Source of the DNA: an uncultured Bacteroidota bacterium
GTDB lineage: Bacteria; Bacteroidota; Bacteroidia; Chitinophagales; Chitinophagaceae
NCBI GenBank assembly: GCA_903829015.1
Contig: CAIKOJ010000063.1
Coordinates: 1 to 64,000, forward strand
DNA: 64,000 bases
Direction: 5' to 3'
In this document: one piece after another, positions 1 to 64,000 of the stretch
Numbering within the stretch: position 1 is the stretch's first letter
Layout of the letters: each line of letters starts with the position of its first letter
Made by a program: the position numbers and the translations under genes
The notes under the pieces: generated by a model
Seen by the model: only the letters and a program-made list of their open reading frames with translations
What the model was told of the DNA's origin: nothing
The model's database searches: none

Positions 1-33
1 TCGCTCCCGCTCACTTTCCCGCTCTAATTTTGT
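1..33 (+). repeat. CT-rich repeat, copy 1
   Basis: Pyrimidine-rich tract with CGCTC runs ending in CGCTCTAA, directly in front of the four-helix-bundle gene. Two related tracts lie at 443-490 and 5074-5120 in the same orientation. The copy may continue left of the window. Confidence 0.55.
25..32 (+). promoter_or_regulatory. TAnnTTTG -7 element, four-helix-bundle gene
   Basis: TAATTTTG matches the Bacteroidota -7 consensus and ends 25 bases before the ATG at 58. It sits on the edge of the CT-rich repeat, so the repeat may supply the promoter of the gene. Confidence 0.5.
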
Positions 34-57
34 AATTTTATTGGGAAATTTCTTTTC

Positions 58-408
58 ATGTTTCCGTACGAAAACCTCGACGTATATAAAAAGGCGTACT
101 CGGTAAATCAATTAATTTATCGTTTGTTGAAAGGTAAAAAGTCAATACCTGGTTATGCAAAAGACCAGTTAGGGCGGGCCAGCCTGAGTATAATGTTGAA
201 TATAGCCGAAGGTAGCGCTAAGTTCAGCAATAAGGATAGACGCAACTTTTATGTTACTGCCCGTGGTTCGGCGTTCGAATGTGCCGCGCTGATAGCTTTC
301 CTTCACGAGGAAAAAGAGATCCCTAATAGTATTTTCGAAAATGCCAGCAAAGCATATGAAGAAATCTCCAAAATGCTCTTTGCTATGATCAAAAATCTTG
401 AGGCTTAA
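58..408 (+). CDS. Four-helix-bundle protein (S23 / 23S rRNA intervening-sequence protein family)
   Basis: 116 residues, helical throughout. The opening (FPYENLDVYKKAY) and the central block with ASLSIMLNIAEG followed by a SNKDRRNFY segment are hallmarks of the S23-type four-helix-bundle family, first met as an ORF inside 23S rRNA intervening sequences and related in fold to the Avd accessory protein of diversity-generating retroelements. No rRNA or retroelement reverse transcriptase is visible here. The function of free-standing members is not known. Oddly, related CT-rich tracts lie on both sides (1-33 and 443-490), as if gene and flanks formed one unit. The ATG is preceded by a TAATTTTG promoter element. 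Family call is firm, role is open. Confidence 0.85.
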   Translation: MFPYENLDVYKKAYSVNQLIYRLLKGKKSIPGYAKDQLGRASLSIMLNIAEGSAKFSNKDRRNFYVTARGSAFECAALIAFLHEEKEIPNSIFENASKAYEEISKMLFAMIKNLEA

Positions 409-736
409 GGTCGAGAAAGAAAGCGAAGAGCGTTCAGTTTTTCTCCGCTCTCATTTTTCACTCTCTCCACTCTGTTTCCTGCTCTAAAATTTAGTGTCAC
501 GTCATCATCCCAGAGAAGAGTAACAGGAGTGACCCATACCCTCGTTTAAAACGCTATTCCATTCGGTACTCGTCACAGATGAGTTCCAGTGGGGCAATAC
601 AATATAAAAACAGACAGCACGAACCCGTATAAACACTAGCAATACGACCCAACAACATCGTCCCATACAAACATTCCCCTCCCCCTATCGCGTATAACCA
701 CGATACCAAACTTAGTAATGGATGACCCTTTATCGT
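409..736. other. Intergenic region with CT-rich repeat
   Basis: No gene seen. Bases 409-490 carry an imperfect inverted arrangement (GCGAAGAGCG against CGCTCTC) running into the CT-rich repeat. The remainder to 736 lies beyond the 3' end of the GYD gene and shows neither a convincing terminator nor an ORF with protein character. Confidence 0.5.
443..490 (+). repeat. CT-rich repeat, copy 2
   Basis: Its last part, bases 471-489, matches 5101-5119 at 17 of 19 positions and is preceded in both places by a longer C/T tract. Same orientation as copies 1 and 3. Confidence 0.6.
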
Positions 737-1054
737 TTAGTTAAGCGGGTGGCGGTATTTTACGTCCATTTGAGTAGCCTTGTCTACTTCCTCGGTTTCA
801 AGGAGCAATGTTACGGTAATAGAACCCAAACCACTTGCTTTGATAGCCAATGCAATTGCCGCTGCAGCAGCCGCGTTCGGAAGATCGCAAGTTACATAGG
901 CATCACAATTGGTTGCATAATAAAATGATTCCATTGTACCGCCCAGATCATTGATCATGGCCTCGGTCATTTGTTTGCGTTTTGTGCCGCTACCAGATTG
1001 CAATACGCCTTTGGCACCTTCTGCTGAGTAAGATGCATTGACCAGAAATTTCAT
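737..1054 (-). CDS. GYD domain-containing protein
   Basis: 105 residues. The opening (MKFLVNASYSAEGAKGVL) and the later segment with YVTCDLPNAAAAAAIAL and a VTLLLETEEVDKA stretch fit the GYD family, small single-domain proteins with a ferredoxin-like fold and no settled function. The family usually has lengths close to this. It stands alone: its promoter side faces the copper operon, which is divergently oriented. No TAnnTTTG element was found directly upstream. The ATG at 1054 is the natural start because the family motif begins at once. Family call is fairly sure, role unknown. Confidence 0.75.
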   Translation of the reverse strand: MKFLVNASYSAEGAKGVLQSGSGTKRKQMTEAMINDLGGTMESFYYATNCDAYVTCDLPNAAAAAAIALAIKASGLGSITVTLLLETEEVDKATQMDVKYRHPLN

Positions 1055-1273
1055 GCTTTTATTTTCTGTTTGATTCCTACTCCTATGGCTTTTCGGATTA
1101 TGCCCCGTTTTTTACTGTGATCGCCGGACTTCACATTAAGCGTACAATAGTGAATAATTTACGTTACTCTGTCAACCCCCACACCACCGATCAATGAGCA
1201 TCTATTCAAGAATTAATTTTAGCGACCTATTTGCTTCAAAACGCATTTAGCTGACCGTTACCCGATAAAGCCA

Positions 1274-1281
1274 TAACTTTG
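1274..1281 (+). promoter_or_regulatory. TAnnTTTG -7 element, copper operon
   Basis: TAACTTTG, 37 bases before the ATG at 1319. The first gene codes for a possible metal-responsive regulator, so this is the likely autoregulated promoter of the copper genes. No clear operator palindrome was recognised next to it. Confidence 0.5.
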
Positions 1282-1318
1282 TGTTATTAATTAAAAAATG
1301 CGAACCTTATAGTATTTA

Positions 1319-1888
1319 ATGTTCCTCTACATAAAAAATATGGTTTGCGACCGTTGCCGCATGGCTGTAAGGTCAGAATTAGAGCAATTGCAATTGCATC
1401 CGCAAAGCATTGAGTTAGGGATTGTTGAGCTCCGGGAAGACCACCTTACCGACGTCCAATTGAGCGATGTAAATAAACAACTGACTGCTATTGGATTTGA
1501 ATTGCTGGACGATGGAAAAAGGAAATTGGTAGAACAAATTAGAACCGCTGTCATCGAGCTGATCCATTACGAAAACGATGGCAATCAGGTAAAACACAGC
1601 GAATACCTTGCACACCGTGTAGGACGTGACTATCCGGCTATAAGCAAAATATTCTCGGATGAAACGCACATTACCATAGAGCAATACATCATATACCAAA
1701 AGATAGAAAAGGTAAAAGAACTACTATCCTACGGACAACTAACGCTTAGTGAGATTGCCTGGCAAATGGGCTACAGCAGCGTGGCAGCCATCAGCGCCCA
1801 ATTCAAGAAGGTTACCGGCATGACCCCCAGCCAATATAAGTCGGCAGAAAATAAAGACAGGAAGACGCTGGACAAAATAGGCAAATAA
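1319..1888 (+). CDS. HMA-like metal-binding domain fused to AraC-type helix-turn-helix regulator
   Basis: 189 residues in two parts. Residues 1-65 resemble a heavy-metal-associated domain: a first strand (MFLYIKN), then MVCDRC with Cys10 and Cys13, a helix (MAVRSELEQL) and an ending like the GFE found in HMA folds. Residues 85-175 form an AraC-type DNA-binding region, with HTH segments LTLSEIAWQMGYSSVAAISAQFKK and the usual MTPSQYK close (split here only in description). The gene is 90 bases upstream of a CopA-type ATPase and a CopZ-like chaperone on the same strand. The inference is a one-component Cu(I) or other soft-metal sensor that controls the operon. It differs from CueR, CsoR and CopY, the well-known copper regulators. 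The metal and the direction of control are not shown by sequence. Confidence 0.75.
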   Translation: MFLYIKNMVCDRCRMAVRSELEQLQLHPQSIELGIVELREDHLTDVQLSDVNKQLTAIGFELLDDGKRKLVEQIRTAVIELIHYENDGNQVKHSEYLAHRVGRDYPAISKIFSDETHITIEQYIIYQKIEKVKELLSYGQLTLSEIAWQMGYSSVAAISAQFKKVTGMTPSQYKSAENKDRKTLDKIGK

Positions 1889-1978
1889 GGCCTGCTTAAT
1901 TTTATAAATCTTATCTCTAATCCTATAACAGAAAGCACCGGTAAACATCCGAGATTTGACGTACCATCTTTTGAGATC

Positions 1979-4399
1979 ATGGATAACACTACATATGCAA
2001 TACCTATTACCGGCGTAGACAGTGAACATTGCGCACTAATAGTAGACAAAGGATTAAGTAAAGTAAAAGGTATCAAAACCCACAAAGTAGAATTAAATAA
2101 CCATCGGGCGTTGATCAGTACTGATGAACCTGAAGAAGTGATTCGGGAAGTGGTTGCGGCTATACGTGGACTTGGATACGGAGTTACAACCGTGAAAAAG
2201 AATCTCCCGGTAACGGGCATGACCTGCGCAAGCTGCGCAGCCAGCGTTGGCAGCATGCTTGCAGCACAGCCGGGTATGATATCTTCATCAGTAAATTATG
2301 CAAATAACACCGCAGCAATTGAGTACCTGCCTACCATAGGCGGAATAGACGCTTTTAAGAGTGCTATACAAGAAGTTGGCTATGACCTGATCACCGACGA
2401 AAGCGACGAAGCCGCAGAAAACCTGGAAGCGATTCATATTGCAAATGCAAAAAGCCTGCACCTCAGAACATTGCTTTCCATCTTTTTCTGTGTACCACTG
2501 GTTGTCATTAGTATGTTACTGATGGATATACCATACGCCAACTATATTATGTGGGCACTGGCTACACCGGTAGTGTTGATTTTTGGTAGCAACTTTTTTG
2601 TGAACGCATGGAAGCACGCAAAAAACAGATCGGCAAACATGGACACGCTGGTGGCAATGAGCACGGGCATAGCTTATTTGTTTTCTGTGTTCAACACTGT
2701 CTATCCACAATTCTGGCATGTGCGTGGCTTGCATGCTCATGTTTACTTTGAGGCATCTGCTGTGGTGATCGCTTTTATACTGATAGGCAAGATGCTCGAA
2801 CACAGAGCAAAAAGCAACACTTCTTCGGCAATAAAAAAACTCATTGGTTTACAGCCGAAAACGGTTATAGTGGTAAAGCTAGACGGGCATCAGATGGAAA
2901 TGCCTATAGCCCAGGTCAAAATAGGCGATGTGCTATTAGTAAAGCCCGGCGAAAAAATTGCTGTTGATGGGCAGGTATGCGAAGGCAATTCTTATATAGA
3001 TGAAAGCGCATTGAGTGGCGAACCAATACCTGTGCATAAAGAAGTGGGAGCCAAAGTATTTTCAGGCACCATTAACCAAAAAAGCAGCTTCAGGTTTACA
3101 GCAGAGAAGGTTGGTGGAGATACGGTACTTGCCCATATAATTAGTGCAGTGCAGGAAGCGCAGGGCAGCAAAGCACCTGTACAACAATTGGTAGATAAGA
3201 TCGCGGGCATTTTTGTACCTGTCGTGATCGGCATTGCTTTATTAACACTGGCTGCCTGGGTAGTATTTGGCGGCGAGAATGGGTTTACACAGGGTTTGCT
3301 GGCAATGGTTACAGTGCTTGTGATTGCTTGCCCTTGTGCGCTGGGATTGGCAACGCCTACAGCAATTATGGTAGGTGTAGGCATAGGTGCCGAAAACGGC
3401 ATACTGATAAAAGACGCCGAAAGCCTGGAGCGTGGTTATAAAGTGGACAGCATTATATTAGATAAGACCGGCACTATAACCGAAGGCAAACCCACCGTAA
3501 CCGGCATAATATGGAATGAAGGTATAGACTCAACAAAGATGTCTGCTATTCTTTACAGCCTCGAAAGGCGTTCTGAGCATCCGCTTGCAGAGGCTGTTAC
3601 TAAGTATCTGCAAAAAGAGGGTGCTGCCGAAATCAACATCGAACAGTTCAATAGTATAACAGGCAAAGGCGTGAGTGGCATATATGAAGGCAAAGCATAC
3701 CATGCGGGAAATATGAGATTGGTGCCACATGGCATCGTTATCTCACCGGCAATGCAAACACAGGCGGATGCCTGGCTAATGGAAGCAAGTACCGTGATCT
3801 GGTTTACGAACGACCAACAAGTGCTAGCTGCCATAGCAATTGCTGATAAAATAAAAGAGGGTTCAGCAAGGGCAATAGCCCGATTAAAATCAATGGGTAT
3901 AACCACCTACATGGTAACCGGCGACAACAAACAAACTGCAAAAGCCGTAGCAGAAAAGGTAGGCATAACAGAATATCTTGCTGAGACCATGCCATCAGAT
4001 AAGGCGGCTTTTATAAAACAACTACAGGCAGAAGGCCATGTAGTAGCTATGGTAGGAGATGGTATCAATGACAGCCATGCACTAGCACAGGCCGACGTGA
4101 GCATTGCTATGGGTGCAGGTGCTGATATTGCAATGGATGTGGCTAAGATGACCATCATTTCTTCAGACCTTAATGCCATACCCAGGGCTATAGCACTATC
4201 GGGTAAAACAATAAGGGTGATACGCCAGAATCTTTTTTGGGCTTTTATTTATAACGTGGTGGGTATACCCATTGCGGCTGGCATAATGTACCCTGTAAAT
4301 GGTTTTCTGCTCAACCCAATGATAGCAGGTGCGGCTATGGCGCTAAGCAGTGTGAGTGTGGTAACTAACAGTCTGCGCCTGAAATGGAGTAAACTATAG
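1979..4399 (+). CDS. copA: Copper-translocating P1B-type ATPase
   Basis: 806 residues. It exports Cu(I) across the inner membrane using ATP. Visible motifs: a canonical HMA domain with GMTCASC at residues 80-86, the membrane metal site CPC at 451-453, phosphorylation site DKTGT starting at Asp495, the SEHPLAEA motif of the nucleotide domain near 532, and GDGIND at 693-698. The actuator carries SGEP instead of TGES, usual for this class. An extra N-terminal domain (residues 1-66) has the HMA layout but GVDSEHC in place of GMxCxxC, so it keeps only one cysteine. The upstream regulator and downstream CopZ-like gene make copper the likely substrate. Confidence 0.93.
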   Translation: MDNTTYAIPITGVDSEHCALIVDKGLSKVKGIKTHKVELNNHRALISTDEPEEVIREVVAAIRGLGYGVTTVKKNLPVTGMTCASCAASVGSMLAAQPGMISSSVNYANNTAAIEYLPTIGGIDAFKSAIQEVGYDLITDESDEAAENLEAIHIANAKSLHLRTLLSIFFCVPLVVISMLLMDIPYANYIMWALATPVVLIFGSNFFVNAWKHAKNRSANMDTLVAMSTGIAYLFSVFNTVYPQFWHVRGLHAHVYFEASAVVIAFILIGKMLEHRAKSNTSSAIKKLIGLQPKTVIVVKLDGHQMEMPIAQVKIGDVLLVKPGEKIAVDGQVCEGNSYIDESALSGEPIPVHKEVGAKVFSGTINQKSSFRFTAEKVGGDTVLAHIISAVQEAQGSKAPVQQLVDKIAGIFVPVVIGIALLTLAAWVVFGGENGFTQGLLAMVTVLVIACPCALGLATPTAIMVGVGIGAENGILIKDAESLERGYKVDSIILDKTGTITEGKPTVTGIIWNEGIDSTKMSAILYSLERRSEHPLAEAVTKYLQKEGAAEINIEQFNSITGKGVSGIYEGKAYHAGNMRLVPHGIVISPAMQTQADAWLMEASTVIWFTNDQQVLAAIAIADKIKEGSARAIARLKSMGITTYMVTGDNKQTAKAVAEKVGITEYLAETMPSDKAAFIKQLQAEGHVVAMVGDGINDSHALAQADVSIAMGAGADIAMDVAKMTIISSDLNAIPRAIALSGKTIRVIRQNLFWAFIYNVVGIPIAAGIMYPVNGFLLNPMIAGAAMALSSVSVVTNSLRLKWSKL

Positions 4400-4442
4400 C
4401 AAGGAATTATTGTGAACTTTGTATTATTAAACGATCATAAAA

Positions 4443-4655
4443 ATGGAAACACTTAAATTCAAGACAAGCATCAATTGCTCTGGCTGCGTGGCCAGAGTAA
4501 CCCCCATCCTCAACAAAACATTTGGTGAAAACAATTGGGCTGTTGATGTAAACACAGCCGAAAAACTACTGACAGTAACATCAGAAAGTGCCGCCGCCAA
4601 AGATGTAATAAGCACACTAAAGAAAGTAGGATTTACTGCTGAGGAAATGCAGTAG
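4443..4655 (+). CDS. Small HMA-domain copper chaperone (CopZ-like)
   Basis: 70 residues, a single heavy-metal-associated domain. The metal loop reads INCSGCVARV with Cys12 and Cys15, followed by WAVDVNTAEKLLTV and the closing GFTAEE. Such proteins carry Cu(I) to the N-terminal domains of CopA. The gene begins 43 bases after copA on the same strand and a weak hairpin follows the stop, so it closes the operon. The motif is xNCxxC rather than MxCxxC, which is common in Bacteroidota chaperones and leaves both metal-binding cysteines intact. Copper is inferred from context. Confidence 0.8.
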   Translation: METLKFKTSINCSGCVARVTPILNKTFGENNWAVDVNTAEKLLTVTSESAAAKDVISTLKKVGFTAEEMQ

Positions 4656-4720
4656 AGTTGATCCATCGTTAACTAGGTAGTGCTGTTTGTGAGACAGTAA
4701 TGTGCAGATAATCGTTTTAG

Positions 4721-4754
4721 CTAGGAAAGTACACGTGCCAACATTCCTAGTTTT
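4721..4754 (+). terminator. Weak hairpin after the copper operon
   Basis: CTAGGAA at 4721-4727 pairs with TTCCTAG at 4744-4750, followed by TTTT. The loop is long (16 bases), so this is a modest terminator candidate lying between two convergent genes. Confidence 0.4.
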
Positions 4755-4962
4755 AATCCGCCTTCTTAAAATCTTCGTTTACTTCGTTCATATCGGCCAG
4801 ATAGAGCGGATCTAGTGAGGCCTGTTTCATCAGCGACAATTTATCATTCCGCTCCACACCCATATCGTCGATCGTCACTACCACTTGCTTATCCCTAAAA
4901 GCGAAAGGTAAAGTAATAACCAACGTGTTATCAGTAACTTTATATGTCTGTCTGTAAGTCAT
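4753..4962 (-). CDS. Antitoxin-like small protein without an adjacent toxin
   Basis: 69 residues from the ATG at 4962. A longer reading from 4995 is possible, but its first 11 residues look unlike the family. The N-terminal half is a strand-rich segment (TYRQTYKV, LVITLPFAF, VVVTIDD) and the C-terminal half a helical tail with LMKQASLDPLYLADMNEVNEDF. Tails of the form KQA-DPLxLADxxEVNxDF are, from memory, typical of Bacteroidota antitoxins paired with PIN-domain (VapC) toxins. No toxin follows: the 97 bases after the stop hold no PIN start and the convergent copper operon begins there. It may be a solitary antitoxin or a relic. Assignment is tentative. Confidence 0.5.
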   Translation of the reverse strand: MTYRQTYKVTDNTLVITLPFAFRDKQVVVTIDDMGVERNDKLSLMKQASLDPLYLADMNEVNEDFKKAD

Positions 4963-5073
4963 GAACAATAATTGTTTTGCAAAAATACTGAACATTAATT
5001 TCAGTTAAGTTACAAAGACTACTTACGAACTCTAGCAGATATAAAATGGGAGCCAAAGGCTATGGCAGGGCAC

Positions 5074-5120
5074 CACTCTCTTTTTCCCCGTCACCCCCGC
5101 TCTGTTTCTCGCTCTAAAAA
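5074..5120 (+). repeat. CT-rich repeat, copy 3
   Basis: Solo copy of the tract seen at 1-33 and 443-490, not next to a four-helix-bundle gene. With copy 2 it forms direct repeats around the GYD gene, the copper operon and the antitoxin-like gene. Confidence 0.55.
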
Positions 5121-5148
5121 ACTCGTGTATCTTTATTAAATAATTCAG

Positions 5149-5706
5149 ATGAAGATACTTGCTGTAATCCTGATACTTTCAATAAAAACAACCGTTGTTC
5201 TGGGTCAGATAGGTTATAGCGACTTAACGACAATCAAGACAGAATGCGAACATTTTACGGACTCGTTAATTTCAGCCAACGTAGATACAGTAATCAGCTA
5301 CTACCAGGGATATGCTGGATGTCCAGTATCGGGAAGACCATGGGCTTTTATTTATTGGACACAAAATAGTGTCCCATCAGCTATGATTTTTGAGCAACGA
5401 ACTAAAGGCAAAAAGAATAAAAAATACGACACTTACGAATTGCATTATTACCACGGAGTCGGAATTACCTCTTATTCTTTTAGTTACTTCGATAAATATT
5501 TCACTAATATTTCTGCTGACACTGTTGTTGAAAAGCCCAATCTATACATTCTTAATTATGCATTTGTGCAGGTTAGAGTAAAACTTGCAACGAGGCATTT
5601 GGAATATTATGTAAGACCAGACAGGGAAGCTAACTTTACTAGCTACAAATGGATGTTAATAAAAGACCTCCGATCTTTTATCTTAGACTATTATATTTCT
5701 CTTTGA
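5149..5706 (+). CDS. Secreted protein of unknown function
   Basis: 185 residues. The first 20 residues form a signal peptide (MKILAVILILSIKTTVVLGQ) with likely cleavage after VLG. The mature part contains a segment around YYQGYAGCPVSG and many aromatic residues, and ends in an aromatic-rich helix. I do not recognise the family. It starts 29 bases after CT-rich repeat copy 3 and no same-strand partner is adjacent upstream. The periplasm or outer membrane is the probable location. Confidence 0.6.
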   Translation: MKILAVILILSIKTTVVLGQIGYSDLTTIKTECEHFTDSLISANVDTVISYYQGYAGCPVSGRPWAFIYWTQNSVPSAMIFEQRTKGKKNKKYDTYELHYYHGVGITSYSFSYFDKYFTNISADTVVEKPNLYILNYAFVQVRVKLATRHLEYYVRPDREANFTSYKWMLIKDLRSFILDYYISL

Positions 5707-5882
5707 CGTTTATTGTCAAGTAAATTTCATAATAGAACCCTCTGATTTGGTTCGAAGTTTTGTCAGTTAGAAGCACAAAAATGAGAGCAGAGATCGCTAG
5801 AGCGAGATCGTCTTTATCCTTAACACCGCCTTCAAAAAATATCCCCCACAAATCTCCCAACCCCACTCAACCAATTTTCCCC

Positions 5883-5890
5883 TAATTTTG
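5883..5890 (+). promoter_or_regulatory. TAnnTTTG -7 element
   Basis: TAATTTTG, 22 bases before the ATG at 5913. It supports the reality of the small gene that follows and may serve the hydrolase gene as well. Confidence 0.5.
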
Positions 5891-5912
5891 CAGCACAAAA
5901 ACAGCAAACCAC

Positions 5913-6095
5913 ATGAGGGCAAAAAAACCAACTAACGGGCGGATTCCGGGTGTAAAATTTACACTGAATAAGGAAACTGAAGAGAACGACCTGAAGAAGA
6001 ACAAAGAGAAAATACTGAAGGAACTGGAAGAGCAGGAGAAGAACAATAAGGACTGGTACGATAAAGAGATCGATAAAAATATGAAGAAGCTGTAG
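5913..6095 (+). CDS. Small, highly charged protein of unknown function
   Basis: 60 residues, very rich in Lys and Glu, predicted to be one long helix or coiled coil in the second half (KILKELEEQEKNNKDW). There is no signal peptide or membrane segment, so a cytoplasmic location is expected. A good promoter element lies 22 bases upstream and the next gene starts 41 bases downstream on the same strand. I do not recognise a family. Short length and skewed composition keep confidence moderate. Confidence 0.5.
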   Translation: MRAKKPTNGRIPGVKFTLNKETEENDLKKNKEKILKELEEQEKNNKDWYDKEIDKNMKKL

Positions 6096-6136
6096 TTGCA
6101 GCTTCTTCAGCAATACTTCTTTCCGGCATCCCACCT

Positions 6137-7207
6137 ATGAGCCAACTGTTTACTGCCCTGCTGTTTTTTGTATCTGTAGCCATTTCGTCTGCCCAGTCTA
6201 CAGGTTCATCAATTGAAAGTATACGGTTACAATACAACATCCCCGAACTGTCTTATGCTGTGGTTTCGTCTGACTCTATATTGGCTTTGGAGTATGGCGG
6301 AGTAACACGGATAAACACCAACCACAAGGCGCAGCTCACCGACAGATTCAGGATAGGATCTATTACTAAAGCTATCACGGGGTTTATTGCTGCTCTGCTG
6401 GTTAAGGAGGGGAAAATAAAGTGGGATACAAAATTCTTCGACCTCTTCCCTGAGCTAAAAACCACATCCAACAAGGCTTACCATCAACTCACGCTGCTGA
6501 ACCTGCTCACTTTCAGGGCGCCGCTTTCTGCTTACACTTATACAAATCCGGTTCCTACCAAAGAACAATTCTCCGGCGATGAAGCTGCGCAACGATACCA
6601 GTTTACCAAATGGTTTTTTCAGCAGCCTGCATACAACAATAATAAGGGTATCGTACATTCAAACCTTGGCTTTGTTGCCGCGGGTCTTATGCTGGAGAAA
6701 GCCTCAGGCAAGCCTTACAAACAACTCGTAACTGATCTTGGCGAGCGGATAGGGATCAGTTTTGGTTTTGGTCAGCCCAACAGCACCGACTCACTGCAGC
6801 CATGGGGGCACAACGAAGACCTGCAACCCGAGCCACCGGGCGACAACTACAAGCTAGGTTGGCTGCTTGCCGCCGGCAACATAAACGTCAGCCTGCCCGA
6901 CTACGCAAAATTCATACAACTGCAGCTAAGAGGTTTGCAGGGCAGGTCTGATCTGCTCACAAAACAGGAATTTGAATTCCTCCACTACGGACTGCCTCAA
7001 TTTTCGGTAGGCTGGTTCAGGGAGAAAGACAAAAAAGGCAGACCGTACTCCTACAATATCGGTAACCCCGGCACCTTCCTCTCCAGGGTATATGTGTTTG
7101 GCGCGGCTGATCGTGGGTTCATACTTTTCGCCAATGTGCAGTCGGAAGAAGCCGAACGTGGCATGGACGTGCTTTTTGATGCGCTCAGTAAAAAATACAA
7201 CAGGTAA
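6137..7207 (+). CDS. Serine hydrolase, class C beta-lactamase family
   Basis: 356 residues with a signal peptide (about residues 1-19, ending SSAQS). The beta-lactamase/penicillin-binding fold is shown by SITK (SxxK motif with the nucleophilic serine), a second motif HSN in place of the usual YxN, and a late IGNPG segment in the position of the KTG-like motif. Members are mostly esterases or peptidases; true beta-lactamase activity cannot be read from sequence. The changed second motif argues against classic AmpC. A bidirectional hairpin terminator follows. Periplasmic location is expected. Confidence 0.8.
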   Translation: MSQLFTALLFFVSVAISSAQSTGSSIESIRLQYNIPELSYAVVSSDSILALEYGGVTRINTNHKAQLTDRFRIGSITKAITGFIAALLVKEGKIKWDTKFFDLFPELKTTSNKAYHQLTLLNLLTFRAPLSAYTYTNPVPTKEQFSGDEAAQRYQFTKWFFQQPAYNNNKGIVHSNLGFVAAGLMLEKASGKPYKQLVTDLGERIGISFGFGQPNSTDSLQPWGHNEDLQPEPPGDNYKLGWLLAAGNINVSLPDYAKFIQLQLRGLQGRSDLLTKQEFEFLHYGLPQFSVGWFREKDKKGRPYSYNIGNPGTFLSRVYVFGAADRGFILFANVQSEEAERGMDVLFDALSKKYNR

Positions 7208-7218
7208 GCACCAAAAAA

Positions 7219-7250
7219 AAACAGCAGCAAGTATGAACGTGCTGCTGTTT
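7219..7250. terminator. Bidirectional terminator between convergent genes
   Basis: AAACAGCAGC at 7219-7228 pairs with GCTGCTGTTT at 7241-7250. On the minus strand the hairpin runs into nine T residues, a strong signal for the glycine-rich gene; on the plus strand it closes the hydrolase gene. Confidence 0.75.
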
Positions 7251-7305
7251 GATAATTCTGCTTTTATGCTTGAATCCTGAATCTTCTTTTCAGGAACCAA
7301 ACTGC

Positions 7306-8595
7306 TTATTGCTTTATGAACTTCTGAACACTTGTTCCCGAAGCACCCTTCAGCATCAGTTGGTACACGCCTGGTGCGTATGCGCTGGTGTTGATAGCTG
7401 TGTTGCCGGTAGTTATGTTGCCATGGCCCATTTCTTGTCCTATGCTGTTTGTAATACTGTAAGATGCATACATGCCATTCTCAACCTGCAGTGTAAGCAC
7501 ATCGCCAGCCGGATTTGGATAGATCGCCGCTCCTTTTACTGAAGACTGAATAGCCACACCTGTAGTTGACGCCGACACTGTAACAGTTTTTGTAACAACA
7601 GCAGAACCTGCAGAATAAGAGATCACCGCTGTTCCTACAGCAACACCTGTAACAACGCCTGTACCTGCCACAACAGTTGCCACCGCTGGTGAACCACTAG
7701 ACCAAAGTCCGCCCGAAACGGCCTCTGTTAGAGTGATAGTACTGCCAACAGTTACCGTTGATGGGCCCATGATCATTGCCAGGCAGCCTCCCGGAGTAAT
7801 TATAACTGAGCCATTGCCCAGGTTATAACCTTGCGTATGAGTTATGTACGAAGTAAATGTAGCATCGCAGTACGATGATCCGCCACCGCCGCCGGAGAAA
7901 CTACCACCGCCGCCGCCATAATATCCGCCGCCGCCAGCACCTGCATAAGACGATGAATTTGAGGCACCACCTGTGCCTAAAGAACCCGCACTACCAAAGC
8001 CGCTCAAAACACCACCAACGCCACCGGCAGTTGCCGTGCCACCATGTCCTCCCTGAACACCGGTATTTGCATTAGAATAATAGCCGTTTTCACCCACCAC
8101 GTCGCCGCCGCCGCCGCCGCGCTCATAATTAAAAGTTGGTACCATGCCCAGACCGCCACCGCCGCCGCCGCCGGCTACTATAACTCTGTCTGCCATTGCT
8201 GTGCCACCTGTGCGTATATCTGTAGCACCACCACCGCTACCGCCATAATAAAAACCAGTGCTTCCGCCGCCATTATAGCCGCCAGCTACTCCCATTACAA
8301 AACCACCGTCTGTACCCCTGCCACCCACATAAATAGATAATACCTGACCCGGAGTTACTGCAAGGTTACACTCAACCCTACCACCGCGGCCGGCACTGTC
8401 CATCAAAGAACCGTTTATGGCATTCCCACCAGATGCTCCATTGGCATCGATACACAAATTTGTAATGCCGGATGGTACGGTATACGTCTGCACCGAGCCG
8501 GTATAATTGAAGGTAACCTGAGCTCCTGCAGTGAGGCTAGCTGCAATAATTGCTATGGCAGCCGCAATCGAAGAGATAGAGGAAATCTTTTTCAT
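7306..8595 (-). CDS. Glycine-rich secreted protein with Ig-like domain and T9SS sorting signal
   Basis: 429 residues. Signal peptide at 1-25, then a large domain (about 27-270) with repeated GGG and GGGGG runs, VTFNYTGSVQTYTVPSG at its start and DIRTGG in the middle, as in the glycine-rich domain family also present in ALK/LTK receptors. Residues 275-340 look like a bacterial Ig-like (Big_2) domain with LWSSGSPAVATV and GVVTGVAVGTAVI. The last 75 residues (AIYPNPAGDVLTL to KFIKQ) are a T9SS type A sorting domain, so export to the cell surface is expected. The poly-glycine runs come from GCC/GCA-rich trinucleotide tracts in the DNA. Ligand unknown. Confidence 0.85.
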   Translation of the reverse strand: MKKISSISSIAAAIAIIAASLTAGAQVTFNYTGSVQTYTVPSGITNLCIDANGASGGNAINGSLMDSAGRGGRVECNLAVTPGQVLSIYVGGRGTDGGFVMGVAGGYNGGGSTGFYYGGSGGGATDIRTGGTAMADRVIVAGGGGGGGLGMVPTFNYERGGGGGDVVGENGYYSNANTGVQGGHGGTATAGGVGGVLSGFGSAGSLGTGGASNSSSYAGAGGGGYYGGGGGSFSGGGGGSSYCDATFTSYITHTQGYNLGNGSVIITPGGCLAMIMGPSTVTVGSTITLTEAVSGGLWSSGSPAVATVVAGTGVVTGVAVGTAVISYSAGSAVVTKTVTVSASTTGVAIQSSVKGAAIYPNPAGDVLTLQVENGMYASYSITNSIGQEMGHGNITTGNTAINTSAYAPGVYQLMLKGASGTSVQKFIKQ

Positions 8596-8814
8596 GCTAA
8601 AATGATTTTAAAAATGAACAATAAAATATAAGGATATGGTTTACCAACCCTGGCAAACTAAAGACCCTTATCAAAAATATATATTACGTATCAGTAATCA
8701 AAATTTAAATTCATATATTTTTTAACATATGTAGAAATGGTAATCCGAAGTACGGTGCAGCAAACCATGAGATCAACTGAAACTAAATTGACTACCACCA
8801 AACATGAAATATAT

Positions 8815-8822
8815 TAACTTTG
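8815..8822 (+). promoter_or_regulatory. TAnnTTTG -7 element
   Basis: TAACTTTG, 47 bases before the ATG at 8870. Because it lies after an upstream in-frame ATG (8804), it argues that translation starts at 8870. Confidence 0.45.
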
Positions 8823-8869
8823 GCAGGTATTGTAGTCAAGGGGATATCAAACCAAACGGAGATCAGAGT

Positions 8870-9040
8870 ATGCGAAATTACCGCAAGTACATTTTTATAG
8901 GCTTTTTGATTTTTGTGTTTGTATGCACAATAGCCTTGCTGTTTACCTGGTGCGGACACCGCAGAGATGAAAACGATCATCAGCTATACTACAGGAACTC
9001 CTCAACAATCAATACTGATTCCATAACCGGTTTCGCTTAA
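8870..9040 (+). CDS. Small single-pass membrane protein
   Basis: 56 residues from 8870 (an upstream ATG at 8804 is disfavoured by the promoter element between them). Residues 7-27 form one hydrophobic helix (YIFIGFLIFVFVCTIALLF), preceded by basic residues, giving an N-in orientation, with a short polar tail rich in Asn, Asp and His. No family recognised. It is divergent from nothing nearby: the 877-residue membrane protein gene converges on it from the right. Confidence 0.45.
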   Translation: MRNYRKYIFIGFLIFVFVCTIALLFTWCGHRRDENDHQLYYRNSSTINTDSITGFA

Positions 9041-9084
9041 AGTTTACCCAAACTCATGAAGTACCGGCTGTTGAAGCTGCACAA

Positions 9085-11718
9085 CTAGTGGCACGAAATC
9101 ATCAGCTCTTTTACTACACCCGGAAAACTGTGTTCCTGTAAAAATGTCGAATCTGTTATTGTAAGCCCCCCCGTGCCTGCTTTTTCAATTTCAGGATAGT
9201 CGCGCACTATTGTAAAATAGCCATCACTGTTTTTCAGCGCACCGACACCTGTTGCCTGCCCGCATAATTTCCCGTTATTGAACACCGCCACCTGTCCGTT
9301 CACCACTTGTATCATCAGCAAGTTGTCGGTTCCGCATACCAGCTTAAATGGCACTTTGCCGGTCCATGCCGTACCATTTCCGTACGAGAATTGATACTGC
9401 GTAAGATCTTCACCGCTTTGTTTCATCAACACCCCGCAAAAAGGCGTTTTCTGCGACACGTTTGTAAACATGATGCTGTTCTTTTGCAGCATGGAAGAAT
9501 CAATATTCACAACTGCTTCAATGGTGTAGGAATTATTTAGTGGCCCATTCTTGTAGGTTGCCACATACCTGTTAAAAATACCCAAATCGCTGTAGAATAC
9601 TGTTGCGGCTGTATTCACCAATTTCCTCGGCACAAGGCTGCTGTCTGGCCTAAGTAGCAAGACCGAATGATCCGGCATTTCTTTTACCACCTTGGTGTAC
9701 TTTGCCAGATAATCTATCATAGAATCTTTCAGGTACCATTGCGGTAGCGGGTATATACCATCAAACAAGATTGGATACTTACACGTTCTGATAAAATCCA
9801 ACATCGCATGTAAGTCTTTCTTAAAAACAATCTCAGTAGTGCCATCTATATTCAGCGGATTATAATACCCCCCTGCAGCATAAAAATAGCTCTCATGCGT
9901 ACGTGCAGGAATGTACACTGTATCTCCCCTTCGCAGATTTTTCTCCATAAAATCAAAACGCTTCTTCAGGTAATTTTCTTTGCCCGGCTCTTTTGATGTA
10001 TAGTTATCCCATGAATAACCATGAATAGCTGGCAGATGGTACAACATGGTTAAGGCACCATCAAAAATGAAAAACAGGGAAATGCAGATTACAATGGTAC
10101 GCTCGTGCATCCATTCCTTTTTTTCACTCAACTGCGCCAGCAGCCTGTCTGCGAAAATACCCAGCAATATAACTGCCGGATAAAGAACTACGGTTATGTT
10201 GGTATCCCAGGAGCGACCCTGAAAATACGAGAACATACCTGTTCCTAAAATAAACAGAAACGCAATTATAGGCATATCAGTACGTTCAGATTTGCCCCAT
10301 TCCCATACGCACCAGATACCTGCAATAATATAGATGATCACCGGAATATTCCAAAAGTGCAGCGCACTCATAGGCAGCATAAAAAACCCTGCCAGATAAA
10401 ACAAGCCCTGATAGGAAAAAGCCTTCTGCACATCGGGCCACATTCCCGAATGTACTTTCGTGGCAATTGCGAAGAAGGACAAAACAAATACCAGTGACCC
10501 TATCATCCAAAGTACTACGGGTACACTCTGGATGAGCGCAGCACGAAAACGCTCTGTGCTGAAAAATGAGAATAACAACGCAATGAATACCGACCCGTAC
10601 AGTACGATTCCCGAATCCAGGTTCCATAGCACACTCACCGACGACAGCAACGCCAAAAAAGGCAATAGAATTCTCCTGATACCGGCCCCGGATGTAAAAA
10701 AGACACTGACCAGATAAAAGCAGATAGCCGGAAATAATATCCTCAGGGGCCAGTATTGGTAGTAAACCCTTGGGTTCTCATTAAACGGAATTCTGGTCAT
10801 CCAATACTGCCAATAAACGAGGCATAAAAATACGAGCAGTGCCAGCAAATTTGATTTGATTACTCTCCTGATACCAAGGTAGATGAACACAAATGACAAC
10901 GCATTCAGCAACCCCATTACGAAACCAAAATTCCCTATCGAGAAACCGATCATTCTGAACAGCGGCATCAGTATCCATGCATGCATACCATACTGGGTGT
11001 TAAAATCAACCAGTAGCGACTTACCTGCATATACCTGACTATAGGCATAAAACACAGCATTGGTCTCTGTGCGCAAGCCATTGTCCAGACGGAAAATATT
11101 GAACCGTGCGTAGAAAAACATATCGGCGACCACAAGGCCCACGATCGCGAAACTCAATAAATTGATCACCAATTTCGCCGCCGACCCCTGCTCCTTACTC
11201 TGGAAGAATATAAACAAGTACACGCATAGTGCATACAGCAGCAATACCGGAAACAATGCTCCGGCAGTTATGTTGGCAAGACTGTTATTGAAAAAATAGG
11301 CTGTTGTCTCCATCTCCATGTTCTCCAGTTTTTGTGGAAAAAGAGCCAGAAAAAACAACAGAAATGCAACTACACCTGAAACATTGATGCCTCTTGCCAA
11401 CGAAGGACTATCGTCAAAATAGCCCTCTGAACGGCTGATATATTTGTAGGGGAAATAAATAAAGAAGGGCAGTAAGATCAACGAAAGCTGGTATTGCAGT
11501 CTTTCAACCGGCTCAGGCGCAAACCAACTTGACGGATAAAATGAAAGATCAGCTACCTGCTTCAGAACAGCATCTACATTGGGATGGTATACAGAATATA
11601 TAATGAAGTTCAGTACATACAGCAGTAACGTACTCACTGCCAACGTAAGTAATCCTACTGACATTTTCGATCTAAACTTATCAATGTCAATTCGCTTGCT
11701 GATTGTTTCTTTTTTCAA
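9085..11718 (-). CDS. Large multi-pass membrane protein, GT-C-like, with a lectin-like C-terminal region
   Basis: 877 residues read from a TTG at 11718; the next in-frame ATG is at 11664, but the longer start keeps a basic N-terminus before the first membrane helix. About 13 hydrophobic segments fill residues 20-560. The layout resembles GT-C glycosyltransferases or the membrane proteins that accompany them, but no clear DD or ED motif was pinned down. Residues 700-870 look like a beta-sandwich of concanavalin/LamG type (SYTIEAVVNIDSS, LLMIQVVNGQVAVFNNGKLCG, GGLTITDSTF). The combination suggests an envelope glycan function. No operon partner; 270 bases of non-coding DNA precede it. Confidence 0.6.
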   Translation of the reverse strand: MKKETISKRIDIDKFRSKMSVGLLTLAVSTLLLYVLNFIIYSVYHPNVDAVLKQVADLSFYPSSWFAPEPVERLQYQLSLILLPFFIYFPYKYISRSEGYFDDSPSLARGINVSGVVAFLLFFLALFPQKLENMEMETTAYFFNNSLANITAGALFPVLLLYALCVYLFIFFQSKEQGSAAKLVINLLSFAIVGLVVADMFFYARFNIFRLDNGLRTETNAVFYAYSQVYAGKSLLVDFNTQYGMHAWILMPLFRMIGFSIGNFGFVMGLLNALSFVFIYLGIRRVIKSNLLALLVFLCLVYWQYWMTRIPFNENPRVYYQYWPLRILFPAICFYLVSVFFTSGAGIRRILLPFLALLSSVSVLWNLDSGIVLYGSVFIALLFSFFSTERFRAALIQSVPVVLWMIGSLVFVLSFFAIATKVHSGMWPDVQKAFSYQGLFYLAGFFMLPMSALHFWNIPVIIYIIAGIWCVWEWGKSERTDMPIIAFLFILGTGMFSYFQGRSWDTNITVVLYPAVILLGIFADRLLAQLSEKKEWMHERTIVICISLFFIFDGALTMLYHLPAIHGYSWDNYTSKEPGKENYLKKRFDFMEKNLRRGDTVYIPARTHESYFYAAGGYYNPLNIDGTTEIVFKKDLHAMLDFIRTCKYPILFDGIYPLPQWYLKDSMIDYLAKYTKVVKEMPDHSVLLLRPDSSLVPRKLVNTAATVFYSDLGIFNRYVATYKNGPLNNSYTIEAVVNIDSSMLQKNSIMFTNVSQKTPFCGVLMKQSGEDLTQYQFSYGNGTAWTGKVPFKLVCGTDNLLMIQVVNGQVAVFNNGKLCGQATGVGALKNSDGYFTIVRDYPEIEKAGTGGLTITDSTFLQEHSFPGVVKELMISCH

Positions 11719-11987
11719 AATAGAGTGCTAAGATTTGGTAAACAGGAAATATGATCACACTAATTTATAATAATTTGATCTGCTTTTCCAAAACGCTGAT
11801 TGATTTATTACTCTATTAATCTGGCGAGTGCGTAAATAGTCAAGGGCAATTACCCGGAATGAAAATGAACGACTATAACTTAAAATGAAGTTCCAGCTAA
11901 GACCGCAAGTGCCTTGTTTGATATAATGCTATGGAGGTATGCATGGAATCGCACAAACTGAATTCAAAAAAAAACTACAAACCTAGC

Positions 11988-12521
11988 CTACTTCATCCCC
12001 TTCATGCATTGCACATAGTGCATAATGGCGTTGCCATATTCGGGGGTGATTGCTTTTTCGAAGCCGGCAAGTGTGAAACGCGTGATACGCTTGGTACTGA
12101 ATTCCTTTATACTGGGTTCAGTCAGATTGAAAAATACGATCCGTATCGCCTGCATTTTATCGCTGGTCACATCATGGCTCAGCTTAATGGTGTCGTCTGT
12201 CCACTTTGATTTATCTTCAAATTCCACCATCAGTTTCCATTCCTCTTTCTCTTCCTGCACGCCTTCAGCCGACTTTGCGTACATACCTTCAAGCTCGCCA
12301 ACAATCTGAAAGGTCATTAAAAACATATCAGATTCATAATCGGGATCCAGGTTCAGCGATCTGGTTAATCTGATATTGGTTACCTCCTGCGCATCTGCCG
12401 GTGAAGAATAGTCTACGATTTTTTTGTCCGGCGACACATCTTTCTTTATCTGTTTGCAGTAATCCTGAGCATTTGCAAACGAAACAGCGGTAAAAGCCAA
12501 TAAAAAAAACAAACCCTTCAT
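11988..12521 (-). CDS. Secreted protein of unknown function
   Basis: 177 residues. Signal peptide at residues 1-18 (MKGLFFLLAFTAVSFANA) followed by QDYCKQIKKDV. The mature part is strand-rich, with EKEEWKLMVEFEDKSKWTDD and VFFNLTEPSIKEFSTKRITRF, and ends with NAIMHYVQCMKG. Two cysteines, near the start and end, could pair. The family is not recognised. It is divergent from the antiporter gene with only about 100 bases between the two starts, so the two promoters probably share this gap. Confidence 0.6.
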   Translation of the reverse strand: MKGLFFLLAFTAVSFANAQDYCKQIKKDVSPDKKIVDYSSPADAQEVTNIRLTRSLNLDPDYESDMFLMTFQIVGELEGMYAKSAEGVQEEKEEWKLMVEFEDKSKWTDDTIKLSHDVTSDKMQAIRIVFFNLTEPSIKEFSTKRITRFTLAGFEKAITPEYGNAIMHYVQCMKGMK

Positions 12522-12629
12522 GTTATTGATTTTTAGTAACCAGATAATACAATATAAATGTACGTAATTAAATTAAGTGATGATAGCGTTTTAACAATCC
12601 AGCATGTGCTAATCAAAAAATACCATCAA

Positions 12630-14054
12630 ATGTTTATTTTGCACGCTCAAACAACGGTCTTGAAGCGCAAAATACTTCCATTAATATACTTTAGCAGCAT
12701 TGGCCTGCTTATTTGGGTGATGTGGTGCGTATTCAATACAGGCAGAATGCTTGAAAAAGGAACAGCAACCCAATCGCTACCCGCGCAGAAACAATTGATA
12801 GCCGAGATAGCAGATTCATTCAGCCATCCGCTTGCCATATTTATTTTGCAGCTTACCCTTATTATCACTGTGTCTCAGCTATGCGGTTATCTGTTCAAAA
12901 AAATAGGGCAACCTGCTGTGATGGGCGAGATTGCCGCAGGTATTTTCCTTGGGCCGTCGCTGATGGGGTCGCTGCTACCAAAATTCAGCGCATTCGTGTT
13001 TCCCGCAGCTTCTCTGGGCAACCTGCAAATGCTTAGCCAGATCGGTCTTATCCTGTTTATGTTTGTAATTGGTATGGAGCTCGACACCAAAACACTGAAG
13101 CAAAAAGCAGGGTCTGCCATCTTTATCAGCTATATGAGCATCGTTATACCGTTCGTTCTCGGCATTGGATTGTCGTGGCTGTTGTATGCAGACAATGCGC
13201 CGCAGGGCATTCCTTTCTACGCATTTTCTCTTTTCACGGGTATTGCACTGAGTATTACCGCGTTCCCTGTTCTGGCACGCATCATCAGAGAACGAAATCT
13301 CTCCAATACCCGCCTCGGACTCATAGCCATCACTGCAGCTGCTGCCGGCGATGTAGCTGCATGGTGCATACTTGCTTTTATCGTTGCCATCGTTAAAGCC
13401 GGATCGATCAACTCATCGCTGTACACAATCATAGCTGCAATAGTTTATGTAGTCATCATGATCATGGCCGTTAAGCCGATGCTCAAAAAACTCGCCGGAC
13501 TGAACGGCGACCAGGGCACGATGAAGCGAACGTCTATGGCTATCATATTTGTTGTGCTGCTGGTAAGCAGCTATTGCTGCGAAGTGATCGGCATCCATGC
13601 GCTCTTCGGCGCATTTCTTGCCGGGGTTATCATGCCTTCCGAATGGAATTTCCGCAAATTGCTGATCGACAAAATTGAAGATGTAGCCCTTGTGCTGCTG
13701 TTGCCGCTATTTTTTGTTTTTACCGGATTGCGTACCCAGATAGGATTGATCAGCGAACCCTCGCAATGGGTTACCTGCGCCCTTATTATTTCGGTAGCTG
13801 TAACAGGTAAATTTGCCGGTAGCGCGATTGCCGCCCGTATCACCGGCGAAACAGTAAAAACCAGCCTCTCTATAGGCGCACTGATGAATACACGGGGATT
13901 GGTGGAACTGGTGGTATTAAACATAGGTTACGACCTTAAGATCATTACCCCTCAAATGTTTGCAATGATGGTGATCATGGCACTGTTTACCACGCTCATG
14001 ACCAATCCGTCGCTAAATCTAATCAACAGGATCTTTAAAGAACAAGACAGTTAA
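12630..14054 (+). CDS. Cation:proton antiporter, CPA2 (KefB/NapA-like) membrane domain
   Basis: Membrane antiporter of the Na+/H+ exchanger superfamily with about 12-13 helices and no C-terminal RCK/TrkA domain. Recognisable CPA2 segments are QPAVMGEIAAGIFLGPSL, LFMFVIGMELD, SITAFPVLARI and GALMNTRGLVELVVLNIG. The start is uncertain: ATGs exist at 12558 and 12630, and a TTTATTTTG stretch at 12632 that resembles a promoter would favour a TTG at 12660, which gives a natural MKRKILPL N-terminus. The ion (Na+ or K+) cannot be told. The gene ends four bases before the convergent DUF5686 gene. Confidence 0.85.
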   Translation: MFILHAQTTVLKRKILPLIYFSSIGLLIWVMWCVFNTGRMLEKGTATQSLPAQKQLIAEIADSFSHPLAIFILQLTLIITVSQLCGYLFKKIGQPAVMGEIAAGIFLGPSLMGSLLPKFSAFVFPAASLGNLQMLSQIGLILFMFVIGMELDTKTLKQKAGSAIFISYMSIVIPFVLGIGLSWLLYADNAPQGIPFYAFSLFTGIALSITAFPVLARIIRERNLSNTRLGLIAITAAAAGDVAAWCILAFIVAIVKAGSINSSLYTIIAAIVYVVIMIMAVKPMLKKLAGLNGDQGTMKRTSMAIIFVVLLVSSYCCEVIGIHALFGAFLAGVIMPSEWNFRKLLIDKIEDVALVLLLPLFFVFTGLRTQIGLISEPSQWVTCALIISVAVTGKFAGSAIAARITGETVKTSLSIGALMNTRGLVELVVLNIGYDLKIITPQMFAMMVIMALFTTLMTNPSLNLINRIFKEQDS

Positions 14055-14057
14055 GTA

Positions 14058-16607
14058 CTACCACTCCCCGTGAAGTGGATACTTTTTGGTTGTTTGGGTA
14101 AACGACAGATTAATGGATGCCCTCACTCCTGAATTGTGCCCCATACGGCTATCCCACGACTGCACAAAGTCAACCCTGACTACCCTAGCCAGTTTATACC
14201 CCATATTGTCGACCCCTGCAAATGCCTCGGTGTAATAATTATTATCATTGGCATAAAACGCATTACCGCCCAGCAAAAAGAACCACCTCAGTTGCCTGAA
14301 AATTGGTATTTTATTACTCAGCATACCACGCATATGATACTCCAGATGCGCCTCGCCATACAACTGCTCTTTGTTACTGAAATCATAGAATGGTGCCATC
14401 TGAAAACTCTCCAGATAGGGTGCGGCAACCCCTATGCCACGGTTGCCATACAGGTGCATCAGATCCGGCACCGACACGTATTTACTGTTTAGAAAACCGC
14501 CCACCGCAATGTTATAACTCAGATTGCCCAACAGGCGTAATTTCAATTCATCTTTTATCGAAAAACGCAACTTGTCGTAATCACTCACACTGTTGGCAAT
14601 ACCCGGAATACCCTTTTTATACGTAAGGGTAAATACAGGCCAATTGCTGCCGCTGGCGGCTTTACGATCCGGCAGAATCAAATAACTGTAACCGGGCTGA
14701 TAAGAAACTACTGCCTCCACCAATGCCGCATCGTTTTGTTGCCATGCCGTTGCCTGGCTTGTGAGGTACAATGGCGCATTTGCTTTAAAACCTTCTTTGC
14801 CTCCATCTATAAAACTGTATGTAGTTGTATTCTCCAAAGGCAGCCGCTGCTGGTAAGATGCCCTCAGGTGCCACCGCAAACCAGTGCCGTGGTTGTGTGC
14901 CAGATAAAACGCACCTTCCCAGCGCTCATAGATTTTAAGATCATTCTCTCGATAGAAAAGTGCCGAGTACGAGTTCAGCCATTCAGATACCGGATTCTCG
15001 CTGTTGTACTGAAAAACATACTTACCGCCCTCCAGTCCTAAGGCCCACGTCCGGCTTAGGAACGCCTTGTCTTGAAGTACATAATACAGTCGACCTATTG
15101 CATTGAGGTGTTCATTTGCGAATCCATACCGAACCGCCAGATCGCCATGTAAATTCTTACCAGTGTCTAACAGATGACGCCAGTGAAGCTTGGGTGCCAC
15201 GTTGAATCCCTCAACGGTATTATAATTCACCATATTGTCAGGACCAAGCAACAACTGGTTTATAGAAAATTTATTCTTGTATTTTTTGGTATTGTAGGTA
15301 TAGCCACTGGTCAGCAGTGCCAGAGGCTTTAGTTTGTTCTCCTTGCGCCGTGCAGAATCAAGGTAACCCGGGGTTGAATATCGCTTACTAAGGCTGTCTT
15401 TTGCTATGAAATTATCTCGCTCGTCCTTTTGCAATGGGATAGGCCGGGCAACATTCCAATAACTGCTATCCTTTTTAGTTGCCTGCTTATCATACTGGCT
15501 GATGACCTTGTTTGCAAATACGCTATCAGGTATTGTCTGATTTACCTTCTGCCCATTGTACACCGAAACAAATGAGCCGGTCATGTCAAACACAAATATC
15601 TTCAGTGCGAAATACATAACCTGACTTTTTATTACCCAGCTTCCTTTTTCAAACGGCAGATACAACTGGTCGATGGTAAGCGTATCTACCATATCTATGC
15701 CCGATTGTTTTACCAATGTCATGTTTAGGCTATGGATGGCCCACTCATCATCTACAATGTAAATAGTGCCGTTGAAGCATGGCTCATAAAGGCGTTTCTG
15801 TGTAACACCAATTTTGTAGATCGTATGCCCACCTTCATTAAACTGCCCCTGCAGTTTGTACTTGTAGTAAAAAAGGGCATTCTCACTTACAGGAGATATA
15901 AATCCGCGCGAATCCTTGCCCATTACGTTCACATTATTTTCGTAAAACGTGATCACAGGCGGAAACTGCGAGAATCCTAGCCCACTAGCGTTGCCACTTT
16001 CATGTACTGAATGTATCACCGTCTTGCTTTTGTCGCCAGTGCTGTAGTAATCCGCGTTTTCTTCTGCAAGGTATAAAACGCCTTTACCACTGCTGTCCAC
16101 AGCGTCGGTTTCATCGAGTACTTCCTTGCCCAAAAATTTCTTTGGCATCTGGCGTGAGCGGATCACCCCTTTAAAGTAAATACCTGTTTGAAAAGATTTG
16201 ATCTGGTCCAGGTGGAATTTCCTTTTTTTGATCGCATTCCTAATGATCTCATAGGCAGGATCCTCGGCATTCGAATGCACCACAACCTCTTTCATTTCGA
16301 GGCTCATATCTTTGAGCACAAAATTATGCTCTATGGTTTCGCTCCCGGTGATAGTGGCATTAAATGCGCTCTGTTTATAACCTACGTACTGGCAAACCAC
16401 CTTATACAAACCGGGCTGCACAACCAATTCGTAATAACCATCGCCATTGGCGTTTGTGCCTGTGGTAGTTCCTTCCAGATAAATTGTGGCATAAGGCAGG
16501 CTGCGCCCTTGCTCGTCAGTAACCTTGCCTTTAAAAACCCCGGCAAAAACCCCGGTGTGCAAAAGGCTGCACAAAAATAAAAGAGAAAAACAGCGGCATA
16601 CCTTCAT
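14058..16607 (-). CDS. DUF5686 outer-membrane protein with carboxypeptidase-like regulatory domain
   Basis: 849 residues from the ATG at 16607. An upstream ATG at 16631 overlaps the promoter element at 16629-16636, so the later start, which places the signal peptide (KVCRCFSLLFLCSLL) at the N-terminus, is preferred. After the signal come a CarboxypepD_reg-like beta-sandwich (about 25-110, with GKVTDEQGRSLPYATIYLEG) and the long DUF5686 region, strand-rich and ending in alternating segments like an outer-membrane barrel (FVQSWDSRMGHNSGV). Such proteins are widespread in Bacteroidota; their function is unknown. It lies 35 bases downstream of the deoxynucleoside kinase gene on the same strand but has its own promoter. 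Confidence 0.85.
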   Translation of the reverse strand: MKVCRCFSLLFLCSLLHTGVFAGVFKGKVTDEQGRSLPYATIYLEGTTTGTNANGDGYYELVVQPGLYKVVCQYVGYKQSAFNATITGSETIEHNFVLKDMSLEMKEVVVHSNAEDPAYEIIRNAIKKRKFHLDQIKSFQTGIYFKGVIRSRQMPKKFLGKEVLDETDAVDSSGKGVLYLAEENADYYSTGDKSKTVIHSVHESGNASGLGFSQFPPVITFYENNVNVMGKDSRGFISPVSENALFYYKYKLQGQFNEGGHTIYKIGVTQKRLYEPCFNGTIYIVDDEWAIHSLNMTLVKQSGIDMVDTLTIDQLYLPFEKGSWVIKSQVMYFALKIFVFDMTGSFVSVYNGQKVNQTIPDSVFANKVISQYDKQATKKDSSYWNVARPIPLQKDERDNFIAKDSLSKRYSTPGYLDSARRKENKLKPLALLTSGYTYNTKKYKNKFSINQLLLGPDNMVNYNTVEGFNVAPKLHWRHLLDTGKNLHGDLAVRYGFANEHLNAIGRLYYVLQDKAFLSRTWALGLEGGKYVFQYNSENPVSEWLNSYSALFYRENDLKIYERWEGAFYLAHNHGTGLRWHLRASYQQRLPLENTTTYSFIDGGKEGFKANAPLYLTSQATAWQQNDAALVEAVVSYQPGYSYLILPDRKAASGSNWPVFTLTYKKGIPGIANSVSDYDKLRFSIKDELKLRLLGNLSYNIAVGGFLNSKYVSVPDLMHLYGNRGIGVAAPYLESFQMAPFYDFSNKEQLYGEAHLEYHMRGMLSNKIPIFRQLRWFFLLGGNAFYANDNNYYTEAFAGVDNMGYKLARVVRVDFVQSWDSRMGHNSGVRASINLSFTQTTKKYPLHGEW

Positions 16608-16628
16608 AGGATTTCGGATATCTCCGTT

Positions 16629-16636
16629 CAAAAATA
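16629..16636 (-). promoter_or_regulatory. TAnnTTTG -7 element, DUF5686 gene
   Basis: Reads TATTTTTG on the minus strand and ends 21 bases before the ATG at 16607. It lies between the kinase gene and the DUF5686 gene and decides the start of the latter. Confidence 0.5.
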
Positions 16637-16642
16637 GAATTG

Positions 16643-17287
16643 CTACTTTTTACTGAACAGACCGTGCAACTGGGCGTCAATTTTACGCACCACATCAGCC
16701 AGGTCTTCTTCTTTATCAGCAAAATTGCAGTTGTCAACATCAATGATCAGCAGCGGACCATCGGTATACTTATCTATCCATTTATTGTAAAAACCATTCA
16801 GCCTTTTCAGATAATCAAGCCTGATATTCTCCTCATACTCCCTGCCACGTTTTTGTATCTGATCTACCAGCGCAGGTATCGATGCTCTTAAATAGATAAG
16901 CAGATCTGGCGGCTGAATCAGTGCCTTGAGGTTTTGGAAAAATGAAGTATAGTTTTCGAAATCGCGCTTGGTCATCAGCCCCATATCAAACAGGTTGGGC
17001 GCAAAAATATAAGCATCTTCATAGATAGTACGATCCTGTATCACGGTTTCATTCCCAGTACGAATGTCGATCAGGTTTTTGATACGCGTGTTCAGAAAGT
17101 ATATCTGCAGATTGAACGCCCACCTTGGCATGTCTTCATAAAAATCCACCAGATACGGATTGTGCTCAATATCTTCAAAATGTGGCTGCCATTTATAGTG
17201 TTTCGCGAGCATTCCGGCCAGAGTTGTCTTACCGGAGCCTATGTTACCCGCAATGGCTATGTGTTTTGTAGTAATTTTTGGAGGCAT
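16643..17287 (-). CDS. Deoxynucleoside kinase
   Basis: 214 residues, phosphorylates deoxynucleosides for nucleotide salvage in the cytoplasm. The Walker A motif is GNIGSGKT at residues 14-21, the DR motif of the family is VIQDRTIYED with Asp85-Arg86, and a basic lid region KRGREYEENI lies near residue 147. Length fits the bacterial dGK/dAK-type family. The substrate base cannot be fixed from sequence alone. The start gives the P-loop the usual distance from the N-terminus. Around 190 bases of non-coding DNA separate it from trpS upstream. Confidence 0.85.
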   Translation of the reverse strand: MPPKITTKHIAIAGNIGSGKTTLAGMLAKHYKWQPHFEDIEHNPYLVDFYEDMPRWAFNLQIYFLNTRIKNLIDIRTGNETVIQDRTIYEDAYIFAPNLFDMGLMTKRDFENYTSFFQNLKALIQPPDLLIYLRASIPALVDQIQKRGREYEENIRLDYLKRLNGFYNKWIDKYTDGPLLIIDVDNCNFADKEEDLADVVRKIDAQLHGLFSKK

Positions 17288-17455
17288 GTTAATGAATGTT
17301 GCAGCAACACAATATAGGAACCAATTTCAACAAATTAAAATTGCTGGTCAAAAACCGGCATTTTCCCATTATAAGCTTATCGTTTTCTAGATTAAAGTCA
17401 ACTTCGGATACCCTTGCTGTATTGATGTACAAAAGCTGAATTTATATTCAAAAGC

Positions 17456-17480
17456 GAAGCCCCTTCAGGGGTTTGGGGTT
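17456..17480 (+). repeat. Short palindromic repeat, copy at trpS 3' end
   Basis: Contains the dyad CCCCTTCAGGGG followed by TTTGGGGTT. The same 25 bases recur at 45391-45415 with one change. This copy overlaps the trpS stop codon. Confidence 0.65.
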
Positions 17481-18477
17481 AATAGTAATTGATCCCCATC
17501 AGCTTCCTGGCACCTTCTATGGTTTTCGACGAACTCGCCCGCCCCCTTTCAGCACCATCCTTCAGTATTCGGCGCAGTGCATCCTGGTCTTTTTGCAGTT
17601 CCACTGCTTTTTCCCTTATAGGCCGCACAAAGGCAACCATATCTTCAGCCAGTTGCTTTTTCATATCGCCATACCTTACGGTGCAGGTATTAAAGCTGTT
17701 TTTGAAAGATTCTGTCACCTCAGGCTTCGATGTCAGTTGCATCAGGAGAAACAGATTCTGAATATAGTCGGGCATTACAGAATTGTGTTCTGTAGGGCCC
17801 GAATCTGTCTTTGCCTTCATGATCTTTTTTCTGATGGTATCATCATCATCACTCAGGAAGATCGTGGCATTAATATTCTCACTCTTGCTCATTTTACCGT
17901 TTCCGTCCAGGCTCATGATCTTTACCGCATCGCTATTGAACCTAAACACCTCAGGCTCCGGGAAAAACTCACCATAACGGTTATTAAACCTTTCGGCAAA
18001 GTTCCTTGCCATCTCCAGATGCTGCTCCTGATCCTTTCCCACCGGCACTTTGGCTGCTCTGTGCACCAAAATATCAGCCGCCATCAGCACCGGATAAGTC
18101 AGCAGACCCGCATTCACATTATCGGGATGGTTCCTTACTTTTTCTTTAAAGGTTGGCACCTTCTCAAGCTCACCTTTATAAGCCAACATATTCAGCATCA
18201 GGTACAATTCCGGTATCTCCGGAATATCACTCTGTGCAAAAAGCGCCACTTTATTCGGATCCAGGCCGCTGGCAATATTTTCAGCCGCCACCCTGAATAC
18301 ATTAGTTTTAAGTTCCTTTGGGTCGGGATGGGTAGTTAATGCATGGTAATCTGCCACAAAAAAGTAACAGTCGTAGGTATCCTGCATCAACACATAATTC
18401 TGTATCGCCCCGAAGTAGTTACCCAGGTGCAGATACCCCGTAGAGCGTATTCCGCTTACAACAATTTCTTTGCTCAT
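17479..18477 (-). CDS. trpS: Tryptophan--tRNA ligase
   Basis: 332 residues. Charges tRNA-Trp with tryptophan. The class I signatures are clear: GIRSTGYLHLGN (HIGH-type motif) at residues 9-20 and GKMSKSE with KMSKS at 195-199. The AAKVPVGKDQEQHLEMARN segment and overall length match bacterial TrpRS. A TATCTTTG promoter element ends only four bases before the ATG, so the mRNA is probably leaderless. The stop codon lies inside a short palindromic repeat that may act in 3' end formation. Confidence 0.96.
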   Translation of the reverse strand: MSKEIVVSGIRSTGYLHLGNYFGAIQNYVLMQDTYDCYFFVADYHALTTHPDPKELKTNVFRVAAENIASGLDPNKVALFAQSDIPEIPELYLMLNMLAYKGELEKVPTFKEKVRNHPDNVNAGLLTYPVLMAADILVHRAAKVPVGKDQEQHLEMARNFAERFNNRYGEFFPEPEVFRFNSDAVKIMSLDGNGKMSKSENINATIFLSDDDDTIRKKIMKAKTDSGPTEHNSVMPDYIQNLFLLMQLTSKPEVTESFKNSFNTCTVRYGDMKKQLAEDMVAFVRPIREKAVELQKDQDALRRILKDGAERGRASSSKTIEGARKLMGINYY

Positions 18478-18481
18478 GCGG

Positions 18482-18489
18482 CAAAGATA
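18482..18489 (-). promoter_or_regulatory. TAnnTTTG -7 element, trpS
   Basis: Reads TATCTTTG on the minus strand, four bases from the trpS ATG at 18477. Transcription would start at or inside the start codon region, implying a leaderless message. Confidence 0.5.
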
Positions 18490-18528
18490 ATGGGTAGTTG
18501 ATAAACTATGGTCGCTTTTTCCCTAATG

Positions 18529-18556
18529 AAAAAAGCCGCACCGATAACGATGCGAC
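18529..18556 (-). terminator. Terminator of the M56-BlaI operon
   Basis: On the minus strand a nine-pair stem (18548-18556 with 18535-18543, two G-U pairs, four-base loop) is followed by six T residues. It lies about 45 bases after the M56 stop codon. Confidence 0.65.
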
Positions 18557-18600
18557 CTAATATGAATAAACCAACCACATTCAAGTGGTTATTTGTACAA

Positions 18601-19794
18601 TTATTGCAGCTTAAACGAGATGGGGAGCATAAAATAAACCGGCACCTTCTTCCCCTTGTTTTTGCCGGGCACCCATGGCGGCATCATATTCACCACCCTC
18701 AGCGCCTCTGTTGAAAGCGTTGTATCTGGCGACCGGAGGATAACAGGATCAATAATTTTGCCGGTCTTGTTCACTACAAACCGCACTATTACTTTGCCTT
18801 CTATCCCCTTTGCTCGGGCACTATCAGGGTACTTAACATTATCGCCCAGGAATTTAGGCAGGTCGTACTTACACTCCGGCATCTGGTCTATCTTACCTTC
18901 AACCGGTTTATCTTCCTGCGCGGTCTTGCCTGCAGCCTTGTTTCCCTTACGGGCATTCTGGCCATAGCTTTGCAATACAACAGCGGTAGATAGGAACAAA
19001 CAAATGGTGCTACCCAGGATCAAAGCGGTTTTTACAGGGTTGGTTTTTTCTCTCTTTTGTAACATAACGATTCGGCGTTTTATGGGGTGAATAATAAATG
19101 AATGCATAACAGGTAAACAATTTGTATTGAAAACGGTAGATAACATCAGATGCGAATAGGCTTCCTTTGATGCGGTTACATTACTATCTGCCTGAAACTC
19201 ATGTACGGCCTGCAACTCTTTTCTGATCCACAGCAACAACAGATTCGGCCAGCACAGCGCCTGCAACAGATTGACGAACAATATATCGTAGGTGTGCCTA
19301 TGTTGTATGTGCGCTAGTTCATGTTCAATAATAACGGGATCAGCTTCTGTACCCGGTATGAGTACATACCTGCCAAAGCTCCCCGGACCAAAGCCGCAAT
19401 CCGTAATCAGAATGTAATTCCCGTGGTCTATTTTCTTATTGTTCCTAACCAGCCCCAGCAGCTTCACAATATTTCGAACATTCAAAGCAATTATGCAACT
19501 CGCAACTATACAATATCCCAACCACAGCCACTTACTCAAATCGGGCACCTGACCGATGGTTGGAGGTGTAGCCTTAACGATCATCTCCTGAAGTCCGATT
19601 TCTATGCCCGCTGCCAATGGCAGGCTCTTCTGCGCAAATTCCGGCAGCCGCAGAAAAGGGATCAACAGCGGCAGCACAGCACTGGCTATCAGATAATACC
19701 TGCTGAAACCATGCAGTGGTTTGTCCTTCAGTGATACCTGGTATATCAGTATCATAATGGCGGTGTATAAGTACACTTGGAGTAAGTAGCTCAT
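18601..19794 (-). CDS. M56 (BlaR1-type) membrane peptidase with C-terminal TonB domain
   Basis: 397 residues. Membrane helices lie at about 2-20, 34-50, 90-110 and 262-279. The zinc motif HELAH is at residues 158-162, with the third ligand expected in AVHEFQAD near 199. After the last helix comes a linker and a TonB-type C-terminal domain (about 300-397: YPDSARAKGIEGKVIVRFVV, PPWVPGKNKGKKVPVYF). M56 proteins sense a signal and inactivate the partner repressor by proteolysis, as BlaR1 does with BlaI. Here the sensor part is a TonB-like periplasmic domain instead of a penicillin-binding domain, so the signal is not likely to be a beta-lactam. It follows the BlaI-type gene by 23 bases. Confidence 0.88.
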   Translation of the reverse strand: MSYLLQVYLYTAIMILIYQVSLKDKPLHGFSRYYLIASAVLPLLIPFLRLPEFAQKSLPLAAGIEIGLQEMIVKATPPTIGQVPDLSKWLWLGYCIVASCIIALNVRNIVKLLGLVRNNKKIDHGNYILITDCGFGPGSFGRYVLIPGTEADPVIIEHELAHIQHRHTYDILFVNLLQALCWPNLLLLWIRKELQAVHEFQADSNVTASKEAYSHLMLSTVFNTNCLPVMHSFIIHPIKRRIVMLQKREKTNPVKTALILGSTICLFLSTAVVLQSYGQNARKGNKAAGKTAQEDKPVEGKIDQMPECKYDLPKFLGDNVKYPDSARAKGIEGKVIVRFVVNKTGKIIDPVILRSPDTTLSTEALRVVNMMPPWVPGKNKGKKVPVYFMLPISFKLQ

Positions 19795-19817
19795 AGTTTT
19801 GATGAATTTTGGACTGA

Positions 19818-20189
19818 CTATTTTTTACCCTTCATTTCCTTCAATATGCTTTCAAGCTCTTCAATACTGATATTCTTTTCTTTAGCAAAAAAGGAAAGCA
19901 TATTGGTATAAGACCCCTCAAAATACCCCTTCACAAACTGCTTCATAGACCGCCGGGTATAGTCTTCCTTTTTCACCAGTGCATAGTACCTGTTCGATTT
20001 GCCAAAAGACTCATACGCTACAAATCCTTTGTCGCCCAGTATTTTAATGATGGTGCTAACGGTGTTGTAGTGCGGCTTTGGTTCCGGCATATCATCAACT
20101 ATATCTTTAACAAAAGCCTTGTCCAGCCTCCAGAGCACCTGCATTATCTCTTCTTCTGCCTTAGTAAGTGGCTTAAATTGTGTCTTCAT
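19818..20189 (-). CDS. BlaI/MecI/CopY-family transcriptional repressor
   Basis: 123 residues. A winged-helix N-terminal half (LTKAEEEIMQVLWRLDKAFV, then HYNTVSTIIKILGDKGFV with a KGFVAYE wing) and a helical dimerisation half with FFAKEKNISIEELESILKEM are typical. These repressors bind palindromes as dimers and are cleaved by an M56 partner, which is the next gene here. Three evenly spaced palindromes (20203-20256) sit 14 bases upstream of the start codon and are the likely autoregulatory sites. Target genes beyond this operon are unknown. Confidence 0.9.
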   Translation of the reverse strand: MKTQFKPLTKAEEEIMQVLWRLDKAFVKDIVDDMPEPKPHYNTVSTIIKILGDKGFVAYESFGKSNRYYALVKKEDYTRRSMKQFVKGYFEGSYTNMLSFFAKEKNISIEELESILKEMKGKK

Positions 20190-20202
20190 AAATCTTACGT
20201 GA

Positions 20203-20256
20203 ACTAATTATTTAGTAAAACTACTAAGTTTTTAGTTTATAAACTAATTTCTTAGT
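20203..20256. promoter_or_regulatory. Triple operator of the BlaI-type repressor
   Basis: Three copies of the perfect dyad ACTAA-N4-TTAGT start at 20203, 20223 and 20243, exactly 20 bp apart. The spacers differ (TTAT, GTTT, TTTC), while all thirty half-site bases are conserved, which points to protein binding. They lie 14 to 67 bases upstream of the repressor start codon, where its promoter must be. The spacing is close to two helical turns, so three dimers could bind the same face of the DNA. Confidence 0.8.
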
Positions 20257-20380
20257 TAATTTTTTAAAGAACGTATTATATTGTAAATTATACTTTAAGA
20301 CCAGACCACAAAAAGTACCTTCCAAATACCCCGTTTTTGGAATAACTGCAATTCCGGGGGTGAATAAACCTAAATTATTG

Positions 20381-20388
20381 TACTTTTG
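20381..20388 (+). promoter_or_regulatory. TAnnTTTG -7 element, darB-like gene
   Basis: TACTTTTG, 19 bases before the GTG at 20408. It lies inside the longer reading frame that opens at 20360 and so supports the later start. Confidence 0.5.
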
Positions 20389-20407
20389 CACACCCAAATT
20401 ATCATTA

Positions 20408-21541
20408 GTGCGGTCAGTATATATAACAAGACTTTCAAAATTTTTGCCTAACGAACCTGTTTCTAACGATCAGATGGAAGGAGTCTTGGGTATGATCAAC
20501 GGTAAACCGTCGAGAGCAAGGCGTATTGTGTTGAACAATAACGGTATCAAAACAAGGTACTATGCTATAAAAGACGGTAAGTTTACGCATACCAACACCC
20601 AGTTGGCTGCGAAGGCTGTAAGTATGCTGTTTGATGAAAAACTACCGCTTGAAAAGCTGGAACTTTTGGCCGCTGGCACTACCTCACCCGAGCAGTTGCT
20701 GCCATCACATGCCTCTATGGTTCATGGCGAATTAGGTACAAAAAACGTTGAATTAGTAAGTGTTGCAGGTTCTTGCTGCAGCAGTATACAGGCTTTAAAA
20801 TACGCTTTCATGTCGGTAGGCGCCGGACTATCTGATGTAGCTGCAAGCTGCGGTTCAGAGCGTATGTCTACCTGGCTTATGGCATCCCGCTATCAGTCGG
20901 AGGCCGATAGCTGGCAGGAAATGGAAAAGAATCCATATATAGCTTTTGATAAAGATTTCCTTAGGTGGATGCTCAGCGATGGCGCAGGTGCGGCACTCAT
21001 GCAGGGCACTCCTAATACCGATAGCATTTCGCTCAAAATAGAATGGCTAGAGATCAGCTCCTACGCCAATGAACTGGAAACCTGCATGTATTCGGGTGCT
21101 GTTAAGAATCCCGACACCTCACTTACCGGCTGGAATGACATGGAAGTAGCCCGCTGGGCGAACGAAAGTATATTCTCGCTGAAGCAGGATACCAAACTAC
21201 TAGCAGAGAACATCATCAAAAAAGGAGGGGAATTCCTGAGCAAGCTCATGAAAACCAACGGACTCACCGCAGACAAAGTCGATTATTTCCTCCCGCACAT
21301 GTCGAGCGAGTTCTTCAAAAAAGAAATGTATGCTACCATGGCATCTATAGGGCTCGAAATGCCTTACGAGAAGTGGTTCTACAACCTGCCTGCTGTAGGC
21401 AATGTAGGCAGCGCATCGGCTTACCTGATGATGGAAGAACTATTCCACAGCGGCAAACTGAAAAAAGGCGAGAAAATTCTCGTTATGATCCCCGAAAGCG
21501 CTCGTTTCACCTACGCATACCTGTATTTGACAGTTGTTTAA
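20408..21541 (+). CDS. Beta-ketoacyl-ACP synthase III-like enzyme, DarB type
   Basis: 377 residues from a GTG at 20408. The frame is open from a GTG at 20360, but the promoter element at 20381 and the family opening (VYITRLSKFLPNEPVSN) favour the later one. Thiolase fold with the Cys-His-Asn triad: AGSCCSSIQALKYA (Cys124 or 123), FLPHMSSEFF and AVGNVGSASAYL. The segment MINGKPSRARRIVLNNNGI is, from memory, characteristic of DarB ketosynthases of flexirubin and dialkylresorcinol clusters, which join two beta-ketoacyl chains into a ring. The DarA-like gene 385 bases downstream agrees with this. An ordinary FabH role is less likely. Confidence 0.8.
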   Translation: MRSVYITRLSKFLPNEPVSNDQMEGVLGMINGKPSRARRIVLNNNGIKTRYYAIKDGKFTHTNTQLAAKAVSMLFDEKLPLEKLELLAAGTTSPEQLLPSHASMVHGELGTKNVELVSVAGSCCSSIQALKYAFMSVGAGLSDVAASCGSERMSTWLMASRYQSEADSWQEMEKNPYIAFDKDFLRWMLSDGAGAALMQGTPNTDSISLKIEWLEISSYANELETCMYSGAVKNPDTSLTGWNDMEVARWANESIFSLKQDTKLLAENIIKKGGEFLSKLMKTNGLTADKVDYFLPHMSSEFFKKEMYATMASIGLEMPYEKWFYNLPAVGNVGSASAYLMMEELFHSGKLKKGEKILVMIPESARFTYAYLYLTVV

Positions 21542-21686
21542 TCGGTTGCTGGATGTTGCTTAATTAACGTATGTACAATGACTTCGCATCATTGTACCAG
21601 TATTTCTTTTAACCGTTTCTTCACGCCGGCAATTGCCCGATGTTATTGCATTAGCCTCACTTAGTGTATTTTTACGCTAAATATTA

Positions 21687-21914
21687 TTGAAGAGGTCTGT
21701 TTTCATTCCAGGATTGTCGGTATTTCAGCCCAATTCCCTCATATCCAACGGGGAAATAGAAGGAATACTGAATATGGTATGCGAACGGATTTCAAAAACA
21801 CAAATGACTGAATTGCGCAATAACGGCAGGCTCAGGAACGGTGACAATATACTGGTCAGGTTTCGGGAAAACGCACGCTTCACACACGGCTGTAGGCAAC
21901 TTACAGTCGTTTAA
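21687..21914 (+). pseudogene. Internally deleted ketosynthase (DarB paralogue remnant)
   Basis: 75-codon ORF from a TTG. Residues 3-46 align with the first 45 residues of the ketosynthase upstream (RSVFIPGLSVFQPNS against RSVYITRLSKFLPNE; SNGEIEGILNMV against SNDQMEGVLGMI), and residues 47-75 align with its last 29 (NILVRFRENARF against KILVMIPESARF, both ending LTVV). About 300 residues, including the whole Cys-His-Asn triad, are missing, but the two ends are joined in frame. It cannot be an active ketosynthase. Either it is a relic of a tandem duplication or a kept mini-protein. It ends 11 bases before the darA-like gene. Confidence 0.75.
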
Positions 21915-21925
21915 CGAAAAGATCA

Positions 21926-22852
21926 ATGAAACCAAAAATACTGGTAGTTTACTATACTCAAACAGGGCAGCTTAGGCAGATACTCGACAGCATCCTTTCC
22001 GGACTCAAAGACAAAGCCGAGATCGATTTCTACCGTGTAGAGCCGGTTAACCCTTTTCCGTTCCCATGGAATGCGTTGCGCTTTTTCGACACCATGCCGG
22101 AAACCGTAGTGCAGCTACCCTGCGAAATAAAACCGCTGGCACCATCAGTTAAGGATAAAAATTACGATCTGGTCATTCTCGGTTACCAGCCCTGGTTTCT
22201 AAACCCATCACAGCCCACAACAGCGTTCCTGCAAAGTGAATTTGTGAACCTGCTCAAAAACAAAAACGTGATCACTGTTGTAGGCTGCCGCAACATGTGG
22301 CTGCATGCGCAGGAGAAAGTAAAGGAATACCTCTCTGCAGCAAATGCCCAACTCGTCGGCAATATTGTACTTACCGATAGCAGCCCTAATCTCGTTTCAT
22401 TGCTCACGGTTATCCGCTGGGCGTTCAAAGGTCAGAAAGAAGCTTCGGGTCTTCTGCCTGCCGCAGGTGTTCAGGATGCCGACATAGACAATGCCAGCCG
22501 TTTCGGGCATATAATATACAAGCACCTGAATGAGAATTCCCTTGGCGATCTACAGTCAGAACTGCTGATGCAGAAAGCCGTGCAATTGCGCCCCGGACTT
22601 GTGATACTGGAGCAAAGAGGCATCAAGAACTTTAGATACTGGGCTAAGTTTATTCGCGAGAAAGGTGGCCCCGGCGACCCTAACAGGGCAGGCAGAGTAC
22701 TGTTGTTCAAAAACCTGCTGCTGGTGGGCATTTTCATATTGTCGCCTATTTCAGCACTCACCGCTAAGATCAAGCAATTCATCAAAAGAAAATCTTTGCT
22801 TCGCGATGTTGAATATTTCAAACAGGTGCAGTTTGAAAAGGGCAGGATGTAA
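21926..22852 (+). CDS. Dialkylresorcinol-pathway protein, DarA type
   Basis: 308 residues. The start ILVVYYTQTGQLRQILDSI resembles a flavodoxin-like phosphate-binding loop, and NPFPFPWNALRFFDTMPETV together with LVILGYQPWFLNPSQP fit what I remember of the DarA family (annotated as dialkylresorcinol condensing enzyme). In the described pathway DarB forms the ring and DarA is needed for the aromatic product. A hydrophobic helix near residues 265-285 (LLLVGIFILSPISALTA) suggests membrane contact. It follows the ketosynthase and its remnant on the same strand. Other flexirubin genes are absent from the window. Name is probable, not certain. Confidence 0.65.
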   Translation: MKPKILVVYYTQTGQLRQILDSILSGLKDKAEIDFYRVEPVNPFPFPWNALRFFDTMPETVVQLPCEIKPLAPSVKDKNYDLVILGYQPWFLNPSQPTTAFLQSEFVNLLKNKNVITVVGCRNMWLHAQEKVKEYLSAANAQLVGNIVLTDSSPNLVSLLTVIRWAFKGQKEASGLLPAAGVQDADIDNASRFGHIIYKHLNENSLGDLQSELLMQKAVQLRPGLVILEQRGIKNFRYWAKFIREKGGPGDPNRAGRVLLFKNLLLVGIFILSPISALTAKIKQFIKRKSLLRDVEYFKQVQFEKGRM

Positions 22853-22929
22853 TGAAATATGCAGTTCTATATTGTGAATAAAATAAACCACTTAAGTTCA
22901 GAAATCCAAAACGAAACCGGGCAATCAAC

Positions 22930-24183
22930 ATGCTGCTCTTCTATAACTTCTTACTGGCGTTGTACCATCTGTCCATCCGGATATTTTCATTGTTCAATGG
23001 AAAGGCAAAGTTGTGGATAGAAGGCAGAAAGAACTGGCAGCAGACCATGAGTGCCACTCTGCAAAAAGGGGAACGCAGAATATGGATACACTGCTCTTCT
23101 CTCGGCGAATTTGAACAGGCCCGCCCTATCATCGAAGCACTGAAAAACCATTATCCCGGTTACAAAGTAGTAGCTACCTTTTTTTCGCCATCGGGTTACG
23201 AAGCCTGCAAGAAAAACAAACTTCCCGACTATATCTTTTACTTGCCGCACGATGCGTACAAGAATGCGCAAGAGTTCATTTCATTAACCGATCCTGCGCT
23301 GGCCATTTTTGTTAAGTACGAATTCTGGTACCACTACCTTACCCAACTGAAAGCACAGCAGATACCAACTATTCTGGTATCTGGCGCATTCAGACCAGAG
23401 CAGGCGTTTTTTAAGTGGTACGGTGGTCTGTTTCGCAAAATGCTGCGCTGCTTCGATTACTTCTTTCTGCAGGACGAAATCTCTCAGCAAATGCTGCAAT
23501 CTATCGGCATCAGCCAAAATGTAGTCATTTCCGGCGATACCCGGTTCGATAGGGTAACTGCAATAGCAGCAGATTTCAAACCAATTCCTTTTATCGACGC
23601 TTTTAAAGGACAAAACAAACTACTGATAGCTGGCAGCACTTGGCCGGGAGATGAAGCGGTGCTGAAAGATTGCCTGTCTTCTCTCCCCGATGGTTGGAAA
23701 CTGGTTATTGCACCGCACGAGATCGATGAAGCCCACATCCGAAAGATCAAGCAGCTTTTTGATAATCAGCCCATCCTCTACTCCGAACTGAACGAAAATT
23801 CCAACGGTGCCGATAAAAAGATACTCATCATCAATAACATTGGTATGCTTTCCCGTCTGTTTGCCTACGGCGATATAGCATTTATTGGTGGTGGATTTCA
23901 GAAAGGTGGTATTCACAATACCCTGGAGCCTGCTGTATTTGGCCTGCCCGTTATTATCGGCCCCATCTATCAGAAGTTTGTGGAAGCAAAACGGCTCGTG
24001 GAGCTACACTATGCATTCCCTGTAAATGACGCAGCCGAGGCAAGAAACGTGCTGGAGAAGCTGGTAAACGACAATGGCACCCGCGAAGAGCTTAACCTTT
24101 CTATCCGCACCTTTATGCAGCAAAATACCGGCGCCACCCGCAAGGTTATGGACCGCATCAGCACAGAAAAATGGCTGAAATAA
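22930..24183 (+). CDS. waaA: 3-deoxy-D-manno-octulosonic acid (Kdo) transferase
   Basis: 417 residues. Adds Kdo to lipid A at the inner membrane. A membrane-anchoring N-terminus (LLFYNFLLALYHLSIRIFSLF) is followed by the GT-B fold of family GT30 with IWIHCSSLGEFEQARPII, KYEFWYHYLTQL, SGDTRFDRV, APHEIDEAHI and the C-terminal donor-site part IGGGFQKGGIHNTLEPAVFGLPVIIGP. Length is normal. It starts 77 bases after the darA-like gene on the same strand; whether they are cotranscribed is unclear. Confidence 0.93.
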   Translation: MLLFYNFLLALYHLSIRIFSLFNGKAKLWIEGRKNWQQTMSATLQKGERRIWIHCSSLGEFEQARPIIEALKNHYPGYKVVATFFSPSGYEACKKNKLPDYIFYLPHDAYKNAQEFISLTDPALAIFVKYEFWYHYLTQLKAQQIPTILVSGAFRPEQAFFKWYGGLFRKMLRCFDYFFLQDEISQQMLQSIGISQNVVISGDTRFDRVTAIAADFKPIPFIDAFKGQNKLLIAGSTWPGDEAVLKDCLSSLPDGWKLVIAPHEIDEAHIRKIKQLFDNQPILYSELNENSNGADKKILIINNIGMLSRLFAYGDIAFIGGGFQKGGIHNTLEPAVFGLPVIIGPIYQKFVEAKRLVELHYAFPVNDAAEARNVLEKLVNDNGTREELNLSIRTFMQQNTGATRKVMDRISTEKWLK

Positions 24184-24269
24184 GCCTGATCTGCAACTCT
24201 AATCAATTACCTCTATTCCCGTATCATTATTCAATCACACCTATGAATGTGCCTTAGCGGCAATATTCG

Positions 24270-24277
24270 TACCTTTG
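24270..24277 (+). promoter_or_regulatory. TAnnTTTG -7 element, mnmA
   Basis: TACCTTTG, 11 bases before the ATG at 24289. It shows that the longer frame from 24247 is not the true start and that the leader is only a few bases long. Confidence 0.55.
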
Positions 24278-24288
24278 CGCCTCTTATT

Positions 24289-25386
24289 ATGAGCAGGAAA
24301 GGAAAGGTTTTGGTGGCTATGAGCGGTGGTATAGACAGTACCATCAGTGCACTGTTGCTCCACGATCAGGGCTATGAGGTAGTAGGTATTACCATGAAAA
24401 CATGGGACTATGCCTCTGCCGGAGGAGGCAAAAAAGAGACAGGTTGCTGCAATCTCGACTCTTTTAACGATGCTCGTGCGGCAGCAGTTGAGCACGGCTT
24501 CCCCCATTATGTACTGGATATTCGTGAAGAGTTCGGCGACCATGTGATTAACAATTTCGTTGAAGAATATATTGCAGGCCGCACACCCAATCCGTGCGTG
24601 CTATGCAACACACATATTAAGTGGGCGGCATTGCTCAAAAGAGCCAATGCCCTTAACTGCGACTACATCGCTACCGGACACTACGTAAAGGTGCGCGAAG
24701 AAAACAACCGCTTTGTACTGTCTAAAGCCAACGACCTCACTAAAGACCAAAGCTACGTGCTTTGGGGGCTGGGCCAGGATTGCCTGTCGCGCAGCATATA
24801 CCCATTGGGCAACCTGCTGAAAACCGAGGTGCGGCAGATAGCCTATGATATGGGTTATAAAGAACTTTCAACGAAAGCCGAAAGCTATGAGATCTGCTTT
24901 GTGCCAGATAACGACTACCGTGGCTTTCTGAAAAGAAACGTTGCCGGACTAGAGGAAAAAGTGGACGGAGGCAACTTTGTTTTGTCTGACGGAACTGTGG
25001 TAGGCAAACACCATGGTTATCCTTTTTATACCATTGGCCAGCGCAAAGGGCTCGACCTCGCTTTCGGAAAACCTATGTTCGTTACCAACATTCTGCCCGA
25101 AACCAACACCGTTGTAATAGGCGAAGTGCACGAACTCCAAAAAAATGAAATGCTGGTAAAAGGTCTGAACATGGTAAAATATGATGCCATTCCGGATGGT
25201 ATGGAAGCAGTTACCAAAATCCGCTACAGGGATCCCGGCATGGAAAGTGTACTTACAAATGTTCCCGGCGGACTGCATGTGAGCTTTAATCATGCAGTGA
25301 GCAGTATCGCACCTGGTCAATCGGCAGTGATCTATGAAGGCGACGATATTGTGGCCGGAGGTATTATACAAAAAGAAATAAAATAA
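24289..25386 (+). CDS. mnmA: tRNA-specific 2-thiouridylase MnmA
   Basis: 365 residues from the ATG at 24289, chosen because the promoter element lies after an upstream GTG. Makes s2U34 in the wobble position of Lys, Glu and Gln tRNAs. The PP-loop SGGIDST is at residues 10-16; GITMKTWDY, NPCVLCNTHIKW (first catalytic Cys region), ATGHYVKV, KDQSYVLWGL and ESYEICFVPDNDYRGFL (second catalytic Cys) all match. An inserted GCCNLDSFNDARAAA segment after the PP-loop is typical of bacterial MnmA. The lipoprotein gene 80 bases downstream has its own promoter element. Confidence 0.95.
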   Translation: MSRKGKVLVAMSGGIDSTISALLLHDQGYEVVGITMKTWDYASAGGGKKETGCCNLDSFNDARAAAVEHGFPHYVLDIREEFGDHVINNFVEEYIAGRTPNPCVLCNTHIKWAALLKRANALNCDYIATGHYVKVREENNRFVLSKANDLTKDQSYVLWGLGQDCLSRSIYPLGNLLKTEVRQIAYDMGYKELSTKAESYEICFVPDNDYRGFLKRNVAGLEEKVDGGNFVLSDGTVVGKHHGYPFYTIGQRKGLDLAFGKPMFVTNILPETNTVVIGEVHELQKNEMLVKGLNMVKYDAIPDGMEAVTKIRYRDPGMESVLTNVPGGLHVSFNHAVSSIAPGQSAVIYEGDDIVAGGIIQKEIK

Positions 25387-25434
25387 TATTACAGGTGCCT
25401 CACTAATATTTTTAGCTATTTTCGTATCTTTAAT

Positions 25435-25442
25435 TATATTTG
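25435..25442 (+). promoter_or_regulatory. TAnnTTTG -7 element
   Basis: TATATTTG, 24 bases before the ATG at 25467, serving the lipoprotein gene and perhaps the S8 peptidase gene after it. Confidence 0.45.
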
Positions 25443-25466
25443 TGAATTAACGGAATTCAGAATCTT

Positions 25467-26201
25467 ATGATCAGGAAGATTTTTACTGGTTTTTTATTGG
25501 TAGCAGCATTGGGCTTCGCGTTTTTTTCTTGCAAAAAAGCTACAAATCCTCTCACAGATGCTACCCGTAATTATTTTCCGCTGCAATTCGGGAGGTATAT
25601 TACATATGCAGTAGATTCTATATATTATAATTCCGCCGAAGGCACAAGAACTGAAACCAGATGCCAGTTGAAATATGCTGTAACTGATACATTTAAAGAT
25701 AAGAAAAAAAGGCTCTCTTATATTATGGACGTGTATTACCGTCCGTACGAAGGTGCCGATTGGGTTCCTAGCCGCGTTATTCTAATCACACCTACTGCTA
25801 CTGACATGTTGTATACTCAAGACGGTACTCAGTACGTAAAACTTACTTTCCCTATTACTGAAGGAACTACATGGCAAGGCAATCAGTTTGCTCAGGTACA
25901 GGATACATTGTTCAGCTACCTCAAAGGCTGGAACTATGTGTATCAGAAATACCATCAGCCTTATTTCAATGGATTCGTAGCGTTCGACAACACAGTTTCT
26001 GTGTTGGAAAACGATGAAAATTTCAATTACCAAAACGTTGACTCGACTGTTTACGGTCACAGAACATTCGCTAAAGAAGTGTATGCATGGAACGTGGGCA
26101 TGATTTACAAAGAGTGGACGCATTATAGCTGGGGCGGTGCTGATACTACCCAGAACCGGAACGGATACACCGTTATCATGCGGGCTCTGGACCATAATTG
26201 A
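25467..26201 (+). CDS. Lipoprotein of unknown function
   Basis: 244 residues. Signal peptide with lipobox FFSC at residues 19-22, followed by KK, as usual for Bacteroidota lipoproteins. The mature part begins with LTDATRNYFPLQFGRYITYAVDSIYYN and is strand-rich, with several YxxY pairs. No known domain recognised. The stop codon lies four bases before the S8 peptidase start codon, so the two are very likely cotranscribed and may act together at the cell envelope. Confidence 0.7.
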   Translation: MIRKIFTGFLLVAALGFAFFSCKKATNPLTDATRNYFPLQFGRYITYAVDSIYYNSAEGTRTETRCQLKYAVTDTFKDKKKRLSYIMDVYYRPYEGADWVPSRVILITPTATDMLYTQDGTQYVKLTFPITEGTTWQGNQFAQVQDTLFSYLKGWNYVYQKYHQPYFNGFVAFDNTVSVLENDENFNYQNVDSTVYGHRTFAKEVYAWNVGMIYKEWTHYSWGGADTTQNRNGYTVIMRALDHN

Positions 26202-26205
26202 TTTT

Positions 26206-27894
26206 ATGTGCAGGAAAGTCATTCTGACTTGGTTGGTGTTGATGATTTTTTGTTGTGAAAGATCAGTAGCTCAGCAATTTGCCTACGTAGTTTCATTTAC
26301 CGATAAGAACAATACCCCTTACAGTCTTTCTTCGCCATTATCTTATTTGTCAGCAAGGGCTGTTGCCCGCCGCACTAGGCAAGGAATTCCTATCGATAGT
26401 ACCGATCTTCCTGTAATAAATAAATACATCGACAGTACTTTAGCACTTACTAGTGGTATCTTTCACGGTTCATCCCGCTGGTTCAATCATTGCATTATAC
26501 TGGTTTCGGATTCCACATTCATCCACGCTTTGTCTGGCAAGTCATTTATCAGCAGCACAAAACTGGTGGGAGTATATTCTACATTCCTGCATCACAAGCC
26601 ATCTAATACCACTGTTAGTGCAGTAAGCACAAATAGCCCCGCTCATAAAACCACTACAGATGCTACATACTACGGCTGGACCTGGGAGCAAACACAGATT
26701 GTAAATGGCAACTATCTCCACAACAGCGGGTTCAAAGGCACCGGGCAATTAATTGCAGTGTTAGATGCCGGCTTCACCGGTTCTGATCTGCACATCGGGT
26801 TCGACAGCCTTCGCAATTCCGGCAGGATCCTGGATGGTCGCGATTTTGTTTATAACGACAATACTGTGTTCAATTTTAGTTCACACGGCACAACCGTATT
26901 GTCTACTATGGCTGGCTACATACCCAACAATCCGCCAAATAACTATATCGGTTCAGCGCCTCTGGCTTCATACGCATTGTATGTCACGGAAGATGAAGGC
27001 TCTGAACAGCCTATAGAATTATACAATCTGGAATTAGCATCCGAGCGTGCAGATAGTATTGGCGCCGACATAATCACATCGTCTTTGGGTTACAATACGT
27101 TCACCGACCCGTCGCTCAACCTAAATTTCGCAGTTGATCTGGATGGCAAAACAACGATTTGTGCTCGTGGTGCGAACGCTGCAACAAAAAAAGGCATCTT
27201 GTTTGTTGCATCTGCCGGCAATGAAGGTGGCAATCCATGGAACATGATACTTACCCCCGGCGATGCCGATAGCGCGCTCACCATTGGTTCTGTTGATGCT
27301 ATAGGTGCAGTTTGGGGTACTAGCGGATATGGCCCTAATGCCGCAGGGCAAATAAAACCCGATGTTTGCGGGCAGGGGCATTTCGCAAGTATTTTCACTA
27401 CCGGCGGCGGGCTGGGACAACAGGATGGCACTTCTCTTTCCACACCACAGATAGCTGGTTGGGCGGCATGCTTGTGGCAGGCCAACCCTAATGCGACACC
27501 TTACCAGATTCGTCAGGCGATTATTCGCTGTGCAAATCATTACAGTACACCAAACTCACACATAGGCTATGGGGTGCCTAATTTCAATTGCACCGAGCAG
27601 TTGCTGAACGTTGCCAATACTCCTCCTCCGTTTATTCCGGGCAACTGGATTGCGGTTGTCCCAAACCCTTTCCATAGTGAAATACGCATTTCTGCCTACC
27701 CCGATACAAACAATGATGTAGAATTCCGAATTCTGGATGTAACAGGTAAAACTGTGGCCTCTATGACGAACTATCTGTTCAAAGGTTACAACCCCGCATT
27801 TACCTTTCCGGTTGTGAACCTGCCCAATGGCGTTTACATCCTGAAAGTTGCATCCCCAACGCAACAGCAGGTTATCAGGATCGTGAAACAATAG
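26206..27894 (+). CDS. Subtilisin-like (S8) serine peptidase with T9SS sorting domain
   Basis: 562 residues from the ATG at 26206; the frame is open from 26137, but only the later start puts the signal peptide (CRKVILTWLVLMIFCCERSVAQ, in part) at the N-terminus and it avoids overlap with the lipoprotein gene. The catalytic triad is Asp187 (AVLDAGFTG), His227 (SSHGTTVLSTMAG) and Ser410 (DGTSLSTPQIAGW). Residues 22-110 resemble a propeptide. The C-terminal 80 residues from VPNPFHSEIRIS to VIRIVKQ are a type A T9SS sorting domain, so the enzyme is secreted or surface-bound. The 3' end overlaps the convergent O-antigen ligase gene by 20 bases. Confidence 0.92.
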   Translation: MCRKVILTWLVLMIFCCERSVAQQFAYVVSFTDKNNTPYSLSSPLSYLSARAVARRTRQGIPIDSTDLPVINKYIDSTLALTSGIFHGSSRWFNHCIILVSDSTFIHALSGKSFISSTKLVGVYSTFLHHKPSNTTVSAVSTNSPAHKTTTDATYYGWTWEQTQIVNGNYLHNSGFKGTGQLIAVLDAGFTGSDLHIGFDSLRNSGRILDGRDFVYNDNTVFNFSSHGTTVLSTMAGYIPNNPPNNYIGSAPLASYALYVTEDEGSEQPIELYNLELASERADSIGADIITSSLGYNTFTDPSLNLNFAVDLDGKTTICARGANAATKKGILFVASAGNEGGNPWNMILTPGDADSALTIGSVDAIGAVWGTSGYGPNAAGQIKPDVCGQGHFASIFTTGGGLGQQDGTSLSTPQIAGWAACLWQANPNATPYQIRQAIIRCANHYSTPNSHIGYGVPNFNCTEQLLNVANTPPPFIPGNWIAVVPNPFHSEIRISAYPDTNNDVEFRILDVTGKTVASMTNYLFKGYNPAFTFPVVNLPNGVYILKVASPTQQQVIRIVKQ

Positions 27895-29113
27895 CATTGT
27901 CTTCTTTCGTTGCAAAGAAAAACATCGATGTGAAGAACGAATAAAACATTATCCCCCGTTGCAGCGATAAAATACTCTCAGTAAAACAGGTAGCAACTAT
28001 CACTACCATCAGGCACAGATACAACTGATTCTTTGTTATCACTCCTTGCCTTATGTGCCAAAGGAAAGTTGCTACTAATATCCCAACACCCGCCAACCCA
28101 AAACAAAGCCATTCATAAATATATTCGTTGTGTGGATCATGGTATAGCTCCGGTAAAGAAGCGTGCAGCGAACGTACAAACGACTGCAACTCCATCATCA
28201 TATACACCCGGCCTGGCCCCACGCCGGTAAGCCAGTAATGGTGCAGCAGGTTCATATCCATATTCCAGATAAGCTGCCTCGCATACACCGAATTATCGTT
28301 GGTAAGTGTATGTTTTTCGGCACTAAAAAACTGCACCATTTCGTTCATGCGCTGTGCAATAAACGGAACAAAAAGCCATGCACAAACTGTTGTAACGATC
28401 ATCGTTCCAATCAGCACTTTGTATTCTTTTAATTTCCCCCTCTTTGTAGCGAAGTACAACACAACAACGGCAGCAGTTGCGAGCATTGGCGTTTTTGCAC
28501 CCAACGCCAGCAGAAACACAAACGAAAGAAACAGAAGTAAATTCACGTAAAGCGACTTTAGCCGGAGACCTCGCTCCCCCGCATACAACAACACACAAAT
28601 TGCAAACCCCAGGTACATAGAAAGGTAGGTTGGGTGAATATCTGTGAGTTGATGCACCTTACCACGATAGGCGATATGTGTCATTGCAGCAACATCTTTT
28701 AAAATGAAATAGTGGTAAGCCACCCCGGCATTCGCAACCACGCAAGTGAGTACACAGCCATAAACAAAATACAGCAGCTCATCAGCAATAAGCCTTGTAA
28801 ATGCCGGTGCAATAACTGCAAACAAAAAAGGCATGAACAAAAAAGAAACCCGCTGCCCACAAAGTGTCATCAGCCTGTGCAGATACTCATGCGGCGTAAA
28901 AGGTATCGCCAATAGGAACAGGAAAAAACCCGCCGAGATAATAGTGGCTCTAACAGCGTTACCTTTTGTGAGCCCTCCCTTGGTCTTTATGGTACGTACT
29001 ACGAAATAAACACTCACCGCCATGGTTACCCACACCTGCAGTTTCATAGGCAGGAAAAAGGTGATCAGCAGCAGCCTCGCCAGGTAGCGGTCAATGTTAT
29101 TAGTAGCATTCAT
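27875..29113 (-). CDS. O-antigen ligase / Wzy_C-type polymerase family membrane protein
   Basis: 412 residues, about 11 membrane helices. A long periplasmic loop (about residues 255-330) carries RQLIWNMDMNLLHHYWLTGVGPG and HDPHNEYIYEW, the Wzy_C/WaaL pattern with an invariant-type His near HNEY. Such enzymes join polysaccharide to lipid A core or to other acceptors. The start overlaps the end of the glycosyltransferase gene by four bases, so they are translationally coupled. Ligase and polymerase roles cannot be told apart from sequence. Confidence 0.85.
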   Translation of the reverse strand: MNATNNIDRYLARLLLITFFLPMKLQVWVTMAVSVYFVVRTIKTKGGLTKGNAVRATIISAGFFLFLLAIPFTPHEYLHRLMTLCGQRVSFLFMPFLFAVIAPAFTRLIADELLYFVYGCVLTCVVANAGVAYHYFILKDVAAMTHIAYRGKVHQLTDIHPTYLSMYLGFAICVLLYAGERGLRLKSLYVNLLLFLSFVFLLALGAKTPMLATAAVVVLYFATKRGKLKEYKVLIGTMIVTTVCAWLFVPFIAQRMNEMVQFFSAEKHTLTNDNSVYARQLIWNMDMNLLHHYWLTGVGPGRVYMMMELQSFVRSLHASLPELYHDPHNEYIYEWLCFGLAGVGILVATFLWHIRQGVITKNQLYLCLMVVIVATCFTESILSLQRGIMFYSFFTSMFFFATKEDNAIVSRS

Positions 29114-30240
29114 TTTTTAATCTTCTCCTTAGCAAATTCACGCCTTGCTTCAGCCACAAATCCTGTAAACTCCTCATTAAAACGCTCCTCCGAAAATCTG
29201 ATGGAATTTTCTCTGATCAATCGATGATTGGTGAGCGGCTTATTTTCAAATTTCTTTACTGCTTCAATTACGCCCTCTTCCGATTGATCAGCATACAAAT
29301 AGCCGGTTGCTCCATCAATAACTGTTTCTTTATACCCACCATAATCAAGCGCTATTACCGGAGTGCCGCAAGCCTGCACTTCCACACACATGATCCCGAA
29401 ATCTTCTTTTGCCGCAAAGATACAGGCTTTCGCCTGCTGCACATACCTGATCATTGCCTCGTCGGGTTGGTATCCCAGCCACTCTATATTGGCACATCCC
29501 TTCAGATCATCAAATTCCTTTGCGCCCCACCCCTCACCTATCAGTTTCAATTGTTTGTCCGGCATCGCCTTGAATGCCCTTGCGATCATGTCCATCTTCT
29601 TGTAGGGCACCACCCTGCCCACACATAAATAATAATCCTGCCTAGGCGCCTCGCTGAGTGCAAACTTATCTACCCGAACAGGAGGATAGATCACCTTCGA
29701 CTCCCTGCCATAACTGCGTGCTATACGCTGACGTATATGCTCTGAGTTCGCAATAAAATAATGCACATGCTGTGCCGATGCCGCATCCCATCGTCTCAGG
29801 TATTGCACATACCATTTGTACAACCCGGTTCTGCCCAACCAGTGCCCGCTGGCATAGTCGTCATACATATCCCAGATAGGTCGTAGCGGTGTATGGCAGT
29901 AACAGATATTCAGCGTTCCCGGATCACTTCTGAATCCCTTGGCTACCGCATGAGAGGTCGACAGAATAAGATCGTACCCCTTCAGGTTAAACCTCCCCAT
30001 TAGCCAGGGCATGACCGGAAGGAAGTATCTGTACAGTTTTGAAATGAACGGCACATACTGCAGCACCGATGTTATCACCGGCTTACCTTTTAGTATATCT
30101 GCTTTGGCATCCGGCGAGAATTTATCAAACAGCCCATAAATGTCAACCTCCTCTTTTTCATACAAGGCAATAATGGCCCCTGCCACTTTCTCAGCGCCAC
30201 CATTTGCATTAAACCAGTCTTGTACAAAAGCCAATTTCAT
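29110..30240 (-). CDS. Family 4 glycosyltransferase
   Basis: 376 residues from the ATG at 30240. The frame stays open to 30396, but only the later start begins with the family N-terminus MKLAFVQDWFNANGGAEKV. GT-B fold: acceptor half with NICYCHTPLRPIWDMYDDY, donor half with LCVGRVVPYKKMDMI, KLIGEGW and the EDFGIMCVEVQACGTPVIALDYGG block with the Glu-x7-Glu type motif. Mannosyltransferases of this group are the nearest match I recall. It is followed, with a four-base overlap, by an O-antigen ligase, so both probably act in the same surface glycan pathway. Confidence 0.88.
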   Translation of the reverse strand: MKLAFVQDWFNANGGAEKVAGAIIALYEKEEVDIYGLFDKFSPDAKADILKGKPVITSVLQYVPFISKLYRYFLPVMPWLMGRFNLKGYDLILSTSHAVAKGFRSDPGTLNICYCHTPLRPIWDMYDDYASGHWLGRTGLYKWYVQYLRRWDAASAQHVHYFIANSEHIRQRIARSYGRESKVIYPPVRVDKFALSEAPRQDYYLCVGRVVPYKKMDMIARAFKAMPDKQLKLIGEGWGAKEFDDLKGCANIEWLGYQPDEAMIRYVQQAKACIFAAKEDFGIMCVEVQACGTPVIALDYGGYKETVIDGATGYLYADQSEEGVIEAVKKFENKPLTNHRLIRENSIRFSEERFNEEFTGFVAEARREFAKEKIKK

Positions 30241-30455
30241 TCGTGGCACAAAATACGGCATTAATTCCGCCATTTTAAAAAGCCAGTTTCCGCACTTCCT
30301 ATCGGACCAATTTACGCGAATGGAGCCTCCTGTTAGACCAACTTCATATTCCTTAGCCCAAACCAATTTCCTTAACCCTAACGATGGAACATACAAACCC
30401 CTGCCACTTCCAACATTATTAACGTAATTTCCTTCCCAATTTCATAAAATACCAA

Positions 30456-30944
30456 ATGCAGCCCCGAATAGAGTCCATCCAAGTAAAAAAGCTTATTGGT
30501 AAACGGTTAAGTATGTCCCTCACAAACAACCGCACCACCGAGCTCTGGCAGAGTTTTATGCCGCATAGGAAGGAGATAATCAATTCAGTTGGAAGTGATA
30601 TGTTTTCCCTCAGAGTGTATGATCCACAATACTTTGCAAATTTCAACCCAGGTGCCGAATTCGATAAATGGGCAGCAATAGAGGTAAGCGATTACGATTA
30701 CAATTCCATTCCACCCGGCATGGAGACACTGACCTTGCCGGCTGGGCTGTACGCTGTATTTAATTACGTTGGCGCAGCCAGTGCAGGTGGACCTTTCTTC
30801 CAGCATATTTATGGCACATGGCTACCAAATTCGGAATACCGGCTGGATAACCGCCCCCATTTCGAAGTACTTGGAGATAAATACAAAAACGAATCTCCCG
30901 ACTCAGAAGAAGAAATATGGATACCGGTGAAACAACGCACCTGA
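30456..30944 (+). CDS. GyrI-like small-molecule binding domain protein
   Basis: 162 residues, single domain. The opening PRIESIQVKKLIGKRLSMSLTNNRT, the KWAAIEVSDYD segment and the tail (GGPFFQHIYGTWLPNSEY, DNRPHFEVLG, EEEIWIPVK) fit the GyrI-like/AraC effector-binding fold, which binds small, often toxic, ligands. No DNA-binding domain is attached. Role unknown beyond the fold. Divergent from the glycosyltransferase gene with about 215 non-coding bases between starts. Confidence 0.8.
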   Translation: MQPRIESIQVKKLIGKRLSMSLTNNRTTELWQSFMPHRKEIINSVGSDMFSLRVYDPQYFANFNPGAEFDKWAAIEVSDYDYNSIPPGMETLTLPAGLYAVFNYVGAASAGGPFFQHIYGTWLPNSEYRLDNRPHFEVLGDKYKNESPDSEEEIWIPVKQRT

Positions 30945-31075
30945 TCTCTCACTCTTCCTTGTATAGCCACCAAAAGCCTCAATGACCCGGCATATTCAAA
31001 AATAAATCCATCTTATAGCCTTAAAACATTAGTCCTTTTATAACATTTGTCATAAAATTTACTCACAAAACAATC

Positions 31076-31083
31076 TAACTTTG
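31076..31083 (+). promoter_or_regulatory. TAnnTTTG -7 element
   Basis: TAACTTTG ends five bases before the ATG at 31089. The transcript would start at or next to the start codon. Confidence 0.55.
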
Positions 31084-31088
31084 TGCAT

Positions 31089-31754
31089 ATGACTAGAAGG
31101 TACTTTCAGCTTTTCACTATTATTTTTTGTTGCTTCTGGGGCGCAGGTATTGCAACAGCGCAAACCGGCTTCGACAATATTATCCAGATCAACGGTGTAA
31201 CTATGACTGCTGATAGCCTTCGGGCAGTACCGGATGTTACCATTACCGTAAAGAATAAGAACAGAGGCGTGGAGTCAGGCTTCAACGGCGTATTCTCGCT
31301 CGTGTGCTACAAAGGCGATACACTGCTGTTCAGCAGCCTTGGTTTCCGTTCAAAAGAATTCGTGGTTTCAAAAAAACTGGAGGGTCAGTACTTCTCCCTC
31401 ATTCAGCTGATGGTGCAGGATACCTTCTACCTGCCCGAAACCATCATCAGACCGTTACCTTCAAAAGAAGGCTTCGACTATGCCTTCCGCTACTGGAACA
31501 TACCTAACGATAAATACGAGATCGCCCGTAAAAACACTGATGCTTATTTGCTCCGTGTGCTTGCCTACACCTTGCCTATAGATGGCCACAATGCACAATC
31601 AAGAATGCAGCAGCAATTGGCTAACGATGCCGTTTATTACGGCATGCAAAAACCAATGAACATCCTCAACCCACTTGCATGGGGCGAATTTTTTGATGCC
31701 TGGAAAAGAGGAGACTTTCGCCGCCAGAAACAATTATACAAAAGCGACTACTAA
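31089..31754 (+). CDS. Secreted carboxypeptidase-like regulatory domain protein
   Basis: 221 residues from the ATG at 31089; a GTG six bases earlier overlaps the promoter. Signal peptide to about residue 25 (FWGAGIATAQ). A CarboxypepD_reg-like beta-sandwich follows, with MTADSLRAVPDVTITVKNKNR, SGFNGVFSLVCYKGDTLLFSSLGF and the usual EFVVSKK ending. The C-terminal third is helical with GMQKPMNILNPLAWGEFFDAWKR. Similar stand-alone proteins are common in the phylum, with unknown function. The message is probably leaderless. Confidence 0.75.
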   Translation: MTRRYFQLFTIIFCCFWGAGIATAQTGFDNIIQINGVTMTADSLRAVPDVTITVKNKNRGVESGFNGVFSLVCYKGDTLLFSSLGFRSKEFVVSKKLEGQYFSLIQLMVQDTFYLPETIIRPLPSKEGFDYAFRYWNIPNDKYEIARKNTDAYLLRVLAYTLPIDGHNAQSRMQQQLANDAVYYGMQKPMNILNPLAWGEFFDAWKRGDFRRQKQLYKSDY

Positions 31755-31784
31755 TATCGTTTCTTAGTGTAGGGGGACGCAACA

Positions 31785-33149
31785 TTAATTCAATCCATAC
31801 TCACTCACCAGCCATATAAACTGTGTAAGCACTGCTGCGCCCAGTTTTAACTCCCTGTGGTTCACGTTTTCAAATACGTCATTGTCGGTATGGTGCAGAT
31901 CGAAGTAACGCTGTGAATCCGGCAACAGTCCACCCAACGGCACGCCCAGTTTGTCGTGCATCGGCGATATGTCTGACCCACCTTCATCTTGGTCAAAGTC
32001 ATATACCCCATAAGGCAGAAAAAGGTTTTTGTACTTCTTTATATGCTCACGCTGTGCCGGAGTCACCTCCATGCCTATACCCCTTGGCGTAAACCCGCCC
32101 GCATCTGTTTCCAGCGCAATTACGTGCTGCTCGTGCTTTTTCATGGCAGAATCGGCATAGGCCAATCCGCCCTTTTGTCCGTTTTCCTCGTTCATAAACA
32201 ACACAGCCCTGATGGTGCATTTAGGTCTGATGCCTAGTGCCTTGAACGCCCTTATCACCTCCATCGACTGCACACATCCTGCGCCGTCGTCCTGTGCACC
32301 CTCTCCTACGTCCCACGAATCCAGATGCCCTCCTATAGTAATAATGCGTTCTGGCTTTTCAGTTCCTTTGATCTCACCTATCACATTGTATGAGCGCACT
32401 GCGTCGGGCATCATGTGGCATTCAGAGGTCATTCTCGCTACTACGCCCCCTTTCATACATGCTTCAGCCAGCCGGTCGGAAGTGGAATTGCCCAGCGCCA
32501 TTTCAGGTATCTTTTTTGTGCTGTCTCTATAGTGCATACCACCAGTGTGCGGGTAATCATCCTCCCCTGTCGACATTGACCTGATGATCACGCCAACGGC
32601 ACCTTTTTCCACTGCTACGCTTGGGCTGCCGCCACGGTATTTCACCGCATCGCCATAGCCGTTAAATGTAAAAATGAAGTCCTGCCTGAAGCGGTAGTTG
32701 AAAAATACGATCTTCCCCTTTATCATATTCTCAGGCAATGTCTTAAACTCATCATAGTCGTGCACCATAATTACCGGTGCTTCAAGGGTTTTCCCTCCGG
32801 TTCCTTCGCTGTTACCTAAAGAGAGCGCCCTCACCTCTTCAAAATCATTACCCATCTTCAGGTAAAGGCTTTCTTTACCCCTGTACCAGTACGGCACATC
32901 GCACGGCTGAAGCCACACCTTGTCGGCTCCGGTCTCTCTCATAGCCTGCTCGCCCCATTGCACTGCCTTTGCCGCCGCCGGAGATCCGCTGATCCTGTGG
33001 CCCACCGACTTACACAACACCCTTAGGTTATTGTAGCAGGTGCCATGCAGCATAATTTCATTGGCTATCTTCCTGAATACCAGCGAATCCTGACCAAAGG
33101 ATGCCGTTGCCAGTCCCAGTGTACACAAAGTGAGTAAGCGTAATTTCAT
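31785..33149 (-). CDS. M28-family zinc peptidase (carboxypeptidase Q-like)
   Basis: 454 residues from the ATG at 33149, which starts the signal peptide (KLRLLTLCTLGLATASFGQ). A PA-like insert near residues 130-180 precedes the catalytic part. Zinc and catalytic residues: GGHLDSWDVGEGAQDDGAG (His, Asp, and the bridging DD), MNEENGQKGG (catalytic Glu pair), ALETDAGG and a late HHTDND histidine. The order agrees with M28 aminopeptidases/carboxypeptidase Q. Periplasmic or secreted peptide breakdown is expected. No operon partner. Confidence 0.9.
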   Translation of the reverse strand: MKLRLLTLCTLGLATASFGQDSLVFRKIANEIMLHGTCYNNLRVLCKSVGHRISGSPAAAKAVQWGEQAMRETGADKVWLQPCDVPYWYRGKESLYLKMGNDFEEVRALSLGNSEGTGGKTLEAPVIMVHDYDEFKTLPENMIKGKIVFFNYRFRQDFIFTFNGYGDAVKYRGGSPSVAVEKGAVGVIIRSMSTGEDDYPHTGGMHYRDSTKKIPEMALGNSTSDRLAEACMKGGVVARMTSECHMMPDAVRSYNVIGEIKGTEKPERIITIGGHLDSWDVGEGAQDDGAGCVQSMEVIRAFKALGIRPKCTIRAVLFMNEENGQKGGLAYADSAMKKHEQHVIALETDAGGFTPRGIGMEVTPAQREHIKKYKNLFLPYGVYDFDQDEGGSDISPMHDKLGVPLGGLLPDSQRYFDLHHTDNDVFENVNHRELKLGAAVLTQFIWLVSEYGLN

Positions 33150-33274
33150 ATTGGGGTACAAATGTTAAACTCGTAAATCAATTGATTCTATCCTTCGTTA
33201 AGAACACCGCGATAAAGATATCTGTTAAGCTCTAAAATAATAAACCGGCTGACTAACCCTAACCGGGTATTTTC

Positions 33275-33820
33275 TTAATCTTTAGTACTCATGCCTTTAA
33301 ACTGATGATGCGTTTCCTTAAACAGCACATTAAAGGTGGTCAGAGAGCCATATATAGCTGTGATGTACTGCTGCAGGTCCACTTTCTCATCGTCTGTCAT
33401 TACTTTGTGCGCATTTATTTTTTGCTCCATCACCCTCAATCTGTCCCTCACCATCACTATTTTATGGAAGAAGGTCTCTATTGGCACCTCTTTCGACTGC
33501 ATCGTCGGATCACCGGGTTTCAGGATCATATTGCCTCGTTTCCACTTAGGGCCTATAGGCACCACCTGCATTTCGTGCAGGCGCTGATCCAGTATATTAC
33601 TCAGTGCCTGTTCAATATCTGCTATGGTAATACCTTCACTGCTGCCGCCAGCTTCAACTTCCTCTATCGTTTTCAGATCAGCATAGTCTTTGCTGATGCT
33701 CTTAGTGCCCTGCTGCGATTTAAACCAGATGATATAAAATTCTGAGGCCGTATCTACAATCACCCCTTTGCCAAAATGCCCGTGATCTACCCGTGATCCT
33801 ATTCCTAACTGTGTGCTCAT
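33275..33820 (-). CDS. Conserved hypothetical cytoplasmic protein with Tudor/SH3-like N-terminus
   Basis: 181 residues, no signal peptide. The first 50 residues (LGIGSRVDHGHFGKGVIVDTASEFYIIWF) form the small beta-barrel pattern seen in CarD-like and UvrD-tail domains, where GxVxHxxFGxGxV is followed by a hydrophobic strand. The rest is helical: an ADIEQALSNILDQRL segment, then KWKRGNMILKPGDPTMQSKE and a C-terminal coiled-coil part. This suggests nucleic-acid or RNA polymerase contact, but only by fold. Family not recognised. Confidence 0.6.
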   Translation of the reverse strand: MSTQLGIGSRVDHGHFGKGVIVDTASEFYIIWFKSQQGTKSISKDYADLKTIEEVEAGGSSEGITIADIEQALSNILDQRLHEMQVVPIGPKWKRGNMILKPGDPTMQSKEVPIETFFHKIVMVRDRLRVMEQKINAHKVMTDDEKVDLQQYITAIYGSLTTFNVLFKETHHQFKGMSTKD

Positions 33821-33846
33821 AAAGTTTTATTAATAGGTCGAAAGTA

Positions 33847-34005
33847 AGGAACGATGGCGAAATAAATCAGGTAAGTTAACGAAGTTATTTTTCTTTTATG
33901 CAAGGTGCTAAAGCCGCGAATAATGAATTATTTAAGGACTTTGGCAACGAAGCAGAAATGGAAAAGAACAAGTTAGGTTGCGTGATTTATTTCGTTATCG
34001 TTCCT
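33847..34005. mobile_element. MITE-like 159-bp imperfect palindrome
   Basis: Terminal inverted repeats 33847-33869 and 33983-34005 match at 21 of 23 positions. The pairing continues inwards with gaps (TTTT, TGC and AAAG blocks) to a central AATAAT-GA-ATTATT at 33919-33932, so the whole element can fold into one long hairpin. No target-site duplication was made out. No transposase is present. It could be a non-autonomous element or a large structured RNA. Confidence 0.6.
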
Positions 34006-34026
34006 GGAGAAAAAATGCCAAAATAA
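33898..34026 (+). CDS. Possible 42-codon ORF inside the palindromic element
   Basis: ATG at 33898, stop at 34024-34026. The product has an acidic/basic helix-like first half (NNELFKDFGNEAEMEKNK) and a hydrophobic stretch (LGCVIYFVIVPGEK). It begins in the left arm and runs through the right arm of the palindrome, so it could be an accident of the repeat. No ribosome-binding evidence. Listed with low confidence. Confidence 0.2.
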   Translation: MQGAKAANNELFKDFGNEAEMEKNKLGCVIYFVIVPGEKMPK

Positions 34027-34082
34027 AGTCACGCCTTGTTTTGATCGTTTCATAACTTTACACTTTTAAACATCAGTCTTGT

Positions 34083-34718
34083 TTGGGCAGGTCAATTAAC
34101 AAAATTGTATTTTTTATTTTCGCAGGCATTCTATTAACTGCGGGCTATAACTGCACTGCTCAAAATCAGGCAGACTCCCTGCGTCGCCCGGTTACAACCA
34201 ACCAATCAACCGAAGTCAATACCAAATCAAAAACAACAGCTACTGATGATACCGTAGCCATCCCTGCCAAGCCGAAAAAATTTCAGCCCAATCCCAAAAA
34301 GGCCGGATTATATTCTGCTATAGTTCCGGGACTGGGTCAATTATATAACCGGCAATACCTCAAGATACCCCTGGTGTATGCCGGCATCGGCGTTGCAGGT
34401 TACTTTTTCTTTCACAACAACGATAACTACCAGTCATACCGCAAAGCATATATCGGGCGCATCAATAACCCTTACCCCACCGACAAGTATGTGAACATAT
34501 ATTCAAACGACCAACTGCAGACGCTGCAAAACGATTACAAAAAGTACCTCGATATGACTGTGTTATTTAGCAGCATTGGGTATGCCCTGCAGGTGATCGA
34601 TGCCATCACTTCTGCGCATCTGAAGAACTTCGATATCTCCCGCGATATTTCAATGAGGGTTCTACCTGTTCCCTATGCCAATGGAATGGGTATGGGCATT
34701 GTAATGAACCTGAAGTGA
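34083..34718 (+). CDS. DUF5683 domain membrane protein
   Basis: 211 residues from a TTG at 34083; no ATG is available before the signal peptide (INKIVFFIFAGILLTAGYN). After a low-complexity Thr/Lys-rich linker (residues 30-75) comes the DUF5683 region with PNPKKAGLYSAIVPGLGQLYNRQYLKIPLVYAGIG, two hydrophobic helices and a VIDAITSAHLKNFDIS segment. Members are common in Bacteroidota, often near parA/parB, which is not the case here. A TAACTTTA sequence near 34060 is a possible promoter. Function unknown. Confidence 0.8.
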   Translation: MGRSINKIVFFIFAGILLTAGYNCTAQNQADSLRRPVTTNQSTEVNTKSKTTATDDTVAIPAKPKKFQPNPKKAGLYSAIVPGLGQLYNRQYLKIPLVYAGIGVAGYFFFHNNDNYQSYRKAYIGRINNPYPTDKYVNIYSNDQLQTLQNDYKKYLDMTVLFSSIGYALQVIDAITSAHLKNFDISRDISMRVLPVPYANGMGMGIVMNLK

Positions 34719-34727
34719 TAAATAGAA

Positions 34728-35771
34728 TTAGGCCGCTCCCAATAGCTTAAGCTGACCAATAACCACCTTGGCCCGTTCATCCAATGAATGTTCGCGCAGT
34801 GCCCGCTGATAACCTGCCTCTTTAATGGTCAGTCGTTCCTGCTCATGTTCCAGATAGTATTGAGTCGCGCTCGCCATTTCTTCTGCATCGCCAAAGAATC
34901 CGGCCTCCGCTTTTTCTTTGAAATACAGCACCGATTCTTCATTGCGCTCATGCAGCATAAAGCCCGAGGAACCCGGTATATGAAAAGTTCTTGAAGTAAT
35001 AAGATCTCCCGAAGATGCACCCGAAACTTTTTCCGACAAAATACCCAGATTGATCTTAGAACACTGTATCGCTATTGCATACAGATCACCCACCACCCCC
35101 GTATACTGTATACTGCTTTTTAAAGAATCTGTGCTTGATTTAAACCACTGCTCGCCCCATATCTTAAGGTCTATACCTGAAAGCTTTTGTTTGAGGACAG
35201 TCAGCCACTGTTCTTTCTTTGGAGACCATGTGCCTATAAACGACACATCGCACCCAAACCGCTTCATATCAGTATCAGACACCTCCAATTTCCTATGTAT
35301 CTCCGGATCAAAGCCATGTGGAATAAAGTACGCTTTCTTTACCCCAAACGTATCTTTCAGGTCCTTAACGCCAAATGTCTTGGTAGTAAATATGAGTTCA
35401 TAAAGTGGTATACATGCCGGTATGTTTTTCCCATGAAAGGTCATACTCACATCCGGATAAAACAATGCCAGCCTGCACCCTTTGCTCTTCGCAAATTCCA
35501 GCGTTTCGGGTCTTACAAATGCACCTTTATATACCAGTACCACTTCCGGCGAAAACAACTCAATCTTCTTTCTGATGGCAATATTGAACTCCTCCTCCTG
35601 CAATGGCCTGATCAATCTCTCCAGTATTTTGGTGGATTTTGTTTTGGTAAGCAGACTTATATAGTAAAACTCGTCCATCACTTCCAGCAGGCAACCTTGC
35701 CTACTCAGCGCCCTGAACAACCCTCCTGCATTACTTCCCCGCCACAGAGGGCCTATAGCCAGTATTCGCAT
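34728..35771 (-). CDS. CgeB-like glycosyltransferase
   Basis: 347 residues from the ATG at 35771. GT-B type with a short Rossmann-like N-terminal half (MRILAIGPLWRGSNAGGLFRAL, VVLVYKG, LALFYPDVS) and a C-terminal half with DVSFIGTWSPKKEQWL, INLGILSE and TSRTFHIPGSSGFMLHERNEE, as in the CgeB/spore-maturation glycosyltransferase family. It overlaps the 3' end of the polymerase gene by 41 bases and is the last gene of the polysaccharide operon. Donor and acceptor unknown. Confidence 0.8.
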   Translation of the reverse strand: MRILAIGPLWRGSNAGGLFRALSRQGCLLEVMDEFYYISLLTKTKSTKILERLIRPLQEEEFNIAIRKKIELFSPEVVLVYKGAFVRPETLEFAKSKGCRLALFYPDVSMTFHGKNIPACIPLYELIFTTKTFGVKDLKDTFGVKKAYFIPHGFDPEIHRKLEVSDTDMKRFGCDVSFIGTWSPKKEQWLTVLKQKLSGIDLKIWGEQWFKSSTDSLKSSIQYTGVVGDLYAIAIQCSKINLGILSEKVSGASSGDLITSRTFHIPGSSGFMLHERNEESVLYFKEKAEAGFFGDAEEMASATQYYLEHEQERLTIKEAGYQRALREHSLDERAKVVIGQLKLLGAA

Positions 35772-37071
35772 AATGGTCTGCAATTTTCTTTATCAGATAA
35801 AATATCAGGTAGGTAGACAGAAGCGTTACCACCACCTGCAGATCGGCATAACTGCCTATAGACAGGATGAACAAATACCCCCCGAAAATGGTTCCCGCCA
35901 GATTATACTCTGATCCGTAGAAATTCGCCGCATTCCAAAGCAAAGCAAGGAAAAACCCAAAAAACAAACTACCTATAACCACACCTATCCACCCAAAATC
36001 CAGATACAATTCCCCGGCCACAGTCATGTTAATAGAGTTATTGGCAGTACCCAAAGCCGTCTTCGAACCAACCCCTATTTCCAACGCAAACCACGCACCC
36101 AGTTGGATCAGCGGTTTATCCGGCCACAGCACGCGCGGAATCAGTGCGGTGAGTATTGGCGCAGAGGCCACACCGTCATAAAAACCATTCCGTTCCACAA
36201 GGTTTACCACATTTGTTATCTGGGCCAGATTGGCACTTCGATCCATCAGTCCACCCCTTGCATTTTCAGTTGGCCGTTCTTCCGGACTGTTTTCTCCCGT
36301 AAACACTGATATAAAATTAGACCTGTTATTCTGCAGCATCGGGAATACACTTGCATATACCAGCACGATCATCACAAACGGGAATACCCTGTAACTAAAC
36401 AGGAATTTCATATTGCCCATGCCTATAAAATAACCCAGCGAAAGATAAAACGTAGGCAAGATCAGCTCGAATCTCAGATACGACGAGATAAGCGCCGTAT
36501 ATGTTTCAATAACGAAAAGGCTAAGCGCATAAGCCCTGTACGTCTTACTGTCATGCTTTGCCCATAATCGGGCAAAAAACAAAATACCGATCGTATTTAC
36601 AAGTCCATAGATTTTGGCGATCTGATTGCCCTTCATACTGGCACCATAACCTAAAATCGACAATCCGTTTGCAATCAACAATATCCAGAACAGATAGGTT
36701 ATGATCACTTCCTTGTTTAACTCAAAATCGATCCTTGCCAGCCCCCTCTTAGCCGCCAACTGATACCCCAACGCACATAGTGTACTCGATATACACCAGA
36801 TCAAAACAGCCTGGTCTATGTACTTGGGGATAATGTATGTGTAGGTCCTTACATCCCTGGCCTCCACCTGATTGATCAGATTCAGGTTGGCAATGTTCAC
36901 GATAATCACCCCTATGTAAAACAAAAGAAGCGGTGTGATCAGGATTGTCTTCTCCCTAAAATGATTTACAACCGCTATGCCAAAATGTATGGTAAGCAGA
37001 ATAAGCATCTCCGAGCCTGAAAAGAATCCGGCCGAGATTGCGTAAATCACTAAAAAAACTGCGTTCAGCAT
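35731..37071 (-). CDS. O-antigen/exopolysaccharide polymerase (Wzy-type)
   Basis: 446 residues with about 12 membrane helices and a large extracytoplasmic loop (about residues 255-345) that contains ARGGLMDRSANLAQITNVV and ALIPRVLWPDKP. The RxLWPDKP loop is found in many bacterial repeat-unit polymerases. It would join repeat units on the periplasmic side. Placed in an operon between an FkbM methyltransferase and a CgeB-like glycosyltransferase. A flippase (Wzx) was not seen in the window. Polymerase sequences are variable, so the call leans on topology, loop and context. Confidence 0.75.
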   Translation of the reverse strand: MLNAVFLVIYAISAGFFSGSEMLILLTIHFGIAVVNHFREKTILITPLLLFYIGVIIVNIANLNLINQVEARDVRTYTYIIPKYIDQAVLIWCISSTLCALGYQLAAKRGLARIDFELNKEVIITYLFWILLIANGLSILGYGASMKGNQIAKIYGLVNTIGILFFARLWAKHDSKTYRAYALSLFVIETYTALISSYLRFELILPTFYLSLGYFIGMGNMKFLFSYRVFPFVMIVLVYASVFPMLQNNRSNFISVFTGENSPEERPTENARGGLMDRSANLAQITNVVNLVERNGFYDGVASAPILTALIPRVLWPDKPLIQLGAWFALEIGVGSKTALGTANNSINMTVAGELYLDFGWIGVVIGSLFFGFFLALLWNAANFYGSEYNLAGTIFGGYLFILSIGSYADLQVVVTLLSTYLIFYLIKKIADHYANTGYRPSVAGK

Positions 37072-37104
37072 GTATTAATATCTTTCTTCTCTTCCCCTAT
37101 TCCT

Positions 37105-37956
37105 TTAGGCGGAAACCGCCAGCCAGTTACCATCTTTTATTGAAGCCTCAGATTCCATCAGTTTCGTATCACTTTCACCTATCAGGTAAATCTTGTATCC
37201 ACAGTCCTTCAAAGTTCGGTATAATAACTTAGTATCGTTATAAGGCTCACAAGCTTCTGTAAAAATTGTCGGCTTATCTCTCTTGATCGTTTCAAGTCCA
37301 CCGGATATCATATCCATTTCAGCGCCTTGAATATCCATTTTTATAAAATCAACCTTCGCTATACCATGTTCTTTCACAAAACTATCCAGCTTTTTCTGCA
37401 CCACATCTATTTTACGTGTTTTAGATGTCTCCATATACTTGCTCGACATACCCGAATTACAGAAATTCTTAGGGTAAATATGAAAATGGATCATGCCGTC
37501 CTGCTCACCCAACGCAATATCATGAGCTTGTACATTTGTGAGCTCATTGATCTGCAGATTCATTTTCAAACGATCGAATGTATACGGATTAGGTTCAAAC
37601 GCATACAGCCTGCCATTGCCTATGATCCTCGATATCAGCAATGTTTCACTGCCAATATTCGCACCCGCCTCTATTACCGTGTCTCCCGGCTTTATGTACT
37701 TCGCCAGCACCTTGTTGGTATCAGCCTCATACTCCCCGAAGAAAAATATCTTCCACCCTATCAGATCTTTTGTACTTACAAAACACACCAGTCCGTCGTT
37801 TTGCAGCGGCACCACCAGATCCACACCATTTATATGGTCCGACTCATAATTGTACATAGCCTTCGCCACCCTGAAACGCAGCCGTTCCGGCAACATCGAT
37901 ACGATCCTTTTTGCTCTGGCAAGCGCCACTATTTCTTTTTGGAATTCCGGCACCAT
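37105..37956 (-). CDS. FkbM-family methyltransferase
   Basis: 283 residues, SAM-dependent. The SAM-binding loop is VIEAGANIGSETLLIS, followed by LYAFEPNPYTFDRL and IVKMDIQGAE-like KVDFIKMDIQGAEMDMI, the order found in FkbM O-methyltransferases. In surface-glycan operons such enzymes methylate sugar hydroxyls. It starts three bases after the AsnB-type gene stops and precedes the polymerase by 33 bases, so all belong to one transcript. Confidence 0.88.
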   Translation of the reverse strand: MVPEFQKEIVALARAKRIVSMLPERLRFRVAKAMYNYESDHINGVDLVVPLQNDGLVCFVSTKDLIGWKIFFFGEYEADTNKVLAKYIKPGDTVIEAGANIGSETLLISRIIGNGRLYAFEPNPYTFDRLKMNLQINELTNVQAHDIALGEQDGMIHFHIYPKNFCNSGMSSKYMETSKTRKIDVVQKKLDSFVKEHGIAKVDFIKMDIQGAEMDMISGGLETIKRDKPTIFTEACEPYNDTKLLYRTLKDCGYKIYLIGESDTKLMESEASIKDGNWLAVSA

Positions 37957-37959
37957 ATT

Positions 37960-39804
37960 TTACGATTGACTGTTGATGTTAAATTCCTTTTTCCATATAC
38001 TTACAGACATGCTCCTCCAAATCTGCAACGCTTCATTTAAGTTCAGTTTCCCAGCTCCCAGCTTTCCCGACAGATCATTGACGCACTTCTCTGTGAGTAT
38101 GTGATTTGCTTTCAGCTTACCTGCCACCCATTCTTTATCCTTTTCCAGCATACTGATCAGGGGCGTATAGAATCCTATTTTGTCTTTTCTTTCATACACT
38201 ATACCGGGTATATATTGCTTACACGATTCTCTAAGTATGAATTTCCTCATACCTTTTTTCAACAGATCATCGGGTCTAACACTTGCCACAAAATCTACTA
38301 TCCTGTGATCAAGAAACGGCATACGCCCTTCAATACTTTTGGCCATGGCATTCCTGTCATCATAGTGCACAAGGTGTGGCAGATGTACACCATGCAGTGA
38401 CTCCCGCCATACGTTATATATGTTGTCGTATTTATACAGCTGCACCAGATCATTCTGCACGTTCTTCAACAGCGATGGTTCAATGATCTCGCGTCGGCTC
38501 AGCCTCGATTGCTTCCTGAGGTAAAATTCCAGCGAAGGAAAAAATGTTTTCAGCATCGTCCGCATCGTGTAGCCGGTTCCCAATTTCATCTCATTCAGGT
38601 TCTTACGGAATCTGTTCAGCTGCACCGATCTGAACTGGTACGACAATATAGCCTGTGCCATATTGTTATACCCATGAAACAACTCATCTGCACCCTGACC
38701 GTTCAGTATCACCTTAATGCCGGTACTCGATGCTATATCCATCAGAAAGCCATGCGCAATGATCGACGGATCACCAAAGGGTTCCTCCTGTATCCTGATG
38801 TATTGCTCCAGCGAATCCTTCACAGATACCTCATTCAGATTCTTTCTGTGAACGATCATATTGCTCCCCGGATACTTATTGATCACAGCATCAACATACC
38901 TGGTCTCATCAAATTTACTATTAGGAGACTGCGCAGTAAATACGTGTATGTCTTTATCGTAGTAACTCGCTAGTATACCCGCTATTATCGACGAGTCCAC
39001 ACCACCCGATAAAGTAAGTCCTATCGGCACATCCGACAGAGTTACTGACAATACTGCCTCAACCACTAGGTCATGCAGCTTGTTGCAGGCGCTTTTATCA
39101 AACGGTATTTTATCCTTCGGAGCCACATCAGGCAACTCCCAGTACCGCACAAAATTAATTTCAGCCGCGCCTGACCGCACCCACGCATAAGATCCCTCCG
39201 GAAACGACCTTACATCCCTAAAGAAGGTATGCTCTCCCAGATGCCCGTAGTTACCTAGCGCCAGGTATTCAACAACCGCCGTTGTATCATATTCGGTCCG
39301 CTCATTTTCTCCAAGCAGCGGCCGTACTTCACTTGCCAGCATCCAGGCATCTCCTTTCCGCCTCATATACAGCGGCTTCTGTCCCAGCCTCGACCTTGAT
39401 ACAAATAATTGCTGCTCCTGCTTATCCCATATCAGCAACGACCACATGCCCACCATTTCCTTGAGCATTTCCTCCCGCTGTATCCTAAACAGCTCCACAA
39501 GTGTCTCGGTATCAGAGTGCCCCCTGAACTGGTAGTTGGGTAAAAATCTCTTTCTTAATTCCAGGTGATTGTATATCTCACCATTGAATACGGTTACGTA
39601 TCTGCCGCACGAAGAGTACATAGGCTGATGCCCCAGTGCAGATAATTCAAGTATGGACAAACGGGTTTGAGTAAGGGCCACATGATCGTCTTCATAGATA
39701 CCGCTATCATCCGGCCCCCTGTGCTGCAGCAAAGTCCGTGACCGCTCACTGAAGAGTGCCGCCGCATCCTTATTTTCCCCTAAATATCCTGCTATTCCGC
39801 ACAT
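37960..39804 (-). CDS. asnB: Glutamine-dependent amidotransferase of the asparagine synthase family
   Basis: 614 residues. Cys2 of MCGIAGYLG is the glutaminase nucleophile; FNGEIYNHLELR and the SDTETLVELF segment belong to the same domain. The synthetase half has the PP-loop LSGGVDSSIIAGIL near residue 260 and NGQGADELFHGY later. It could make free asparagine, but the position inside a glycosyltransferase operon suggests amidation of a sugar acid, as with WbpS-type enzymes. Ordinary asparagine synthesis cannot be excluded. It follows the first glycosyltransferase gene by 54 bases. Confidence 0.88.
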   Translation of the reverse strand: MCGIAGYLGENKDAAALFSERSRTLLQHRGPDDSGIYEDDHVALTQTRLSILELSALGHQPMYSSCGRYVTVFNGEIYNHLELRKRFLPNYQFRGHSDTETLVELFRIQREEMLKEMVGMWSLLIWDKQEQQLFVSRSRLGQKPLYMRRKGDAWMLASEVRPLLGENERTEYDTTAVVEYLALGNYGHLGEHTFFRDVRSFPEGSYAWVRSGAAEINFVRYWELPDVAPKDKIPFDKSACNKLHDLVVEAVLSVTLSDVPIGLTLSGGVDSSIIAGILASYYDKDIHVFTAQSPNSKFDETRYVDAVINKYPGSNMIVHRKNLNEVSVKDSLEQYIRIQEEPFGDPSIIAHGFLMDIASSTGIKVILNGQGADELFHGYNNMAQAILSYQFRSVQLNRFRKNLNEMKLGTGYTMRTMLKTFFPSLEFYLRKQSRLSRREIIEPSLLKNVQNDLVQLYKYDNIYNVWRESLHGVHLPHLVHYDDRNAMAKSIEGRMPFLDHRIVDFVASVRPDDLLKKGMRKFILRESCKQYIPGIVYERKDKIGFYTPLISMLEKDKEWVAGKLKANHILTEKCVNDLSGKLGAGKLNLNEALQIWRSMSVSIWKKEFNINSQS

Positions 39805-39858
39805 ACTTGATCCTATACCCTTTTATTCTTCCTTACTTTCTTGCTCCGTTTATAAACT

Positions 39859-41037
39859 CTATTCTATGCTGATCCTTTCATTCAGATAATATATCAGCGG
39901 CTTCAACTGCTGCTGCATACAATAATCCTCTTTTACAAATGTGCTGATCTTTTGTTTCAGCTCTGTTTCATTCACTGCTATTAGCGCCCTCCTCAACGCC
40001 TTGCTTATCTCAACCGGCGTACTTGTCTCAGCAAGCGCAGCCAGACCTTTCATTTCTATTGGCTTCAGGTATTCACTTTTCAGCCCCAGTATGAACAGCT
40101 TTTTATACAAGTACTCGCCCACTTTATTCGGCGCTATCATTTTCGTTTTCACATTCTCCTGCTCCTCTCTCGATAAGCATACTCCAATATTTGCGTTCGC
40201 CTGCAGAGCCAGCATTTGCGCCCTCGTCACATAGGGCAGCAGCAGTATTCGGTCAGCGCAATCAGTTCTGCTTACTACCTTTTTTATCCTGTCGCAGTAT
40301 TCGTTGTCTTTTATCCCGGTTATCACCAGAGCACTTCCTTTGTCATTCACCAGATCAAATGCCCTCACCAGTTCCAGCAGGCAGTGCTCATCGTTCACTG
40401 CACCGGTATACAACACAATTTTCTTATTCAGAAAATCTGCCGGCACTATATTCTTGTAAGTCTCATAGTCGGTCGATGCCTCTGTCTTGGGTACATATGC
40501 CGTGTTCAGAATAGTGTGTGGCATAAACGTAAGGTGGCACCTGCCCGCCAGCCATGCCGATCGCTGTATAGACGGCGTAGCCACAAAATCCGCCTTATAA
40601 ATACTCCTCAATGCCTGTAGATTTCTCAGATTGGATAACGGCGAATTGAAAAAGATAGGCAGTATAAAATCAGCTATTTCCAGTACCAGGTACACCAACG
40701 GTACATTCTTTTTTATATTCAGTCCGCACGTAAATGAGAACGGGCAAAACGAAATGATCGCCGCCGGATGCTCATTCACCAGTTCCTTTGCCCTGTTCGT
40801 AAATTTCCTCCGCAACCCCATGCGCCCCTTCAGCCCTGAATTGTAATGACTGCCTAAAGTTTCAACTACAATGTTCTCACCCAAATCAAGTTGAGCAGGC
40901 ACAAATGAGTCGAACGTAAGAATGTGAATATCAAAACCAAGATCTCGTAAAACCTGACCCGTTGAATATACAGGCGGCAGAAAATCAGGATGGACCAACG
41001 TAAGTAATAATATTTTTTTATTCCTCATCTCCATCAA
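39859..41037 (-). CDS. Glycosyltransferase, GT-B fold
   Basis: 392 residues from 41037; ATGs at 41034 and 41028 are equally possible, the last one giving a clean MRNKKILLLTLVHPDF start. The N-terminal half has FLPPVYSTGQVLRDLGFDI, the C-terminal half KIVLYTGAVNDEHCLLELVRAFDLV and IAPNKVGEYLYKKLFILG, which fit family 4-like enzymes. It is the first gene of the minus-strand polysaccharide operon; a TAAATTTG element lies 62 bases upstream. Specificity unknown. Confidence 0.8.
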   Translation of the reverse strand: MMEMRNKKILLLTLVHPDFLPPVYSTGQVLRDLGFDIHILTFDSFVPAQLDLGENIVVETLGSHYNSGLKGRMGLRRKFTNRAKELVNEHPAAIISFCPFSFTCGLNIKKNVPLVYLVLEIADFILPIFFNSPLSNLRNLQALRSIYKADFVATPSIQRSAWLAGRCHLTFMPHTILNTAYVPKTEASTDYETYKNIVPADFLNKKIVLYTGAVNDEHCLLELVRAFDLVNDKGSALVITGIKDNEYCDRIKKVVSRTDCADRILLLPYVTRAQMLALQANANIGVCLSREEQENVKTKMIAPNKVGEYLYKKLFILGLKSEYLKPIEMKGLAALAETSTPVEISKALRRALIAVNETELKQKISTFVKEDYCMQQQLKPLIYYLNERISIE

Positions 41038-41098
41038 TAATAAAATTCATGCCTGCTTTGGTTTTTACCTGATTACGGGAGGTTTTAGGTTGGACAAT

Positions 41099-41106
41099 CA
41101 AATTTA
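41099..41106 (-). promoter_or_regulatory. TAnnTTTG -7 element, polysaccharide operon
   Basis: Reads TAAATTTG on the minus strand, 61 bases upstream of the first glycosyltransferase start at 41037. It is the best promoter candidate for the five-gene operon. Confidence 0.45.
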
Positions 41107-41215
41107 CGGCTATTATTTACAATTCCTAAAGTAAAAGGAGACCACTGGTGCATTTCATATAGCTGCACAGAAAACCAATATAAAAACACCTACCCACCAA
41201 AAACAGATGTAAATA

Positions 41216-42115
41216 CTATTTCTTACCACCTTGCAACCAAATCTCGTCGCCCGGCAAGGTGCACTCAGCGCAGTCAATCAGCAAGCCCTTAGCGCTTTCT
41301 CTCTGTTCTTTTGTATATTTTTTCTTAATACTCAAATTACTATCGGCCCATGCTGCTGCTATCCACTTGTACATAAAATAGGGCTCGTAGTAGGCTATCT
41401 TTCTATACGATTGCCGTGTGGTATCTGCCCACTTGCTTTTTAAAATGATCTTGTGCAACCCTATCCATTTGTTGCTTCGCTCGGGGCCGCCTATCAGTTT
41501 CTCTGGTACATTTACCGATACTTTCCACTTATCTGTCTCCACCTGCGGCAATAATCCCGCTAGTTCTATGAAACTCAACCCGAACGACGAACAGCCCGCA
41601 CCCTTTCCTTCGCGTGGTTTGTTGGCTCCATTATATACTCTGTCGTAGCCACGTTCTTTATATTCGTTCAGGTATTGCCATAGCCTATTAAATGCCTCAT
41701 TGCTTACCCTGAACCTAATATATGCCACATCTCCATTTTTCAGCCTTTCAGATAGTTCATTGGCATTAACATCGCCTACTTCCATTTTCCCCCGCAGCGG
41801 TGTAAACAGAATCCCCATTCCATAACCCTTTACATAAACCCTGTATGCAACGTCGGCCTTCGATTCAGCCACAATACCAGCAACAACAAAACGCGAACTG
41901 TCACGCAGTTCTACGACTACATGCCCCATAGGGTGCCGGTGTTTCACGTACTTATTTTTCGCCGTCAGACTTTTTATATAGCTCACAAGTAATGCCCCAG
42001 GCGAGCGCCAGTTCATAGGTGCGGGCGGCGGTATCACATACAAAGTGACCTCCTGCCCCTGCGCCACATACCCCGCAATCAGCAACAACAGTATCGATAT
42101 CGCACCCCTCAACAT
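41216..42115 (-). CDS. Secreted protein, possible permuted papain-like (NlpC/P60-related) enzyme
   Basis: 299 residues with a signal peptide (MLRGAISILLLLIAGYVAQG). A His occurs early in HRHPMGHVVVELRDSS and a Cys later in GKGAGCSSFGLSFIELAGLLP. In YiiX/YebB-type permuted NlpC/P60 proteins a GHVxxE-like His segment precedes a CSSFxxxxY-like Cys helix, so the order fits. The C-terminal 100 residues are Lys- and Trp-rich. This is inference from two short motifs only; the family was not otherwise recognised. The gene lies just upstream of the polysaccharide operon on the same strand but 180 bases away. Confidence 0.55.
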   Translation of the reverse strand: MLRGAISILLLLIAGYVAQGQEVTLYVIPPPAPMNWRSPGALLVSYIKSLTAKNKYVKHRHPMGHVVVELRDSSRFVVAGIVAESKADVAYRVYVKGYGMGILFTPLRGKMEVGDVNANELSERLKNGDVAYIRFRVSNEAFNRLWQYLNEYKERGYDRVYNGANKPREGKGAGCSSFGLSFIELAGLLPQVETDKWKVSVNVPEKLIGGPERSNKWIGLHKIILKSKWADTTRQSYRKIAYYEPYFMYKWIAAAWADSNLSIKKKYTKEQRESAKGLLIDCAECTLPGDEIWLQGGKK

Positions 42116-42314
42116 GTATAGTAAAAGTGGTGCAAATTGCGATAAATTACCGCACTATTTAATGATTGTGGTCATTTAGATGTTTACCCAATACCTTACC
42201 GATGCTGCATATGTTATTTTCTCACCTGCAAATAAACTCACAGTACAACTGTACTTAAACTCTCCACCCAAATTATATTATTTATACTTAACTTTATATC
42301 AAATAAACCAGCCG

Positions 42315-44777
42315 ATGGCTTACCCTCCTCATTATTTGTTACCTAGGCTCCCACGGTTTCATAAACGGCTTTGCCTGTGCGGTATAAGAATATCCAGTCT
42401 GTTTTTCTTCCTGGTATTTCTTTTTAATCTTGTATGCGCTCAGCATTCCGACGCACAAGGCTGGCAGTGGGCAAGATCCGGCAGGCCCGCTCATGTTGAT
42501 GCCTGGGCCGTAGCTACCGATCCCGCCGGGAATGTCTATGCCGCCGGCGAAGACCTTGATCTTACACCGGTACCTGAGATCTTCGGAACTATCGTAGACT
42601 CGGTTGCACCTCATCAGGCATTATGGGTAAAATACGACCCTTCAGGAACCCCGCTTTGGTCTGGATTTACTACAGGAGATGGTTGCTGGCTTAACAACAT
42701 ATGCACAGACAACTCCGGAAACCTCATTGTGTATGGCGTTATGCTTTATTTTTCATTGAAAATAGGTACCCATGAAGTGACTGACACTCCGGCTTGGACC
42801 ATTCCCTATGCAAGAAAATACTTTATAGCCAAAATAGATCCCACAGGTTACGTAATATGGTTAATAAGCGATGGCCTGAACATTAATTACAACAATCCTT
42901 TCAGCCTGCCGGATAATCCCTCTATAATTGGTGATGGCGGTGTTACAACAGATCACTTCGGCAACATCTACGTTACTGGCAATTACCATGACTCATTAAC
43001 ACTTGGCGGACATACCTTTTATAGTGCCGGGCAAAATGATGCCTTTGTGGCAAAATATTCCCCATCTGGTGCACTATTATGGGCTAATGCGGTCGGGGGA
43101 CCGGGAAATGACAGGGGAATAAGTGTTACAGTATCATCCACAGGCCACACATACATTTGCGGCTATACCGACTCAGCCACATTTACTGTTGGCAGTTCAA
43201 TAATTACAAATCCATATTCCAATCCGCTGGCTTTTATTGCCGAATTTTCCCCCTCGGGCACACCGTTATGGGCGCAGGCTCCCGGCGGCCGCAACGGCTC
43301 TTTCGCAGTTGGACTTCAGTCCGACAATTATGGCAATGTATATATGACTGGCGGCTTTGAAGATACGTCTATTTCTTTTGGCACTACTACGCTTTCACGC
43401 ACATTCCCTTCCGACACACCCCATCTTGCACTGTTTCTCGTGAGATATGCTCCATCTCGCACTGTAGACTGGTGCAAAACCATAGGCTCGCGCCACAAGG
43501 GTGTGTGGGGATACAGCATTGCCATGGCTTCCTGCGGCCAGATATGGGTTAGCGGTAGCTATTCAGATACCGCAATTATAGACTCGGCAACATTATTGCC
43601 CGCAGCCCGTCCCGGTGTAGCCGACCCTATTTTCATAGCTGGTTACGGTCTGGATGGTGGCGTAGTGGGATACTCCAGCTTGCGCACTGGTGGCGATGAC
43701 CAGAATGGCATTGCCAGTGATGCATATGGCAATGTTTATGTTTGTAGTGACATTGAGACTTACATTGTTGCCGGCCCCGACTCAATAGTAAAGGAAGGAA
43801 TTGGCGAAAACATATTCGTTGCAAAATACGGAAACACTATTGCCGCCCCCGATACCGTTTACCAGAGCAACGACTCCTCCATCTGCAGTTCCGGCACAGA
43901 CAGCATTCGTATCGCCGCACCCCGTGGCTACACCAATTATTTTTGGAGCGACAGCACCACCGACTCTTTCCATGTATTTCACCTTGCAGGCACATACTGG
44001 GTGTACTGCATTTCATGCGGCGACCCAGTACTCATAGACACATTCAGACTTTCAGATACCATTGTAAATGACACTGTCACCAGCAGGAAGAATGCCAATA
44101 TCTGCATGCTGTCTGATACGCCCGTGCCTCTGGCATTATCAGCACCAGTGGGAGGCATTCACTATTCCTGGAGCAGCGGCAGTACCACCCAGTCCGACTC
44201 GATATATCTCGCCGGCACTTACTGGGTCAGTTACATTTCGCATTGCAAACTGCATATCGATACGTTCGTTGTTACTGCCGTGCCGCAGCCCCCACCCATT
44301 TCAGGCCGGGATCCGTTGTGCGTAGGTGATTTTGTAACGCTAACTGATGCTCTTCCGGGAGGTATCTGGAAAACCAGCAACACAGCTGTTGCCACAATCG
44401 ACTCCAGCACCGGCTATACAGCAGGTATTGCAGCCGGTATCGATACCATCCGGTACATCATGCCCAACGGCTGTTTTGCCATACGCACTGAAACCGTACT
44501 TGCGCCACCCTGTGTGAATGCAGTAAATCAGATCCACACAGCCGCCAATGCAATAGAATTATACCCTGTACCCGCCCGCAACGAACTCGTAATAAAAACG
44601 AAAACCATTTATTACAGTACGTTTACCATAACCAACCCGCTCGGCCAGGTACTACTAACCGGCGATATCAAATCTATCCAAACCATAGCCGATGTCAGCA
44701 AACTGCCTTCAGGGTTTTACTACATAACCTTTAAAAACAATTATGGTAATTCGGTTAGGAAGTTCGTGAAGGAGTGA
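42315..44777 (+). CDS. Large secreted SBBP-repeat protein with Ig-like and T9SS domains
   Basis: 820 residues from the ATG at 42315. The frame opens at 42180, but a TAACTTTA element near 42288 and the signal peptide (SSLFFFLVFLFNLVCAQ) support the later start. Residues 60-530 carry beta-propeller-type SBBP repeats recognised by D-x-x-GNVYAAGE, DHFGNIYVTGNY, DNYGNVYMTGGF and AYGNVYVCSD. Then come two similar modules with YFWSDSTTDSF and YSWSSGSTTQSDS, an Ig-like part (GGIWKTSNTAVATIDSSTG) and a T9SS sorting domain ending KKFVKE-like (VRKFVKE). Expected on the cell surface. Ligand unknown. Confidence 0.85.
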   Translation: MAYPPHYLLPRLPRFHKRLCLCGIRISSLFFFLVFLFNLVCAQHSDAQGWQWARSGRPAHVDAWAVATDPAGNVYAAGEDLDLTPVPEIFGTIVDSVAPHQALWVKYDPSGTPLWSGFTTGDGCWLNNICTDNSGNLIVYGVMLYFSLKIGTHEVTDTPAWTIPYARKYFIAKIDPTGYVIWLISDGLNINYNNPFSLPDNPSIIGDGGVTTDHFGNIYVTGNYHDSLTLGGHTFYSAGQNDAFVAKYSPSGALLWANAVGGPGNDRGISVTVSSTGHTYICGYTDSATFTVGSSIITNPYSNPLAFIAEFSPSGTPLWAQAPGGRNGSFAVGLQSDNYGNVYMTGGFEDTSISFGTTTLSRTFPSDTPHLALFLVRYAPSRTVDWCKTIGSRHKGVWGYSIAMASCGQIWVSGSYSDTAIIDSATLLPAARPGVADPIFIAGYGLDGGVVGYSSLRTGGDDQNGIASDAYGNVYVCSDIETYIVAGPDSIVKEGIGENIFVAKYGNTIAAPDTVYQSNDSSICSSGTDSIRIAAPRGYTNYFWSDSTTDSFHVFHLAGTYWVYCISCGDPVLIDTFRLSDTIVNDTVTSRKNANICMLSDTPVPLALSAPVGGIHYSWSSGSTTQSDSIYLAGTYWVSYISHCKLHIDTFVVTAVPQPPPISGRDPLCVGDFVTLTDALPGGIWKTSNTAVATIDSSTGYTAGIAAGIDTIRYIMPNGCFAIRTETVLAPPCVNAVNQIHTAANAIELYPVPARNELVIKTKTIYYSTFTITNPLGQVLLTGDIKSIQTIADVSKLPSGFYYITFKNNYGNSVRKFVKE

Positions 44778-44858
44778 TTTCGCCCCGCCTTCGCAGGTGT
44801 TATTATCCTACCTGCAAGCGCTCGCTTGGAGCATCTCGCGCAGGGCTGCTGTGCTTCA

Positions 44859-44886
44859 CCTCTCCCTTGGAGAGGATGGGAGAGGT
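44859..44886. repeat. Short palindromic repeat (CCTCTCC type)
   Basis: CCTCTCC-CTT-GGAGAGG, followed by ATGGGAGAGGT, which can pair with the same left arm. Sequences of this kind recur between genes in many Bacteroidota genomes, from memory. It sits between convergent genes. Confidence 0.5.
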
Positions 44887-44945
44887 CTCACCCGCAAAAA
44901 CCAGCCCCGTTTGTTTCAAATGCTTTCCACTTGCGAACAATACAA

Positions 44946-45317
44946 TTAAGAAACAGCCTCAATAAAAATTTCAATAATCGTAAACAATGCAAACTGGCTG
45001 ACAAACAGATTAAGCAACACAATTACAGTCAGATTAATTCTATACATAGGTCTATATCTTATGAATTTCAGAAAGAACGTCAGGATAACTGGTGCTAAGA
45101 ACAGGTAAAACATATCAATGAATTTACCATCATCCATAAAAAGAAATACCTTTTTGTGAACTATGTATATCAATACGTATAATAACGGTAACACATAGTG
45201 CAGACTATTATTACGCTCATACCAAATCACCATCATTAAGTATGCTAATGGAAAGGCAGATATCAATAAAGAAATTACTGTGTTCATATTCTCAAAAACA
45301 TCAACGGGTAACGTCAT
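44946..45317 (-). CDS. Small multi-pass membrane protein of unknown function
   Basis: 123 residues with four hydrophobic helices (about 11-31, 40-58, 66-83 and 92-118), joined by short polar loops with YERNNSLHY and KFIRYRPMYR. The second ATG at 45287 is an alternative start. It has low GC content compared with its neighbours. No family recognised and no operon partner; palindromic repeats lie on both sides (44859 and 45391). Confidence 0.55.
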   Translation of the reverse strand: MTLPVDVFENMNTVISLLISAFPLAYLMMVIWYERNNSLHYVLPLLYVLIYIVHKKVFLFMDDGKFIDMFYLFLAPVILTFFLKFIRYRPMYRINLTVIVLLNLFVSQFALFTIIEIFIEAVS

Positions 45318-45390
45318 CTAATTATTTCACAGTATTCGACGTAATTGTTTAACCACAGTTCATTTACCTTACGCATTTAATTAACATGAG

Positions 45391-45415
45391 GAAGCCCCTT
45401 TAGGGGTTTGGGGTT
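45391..45415 (+). repeat. Short palindromic repeat, second copy
   Basis: Matches 17456-17480 at 24 of 25 positions, in the same orientation on the window. The change (C to T) falls in the loop of the dyad. It lies 94 bases before the miaB start codon. Confidence 0.65.
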
Positions 45416-45481
45416 TCTCTAAACCAAATGTGAAGATTAGATATAACTCCCCAAACACCACCTCCCACAACTATAATTCCA

Positions 45482-45489
45482 TACCTTTG
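45482..45489 (+). promoter_or_regulatory. TAnnTTTG -7 element, miaB operon
   Basis: TACCTTTG, 19 bases before the miaB ATG. Probably drives miaB and the genes up to secG. Confidence 0.55.
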
Positions 45490-45508
45490 CAATCAGAAAT
45501 CGGAAATT

Positions 45509-46936
45509 ATGGCAGAGTTACTGCAAAAAGTGGTAGAGGAGAACAGGCAGGGGGAAGCTTACGCACCCTTCGCCGGCGATACGAACATATTTCACAAAAA
45601 ATTTTATATTGAGAGCTACGGCTGCCAAATGAATTTCAGTGATAGTGAGATCGTTGCTTCAATTCTCCATGATCAGGGTTTTGGTGCTACCCGCAATTTC
45701 GAGGAGGCTGATCTGGTATTATTAAATACCTGCTCCATCCGAGAGAAAGCCGAGCAAACCGTGCGTAACCGTCTGCAGGCTTTCCGCAAAACCAAAGATA
45801 AGAAACCCGGCATGCTCATCGGCGTACTGGGTTGTATGGCAGAGCGCCTCAAAGCCAAATTTCTGGAAGAAGAAAAACTGGTGGATCTGGTGGTTGGCCC
45901 CGATGCCTACCGCACACTTCCCGGTCTCATCACAGAGGCCGAAGGCGGACAGAAAAGCGTGAATGTATTACTGAGCAGGGAAGAAACTTATGCCGACATT
46001 TCACCCGTGAGGCTAGACAGCAACGGTGTTACTGCCTTTGTAAGTATCATGCGCGGCTGCAACAATATGTGCACTTTCTGTGTAGTGCCCTTCACCCGTG
46101 GCCGCGAGCGCAGCCGCGATGCGGAGAGTATCGTAAGTGAGTGTACAGATCTGTTCAACCGTGGCTTCCGCGAGGTAACCTTGCTGGGTCAGAACGTAGA
46201 TAGTTATTACTACACCCCCACCCACGACAGCGAAGGCTCACACGAGTCTGTTACATTCGCTATGTTGCTGGAGAGGGTGGCATTGATATCTCCGTTACTC
46301 AGGATCAGGTTCAGCACCTCGCACCCCAAAGACATTACCGACGATGTGCTGCACACCATGGCACGCTACAACAACATTTGCAAATACATTCACCTACCGG
46401 TACAGAGCGGCAATACCCGCGTACTGCAGATGATGAACCGTACCTACACACGCGAGTGGTACCTGAATAAAGTAAAGCGCATTAAAGAGATCATGCCCGA
46501 CTGCGGTCTAAGTACCGATGTTATCTCAGGCTTCTGCACCGAAACCGAAGAAGAACATCAGGATACACTCTCTGTAATGGAACTGTGCCGGTTCGATATG
46601 TCTTATATGTTCTCATACAGCGAGCGGCCGGGCACACTTGCCGAGCGCAGATACGAAGATGATATTCCGGAAGCAGTTAAGAAAAGAAGGCTGGAAGAGA
46701 TCATAAAACTGCAGAACAATATCTCCCGCGAAAATTATCAGGGCGATATCGGAAAGACTTTTGAAGTACTGATAGAAGCTACCAGCAAAAGAAGCGAACA
46801 CGACTGGAGCGGTCGTAACTCACAAAACAAGGTGATCGTATTCCCCAAAGGGAACCGCGAACTAAAGAAAGGAGATTACGTACATGTAAAAGTAAATACA
46901 GCCACTTCTGCCACATTGATCGGCGAAATGGTTTAA
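45509..46936 (+). CDS. miaB: tRNA (N6-dimethylallyl-A37) methylthiotransferase MiaB
   Basis: 475 residues. Adds the methylthio group to i6A37 in tRNA, with two [4Fe-4S] clusters. The N-terminal domain has [14 protein letters not shown] and [11 protein letters not shown], plus [10 protein letters not shown], which give the three auxiliary-cluster cysteines. The radical-SAM motif is [26 protein letters not shown] domain closes the protein. [17 protein letters not shown] fits MiaB rather than RimO. The sigma-54 activator gene follows after 34 bases. Confidence 0.95.
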
Positions 46937-46970
46937 GGCCCTGCGCTAATTTTTTTGACACTAATTGTAG

Positions 46971-48221
46971 ATGGATACTCAAAGCATAAAAAACAGATTT
47001 GGCATCATTGGCAATTCGCCGGCACTCAACCATGCGTTGAGCACTGCTGTGCAGGTAGCCAATACCGACCTGTCTGTATTGATCGTAGGTGAGAGTGGTG
47101 TGGGCAAGGAGGTGTTTTCCATGATCATACATGCTTTATCTCCCCGAAAACACAATCCTTTTATTGCCGTAAACTGTGGTGCCATACCAGAGGGCACCAT
47201 CGATAGCGAATTGTTTGGCCACGAAAAAGGCTCGTTCACCGGCGCAGTAGATCACCGCAAGGGCTATTTCGAAACCGTGAACGGTGGAACAATTTTTCTT
47301 GACGAGATTGGAGAAATGCCGCTGGGCACACAGGCCCGCCTGCTCCGCGTTTTGGAGACCGGCGAGTTTATTCGCGTAGGTTCATCAAAAGTGCAGAAAA
47401 CAGATGTACGCGTCATCGCTGCTACCAACCGCGATCTGCTGGAATACACCACCCAAGGCGATTTCCGCCAGGATCTGTATTATCGCTTAAGCACAGTACC
47501 TATCAGGGTTCCATCGCTCCGCGACCGTAAAGAAGATGTTCCGTTGTTGTTCAGAAAGTTTGCCGCAGATTTTGCAGAACGCTACAAAACCCTTTCGGTA
47601 GTTCTGGATGCCGCAGCACAGCAAATGCTGGTCAACTATTACTGGCCCGGCAATGTAAGAGAACTAAAAAATATCGCTGAGCAGATTTCCGTACTCTCGC
47701 AGGATAAGAATATCACTGCCGATGTGCTGAACAAATTTCTACCGCAGCGCAACAACAATCAGAGCCTTGCTTTGCTGCCTCAGTCATCCACAGCATTGTC
47801 ATCTGGTTCTTCTTCCGATTTCAAATCAGACCGAGATATTCTGTATAAGATCATTTTTGATCTGAAAAAAGACATGAACGATCTGAAACAGATGATCTTT
47901 GATGTGGCGCACCAGCAGGGCTACACCCCACCCGACCCATCTGCGGCCAGCAACATACTACCTGTTTACACCGAAAAAGAAACCAGCACAACAGCGGCTT
48001 TCAATCCGGTTTACAATACCAATACCCCTATCCTGCTTGATACGCACGATCACCATCACGAAGACATTGAAGAAACTTTGTCGCTTGCCGACAGAGAAAA
48101 GGAATTCATAACCAAAGCACTCAAAAAACATAAGAGCAGGCGCAGGGATGCAGCCACCGAGCTCGGCATTTCAGAACGAACACTTTACCGAAAAATTAAA
48201 GAGTACGACATACAGGAGTGA
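46971..48221 (+). CDS. Sigma-54-dependent activator without receiver domain
   Basis: 416 residues. The AAA+ domain starts almost at the N-terminus: Walker A GESGVGKE at residues 40-47, sigma-54 contact loop GSFTGA (Ser instead of the usual Ala), Walker B TIFLDEIGEMP and the later GNVRELKN. Residues 260-365 are a low-complexity linker. The C-terminal 40 residues form a Fis-type HTH (RRRDAATELGISERTLYRKI). There is no input domain, as in PspF, so activity is controlled by another protein or by level. Its stop overlaps an upstream GTG of the lptE-like gene. Target promoters are unknown. Confidence 0.9.
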   Translation: MDTQSIKNRFGIIGNSPALNHALSTAVQVANTDLSVLIVGESGVGKEVFSMIIHALSPRKHNPFIAVNCGAIPEGTIDSELFGHEKGSFTGAVDHRKGYFETVNGGTIFLDEIGEMPLGTQARLLRVLETGEFIRVGSSKVQKTDVRVIAATNRDLLEYTTQGDFRQDLYYRLSTVPIRVPSLRDRKEDVPLLFRKFAADFAERYKTLSVVLDAAAQQMLVNYYWPGNVRELKNIAEQISVLSQDKNITADVLNKFLPQRNNNQSLALLPQSSTALSSGSSSDFKSDRDILYKIIFDLKKDMNDLKQMIFDVAHQQGYTPPDPSAASNILPVYTEKETSTTAAFNPVYNTNTPILLDTHDHHHEDIEETLSLADREKEFITKALKKHKSRRRDAATELGISERTLYRKIKEYDIQE

Positions 48222-48262
48222 TAGCACTCAAAACCACGCTTTTACCATATATTTACTCATAC

Positions 48263-48769
48263 ATGTTACCGCTAAAAAGAGTTTACTTATTGTTACCGTT
48301 CCTGCTGTTTATGCTGGCAGGCTGTGGTATATATAGTTTCTCCGGTGCCACCATCGAGGGTAAGAATATCAACATCCACCAACTGGATAATAAGTCGCCC
48401 AACGTTGTTCCCAGCCTCAGTTCTACATTAACCGAGAAACTCAGGAGCCGCATTTTGTCGCAGACCGGGCTATCGTCCGTTACTAAAGACGATGCAGACT
48501 ACGACATGACCGGGTCTATTACCACCTACGCAGTATCTGTAACCGGTGCTACCGGTGTGCAAACCGCCACCAAGAACCGCCTTACAATAAGTTTACTGGT
48601 AACTTTCAAAAACAGGATCAACGAAAAATCAAATTTCAGCCAGACTTTTACCCGTTTTGCCGACTTTGATGCATCTCAACTATTGCAATCTGTAGAAGGA
48701 AAACTGATAGAAGATATCGGTAACCAGCTGGCAGATGATATTTTTAATAAAGCTTTTGTAAATTGGTAG
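48263..48769 (+). CDS. LptE-like outer-membrane lipoprotein
   Basis: 168 residues from the ATG at 48263, which starts a lipoprotein signal with lipobox LAGC (KRVYLLLPFLLFMLAGCGIY). A GTG at 48218 extends the frame but adds residues unlike a signal. The mature part has FSGATIEGKNINI, VVPSLSSTLTEKLRSRILSQ, DYDMTGSITTYAVS and FADFDASQLL, consistent with the LptE family, which plugs LptD during LPS assembly. Placed between a sigma-54 activator and secG, as I recall for related genomes. Confidence 0.8.
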   Translation: MLPLKRVYLLLPFLLFMLAGCGIYSFSGATIEGKNINIHQLDNKSPNVVPSLSSTLTEKLRSRILSQTGLSSVTKDDADYDMTGSITTYAVSVTGATGVQTATKNRLTISLLVTFKNRINEKSNFSQTFTRFADFDASQLLQSVEGKLIEDIGNQLADDIFNKAFVNW

Positions 48770-48786
48770 CCTGATTGAGCGAACAA

Positions 48787-50640
48787 ATGAATAACCAAAC
48801 GTCAATAAAGTACATTTCTGCCTTGCTGGAAAACCCCAATACAATCACAGAGGGCGACCAGAGCAGTATTGCTTTATTTCGGCAGACCTATCCTTACTTT
48901 ATCCCAGGCCGTTATCTTGTTGCGCTCGAAAATCATAAGAAAAAAGCTTTTTCACCAAAGATGCTCTCAGGCATACAGCCTTATGTGGGCAACTGGGTCA
49001 TGTTCTGCGACTTTCTCGAAGCAGGCAACCGTGAGTTGGGAGAGCAATTGTCTGCTATTAATAAGGTAGTTGATAAGAAAAAAGTGGGCGTACCTGCAGA
49101 GCCGGAGGTTGCTCCAGTTCAAAGTGCCGCACCCATATCTGTGCCTCCTGTTACTCCGGTGCCCGAAGTGGTACCGCCTGTTACACCAATACCAGAAATA
49201 GTGCCGCCCGCAGTTCCGGTACCGGAGATCGTGCCGCCTGTTACTCCTCTACCGGAGGTAGAACCACCTGTTACTCCTATACCGGAAGAAATACCTGCGG
49301 TAGTGCCTATCCCTGAGGTAGTTAGTCCTGTTGCACAGGCACCAGAAGTCGTTTCAGTAGTGGCCGAGAAAATAACTCAGGCTGCTGATCCAATAAAAGA
49401 GGCCGTTGCACCAATCATAACCAGTGACGCCATTCCTCAGTTAATAACAGAAATTACCAAACCTGTTCAGGCAGAAGTATCACCGGTGGTACTATCTGAG
49501 ATTGTAAGTGAGCCACCGCCGCTGTTGGTAGTGCCGCTGCAGTTTAATGATTCTGTAATTCAGCCGGCAGTGGCTGCTGTTACCGAAGAACCTGCAGAAA
49601 CTTTTGTTAGCCCAACTTTACAAACCGAAATAGTTGTACCTCCAATTGCAGCTGCACCTATAGTTGCAGCTCAGGAAGCTATAAGCCCTGAAATAGTTAT
49701 TAATCCGCTCCCTGAGGTACCGGCTATTGCCGCCTCTGTCAGCGAACCTGCAATACACGATTTACCAGTTGCTTTTGTGATCGATGATGTGCCAGCTATC
49801 GCTGCCGAATCTATTGTACCTAAGCAACCTATGGTGCAGCCCGATGAAAAACCGGCCGCACAACCAATGCCTGTCTTCACTGAGATCAGTTCAGGTATTC
49901 ATGTGCAGCCAGTTCCTGTGCAAATAACCGAGTCGATCCCTGCGGCACCTGATGCGCAGCCTTTAGTTACACCGCTTCAGCCACCTGTGCAGGTCGATGC
50001 GGCTGAAAAATCAGCCTTTGCTCAGGCATGGGCCGATGAAGAAAAACGTATTTCTGAAATTCCGGCCGAAAAAACACCTTTAGGCGAAGCAATAGAGATT
50101 GTAAGTGATACCAAACTTAACACGGATATAGGCTCAGATACCTCAACAAATCAGGATACTTTAATATTTCCTATATACACCAGAGATTACTTCCTGCAAC
50201 AGGGCGAGAAGGTATCTGAAGAAATACCTGTTGAGATCAATGAACTAAAAGAACCGGGTGCTGGCGAAGAAGAGGAAAAAGCACTGATGGTTGTAATGAG
50301 TTTTTCTGAATGGCTGCTGCATTTTAAGAGTACTTCAGAGAAACAAAAAGAAGAGTCTAAAGACCAGCGTGCACTCAAAACTATGTGGCAGAAAGAAAAA
50401 CTGGCTGCCGCCATGGAAGAGGAGAACGAAGAAATACCCGAAAACGTATTCGAAATGGCCGTAAACTCCATCAGTAAAGAAGATGGGCTCGTGAGCGAAA
50501 CATTAGCAGAAATACATATAAAACAGGGCAAATATGATAAAGCTATTGAGATGTATCGTAAATTAAGTTTGCGAAATCCTCAAAAAAGTGCTTACTTTGC
50601 CGGCAAAATAGAGGAAACTTTAAAGGACAAACAATCATGA
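48787..50640 (+). CDS. Protein with ten-residue proline repeats and C-terminal TPR
   Basis: 617 residues from the ATG at 48787; a TTG at 48775 is the alternative. Residues 1-95 are a folded, partly helical N-terminal domain without signal peptide (SIALFRQTYPYFIPGRYLVALENHKKK is part of it). Then about 390 residues of Pro/Val/Glu/Ala-rich linker, including seven ten-residue units of PPVTPxPExV type. The last 60 residues look like a TPR (VSETLAEIHIKQGKYDKAIEMYRKL). It overlaps secG by four bases. The long extended linker suggests reach between two partners; function unknown. Confidence 0.75.
   Translation: MNNQTSIKYISALLENPNTITEGDQSSIALFRQTYPYFIPGRYLVALENHKKKAFSPKMLSGIQPYVGNWVMFCDFLEAGNRELGEQLSAINKVVDKKKVGVPAEPEVAPVQSAAPISVPPVTPVPEVVPPVTPIPEIVPPAVPVPEIVPPVTPLPEVEPPVTPIPEEIPAVVPIPEVVSPVAQAPEVVSVVAEKITQAADPIKEAVAPIITSDAIPQLITEITKPVQAEVSPVVLSEIVSEPPPLLVVPLQFNDSVIQPAVAAVTEEPAETFVSPTLQTEIVVPPIAAAPIVAAQEAISPEIVINPLPEVPAIAASVSEPAIHDLPVAFVIDDVPAIAAESIVPKQPMVQPDEKPAAQPMPVFTEISSGIHVQPVPVQITESIPAAPDAQPLVTPLQPPVQVDAAEKSAFAQAWADEEKRISEIPAEKTPLGEAIEIVSDTKLNTDIGSDTSTNQDTLIFPIYTRDYFLQQGEKVSEEIPVEINELKEPGAGEEEEKALMVVMSFSEWLLHFKSTSEKQKEESKDQRALKTMWQKEKLAAAMEEENEEIPENVFEMAVNSISKEDGLVSETLAEIHIKQGKYDKAIEMYRKLSLRNPQKSAYFAGKIEETLKDKQS
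49144..49353 (+). repeat. Seven 30-bp coding repeats (PPVTPxPExV)
   Basis: Seven in-frame units of exactly 30 bp within the TPR protein gene. Units 1, 2, 4 and 5 keep PPVTPxPE; units 3, 6 and 7 have diverged (PPAVPVPE, PAVVPIPE, SPVAQAPE). Equal length without gaps points to slippage or unequal crossing-over. Confidence 0.8.
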
Positions 50641-50930
50641 TATCATTTCTGACAATAATTATATTACTTGCCTGCGTTATACTTGCCTTCTTCATTCTTA
50701 TTCAGAATCCAAAGGGCGGTGGCTTGAGTGGCACATTCGGTAGCATGAGCTCTGCAGTAATGGGAGTTAAGCAGTCTAGCGATGTTATGGAAAAAGGCAC
50801 CTGGACTATGATCAGCGTGATTGGCGGTCTTTGCATCATTTCTGTAATGTTCTTCCAGAAACCTCAGGGCGTTGACAACACCAGCAAAGCTGCTCAGCAG
50901 AAATCTGCGCCTGCCAAGAAGGGTAAGTAA
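50637..50930 (+). CDS. secG: Preprotein translocase subunit SecG
   Basis: 97 residues. Two membrane helices (FLTIIILLACVILAFFILIQ and TMISVIGGLCIISVMFF) enclose the conserved cytoplasmic loop NPKGGGLSGTFGSMSS. It assists SecYE during export. The start overlaps the TPR protein stop by four bases, which implies coupled translation. The C-terminus is a short Lys/Ala-rich tail. Confidence 0.92.
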   Translation: MISFLTIIILLACVILAFFILIQNPKGGGLSGTFGSMSSAVMGVKQSSDVMEKGTWTMISVIGGLCIISVMFFQKPQGVDNTSKAAQQKSAPAKKGK

Positions 50931-50950
50931 TCCCTTTGCTGCTTTTTACT

Positions 50951-51097
50951 TTATATTTGGTCGGGCTCTCCCGCAATTAAGGAATTAACCTTTTTGTTCT
51001 CCAAAGTCACCTCGTCGTTGAGGCTGGATATCATTTTGTCTATAACATTGATGATGATGGACATCACTACGGCGAAAATCAGAATTACAGCTATCAT
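50951..51097 (-). CDS. Predicted 48-residue single-pass membrane protein
   Basis: ATG at 51095-51097, stop at 50951-50953. The product begins with a membrane helix (MIAVILIFAVVMSIIINVI) followed by a polar helical tail with DKMISSLNDEVTLENKK. Hydrophobic helix plus amphipathic tail is typical of small membrane proteins. It occupies an otherwise empty 305-base gap between secG and the adenine deaminase gene. No promoter element of the TAnnTTTG type was found close by. Moderate to low confidence because of its size. Confidence 0.45.
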   Translation of the reverse strand: MIAVILIFAVVMSIIINVIDKMISSLNDEVTLENKKVNSLIAGEPDQI

Positions 51098-51235
51098 AAT
51101 CTTTGCGGTTTATATCAGGTAGTACTTCATTGCACGCCCCTTATAACCTATGTAAAGAAAATTCCGTGCCAGATTTAACATTTCACGTAAAATTTCAACT
51201 ATTTTTTTTGAGATCGCTCCATTTTAGCGGTTTTT

Positions 51236-52879
51236 TCAACGGGTTTCAACCTCTGTAAACTCAAATTTGGCTCCATCAAACAACCCTTTATCACTCAGTT
51301 TTAGTGCGGGAATCACCAGCAATGCCATAAACGAAAGCGTCATAAACGGAGCATGCAGCTGCGAACCTAGATTTTTGGCAGCCGCATCAAGCAGGCTGTA
51401 ATCTGCTGCCACTTCCTTGCCTCCTTTCACAGACATCAGGCCGGCAACTTCGAGCGACATAGAGCTAACTGTATTAGCGTCCGAAGCCACAGCAATGCCG
51501 CCTTTGCATTCCACCAACCTGTTCACTGCAGCACAAATCGAGGCATCGTCGGTGCCTACAACTATTATGTTGTGGCTGTCGTGCGCCACCGTTGAGGCTA
51601 TTGCACCACTCTTTAGTCCGAAGTTTTTCACGAAAGCCACAGCCACAGCCGCCGATTGTTCGTACCTGTTCACAACCGCAATCTTCAGGATGTCGTGTTC
51701 AATATCACTAACCAAATATCCATCAACAACCTTACCTTTTCCCTCTATGCAGTTCGTTACCAATTGCCCCTCAATAGCTTCAATCACTCTGATGACAGGC
51801 GTTTCAGATCGGGCCTTAATTTTAAAATCAGCCGCAGATCTCTTTTCTGCTTCGAAGTTATTGATCGGCACTACCGGCACCTCATCCATCAACGACCTAT
51901 TGTTTCTTGCAACCATGCTGCCGCCAATAAATGTCTGCAAAACATCAAACCGTTCCAGATCATTCACCACAATAAAATCAGCCGGATGATGCACCTGTAA
52001 CAAACCCACCGGTAGGTCGTAATGATATACCGGGTTTACACAAGCTACTCTGAGCACATCGAAAAGATCATAACCTTTTTGCAATGCCCTTTTTACATGG
52101 GCATTTATGTGGTGCAATACCAACTCATCCGGATGTTTGTCGTCACTGCAAAACATCACCTTATCAGGATGCAGTTTAATGAGTTCACTAAGTGCTTCAA
52201 AATTTTTCGCCGCGCTCCCCTCCCTGATAAGAATGCTCATGCCTGCCGCAATTTTGCCCAGGGCCTCTTCCAGTGTAAAACACTCATGGTCTGTTGTAAT
52301 TCCGGCAGATGCATACTTTATTACATCAACACCCATCATACCGGGAGCATGCCCGTCTACAGGCTTACCCGCTTTTTTAGCTGCCGTTATCTTGGCAATT
52401 ACGGCTGCATCATTATGCAGCACGCCCGGATAGTTCATCACTTCCGACAGATACCAGATATCATCGTTATCCAGCAGCTCCTTTACTGCAGCGGCATCCA
52501 GTGTATAGCCCGCCGTTTCAAAACCGGTTGCCGGCACACATGATGGCGCACCAAAGAAAAACTTAAATGCCGACTGCTTACTGTTATCGATCATGTACTG
52601 AACCCCTTCCATACCCATCACATTTGCTATCTCATGCGGGTCTGATACTGTAGCTACGGTACCATGCACTACTGCCATGTGCGCAAAGGCAGATGGCACC
52701 AGCATAGAGCTTTCTATATGTATATGAGCATCTACAAAACCTGGTAGTATATACTGGTCGGGTATTGTAGTTACCTCTTCTATCTTCGTTATAAAACCAT
52801 CAGTAACTGATATTTCTGCAGGGTATATTCTTCTTTGGAATAGGTCAACTAGTTTTCCTGAAATAGAGAATGAGCTCAT
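51236..52879 (-). CDS. ade: Adenine deaminase
   Basis: 547 residues, converts adenine to hypoxanthine in purine salvage. The amidohydrolase metal motif is FVDAHIHIESSML, followed by DPHEIANVMG, GHAPGM, ITTDHE and MFCSDDKHPD, all in the order of the Ade family. The C-terminal domain has VGTDDASICAAVNRL and KGGIAVA. Length is normal for bacterial Ade. A TAATTTTG promoter lies 36 bases upstream, back to back with that of feoA. Confidence 0.93.
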   Translation of the reverse strand: MSSFSISGKLVDLFQRRIYPAEISVTDGFITKIEEVTTIPDQYILPGFVDAHIHIESSMLVPSAFAHMAVVHGTVATVSDPHEIANVMGMEGVQYMIDNSKQSAFKFFFGAPSCVPATGFETAGYTLDAAAVKELLDNDDIWYLSEVMNYPGVLHNDAAVIAKITAAKKAGKPVDGHAPGMMGVDVIKYASAGITTDHECFTLEEALGKIAAGMSILIREGSAAKNFEALSELIKLHPDKVMFCSDDKHPDELVLHHINAHVKRALQKGYDLFDVLRVACVNPVYHYDLPVGLLQVHHPADFIVVNDLERFDVLQTFIGGSMVARNNRSLMDEVPVVPINNFEAEKRSAADFKIKARSETPVIRVIEAIEGQLVTNCIEGKGKVVDGYLVSDIEHDILKIAVVNRYEQSAAVAVAFVKNFGLKSGAIASTVAHDSHNIIVVGTDDASICAAVNRLVECKGGIAVASDANTVSSMSLEVAGLMSVKGGKEVAADYSLLDAAAKNLGSQLHAPFMTLSFMALLVIPALKLSDKGLFDGAKFEFTEVETR

Positions 52880-52914
52880 TTGCCGAATTTAAAATTGGTG
52901 TACAATTGTGCTTC

Positions 52915-52922
52915 CAAAATTA
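52915..52922 (-). promoter_or_regulatory. TAnnTTTG -7 element, ade
   Basis: Reads TAATTTTG on the minus strand, 35 bases from the ade start codon, and lies 45 bases from the oppositely oriented feoA promoter element. Confidence 0.5.
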
Positions 52923-52967
52923 ACTTTTATAACTATCCGCCCATTTGACTATATGATAATTTACAGG

Positions 52968-52975
52968 TAATTTTG
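52968..52975 (+). promoter_or_regulatory. TAnnTTTG -7 element, feoA
   Basis: TAATTTTG ends five bases before the ATG at 52981, so the feoA message is probably leaderless. No Fur-like palindrome was recognised. Confidence 0.55.
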
Positions 52976-52980
52976 TGTTA

Positions 52981-53223
52981 ATGAATGTGGTCAAAGAAAA
53001 CGTCATACGCCTATCTGAATTGCCTACCGGCAAGCAGGCTGTGATTGACCACCACGACGACAGCGATTTCCAGCTTACTTTGATGGAAATGGGTTGTATA
53101 CCCGGCGAACCCATAAAAATAGAAATGATAGCCCCTATGGGTGACCCTATGGCCATCTTCGTTGCTGGCTACTACCTGAGTATCCGCAAAAAAGACGCCG
53201 AAAAGATTTGGGTAGTTATTTGA
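52981..53223 (+). CDS. feoA: FeoA-domain protein without adjacent feoB
   Basis: 80 residues, SH3-like fold. RLSELPTGKQAVIDHHDD, LTLMEMGCIPGEPIKIEM, MGDPMAIFVAGYYLSIRKKDAEKI matches FeoA, the cytoplasmic partner of the Fe(II) transporter FeoB. feoB normally follows; here a terminator lies 38 bases after the stop and the next gene is on the other strand, so feoB must be elsewhere or missing. Start chosen at the ATG, since a GTG at 52975 overlaps the promoter. Confidence 0.88.
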   Translation: MNVVKENVIRLSELPTGKQAVIDHHDDSDFQLTLMEMGCIPGEPIKIEMIAPMGDPMAIFVAGYYLSIRKKDAEKIWVVI

Positions 53224-53260
53224 TGCAAAATTCAGGATCTATCTTATTTAATATCTTAAA

Positions 53261-53292
53261 AAAAAATACACCGGGCATCCGGTGTATTTTTT
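53261..53292. terminator. Strong bidirectional terminator
   Basis: AAAAAATACACCGG at 53261-53274 pairs perfectly with CCGGTGTATTTTTT at 53279-53292 around a GCAT loop. It serves feoA on the plus strand and the lipoprotein gene on the minus strand. Confidence 0.85.
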
Positions 53293-53401
53293 TAAAGACT
53301 TGTTCACATCAAATTTATTATTTGTGATGACTTTCGAATTCGCAATGGTGACGCTCATTCTGCAGATGAGCCAGTACGATGTTATACAACGCGACATTTG
53401 A

Positions 53402-54004
53402 TTACGATGATATAACAACGGAGCCGCCGGTCAGGTCAGCGCCTAACAACATACTGGCGGTGATGCCGGAAGTTATAGCCGAAAGATCAAGCGTGGTAAC
53501 AGCAACAAATGAATAGTCGCTGCTGATTGTCACATCATGTTGTTCTGTCTTCAACTCTATAGATTGGGTGATGTCCAAAACAACAGGAAGTGTTATTGCA
53601 CCCGAAGTAAATGTTCCCCTGAGTTCAAGTACCGGTACCGTTCCGTTTTTTTCTAGTTCCAGTTTCACTTCTATTTCTTTGTACGTACCAGCGGGAATAC
53701 TGAACCCACCAAATGTGAGGCCAACTGATGACATCAGATCTATTTGCGCAGTGTTGGTAGACTTATACTCAATTTGTGTGTTGTCGGTCTTAGCCTCAAA
53801 CTTGATCACATCCGGGTTAGCAAAGCCTGCTGTCCATGCAATATTGGCAAGGGCTGTTGTTCTGGCTACCGAATAGTTGATATTGGTAGTTTTAATTTGA
53901 TAACCCACAGTTGGCTGCGTAGGAGTTGTGCTGTCGCTGCTTTTTTTACAAGAGAAAAGAGTTAATCCAATAAAGGACGCAAATAGCAAGATTGTCTTTT
54001 TCAT
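53402..54004 (-). CDS. Lipoprotein of unknown function, possibly shortened by a stop codon
   Basis: 200 residues from the ATG at 54004, where the lipoprotein signal starts (KKTILLFASFIGLTLFSCKK); the frame opens earlier, at 54043. Ser/Thr-rich linker, then a strand-rich domain with YSVARTTALANIAWTAGF, SIPAGTYKEIEVKLEL and DVTISSDYSF. After the TAA at 53402-53404 the same frame runs on for 26 codons to 53318 and encodes a protein-like, His-rich tail (ALYNIVLAHLQNERHH), ending 26 bases before a strong terminator. This suggests a premature stop in a gene once 26 codons longer, or readthrough. Confidence 0.65.
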   Translation of the reverse strand: MKKTILLFASFIGLTLFSCKKSSDSTTPTQPTVGYQIKTTNINYSVARTTALANIAWTAGFANPDVIKFEAKTDNTQIEYKSTNTAQIDLMSSVGLTFGGFSIPAGTYKEIEVKLELEKNGTVPVLELRGTFTSGAITLPVVLDITQSIELKTEQHDVTISSDYSFVAVTTLDLSAITSGITASMLLGADLTGGSVVISS

Positions 54005-54238
54005 AATACAAATGTTAAAGGCGAGTTTTTCGCCTGTCTGCAAAGGACGTTTAAAACCTTGCCAACCGGCCTTCAGATCGCTTTATTAACAAGTATAAAC
54101 GTTAAAGTGAACTTTTATCAAACATTACCAATGCTACCTCAACTAACCGTACACGGCTTCCTTTTGTACAATTGAGCTTGCGATCCTATGTATTGCAAAT
54201 CAACGCAAGATGAGTACTTTTAATTCAAATCACGTACT

Positions 54239-54622
54239 ATGAAGTTCAGGTATTTCTTTTTACTCGCTGCAACCCTTTTGTTTGCCGGTGCCGTATGTGC
54301 ACAAAATAAAGATGGCGGTGTGATCGTAACACTAAGCACTATTACGACAAAGATGACTACCCGAGAAAAGATACTCCGCCACCCACGGCTGATTCCTCAA
54401 ACACTTGGTTGTGATGTTACCTCGTTTGAAGTATCAATTACCTCTGCCGGAAAAACCTGGGGACCGGTAAAGGTTACCGGCACGCTCTTTAACGTAGAAG
54501 TGTACGATAAAATAAAAGAAACCGACCCTGCCGATGTAAAGCTGGATATTACCCACATTCAGGTAAAATGTGGAGGCAGTGAATCAACTGCACCAGACAT
54601 CCACCTTGAATACAACCACTAA
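54239..54622 (+). CDS. Small secreted protein, faintly like the C-terminal domain of GldM
   Basis: 127 residues. Signal peptide to about residue 21 (LLAATLLFAGAVCAQ). The mature part has LGCDVTSFEVSITSAGKTWGP and ADVKLDITHIQVKCGGSE, giving a beta-sandwich pattern with two cysteines that could pair. The spacing of CDVxxFEV and the PxDxxxxxIxVxCxG segment recalls the end of GldM, the periplasmic shaft of the T9SS motor, but no full GldM is here. This likeness is weak and rests on memory. Otherwise unknown. Confidence 0.55.
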   Translation: MKFRYFFLLAATLLFAGAVCAQNKDGGVIVTLSTITTKMTTREKILRHPRLIPQTLGCDVTSFEVSITSAGKTWGPVKVTGTLFNVEVYDKIKETDPADVKLDITHIQVKCGGSESTAPDIHLEYNH

Positions 54623-54634
54623 AATTGTTGCTGA

Positions 54635-55141
54635 TTACTTCTTCTCTGGTTCCAATGGCGTAATACTGCCTGCTATCACCTTTCCTATTTCGTAACCGAA
54701 ATCTATTTCCATGCTCTCTGATGTACCCAGCACGTCGCCATTGAGGGCAGTTATTTTTATACCAGACTGAAGCATCGCCTTGGCTGTCTCCTTTGTGAAA
54801 ACCAGATTCTCTCCTTTGAACATAAAAGATACTGGATTGGAAACAGAAAAATTAAACATAGAAAGTACTCCGTCATTAGTGTACAGTATCGCGCTATCTG
54901 CTTTCAGGTCGTTTCCACCAATGTGAAAAGTAACATCGCCCACATATATCTCATCTTCTTTCAGCTTCCTCTTATCTCCTTCTTTTCTTATTGCAGGCTG
55001 CGTCTTCACCTTGTTGGCATGTACAAAATTAAGTTTACCATCGCTCTTCACTTCGGTTGGGTCAATTTTACCATCCTTTGAATCTGCCTGTGCAAAACCT
55101 ATAACCGGAACCAGCATTAACGCGAATAAGAACGCTCTCAT
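54635..55141 (-). CDS. Secreted protein, OstA/LptA-like pattern
   Basis: 168 residues with a signal peptide (MRAFLFALMLVPVIGFAQA). The central part DEIYVGDVTFHIGGNDLKADSAILYTNDGVLSMFNF shows the G-x-V-x-F-x-x-x-x-x-x-L-x-A-D-x-A-x-x-Y pattern seen in LptA/OstA periplasmic LPS-transport domains. The C-terminal part repeats a similar strand layout (LNGDVLGTSESMEIDFG). Only about one domain fits in. It converges on the small GldM-like gene with 12 bases between the stops. Function uncertain. Confidence 0.55.
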   Translation of the reverse strand: MRAFLFALMLVPVIGFAQADSKDGKIDPTEVKSDGKLNFVHANKVKTQPAIRKEGDKRKLKEDEIYVGDVTFHIGGNDLKADSAILYTNDGVLSMFNFSVSNPVSFMFKGENLVFTKETAKAMLQSGIKITALNGDVLGTSESMEIDFGYEIGKVIAGSITPLEPEKK

Positions 55142-55202
55142 TGAAAATATTTTTTTTTAAAGGTACGATGAAAATAAAAAAGTATTACGGACTAAGGATT
55201 TT

Positions 55203-55610
55203 TTAACTTTTGTCTATCGACAAAGTCCCAGCTCCCACAAAAATAAGCCCGAAAAATACAAATACCAGTTCTATGGCGTGCGAGGACCCCATGATACCAT
55301 CGCCCGCTGCCAGATGCGACAACACTGCAACAACAAAATTAATGACCATGAGTATGCACACAAACCTGAACCACAAACCCAGCACACAAAATAAACCACC
55401 TATACACTCAGTAACGGCGCACATAAATCCCCAGAAAGCCGGCATAAAGTATATATACAGGTGACTCATATCGTGGCCCAGCGACTCCCATTTAGGTATA
55501 CCACCGGTAAGCTTTGGCAGGCCGTGCATAAACATCATTATGCCCAGTCCGGCACGCATAACCAGCAGACCGAAATTTCTATAATTGCCCAGTTGTGAGA
55601 AAAGTGCCAT
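55203..55610 (-). CDS. DoxX-family membrane protein
   Basis: 135 residues with four membrane helices. LLVMRAGLGIMMFMHGLPKLTGG, then AFWGFMCAVTECIGGLFCVLGLWFR and ELVFVFFGLIFVGAGTLSID match the DoxX/SURF4-like family. The family is diverse and its function is unclear, with proposals that include redox roles at the membrane. No partner gene suggests a substrate here. Confidence 0.88.
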   Translation of the reverse strand: MALFSQLGNYRNFGLLVMRAGLGIMMFMHGLPKLTGGIPKWESLGHDMSHLYIYFMPAFWGFMCAVTECIGGLFCVLGLWFRFVCILMVINFVVAVLSHLAAGDGIMGSSHAIELVFVFFGLIFVGAGTLSIDKS

Positions 55611-55672
55611 GGTTTAGCTTTTAGTCTATAAAGGTAGGTGATTGATAATTATTTTTAGTGGTAGGGCAGGTA

Positions 55673-56719
55673 TCAAAGTGGCTTTGGCTTCCAGCCTAGG
55701 TCAGTGAATTTTTTACGGCCCAGCAAAAAATAATCTTTGATGATACTGCGCCTGTAAATACCTTCTTCATTCCGCACCGTTATCAGCTTCTGGTTTTCCC
55801 TGCGGCGTTTGCGCCACTTGCCCAGGCTACCGTAAAAGTGAAAATGCGCCTTGATGATCGTATACGTCTGTTTGAACTGCCCTGTAAACAACAACCTCAG
55901 TCCGGCTACCCCATCAAGCATCAGCCTGAGCGGGAAGAGCCATAACAGCTTGGAGCCACGTTCATTCTTAAACAATAGTATCAGGTTATTCCTGAAGTTG
56001 TAATACAGCTTCTGCGTACTGCCGTAACTTATAACACTGCCACCTACATGGTACACCACACTCTTACCTACGTAACCTATCTTGTAGCCGGCATTCTTCA
56101 ATCGCCAGCACAGGTCCACTTCCTCCATGTGGGCATAGAACTCATTATCCAATCCGCCTACTTTTTCATAAAGATCGGCACGCACCATAAAGCAGCCTCC
56201 CGATGCCCAAAACACTTCTATATTATCTTCGTATTGGCCGTTGTCCTTCTCCAGATCGAAGAAGATGCGACCGCGACAAAAAAGGTAGCCGTAATTATCC
56301 ATAAAGGCACCACCGGCACCCGCATATTCAAAGTTCTCACGCTCGCGCCAGTAGCGTATTTTAGGTTGGCATGCTGCCAGCATTTCATCGCGCTCCATAG
56401 CAGCATGCAGGGGCGGAAACCATCCCTGCGTCACTTCAAAATCTGCGCTAAGTAAAACGAAATATTTTGCCTTTATCCGCTTCAGTGCCTCGTAGTATCC
56501 ATTGGCAAAGCCATGGTTAACAGCTATCTGCAGGGTCTTTACAGTGGGAAAGTTTTGCTGCACATACTCCAACGTGCCATCGGTACTCGCATTATCAGCG
56601 AGTATTACCTCGTAGCCGGTATGGGCTTCTTCAACAATTTTGGGCAAAAACAACTCATGCCATTTAGTACCATTGTAGCTTAATATTACAACGGCAGTAT
56701 CCTTATGGCATACGATCAT
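55673..56719 (-). CDS. Family 2 glycosyltransferase (rhamnosyltransferase-like)
   Basis: 348 residues, GT-A fold. VVILSYNGTKWHELFLPKIV, ILADNASTDGTLEYV, VNHGFANGYYEALKRI and LLSADFEVTQGW in the position of the DxD-type motif, followed by GAFMDNYGYLFCRGR and EFYAHMEEVDLCWRLKNAGY, where EEVDLCWR is typical of rhamnosyltransferase-like GT2 enzymes. A C-terminal hydrophobic helix may anchor it to the membrane. It follows a small membrane protein gene by 21 bases and so shares its transcript. Confidence 0.9.
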   Translation of the reverse strand: MIVCHKDTAVVILSYNGTKWHELFLPKIVEEAHTGYEVILADNASTDGTLEYVQQNFPTVKTLQIAVNHGFANGYYEALKRIKAKYFVLLSADFEVTQGWFPPLHAAMERDEMLAACQPKIRYWRERENFEYAGAGGAFMDNYGYLFCRGRIFFDLEKDNGQYEDNIEVFWASGGCFMVRADLYEKVGGLDNEFYAHMEEVDLCWRLKNAGYKIGYVGKSVVYHVGGSVISYGSTQKLYYNFRNNLILLFKNERGSKLLWLFPLRLMLDGVAGLRLLFTGQFKQTYTIIKAHFHFYGSLGKWRKRRRENQKLITVRNEEGIYRRSIIKDYFLLGRKKFTDLGWKPKPL

Positions 56720-56740
56720 AGCAGTGGGTGCGCTATCTGA

Positions 56741-56956
56741 TTATTTATACTTTGGTTCGTAAAGGGTGTTATCTGGTACAGGCGTAGTATCAGGTTTCTG
56801 ATACTTATGCTCGTGCAGATTGTAACAGCCAGCCCATGCGAAAATGAAAAAACCGAAGAAACTCAATAAAAATAAGAAACGCGATTTGTTAGGCTTATTC
56901 AGCTCTATATCTCCGGGATTATCTATTTCGGTCTCGTGGTTAGTATGTTGATCCAT
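56741..56956 (-). CDS. Small single-pass membrane protein
   Basis: 71 residues: an acidic N-terminal part (NHETEIDNPGDIELNKPNK), one membrane helix (FLFLLSFFGFFIFAWAGCY) and a polar tail with proline-rich end. A TATTTTTG promoter element lies 21 bases upstream and the GT2 gene follows after 21 bases. No known family. It may assist the glycosyltransferase at the membrane, which is only a guess from position. Confidence 0.6.
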   Translation of the reverse strand: MDQHTNHETEIDNPGDIELNKPNKSRFLFLLSFFGFFIFAWAGCYNLHEHKYQKPDTTPVPDNTLYEPKYK

Positions 56957-56977
56957 TGATGGTTATAATTTCCTTCG

Positions 56978-56985
56978 CAAAAATA
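56978..56985 (-). promoter_or_regulatory. TAnnTTTG -7 element
   Basis: Reads TATTTTTG on the minus strand, 21 bases before the start of the small membrane protein gene at 56956. Confidence 0.45.
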
Positions 56986-57362
56986 ATAGTAATTCCCGCA
57001 AATCCATAATATTTTTTGGAGGATTGTTTCGAGCGGAGTACGGCTTATTGCAGAGGCAGAAAAAGTGCAGTTTAGAAGTTTTATTTTTCGTCCAGCAACC
57101 CTTTTCGTACTTATTTTCTGGTTTTTCCATTTCGTATGATTTGACGCCCAATGCTTATTTAAAAATAAAAACATATGTTTGCAAACTAAAATAACTGAGC
57201 CCGAGTCCGACTTCAATTGTAATTCAAATACCCGAAAACCGGTATTAGCGGAGAAAGGAATGAATTAACAAACCACCCACTCAAAGAACCATTGCACTAT
57301 CATATAATTTTACATCTTAGCGCATAAATTTTTTATTTCTAACTAAAAAAATATTTTTCTCG
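56986..57362. other. Intergenic region
   Basis: AT-rich DNA between divergent genes. It holds two overlapping minus-strand ORFs that look unlike proteins, and a TAATTTTA stretch near 57306 that may be the promoter of the secreted protein gene at 57363. Nothing else was recognised. Confidence 0.4.
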
Positions 57363-58142
57363 ATGAAGAATTCAATAATTCTGTTATTTGCGCTTCTTTT
57401 TTCTACCTCTTTGGCCATTGCCAAAAATCCAAAAGCACCACCAAAACGCGAATACAATAATGCTATACTGGAAGCCGATGACTACACTATAAAAATGGAG
57501 AACATCGTATCAGTGGGTGAGGAAACCAAGTTCAAACTGACCATCATCAACAAAACCGGCAATTTCTTGCTGTACAAAGCAAAGGAAAGTACATTTATTA
57601 TTGCAGAAGATAAGTACACAGTTTCTGAGAAAAACCTGGTGATAGCACCGAACGAATCTAACAGCAAAACAATCTTCTGCAGAGGCAAAGATCTGGACGA
57701 TGCACACAAATTCACATTTAATATCGGTGGACTGTACTCTATTACGCTAAGCGATACAGCTACTAAATTTCCTAACTTCAGGATCCCTGCAAACAAGAAC
57801 GAATACACTTCAGGCCCGTTTCGTATTACCTACAGCAACTATTCATGGAGCACAGTTTATTACGTTACTAAATTTGATATAGCTTATAGTGGTAAAGAAG
57901 TAGGTATTTTTTACGAAAACAGAGTAGGCTTGTTTATGCCAGATGGCAATAACATTATGGTGAAAAAACCGAGTGATGCCGAGGTACTACTGAAAGGCGA
58001 GGCTACATCTATTAAAATGAACTTCAGCAACAACCGCAAAAACATTGGCAACGGAGAGAACTTTGTAGTGTGGAACGATGCATTTGTAGAAGGCAAACTG
58101 AACAAAATAGAAGTAGCACCTATCAAGGTGGTTTCTGAATAA
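57363..58142 (+). CDS. Secreted protein of unknown function
   Basis: 259 residues with a signal peptide (MKNSIILLFALLFSTSLAIA). The mature part is strand-rich in two halves: DDYTIKMENIVSVGEETKFKL, KESTFIIAEDKYTV, then RITYSNYSWSTVYYV and LFMPDGNNIMVKKPSDAEVLL, ending with IEVAPIKVVSE. The pattern resembles two beta-sandwich domains. No family recognised. A strong terminator follows 24 bases after the stop, so it is a single-gene transcript. Confidence 0.65.
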   Translation: MKNSIILLFALLFSTSLAIAKNPKAPPKREYNNAILEADDYTIKMENIVSVGEETKFKLTIINKTGNFLLYKAKESTFIIAEDKYTVSEKNLVIAPNESNSKTIFCRGKDLDDAHKFTFNIGGLYSITLSDTATKFPNFRIPANKNEYTSGPFRITYSNYSWSTVYYVTKFDIAYSGKEVGIFYENRVGLFMPDGNNIMVKKPSDAEVLLKGEATSIKMNFSNNRKNIGNGENFVVWNDAFVEGKLNKIEVAPIKVVSE

Positions 58143-58165
58143 TCGATATTCTAAAAAGATTATTA

Positions 58166-58208
58166 GGGCTGACCAAACTGTTGAAAAACAAGTTGGTCAG
58201 CCCTTTTT
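58166..58208 (+). terminator. Rho-independent terminator
   Basis: GGGCTGACCAA at 58166-58176 pairs with TTGGTCAGCCC at 58193-58203, followed by TTTTT. It ends the secreted protein gene at 57363-58142. Confidence 0.85.
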
Positions 58209-58277
58209 CATTTTTTGTATTGTTCTGAATGAAACGAAACCTGCTCTTGGTTAGCCGGTCAATTTGTTACATAAAAT

Positions 58278-58307
58278 ATCAAAGCCACCCTCACCGGTGG
58301 CTTTGAT
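58278..58307 (-). terminator. Hairpin after the frameshifted lipoprotein gene
   Basis: A perfect 12-pair stem, 58278-58289 with 58296-58307, around a six-base loop; ATTTTATG follows on the minus strand. It lies 22 bases beyond 58330, where the frame-restored gene would stop, which supports that reading. Confidence 0.65.
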
Positions 58308-58329
58308 GTAAACATAAGTTCAAATTCCT

Positions 58330-58787
58330 TTACACCCTCTGTGCAGTAAACGTACCTCCCGTTACAACCGCACCTGAGCAGGTGAAGTAAAAGGTACCGG
58401 TAATGGTAGTGGAGGTTATGTACTGATAGTTACAGACCCGGTAGTAGACAGCTGTGTTGTACCGCTACTTGGGTTATATTCTGCGAATGCGCCTGTGCCT
58501 GTAGGTGCGGTAATAGCCGTTGTACCAGCCGAACCACTCCAGCCGTAAATAGTAAGAAAAATCTGTGGCTTGCCGCCCACGCCGCCGGTAACGGTTGAGC
58601 CTTGTATTGCCAACACACCCGCAACCACTGATGCTGTACAAGACGAGGCGTTAACTGTTGTAGAACCAACTGTAGCTCTTAAACTATAAGTGGTACTTGG
58701 TGATGAACTGCTCGATGTCGTACAGCCCGTCAATCCCGAAAGCCCTATTAGGGTAATAGCGATAAAAAGTAATCTTAAATGTTTCAT
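58330..58787 (-). pseudogene. Lipoprotein gene with a 3' frameshift
   Basis: The first 123 residues run from the ATG at 58787 (lipoprotein signal KHLRLLFIAITLIGLSGLTGC) to a stop at 58416. From about 58425 onward another frame continues with ITSTTITGTFYFTC and GAVVTGGTFTAQRV to a stop at 58330. TGTFxFTC followed by a GGxFxxxR ending is how many short Bacteroidota lipoproteins of this kind close, from memory. The middle (LTIYGWSGSAGTTAI, TAPTGTGAFAEYNPSSG) also fits. One indel around 58420 explains the break: a real mutation or an assembly error. Role unknown. Confidence 0.6.
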
Positions 58788-59007
58788 TCTTTTTTGGTTT
58801 TGGTTAGCGTTAAAGATAATTGATATAGTTAGATAAGCAAAGAGCAAATACATCAGCATTAGAACCGCCTAATTCATTCCGGCAAAATAACAGGCAAGAT
58901 AGTGGTTAACCACTATTGTTGGCAAGTATCAATGCTGAGACCTTTGCGCCAATTATACCCCAACGGGAAAATGATCGGCTTTTCAGCCACACAAATCAGT
59001 CAGCAAC

Positions 59008-61485
59008 ATGAGTAGATATTTCCTTTATGCCACATTTTTGATTTTATTTTCGCAGCTACCGGGCACAGCTTTAGGGCAGGGAATGGCATTTAACTCAACC
59101 GGAACTATTGCCGACGCCTCGGCAATGCTCGACGTATCAAGCACAAACAAAGGTATGCTGTTACCGCGCATGACAACCGCGCAACGTAACGGCATCAGCC
59201 TGCCTGCAAAGGGACTGCTGGTATATGATAGCACACTGGCTTCCTTTTATTATAACAGCGGCACACCTTCCTCCCCATTATGGACGGCTTTAGGAGGGGG
59301 CGGAAGCACGCTGCCTTCAGGCGCAGCCGGAGAGATATTGTACCACAACGGCAGCACCTGGGTAGCAACCGGCCCGGGCACCAACGGGCAGTTCTTAGTG
59401 TTGTCGTTTGGCGTCCCCACCTGGGTTACACTTCCGTTCTTCAGCCTTGTAGCTTCAAGTAGCGCAAACGGAACAATTTCACCTGCAGGCATCAAAATGG
59501 TAAGTACCGGGGCCAGCCAGACCTATACAATTACCCCTGCCTCTGGTTATTACGTCAATAATGTAACTGTCGACGGGACCAGTGTAGGCTTTGTAACTAC
59601 CTACACTTTTACGTCTGTTTCTGCAAACCATACGATCAATGCTGCGTTTAGCGGTCCCGATACAATCGTTGCATCGGCAGGGGCAAATGGAACCATAAGT
59701 TCACCGGGAACCACGCTTGTAATACCAGGCGGCAGCAAGACCTACACCATTGCACCCGGCACCGGTTATCATATAAGCAACGTAACTGTCGATGGAGCAA
59801 GTGTAGGCGCCGTCGGCTCATACACGTTTACATCTGTAACCACAAATCATACCATCACCGCAGCCTTTTCCATTAATCAGTATACTATTGTTGCCACAGC
59901 AGGTGCGCATGGCTCCATCAGCCCATCCGGAAGCACTGTATTTCCCTATGGCAGCAGCCAGACTTACACAATCACACCAGCCTCAGGTTATTATCCTTCG
60001 GCAGTTATAGTAGACGGAACAAATGTCGGCCCCGTTTCGAGCTACACCTTTGGCTCCATAGTTACAAACCACACCATCAGTGTTGCCTTTGCCGGCCCCG
60101 ATACTATTGTTGCCTCGGCTGGAGCAAACGGAACTATAAGCCCTGCAGGCAGCACTTTGGTTGCGCCGGGTGCCAGCCAGACCTATACAATTACACCCGC
60201 TTCAGGTTTCTATTCTTCCAGCCTAATTGTAGACGGTACAAATATAGGCCCGGCGTCTACCTATACTTTCTCTTCAGTCTCTGCCAATCACACTATTAGC
60301 GCTACCTTTTCCGGCCCCGATACTATCATAGCAACATCCGGAGCACACGGAACAATAAGTCCATCCGGCAGCACTTTGGTTATACCCGGTGCCAGCCAGA
60401 CATACACGATTACGCCCGCTTCAGGCTACTATTCTTCGAGCGTAATCGTCGACGGGACAAACATTGGTCCGGCATCTTCGTACACTTTCAGCTCTGTTTT
60501 TGCAAACCATACTATCAGTGCTACCTTTTCCCCTCCCGATACCATCACAGCAAGCTCTGGTGGAAATGGAACAATCAGTCCATTGGGAAACACAGTTGTG
60601 ATCCCGGGCGGCAGCCAGACTTACACAATTACGCCTAGCCCCGGTTATAATTCTGTAAGTACTATAATTGACGGTACTGATATCGGCCCGGCGGCCAACT
60701 ATACTTTCGGTTCCGTACTTGCAAACCATACCATCGTTGCGAATTTCGGACACACGACCAATATCGTATCATCAACGGGTGCAAATGGTACTATAAGCCC
60801 GTTGGGTACGTCGTGTGTTACACTGGGCTCCAGCCAAACTTATACCATCACACCAAGTGCCGGGTACCATATTTCTGCAATTACTGTAGATGGTATACCT
60901 GTCGGCACGTCATCGTCAACCTTTACATTTAATTCCATTGCCGCCAGCCACACCATTAGTGTTGCGTTTTCAAATACAACACTCGCCGTAGGCGATCCTT
61001 ACCAGGGTGGTATCATTGCTTACCTTCTGGCGCCCGGCGACGTAGGTTATGATCCGGCTGTTCAACACGGCTTTATTGCAGCTACCAGCGACCAGAGCCC
61101 CAGCACCGGCATACGATGGAATAATGGAACTCCTGTGACAACAGGAGCAAGTGGTTCTTTGGTGGGCGACGGCCTTACTAATACCAACATCAATATTAGC
61201 GTGATGGGACCAGGAATATATGCATCTACTATATGCCGTAGTTATACAGGAGGGGGCTATACAGATTGGTTCCTGCCCTCAATAAACGAATTGCAGATTC
61301 TCTATAGCGTTGGCATTAGTTCTGTTATCGGTGGTTTTAACTTTGGCGCCTATTACTATTCTTCAACAGAGGCGCCACTTATGTTCGGTACCATCCTACC
61401 CTGGGCAGTGTTTTTCAATACTGGTTCTGTTCTGACGATCCCCAGCGGCACTAGTTGCTATGTACGTGCCACAAGGTATTTTTAG
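59008..61485 (+). CDS. Surface protein with seven InlB-B-like repeats and a DUF1566-type C-terminus
   Basis: 825 residues with signal peptide (to about residue 23). Residues 24-100 (AMLDVSSTNKGMLLPRMTTAQ, GLLVYDSTLASFYYN) are a common N-terminal module of Bacteroidota surface proteins. Residues 146-658 hold seven repeats of about 73 residues with GANGTISPxG, SQTYTITPASGYY, VDGTxVG and YTFxSVxANHTI, like the divergent InlB B-repeat. The C-terminal 160 residues (GGIIAYLLAPGDVGYD, GGGYTDWFLPSINELQIL, YYSSTE, YVRATRYF) match DUF1566/Lcl-type domains. No T9SS tail was seen. A binding or adhesion role is likely but not shown. Confidence 0.85.
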   Translation: MSRYFLYATFLILFSQLPGTALGQGMAFNSTGTIADASAMLDVSSTNKGMLLPRMTTAQRNGISLPAKGLLVYDSTLASFYYNSGTPSSPLWTALGGGGSTLPSGAAGEILYHNGSTWVATGPGTNGQFLVLSFGVPTWVTLPFFSLVASSSANGTISPAGIKMVSTGASQTYTITPASGYYVNNVTVDGTSVGFVTTYTFTSVSANHTINAAFSGPDTIVASAGANGTISSPGTTLVIPGGSKTYTIAPGTGYHISNVTVDGASVGAVGSYTFTSVTTNHTITAAFSINQYTIVATAGAHGSISPSGSTVFPYGSSQTYTITPASGYYPSAVIVDGTNVGPVSSYTFGSIVTNHTISVAFAGPDTIVASAGANGTISPAGSTLVAPGASQTYTITPASGFYSSSLIVDGTNIGPASTYTFSSVSANHTISATFSGPDTIIATSGAHGTISPSGSTLVIPGASQTYTITPASGYYSSSVIVDGTNIGPASSYTFSSVFANHTISATFSPPDTITASSGGNGTISPLGNTVVIPGGSQTYTITPSPGYNSVSTIIDGTDIGPAANYTFGSVLANHTIVANFGHTTNIVSSTGANGTISPLGTSCVTLGSSQTYTITPSAGYHISAITVDGIPVGTSSSTFTFNSIAASHTISVAFSNTTLAVGDPYQGGIIAYLLAPGDVGYDPAVQHGFIAATSDQSPSTGIRWNNGTPVTTGASGSLVGDGLTNTNINISVMGPGIYASTICRSYTGGGYTDWFLPSINELQILYSVGISSVIGGFNFGAYYYSSTEAPLMFGTILPWAVFFNTGSVLTIPSGTSCYVRATRYF
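59443..60980 (+). repeat. Seven 219-bp coding repeats
   Basis: Tandem units of 72-74 codons in the surface protein gene. Units 4 and 5 are the most alike at both protein and DNA level; units 1 and 7 are the most diverged, as expected if copies are gained and lost in the middle. Confidence 0.85.
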
Positions 61486-61866
61486 CAAAAGTAATTTGGT
61501 AACCAAATAATACTATATAGTGCTACGACCGTTGTTAACGTTACAAACGCCATTTTCCGGATCCGAGGGTTTATTATAGCAGTATTTGGAACCAGGAAAA
61601 TCTGCTTCTAAATTCATGAAAACAAAGGAGTTTATTTAAACTCTTCAAATTTGTGTTTCTTTATAGAAGTTCAACGGCAAAAAAGAATCAATTTGGCAAA
61701 AGAATTCCCTTGGAAGTGGCATTTTAAGTACCCGAAGCCGGAAAAAAATGATCCTTTGACCTATTGCTAAAGATTCAAATCCAATTAATACGACTTGAAG
61801 TCAAGCCACTTTAACACTCCGTATCACCGCCCCTACCTAATAATTTGAATAAACACTTTATCGCCG
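61486..61866. other. Intergenic region before prfA
   Basis: No gene seen. It holds a perfect dyad GAGTTTA-TT-TAAACTC at 61628-61643 and a short CTTGA-AG-TCAAG dyad near 61793. Neither is followed by a T tract, so they are operator or structure candidates and not terminators. Confidence 0.4.
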
Positions 61867-61874
61867 TACCTTTG
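61867..61874 (+). promoter_or_regulatory. TAnnTTTG -7 element, prfA
   Basis: TACCTTTG, 47 bases before the ATG at 61922. Confidence 0.5.
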
Positions 61875-61921
61875 CCCGCCCGATTGAGTTGGGGTTTTAT
61901 TTTAATATTTTATAGCGAAAA

Positions 61922-63007
61922 ATGAGTTCTATTGTAGAAAAGTTGGAGGCGATCAATGCCCGGTTTGACGACCTGGGCGTAGCCCTGACCAATCCGGAGA
62001 TAGTAAGCGATAATAAACGGTTTTCACAGATCAGCAAAGAGTACCGCAAACTCGAAAAGATCGTAGCTGTAAACAAGCAATACAGAACCTGCCTCGATAG
62101 CCTGGATTTTGCTAAGGAAGTGCTGGAAACAGAAAGCGACGAAGACCTGCGCTCTATGGCCAAAGAAGACCTAGAAAAGCTGGAAGTACAAAAGGAAGAA
62201 CTGGAAATACTGATCCGCGACCTGCTCATTCCCAAAGACCCGCAAGACGAAAAGAATGCAATTATCGAGATCCGTGCCGGTACCGGTGGCGACGAGGCCA
62301 GCATTTTTGCAGGTGATCTGCTGCGTATGTACACCCGTTACTGCGAGCGTAGAGGCTGGAAAGTATCGCTGGTTTCTGAAACAGAAGGAACAGTAGGTGG
62401 TTTTAAAGAGGTGCAGCTGGAGGTTATAGGTGAGGACGTTTACGGCACCATGAAGTTCGAAAGCGGCGTACACCGCGTGCAGCGCGTGCCTGCCACTGAG
62501 GCAAGCGGCAGGGTGCATACATCCGCCGCCACAGTGGCAGTAATGCCTGAGGCTGAAGAAATAGACTTTGAACTCAAAGACAGCGATGTGAAGATGGAAA
62601 CTGCTCGAAGCGGAGGTGCTGGTGGACAGAATGTAAACAAAGTAGAAACTAAAGTAATATTAACCCACGTACCCACAGGCACTGTAGTTATGTGCCAGAC
62701 TGAGCGTTCTCAGCTGGGCAACCGTGAAAAGGCTATGAATATGATGCGTACCCGCCTGTACGAAGAGCAGGTGCGCAAGCAGGAGGACGAGATCAGCCGC
62801 AGGCGTAAAAGTCTGGTGAGTACCGGCGACCGCTCAGCCAAGATCCGAACCTACAACTACCCGCAGGGTCGCATAACCGATCATCGCATAAATATGACCA
62901 ACTACAATCTGGACGATTTTATGAATGGAAATATCCAGGAAATGACGGATGCCCTGCAGTTTGCAGAGAATGCCGAAAAAATGCAGGCCGGGGAAACGGT
63001 AATATAA
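61922..63007 (+). CDS. prfA: Peptide chain release factor 1
   Basis: 361 residues. Ends translation at UAA and UAG. The GGQ motif is at residues 234-236 in [15 protein letters not shown], and the codon-recognition region has [23 protein letters not shown], with P-A-T in place for RF1. [15 protein letters not shown] and the C-terminal helix fit the family. The N-terminal coiled coil is complete, so this is not an RF-like rescue factor. A separate TACCTTTG promoter lies 47 bases upstream. Confidence 0.96.
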
Positions 63008-63077
63008 TATTCACATTTATTATACAAACGTTTGCCATAAATTTCATAAGTTTAAAGTTTAAAAGACCTTTACCAAG

Positions 63078-64000
63078 ATGTCTGATGCAGGTTTAAGATT
63101 AACGGATGTTTTTGATAGTATCCGCAAACACAGGAATGTGATCGTCCTGGTGACGGTTGGCGTTGCAATTGCCGGTGCCGTATTTTACCTGGCCGGACCC
63201 AAGAAGTTTGAAGGCAAGACTGAATTTGTAGTCCGCAACCCTATGTATGCCGACCGTAACTTTATATATAATACCGATACAAAACTCATAGATTATTTCG
63301 CCAACGAAGACGACATAGACCGTGCCATGCTGATGTGCGAAGCAGATATCGTACAAAGTAAGGTGATCAAAAATATGAAACTGGCCGAGGCATACAACCT
63401 CGATCCCGGCAACCGTAAGGGCGAGCAGCAGCTCTCTCGCAGGTTCAGCAAAAATTTCAATATCACCCGCACTGAGTATAAGAGCCTGATAGTTTCTTAC
63501 GTAGATGTGGTTCCGGAACGAGCGGCCGACGTGGCCAATGAATGCGTACACGTACTTGAAGATGCCTACAACGAATACTACAAAGAAATGAGGCGCTCCA
63601 TGGCACAGTCACTTGTATTAAGGATCAATGAAGAAGACAGCCTCATTAACTCACTTACCGATAGTCTGGTGGCGTTGCGCAACAAATACGGCATCTACGA
63701 TATCATGAGCCCTGCCCGCTACAACCTGATGGTAGGCAAAATGAGAGAGTCCGGCAACAACGAATACGCCCGTGGCATTGAAATGATTCAGAACATCGAG
63801 GCGATGAAGGACGAGATAGTAACCAACAGGGCCAAACAAACTACACTTGTTAACCAGTATAAAACCGGAACCAAAACCAGTGAAATGCCACTGCTTAAAG
63901 TAGTATCTATAGCAAGACCGCCTGTAAGCCCCAAGGGCATTGGCGGTATGTATACGGTACTGGCTCTTGCTTTCATTGGTTTCTTTTTCTCTACTTTGAT
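63078..64000 (+). CDS. Wzz-type polysaccharide chain-length determinant (partial)
   Basis: Open frame from the ATG at 63078 to the window end, 307 residues seen. Residues 1-20 are cytoplasmic (SDAGLRLTDVFDSIRKHRN), residues 22-42 a membrane helix (VIVLVTVGVAIAGAVFYLAG), then the periplasmic Wzz domain with KKFEGKTEFVVRNP and a long helical part, and near the end SIARPPVSPKG, the proline-rich motif before the second helix (YTVLALAFIGFFFSTL). This is the Wzz/PCP arrangement that sets glycan length. A polysaccharide locus probably continues to the right of the window. Confidence 0.82.
   Translation, partial: MSDAGLRLTDVFDSIRKHRNVIVLVTVGVAIAGAVFYLAGPKKFEGKTEFVVRNPMYADRNFIYNTDTKLIDYFANEDDIDRAMLMCEADIVQSKVIKNMKLAEAYNLDPGNRKGEQQLSRRFSKNFNITRTEYKSLIVSYVDVVPERAADVANECVHVLEDAYNEYYKEMRRSMAQSLVLRINEEDSLINSLTDSLVALRNKYGIYDIMSPARYNLMVGKMRESGNNEYARGIEMIQNIEAMKDEIVTNRAKQTTLVNQYKTGTKTSEMPLLKVVSIARPPVSPKGIGGMYTVLALAFIGFFFSTL

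Follow-up and report, generated by a model that had tools for sequence, protein, structure and literature searches.

A 75-codon open frame between darB-like and darA-like genes of a Chitinophagaceae bacterium is very probably the decaying remnant of a second, tandem ketosynthase gene

Results and Discussion

The ketosynthase-darA locus

The window analyzed here is the 64,000-nucleotide stretch of contig CAIKOJ010000063.1 from an uncultured Bacteroidota bacterium of the Chitinophagaceae. It contains an intact DarB-type ketosynthase gene (KS1; positions 20408–21541, forward strand), which encodes 377 amino acids from a GTG start codon, scores 569.9 bits against the NCBIfam model resorcinol_DarB (cutoff 550), and aligns with its relatives over residues 1–377. 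KS1 is followed on the same strand by a 9-bp perfect inverted repeat (GTACAATGA...TCATTGTAC) with a T-rich tract behind it (21573–21597), a conserved block (21640–21684), and a short open reading frame (21687–21914) that runs from a TTG codon at 21687 to a TAA codon at 21912–21914 and comprises 75 codons without an internal stop. A darA-like gene of 308 amino acids (21926–22852, forward strand) begins 11 nt past that stop.

In a heterologous host, darB and darA of Chitinophaga pinensis yielded the dialkylresorcinol of a flexirubin, according to the available excerpt of the source (PMC3992019), and a comparable excerpt on Azoarcus labels DarB as DAR-cyclase and DarA as DAR-aromatase (PMC3949708). 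For the darA-like gene of the window, Pfam and NCBIfam gave weak flavodoxin matches only, so it is named from its position next to DarB in relatives. A plasmid search with its protein returned three Streptomyces plasmid records annotated as "hypothetical protein," and the name is therefore neighborhood-based. The sole plasmid match of the KS1-darA stretch was 70 bases long and lay in another DarB-family gene.

The short frame joins the two ends of a ketosynthase

The codon alignment places 21690–21827 of the short frame opposite residues 1–46 of a DarB-type ketosynthase, and 21828–21914 opposite residues 350–377 plus the stop codon TAA. Between the two parts, 303 codons (909 bp) are gone. The junction (codons AAT AAC GGC, 21819–21827) reads Asn-Asn-Gly, and the junction codon can be assigned to either side. 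The sequence-only reading of this frame as the ends of a DarB-type ketosynthase fused in frame, with the middle missing, is borne out by this alignment. The NCBIfam models resorcinol_DarB and StlD/DarB each match the frame in two stretches (E 5.4e-9 and 2.4e-8, respectively), and a Pfam scan of the frame gave no match. In a search of its own genome up to E 10, the frame otherwise matched nothing but the ends of the neighboring KS1, one at E 2e-6 and the other at E 3.8e-4.

Both ends of the remnant thus resemble the StlD/DarB family (NF053539, NF005293), whose cutoff the neighboring KS1 exceeds. The remnant itself falls far below the family cutoff (35.7 bits vs. 550; 75 vs. 377 amino acids), and it differs from the family in lacking about 80% of the protein, the presumed catalytic motifs and the aligned start codon. 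The Cys, His and Asn motifs, which begin at residues 123, 295 and 331 in both KS1 of the window and the second ketosynthase of its closest relative (the two proteins checked), fall within the deleted part. We take the residues concerned (Cys at about 123, His 297, Asn 332) to be catalytic in ketosynthases; with that assignment, the earlier claim that all catalytic residues are gone is upheld. The codon that aligns with the start of intact second ketosynthases (ATG in L035, GTG in L036 and L042) is AAG in the remnant, so the frame opens only at the TTG one codon upstream.

Relatives carry a full-length second ketosynthase at the same place

Loci of relatives were found with KS1 (10 loci) and with the darA-like protein (21 of 60 genomes, counting that of the window), in a sample of one genome per species; L035 (genome G032) and L004 were taken as one place, as were L036 (G027) and L005, and each place was counted once. 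Besides the window's genome, 14 genomes of the genus carry a ketosynthase gene directly upstream of darA (L035–L048), 11 of them a single gene and three a tandem pair. In the tandem loci (L035, G032; L036, G027; L042, G031), a full-length second gene (KS2) lies between KS1 and darA. KS2 therefore occupies the place of the remnant in three of the 34 other genus genomes, or in three of the 14 with a ketosynthase directly upstream of darA.

The KS2 genes of these nearest relatives (L004/L035, OMJB01000064.1; L005/L036; L042) share the KS1-darA gap with the remnant, but are intact, with 377 amino acids and no stop, against 74 codons in the remnant. Their products are 62–65% identical to KS1 of the window (62% for L035). 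L035 is the closest relative: its KS1 is 94.7% identical to that of the window, and a complete KS2 sits at the remnant's spot, with the same 11-nt spacing to darA. Full-length second ketosynthases at this position in related strains, which the sequence-only reading had named as pointing to a recent deletion and away from a functional short gene, are thus present, and the closest relative is among the genomes that have one. No further KS2 was found elsewhere in the remnant's own genome, a draft of 225 contigs that is 92.6% complete. L006, a locus obtained in the KS1 search and counted apart from the genus, has one ketosynthase. The GTG start of the window's KS1 is common to its counterparts in L035, L036 and L042.

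Parentage of the remnant

The phylogenetic tree comprised 19 in-group copies (18 from the genus, including KS1 of the window, plus L006), four outgroups and the remnant. KS2 formed a separate clade (SH-aLRT 99.9, bootstrap 100), and the 12 single-copy ketosynthases grouped with KS1 (support 90.7/95). It seems, then, that the ketosynthase of the single-copy genomes is KS1 and that KS2 has been lost from them. The tandem ketosynthases of L035, L036 and L042 belong to two old clades.

The remnant was sister to KS2 of L035 (SH-aLRT 93.7, ultrafast bootstrap 99), on a branch 1.09 substitutions per residue long, vs. 0.000002 for L035 KS2. A partial duplicate or hybrid of KS1, or an artefact of assembly, would agree with a remnant that both adjoins and resembles KS1; we nevertheless regard these explanations as barely credible. 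Placement beside KS1 of the window was rejected (AU p 0.0006), as was placement beside the KS1 pair (0.009), and among the 14 best placements and three beside KS1, all those outside KS2 had an AU p of at most 0.0185. Placement beside L036 KS2, still inside the KS2 clade, was not rejected (AU 0.077). Residue identity of the remnant was 46/74 to L035 KS2 vs. 34/74 to KS1 of the window, and both ends were closer to L035 KS2 (28/46 and 18/28 residues) than to KS1 (20/46 and 14/28). As for an artefact, KS1 and KS2 would differ too much for an assembler to merge them, and point decay would not be expected from a misassembly. By raw bases (out of 222; J=46), the remnant matched L035 KS2 at 150 positions, L037 at 138, L036 KS2 at 136, L006 at 133, L042 KS2 at 131 and KS1 of the window at 126, so that by this measure only L035 KS2 stands out, and L036 KS2 and L042 KS2 are no better than some single-copy ketosynthases such as L037.

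As judged from these sequence comparisons, the parent of the remnant is the second, tandem gene KS2 and not the neighboring KS1. It had been argued that the frame must be old since it shares little identity with the full gene. That argument fails because the comparison was made with the wrong paralogue: the low identity reflects the old split between KS1 and KS2, not the age of the deletion.

Decay and selection

The remnant changes 12 of 34 columns that are invariant in the 19 intact in-group copies, whereas in a leave-one-out control each intact copy changed 0–3 of 34–37 such columns. Identity between the remnant and L035 KS2 was 45% at third, 75% at first and 81% at second codon positions. 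With third positions the most diverged, KS2 seems to have accumulated much of this divergence while still under selection, before it was lost.

Since synonymous sites are near saturation, simple counting of dN/dS is unusable on its own, and a codon likelihood was computed for 73 codons of the joined ends under a simple model on a fixed tree, with the same near-saturation of synonymous sites. The likelihood was highest when about 0.2 substitutions per site were assigned to a neutral segment (interval at 1.92 lnL units, about 0.06–0.31). Dropping this segment cost 3.4 lnL units when branch lengths were free, and the functional branch then grew to 5.6 substitutions per site, compared with 0.44 for the KS1 branch of the window; with the functional branch capped at 2 or 1, the fit was 8.6 or 19 lnL units worse. 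A branch-length cap had inflated the rejection of zero neutral time (8.4 lnL units vs. 3.4 uncapped). On the remnant branch, omega = 1 (lnL −1409.37) was no worse than free omega (−1409.22), and the background omega was 3.1 units worse. The free estimate hit its bound (4.95), which leaves the rate on the remnant branch poorly constrained. Purifying selection on the remnant is relaxed or absent, and the contribution of the codon test alone is modest when branch lengths are unlimited (3.4 lnL units).

The persistence of an open frame had been regarded as noteworthy. As far as stop codons are concerned, this view does not hold: under simulated neutral drift (4000 trials each), the frame stayed free of stops in 62% of trials at 0.1 substitutions per site, in 42% at 0.2 and in 29% at 0.3, so that an open frame after about 0.2 neutral substitutions per site is not rare. 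By chance one deletion in three keeps the frame, and more would do so if same-frame repeats drive them. The view does hold to some extent for small indels, none of which was found in the 222 bp of the remnant. Calibration on seven intergenic pieces aligned with L004 gave 17 gap events per 163 substitutions. At that rate, a neutral phase of 0.2 substitutions per site should have left 4–5 small indels (Poisson p about 0.01), and one of 0.06 about 1.4 (p about 0.25). The lack of indels counts against a long, fully neutral phase: that phase may have been briefer, or constraint may in part persist. The lack of indels is not proof of function.

The short frame in other genomes of the genus

A protein search with the remnant covered 35 genomes of the genus, the window's own included. 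A short frame like the remnant was found in none of the 34 others, and the sequence-only proposal that the same short gene might recur in related genomes found no match there. In 16 of the 34 the remnant matched ketosynthases, all within frames of at least 377 amino acids; 17 gave nothing at E ≤1, and G026 had one lone match at E 0.99. Some of the 18 genus genomes without a ketosynthase are incomplete drafts. Three chance-level matches fell in frames of fewer than 200 amino acids (G031 C102 and an antisense match in G032, both with stops, and the one in G026). At the DNA level, a search across these 35 genomes gave matches at E <0.004 in the window and G032 only.

These searches bear on the suggestion that the frame encodes a small protein kept as a regulator or partner of the full-length ketosynthase. 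The open frame and its recognizable ends would fit such a role, but about 80% of the ketosynthase has been deleted, the short frame is confined to one genome among those searched, the aligned start is lost, residues invariant in 19 intact copies have been replaced, and a neutral omega was not rejected. The earlier proposal of a retained regulator or dimer partner is accordingly given up as highly improbable.

Sequences upstream of the remnant

The block at 21640–21684 is identical to L035 at 40 of 45 bases and is more conserved than the remnant itself (about 67%); a permutation test in which the best-scoring stretch was likewise chosen each time gave p 0.012. The block contains TATTTTTAC as part of an inverted repeat of 8 bp. 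In the KS1-KS2 gap of L035 this repeat is perfect and reads TTAGTGTA-TTTT-TACACTAA, the window differs from it at one base, and no stem of at least 6 pairs occurs in the corresponding gaps of L036 and L042. TATTTTTAC resembles the Bacteroidetes −7 promoter motif TAnnTTTG with one mismatch. From its sequence, the block is a candidate that perhaps represents an old KS2 promoter or operator.

The inverted repeat after KS1 (21573–21597) is terminator-like by consensus scan, with a fold z of −2.07, and is absent from the corresponding gap of L035, L036 and L042. As a dispersed repeat it was dismissed: the genome holds one exact copy and three with 3 mismatches, and a reversed control gave equally many.

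The remnant DNA could have been kept for the sake of darA, with the old KS2 promoter (within 21640–21684) driving the gene and the remnant acting as a leader cistron that couples translation, the peptide itself being irrelevant. The conserved block with its inverted repeat, the terminator-like hairpin present in the window but not in L035, L036 or L042, the 11 nt between the remnant's stop and darA, as in L035, and the lack of indels are all consistent with this. The aligned start codon is lost, however, and 11 single-ketosynthase genomes of the genus have darA 13–64 nt after the ketosynthase with no such leader. The block's inverted repeat is missing in L036 and L042, the arrangement occurs in one genome only, and the consensus matches are near chance (one promoter-like site vs. 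1.1 expected, two terminator-like sites vs. 0.7 expected). We consider this explanation unlikely. A scar that has turned regulatory, in which the promoter or operator of the dead KS2 and the truncated frame serve darA while a new terminator hairpin severs KS1, appears a shade less plausible still.

Probable course of KS2 loss

The 75-codon frame is, in our assessment, very probably a decaying pseudogene remnant of the tandem KS2, that is, an ordinary scar of gene loss. Our confidence owes most to three observations: relatives have an intact KS2, the tree puts the remnant with KS2, and invariant residues have changed. Of the two options in the sequence-only reading, it is the decaying duplicate, shortened by an in-frame internal deletion, that agrees with the intact KS2 genes, the tree placement, and the lost start and invariant residues.

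The ancestral arrangement in the genus would have been KS1-KS2-darA; most genomes that bear the locus now lack KS2. In the lineage of the window KS2 appears to have lost about 909 bp, probably after the split from its nearest known relative. In L004, the KS2 break points carry AACAATGG and AACAGTGG, which are alike at 7 of 8 bases and lie 909 bases apart in the same codon phase. The deletion may have arisen by slippage or recombination between these short imperfect repeats (AACARTGG), which encode Asn-x-Gly, and same-frame repeats at the break points would explain why it was in frame; repeats so short and imperfect can also be due to chance. The leftover 74 codons would then have lost the start codon and drifted. 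The TTG beside the lost start could still start translation, which is a counterpoint to decay. The remnant presumably makes no useful protein, and DarB function would be supplied by KS1. A surprising in-frame mini-gene can thus be an ordinary scar, and the locus suggests that a second DarB-type ketosynthase has been lost repeatedly within one genus and that the window preserves one of these losses at an intermediate stage.

Truncated matches in the family

In a draw of 195 genomes from the family, 57 matched the remnant at E 0.01 or less, with three other matches in frames of fewer than 300 amino acids. None of the three is a two-ended mini-ORF; all are part of longer ketosynthase genes. L073 (G209) gave one continuous ketosynthase match over residues 3–376 with a single in-frame stop at 96, L076 (G116) matched the ketosynthase in two pieces, and in L063 (G198) the match spans residues 1–270 and reaches the end of the locus. 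The DarB-type genes of L073 and L076 adjoin a darA-like gene and are broken copies or sequencing errors.
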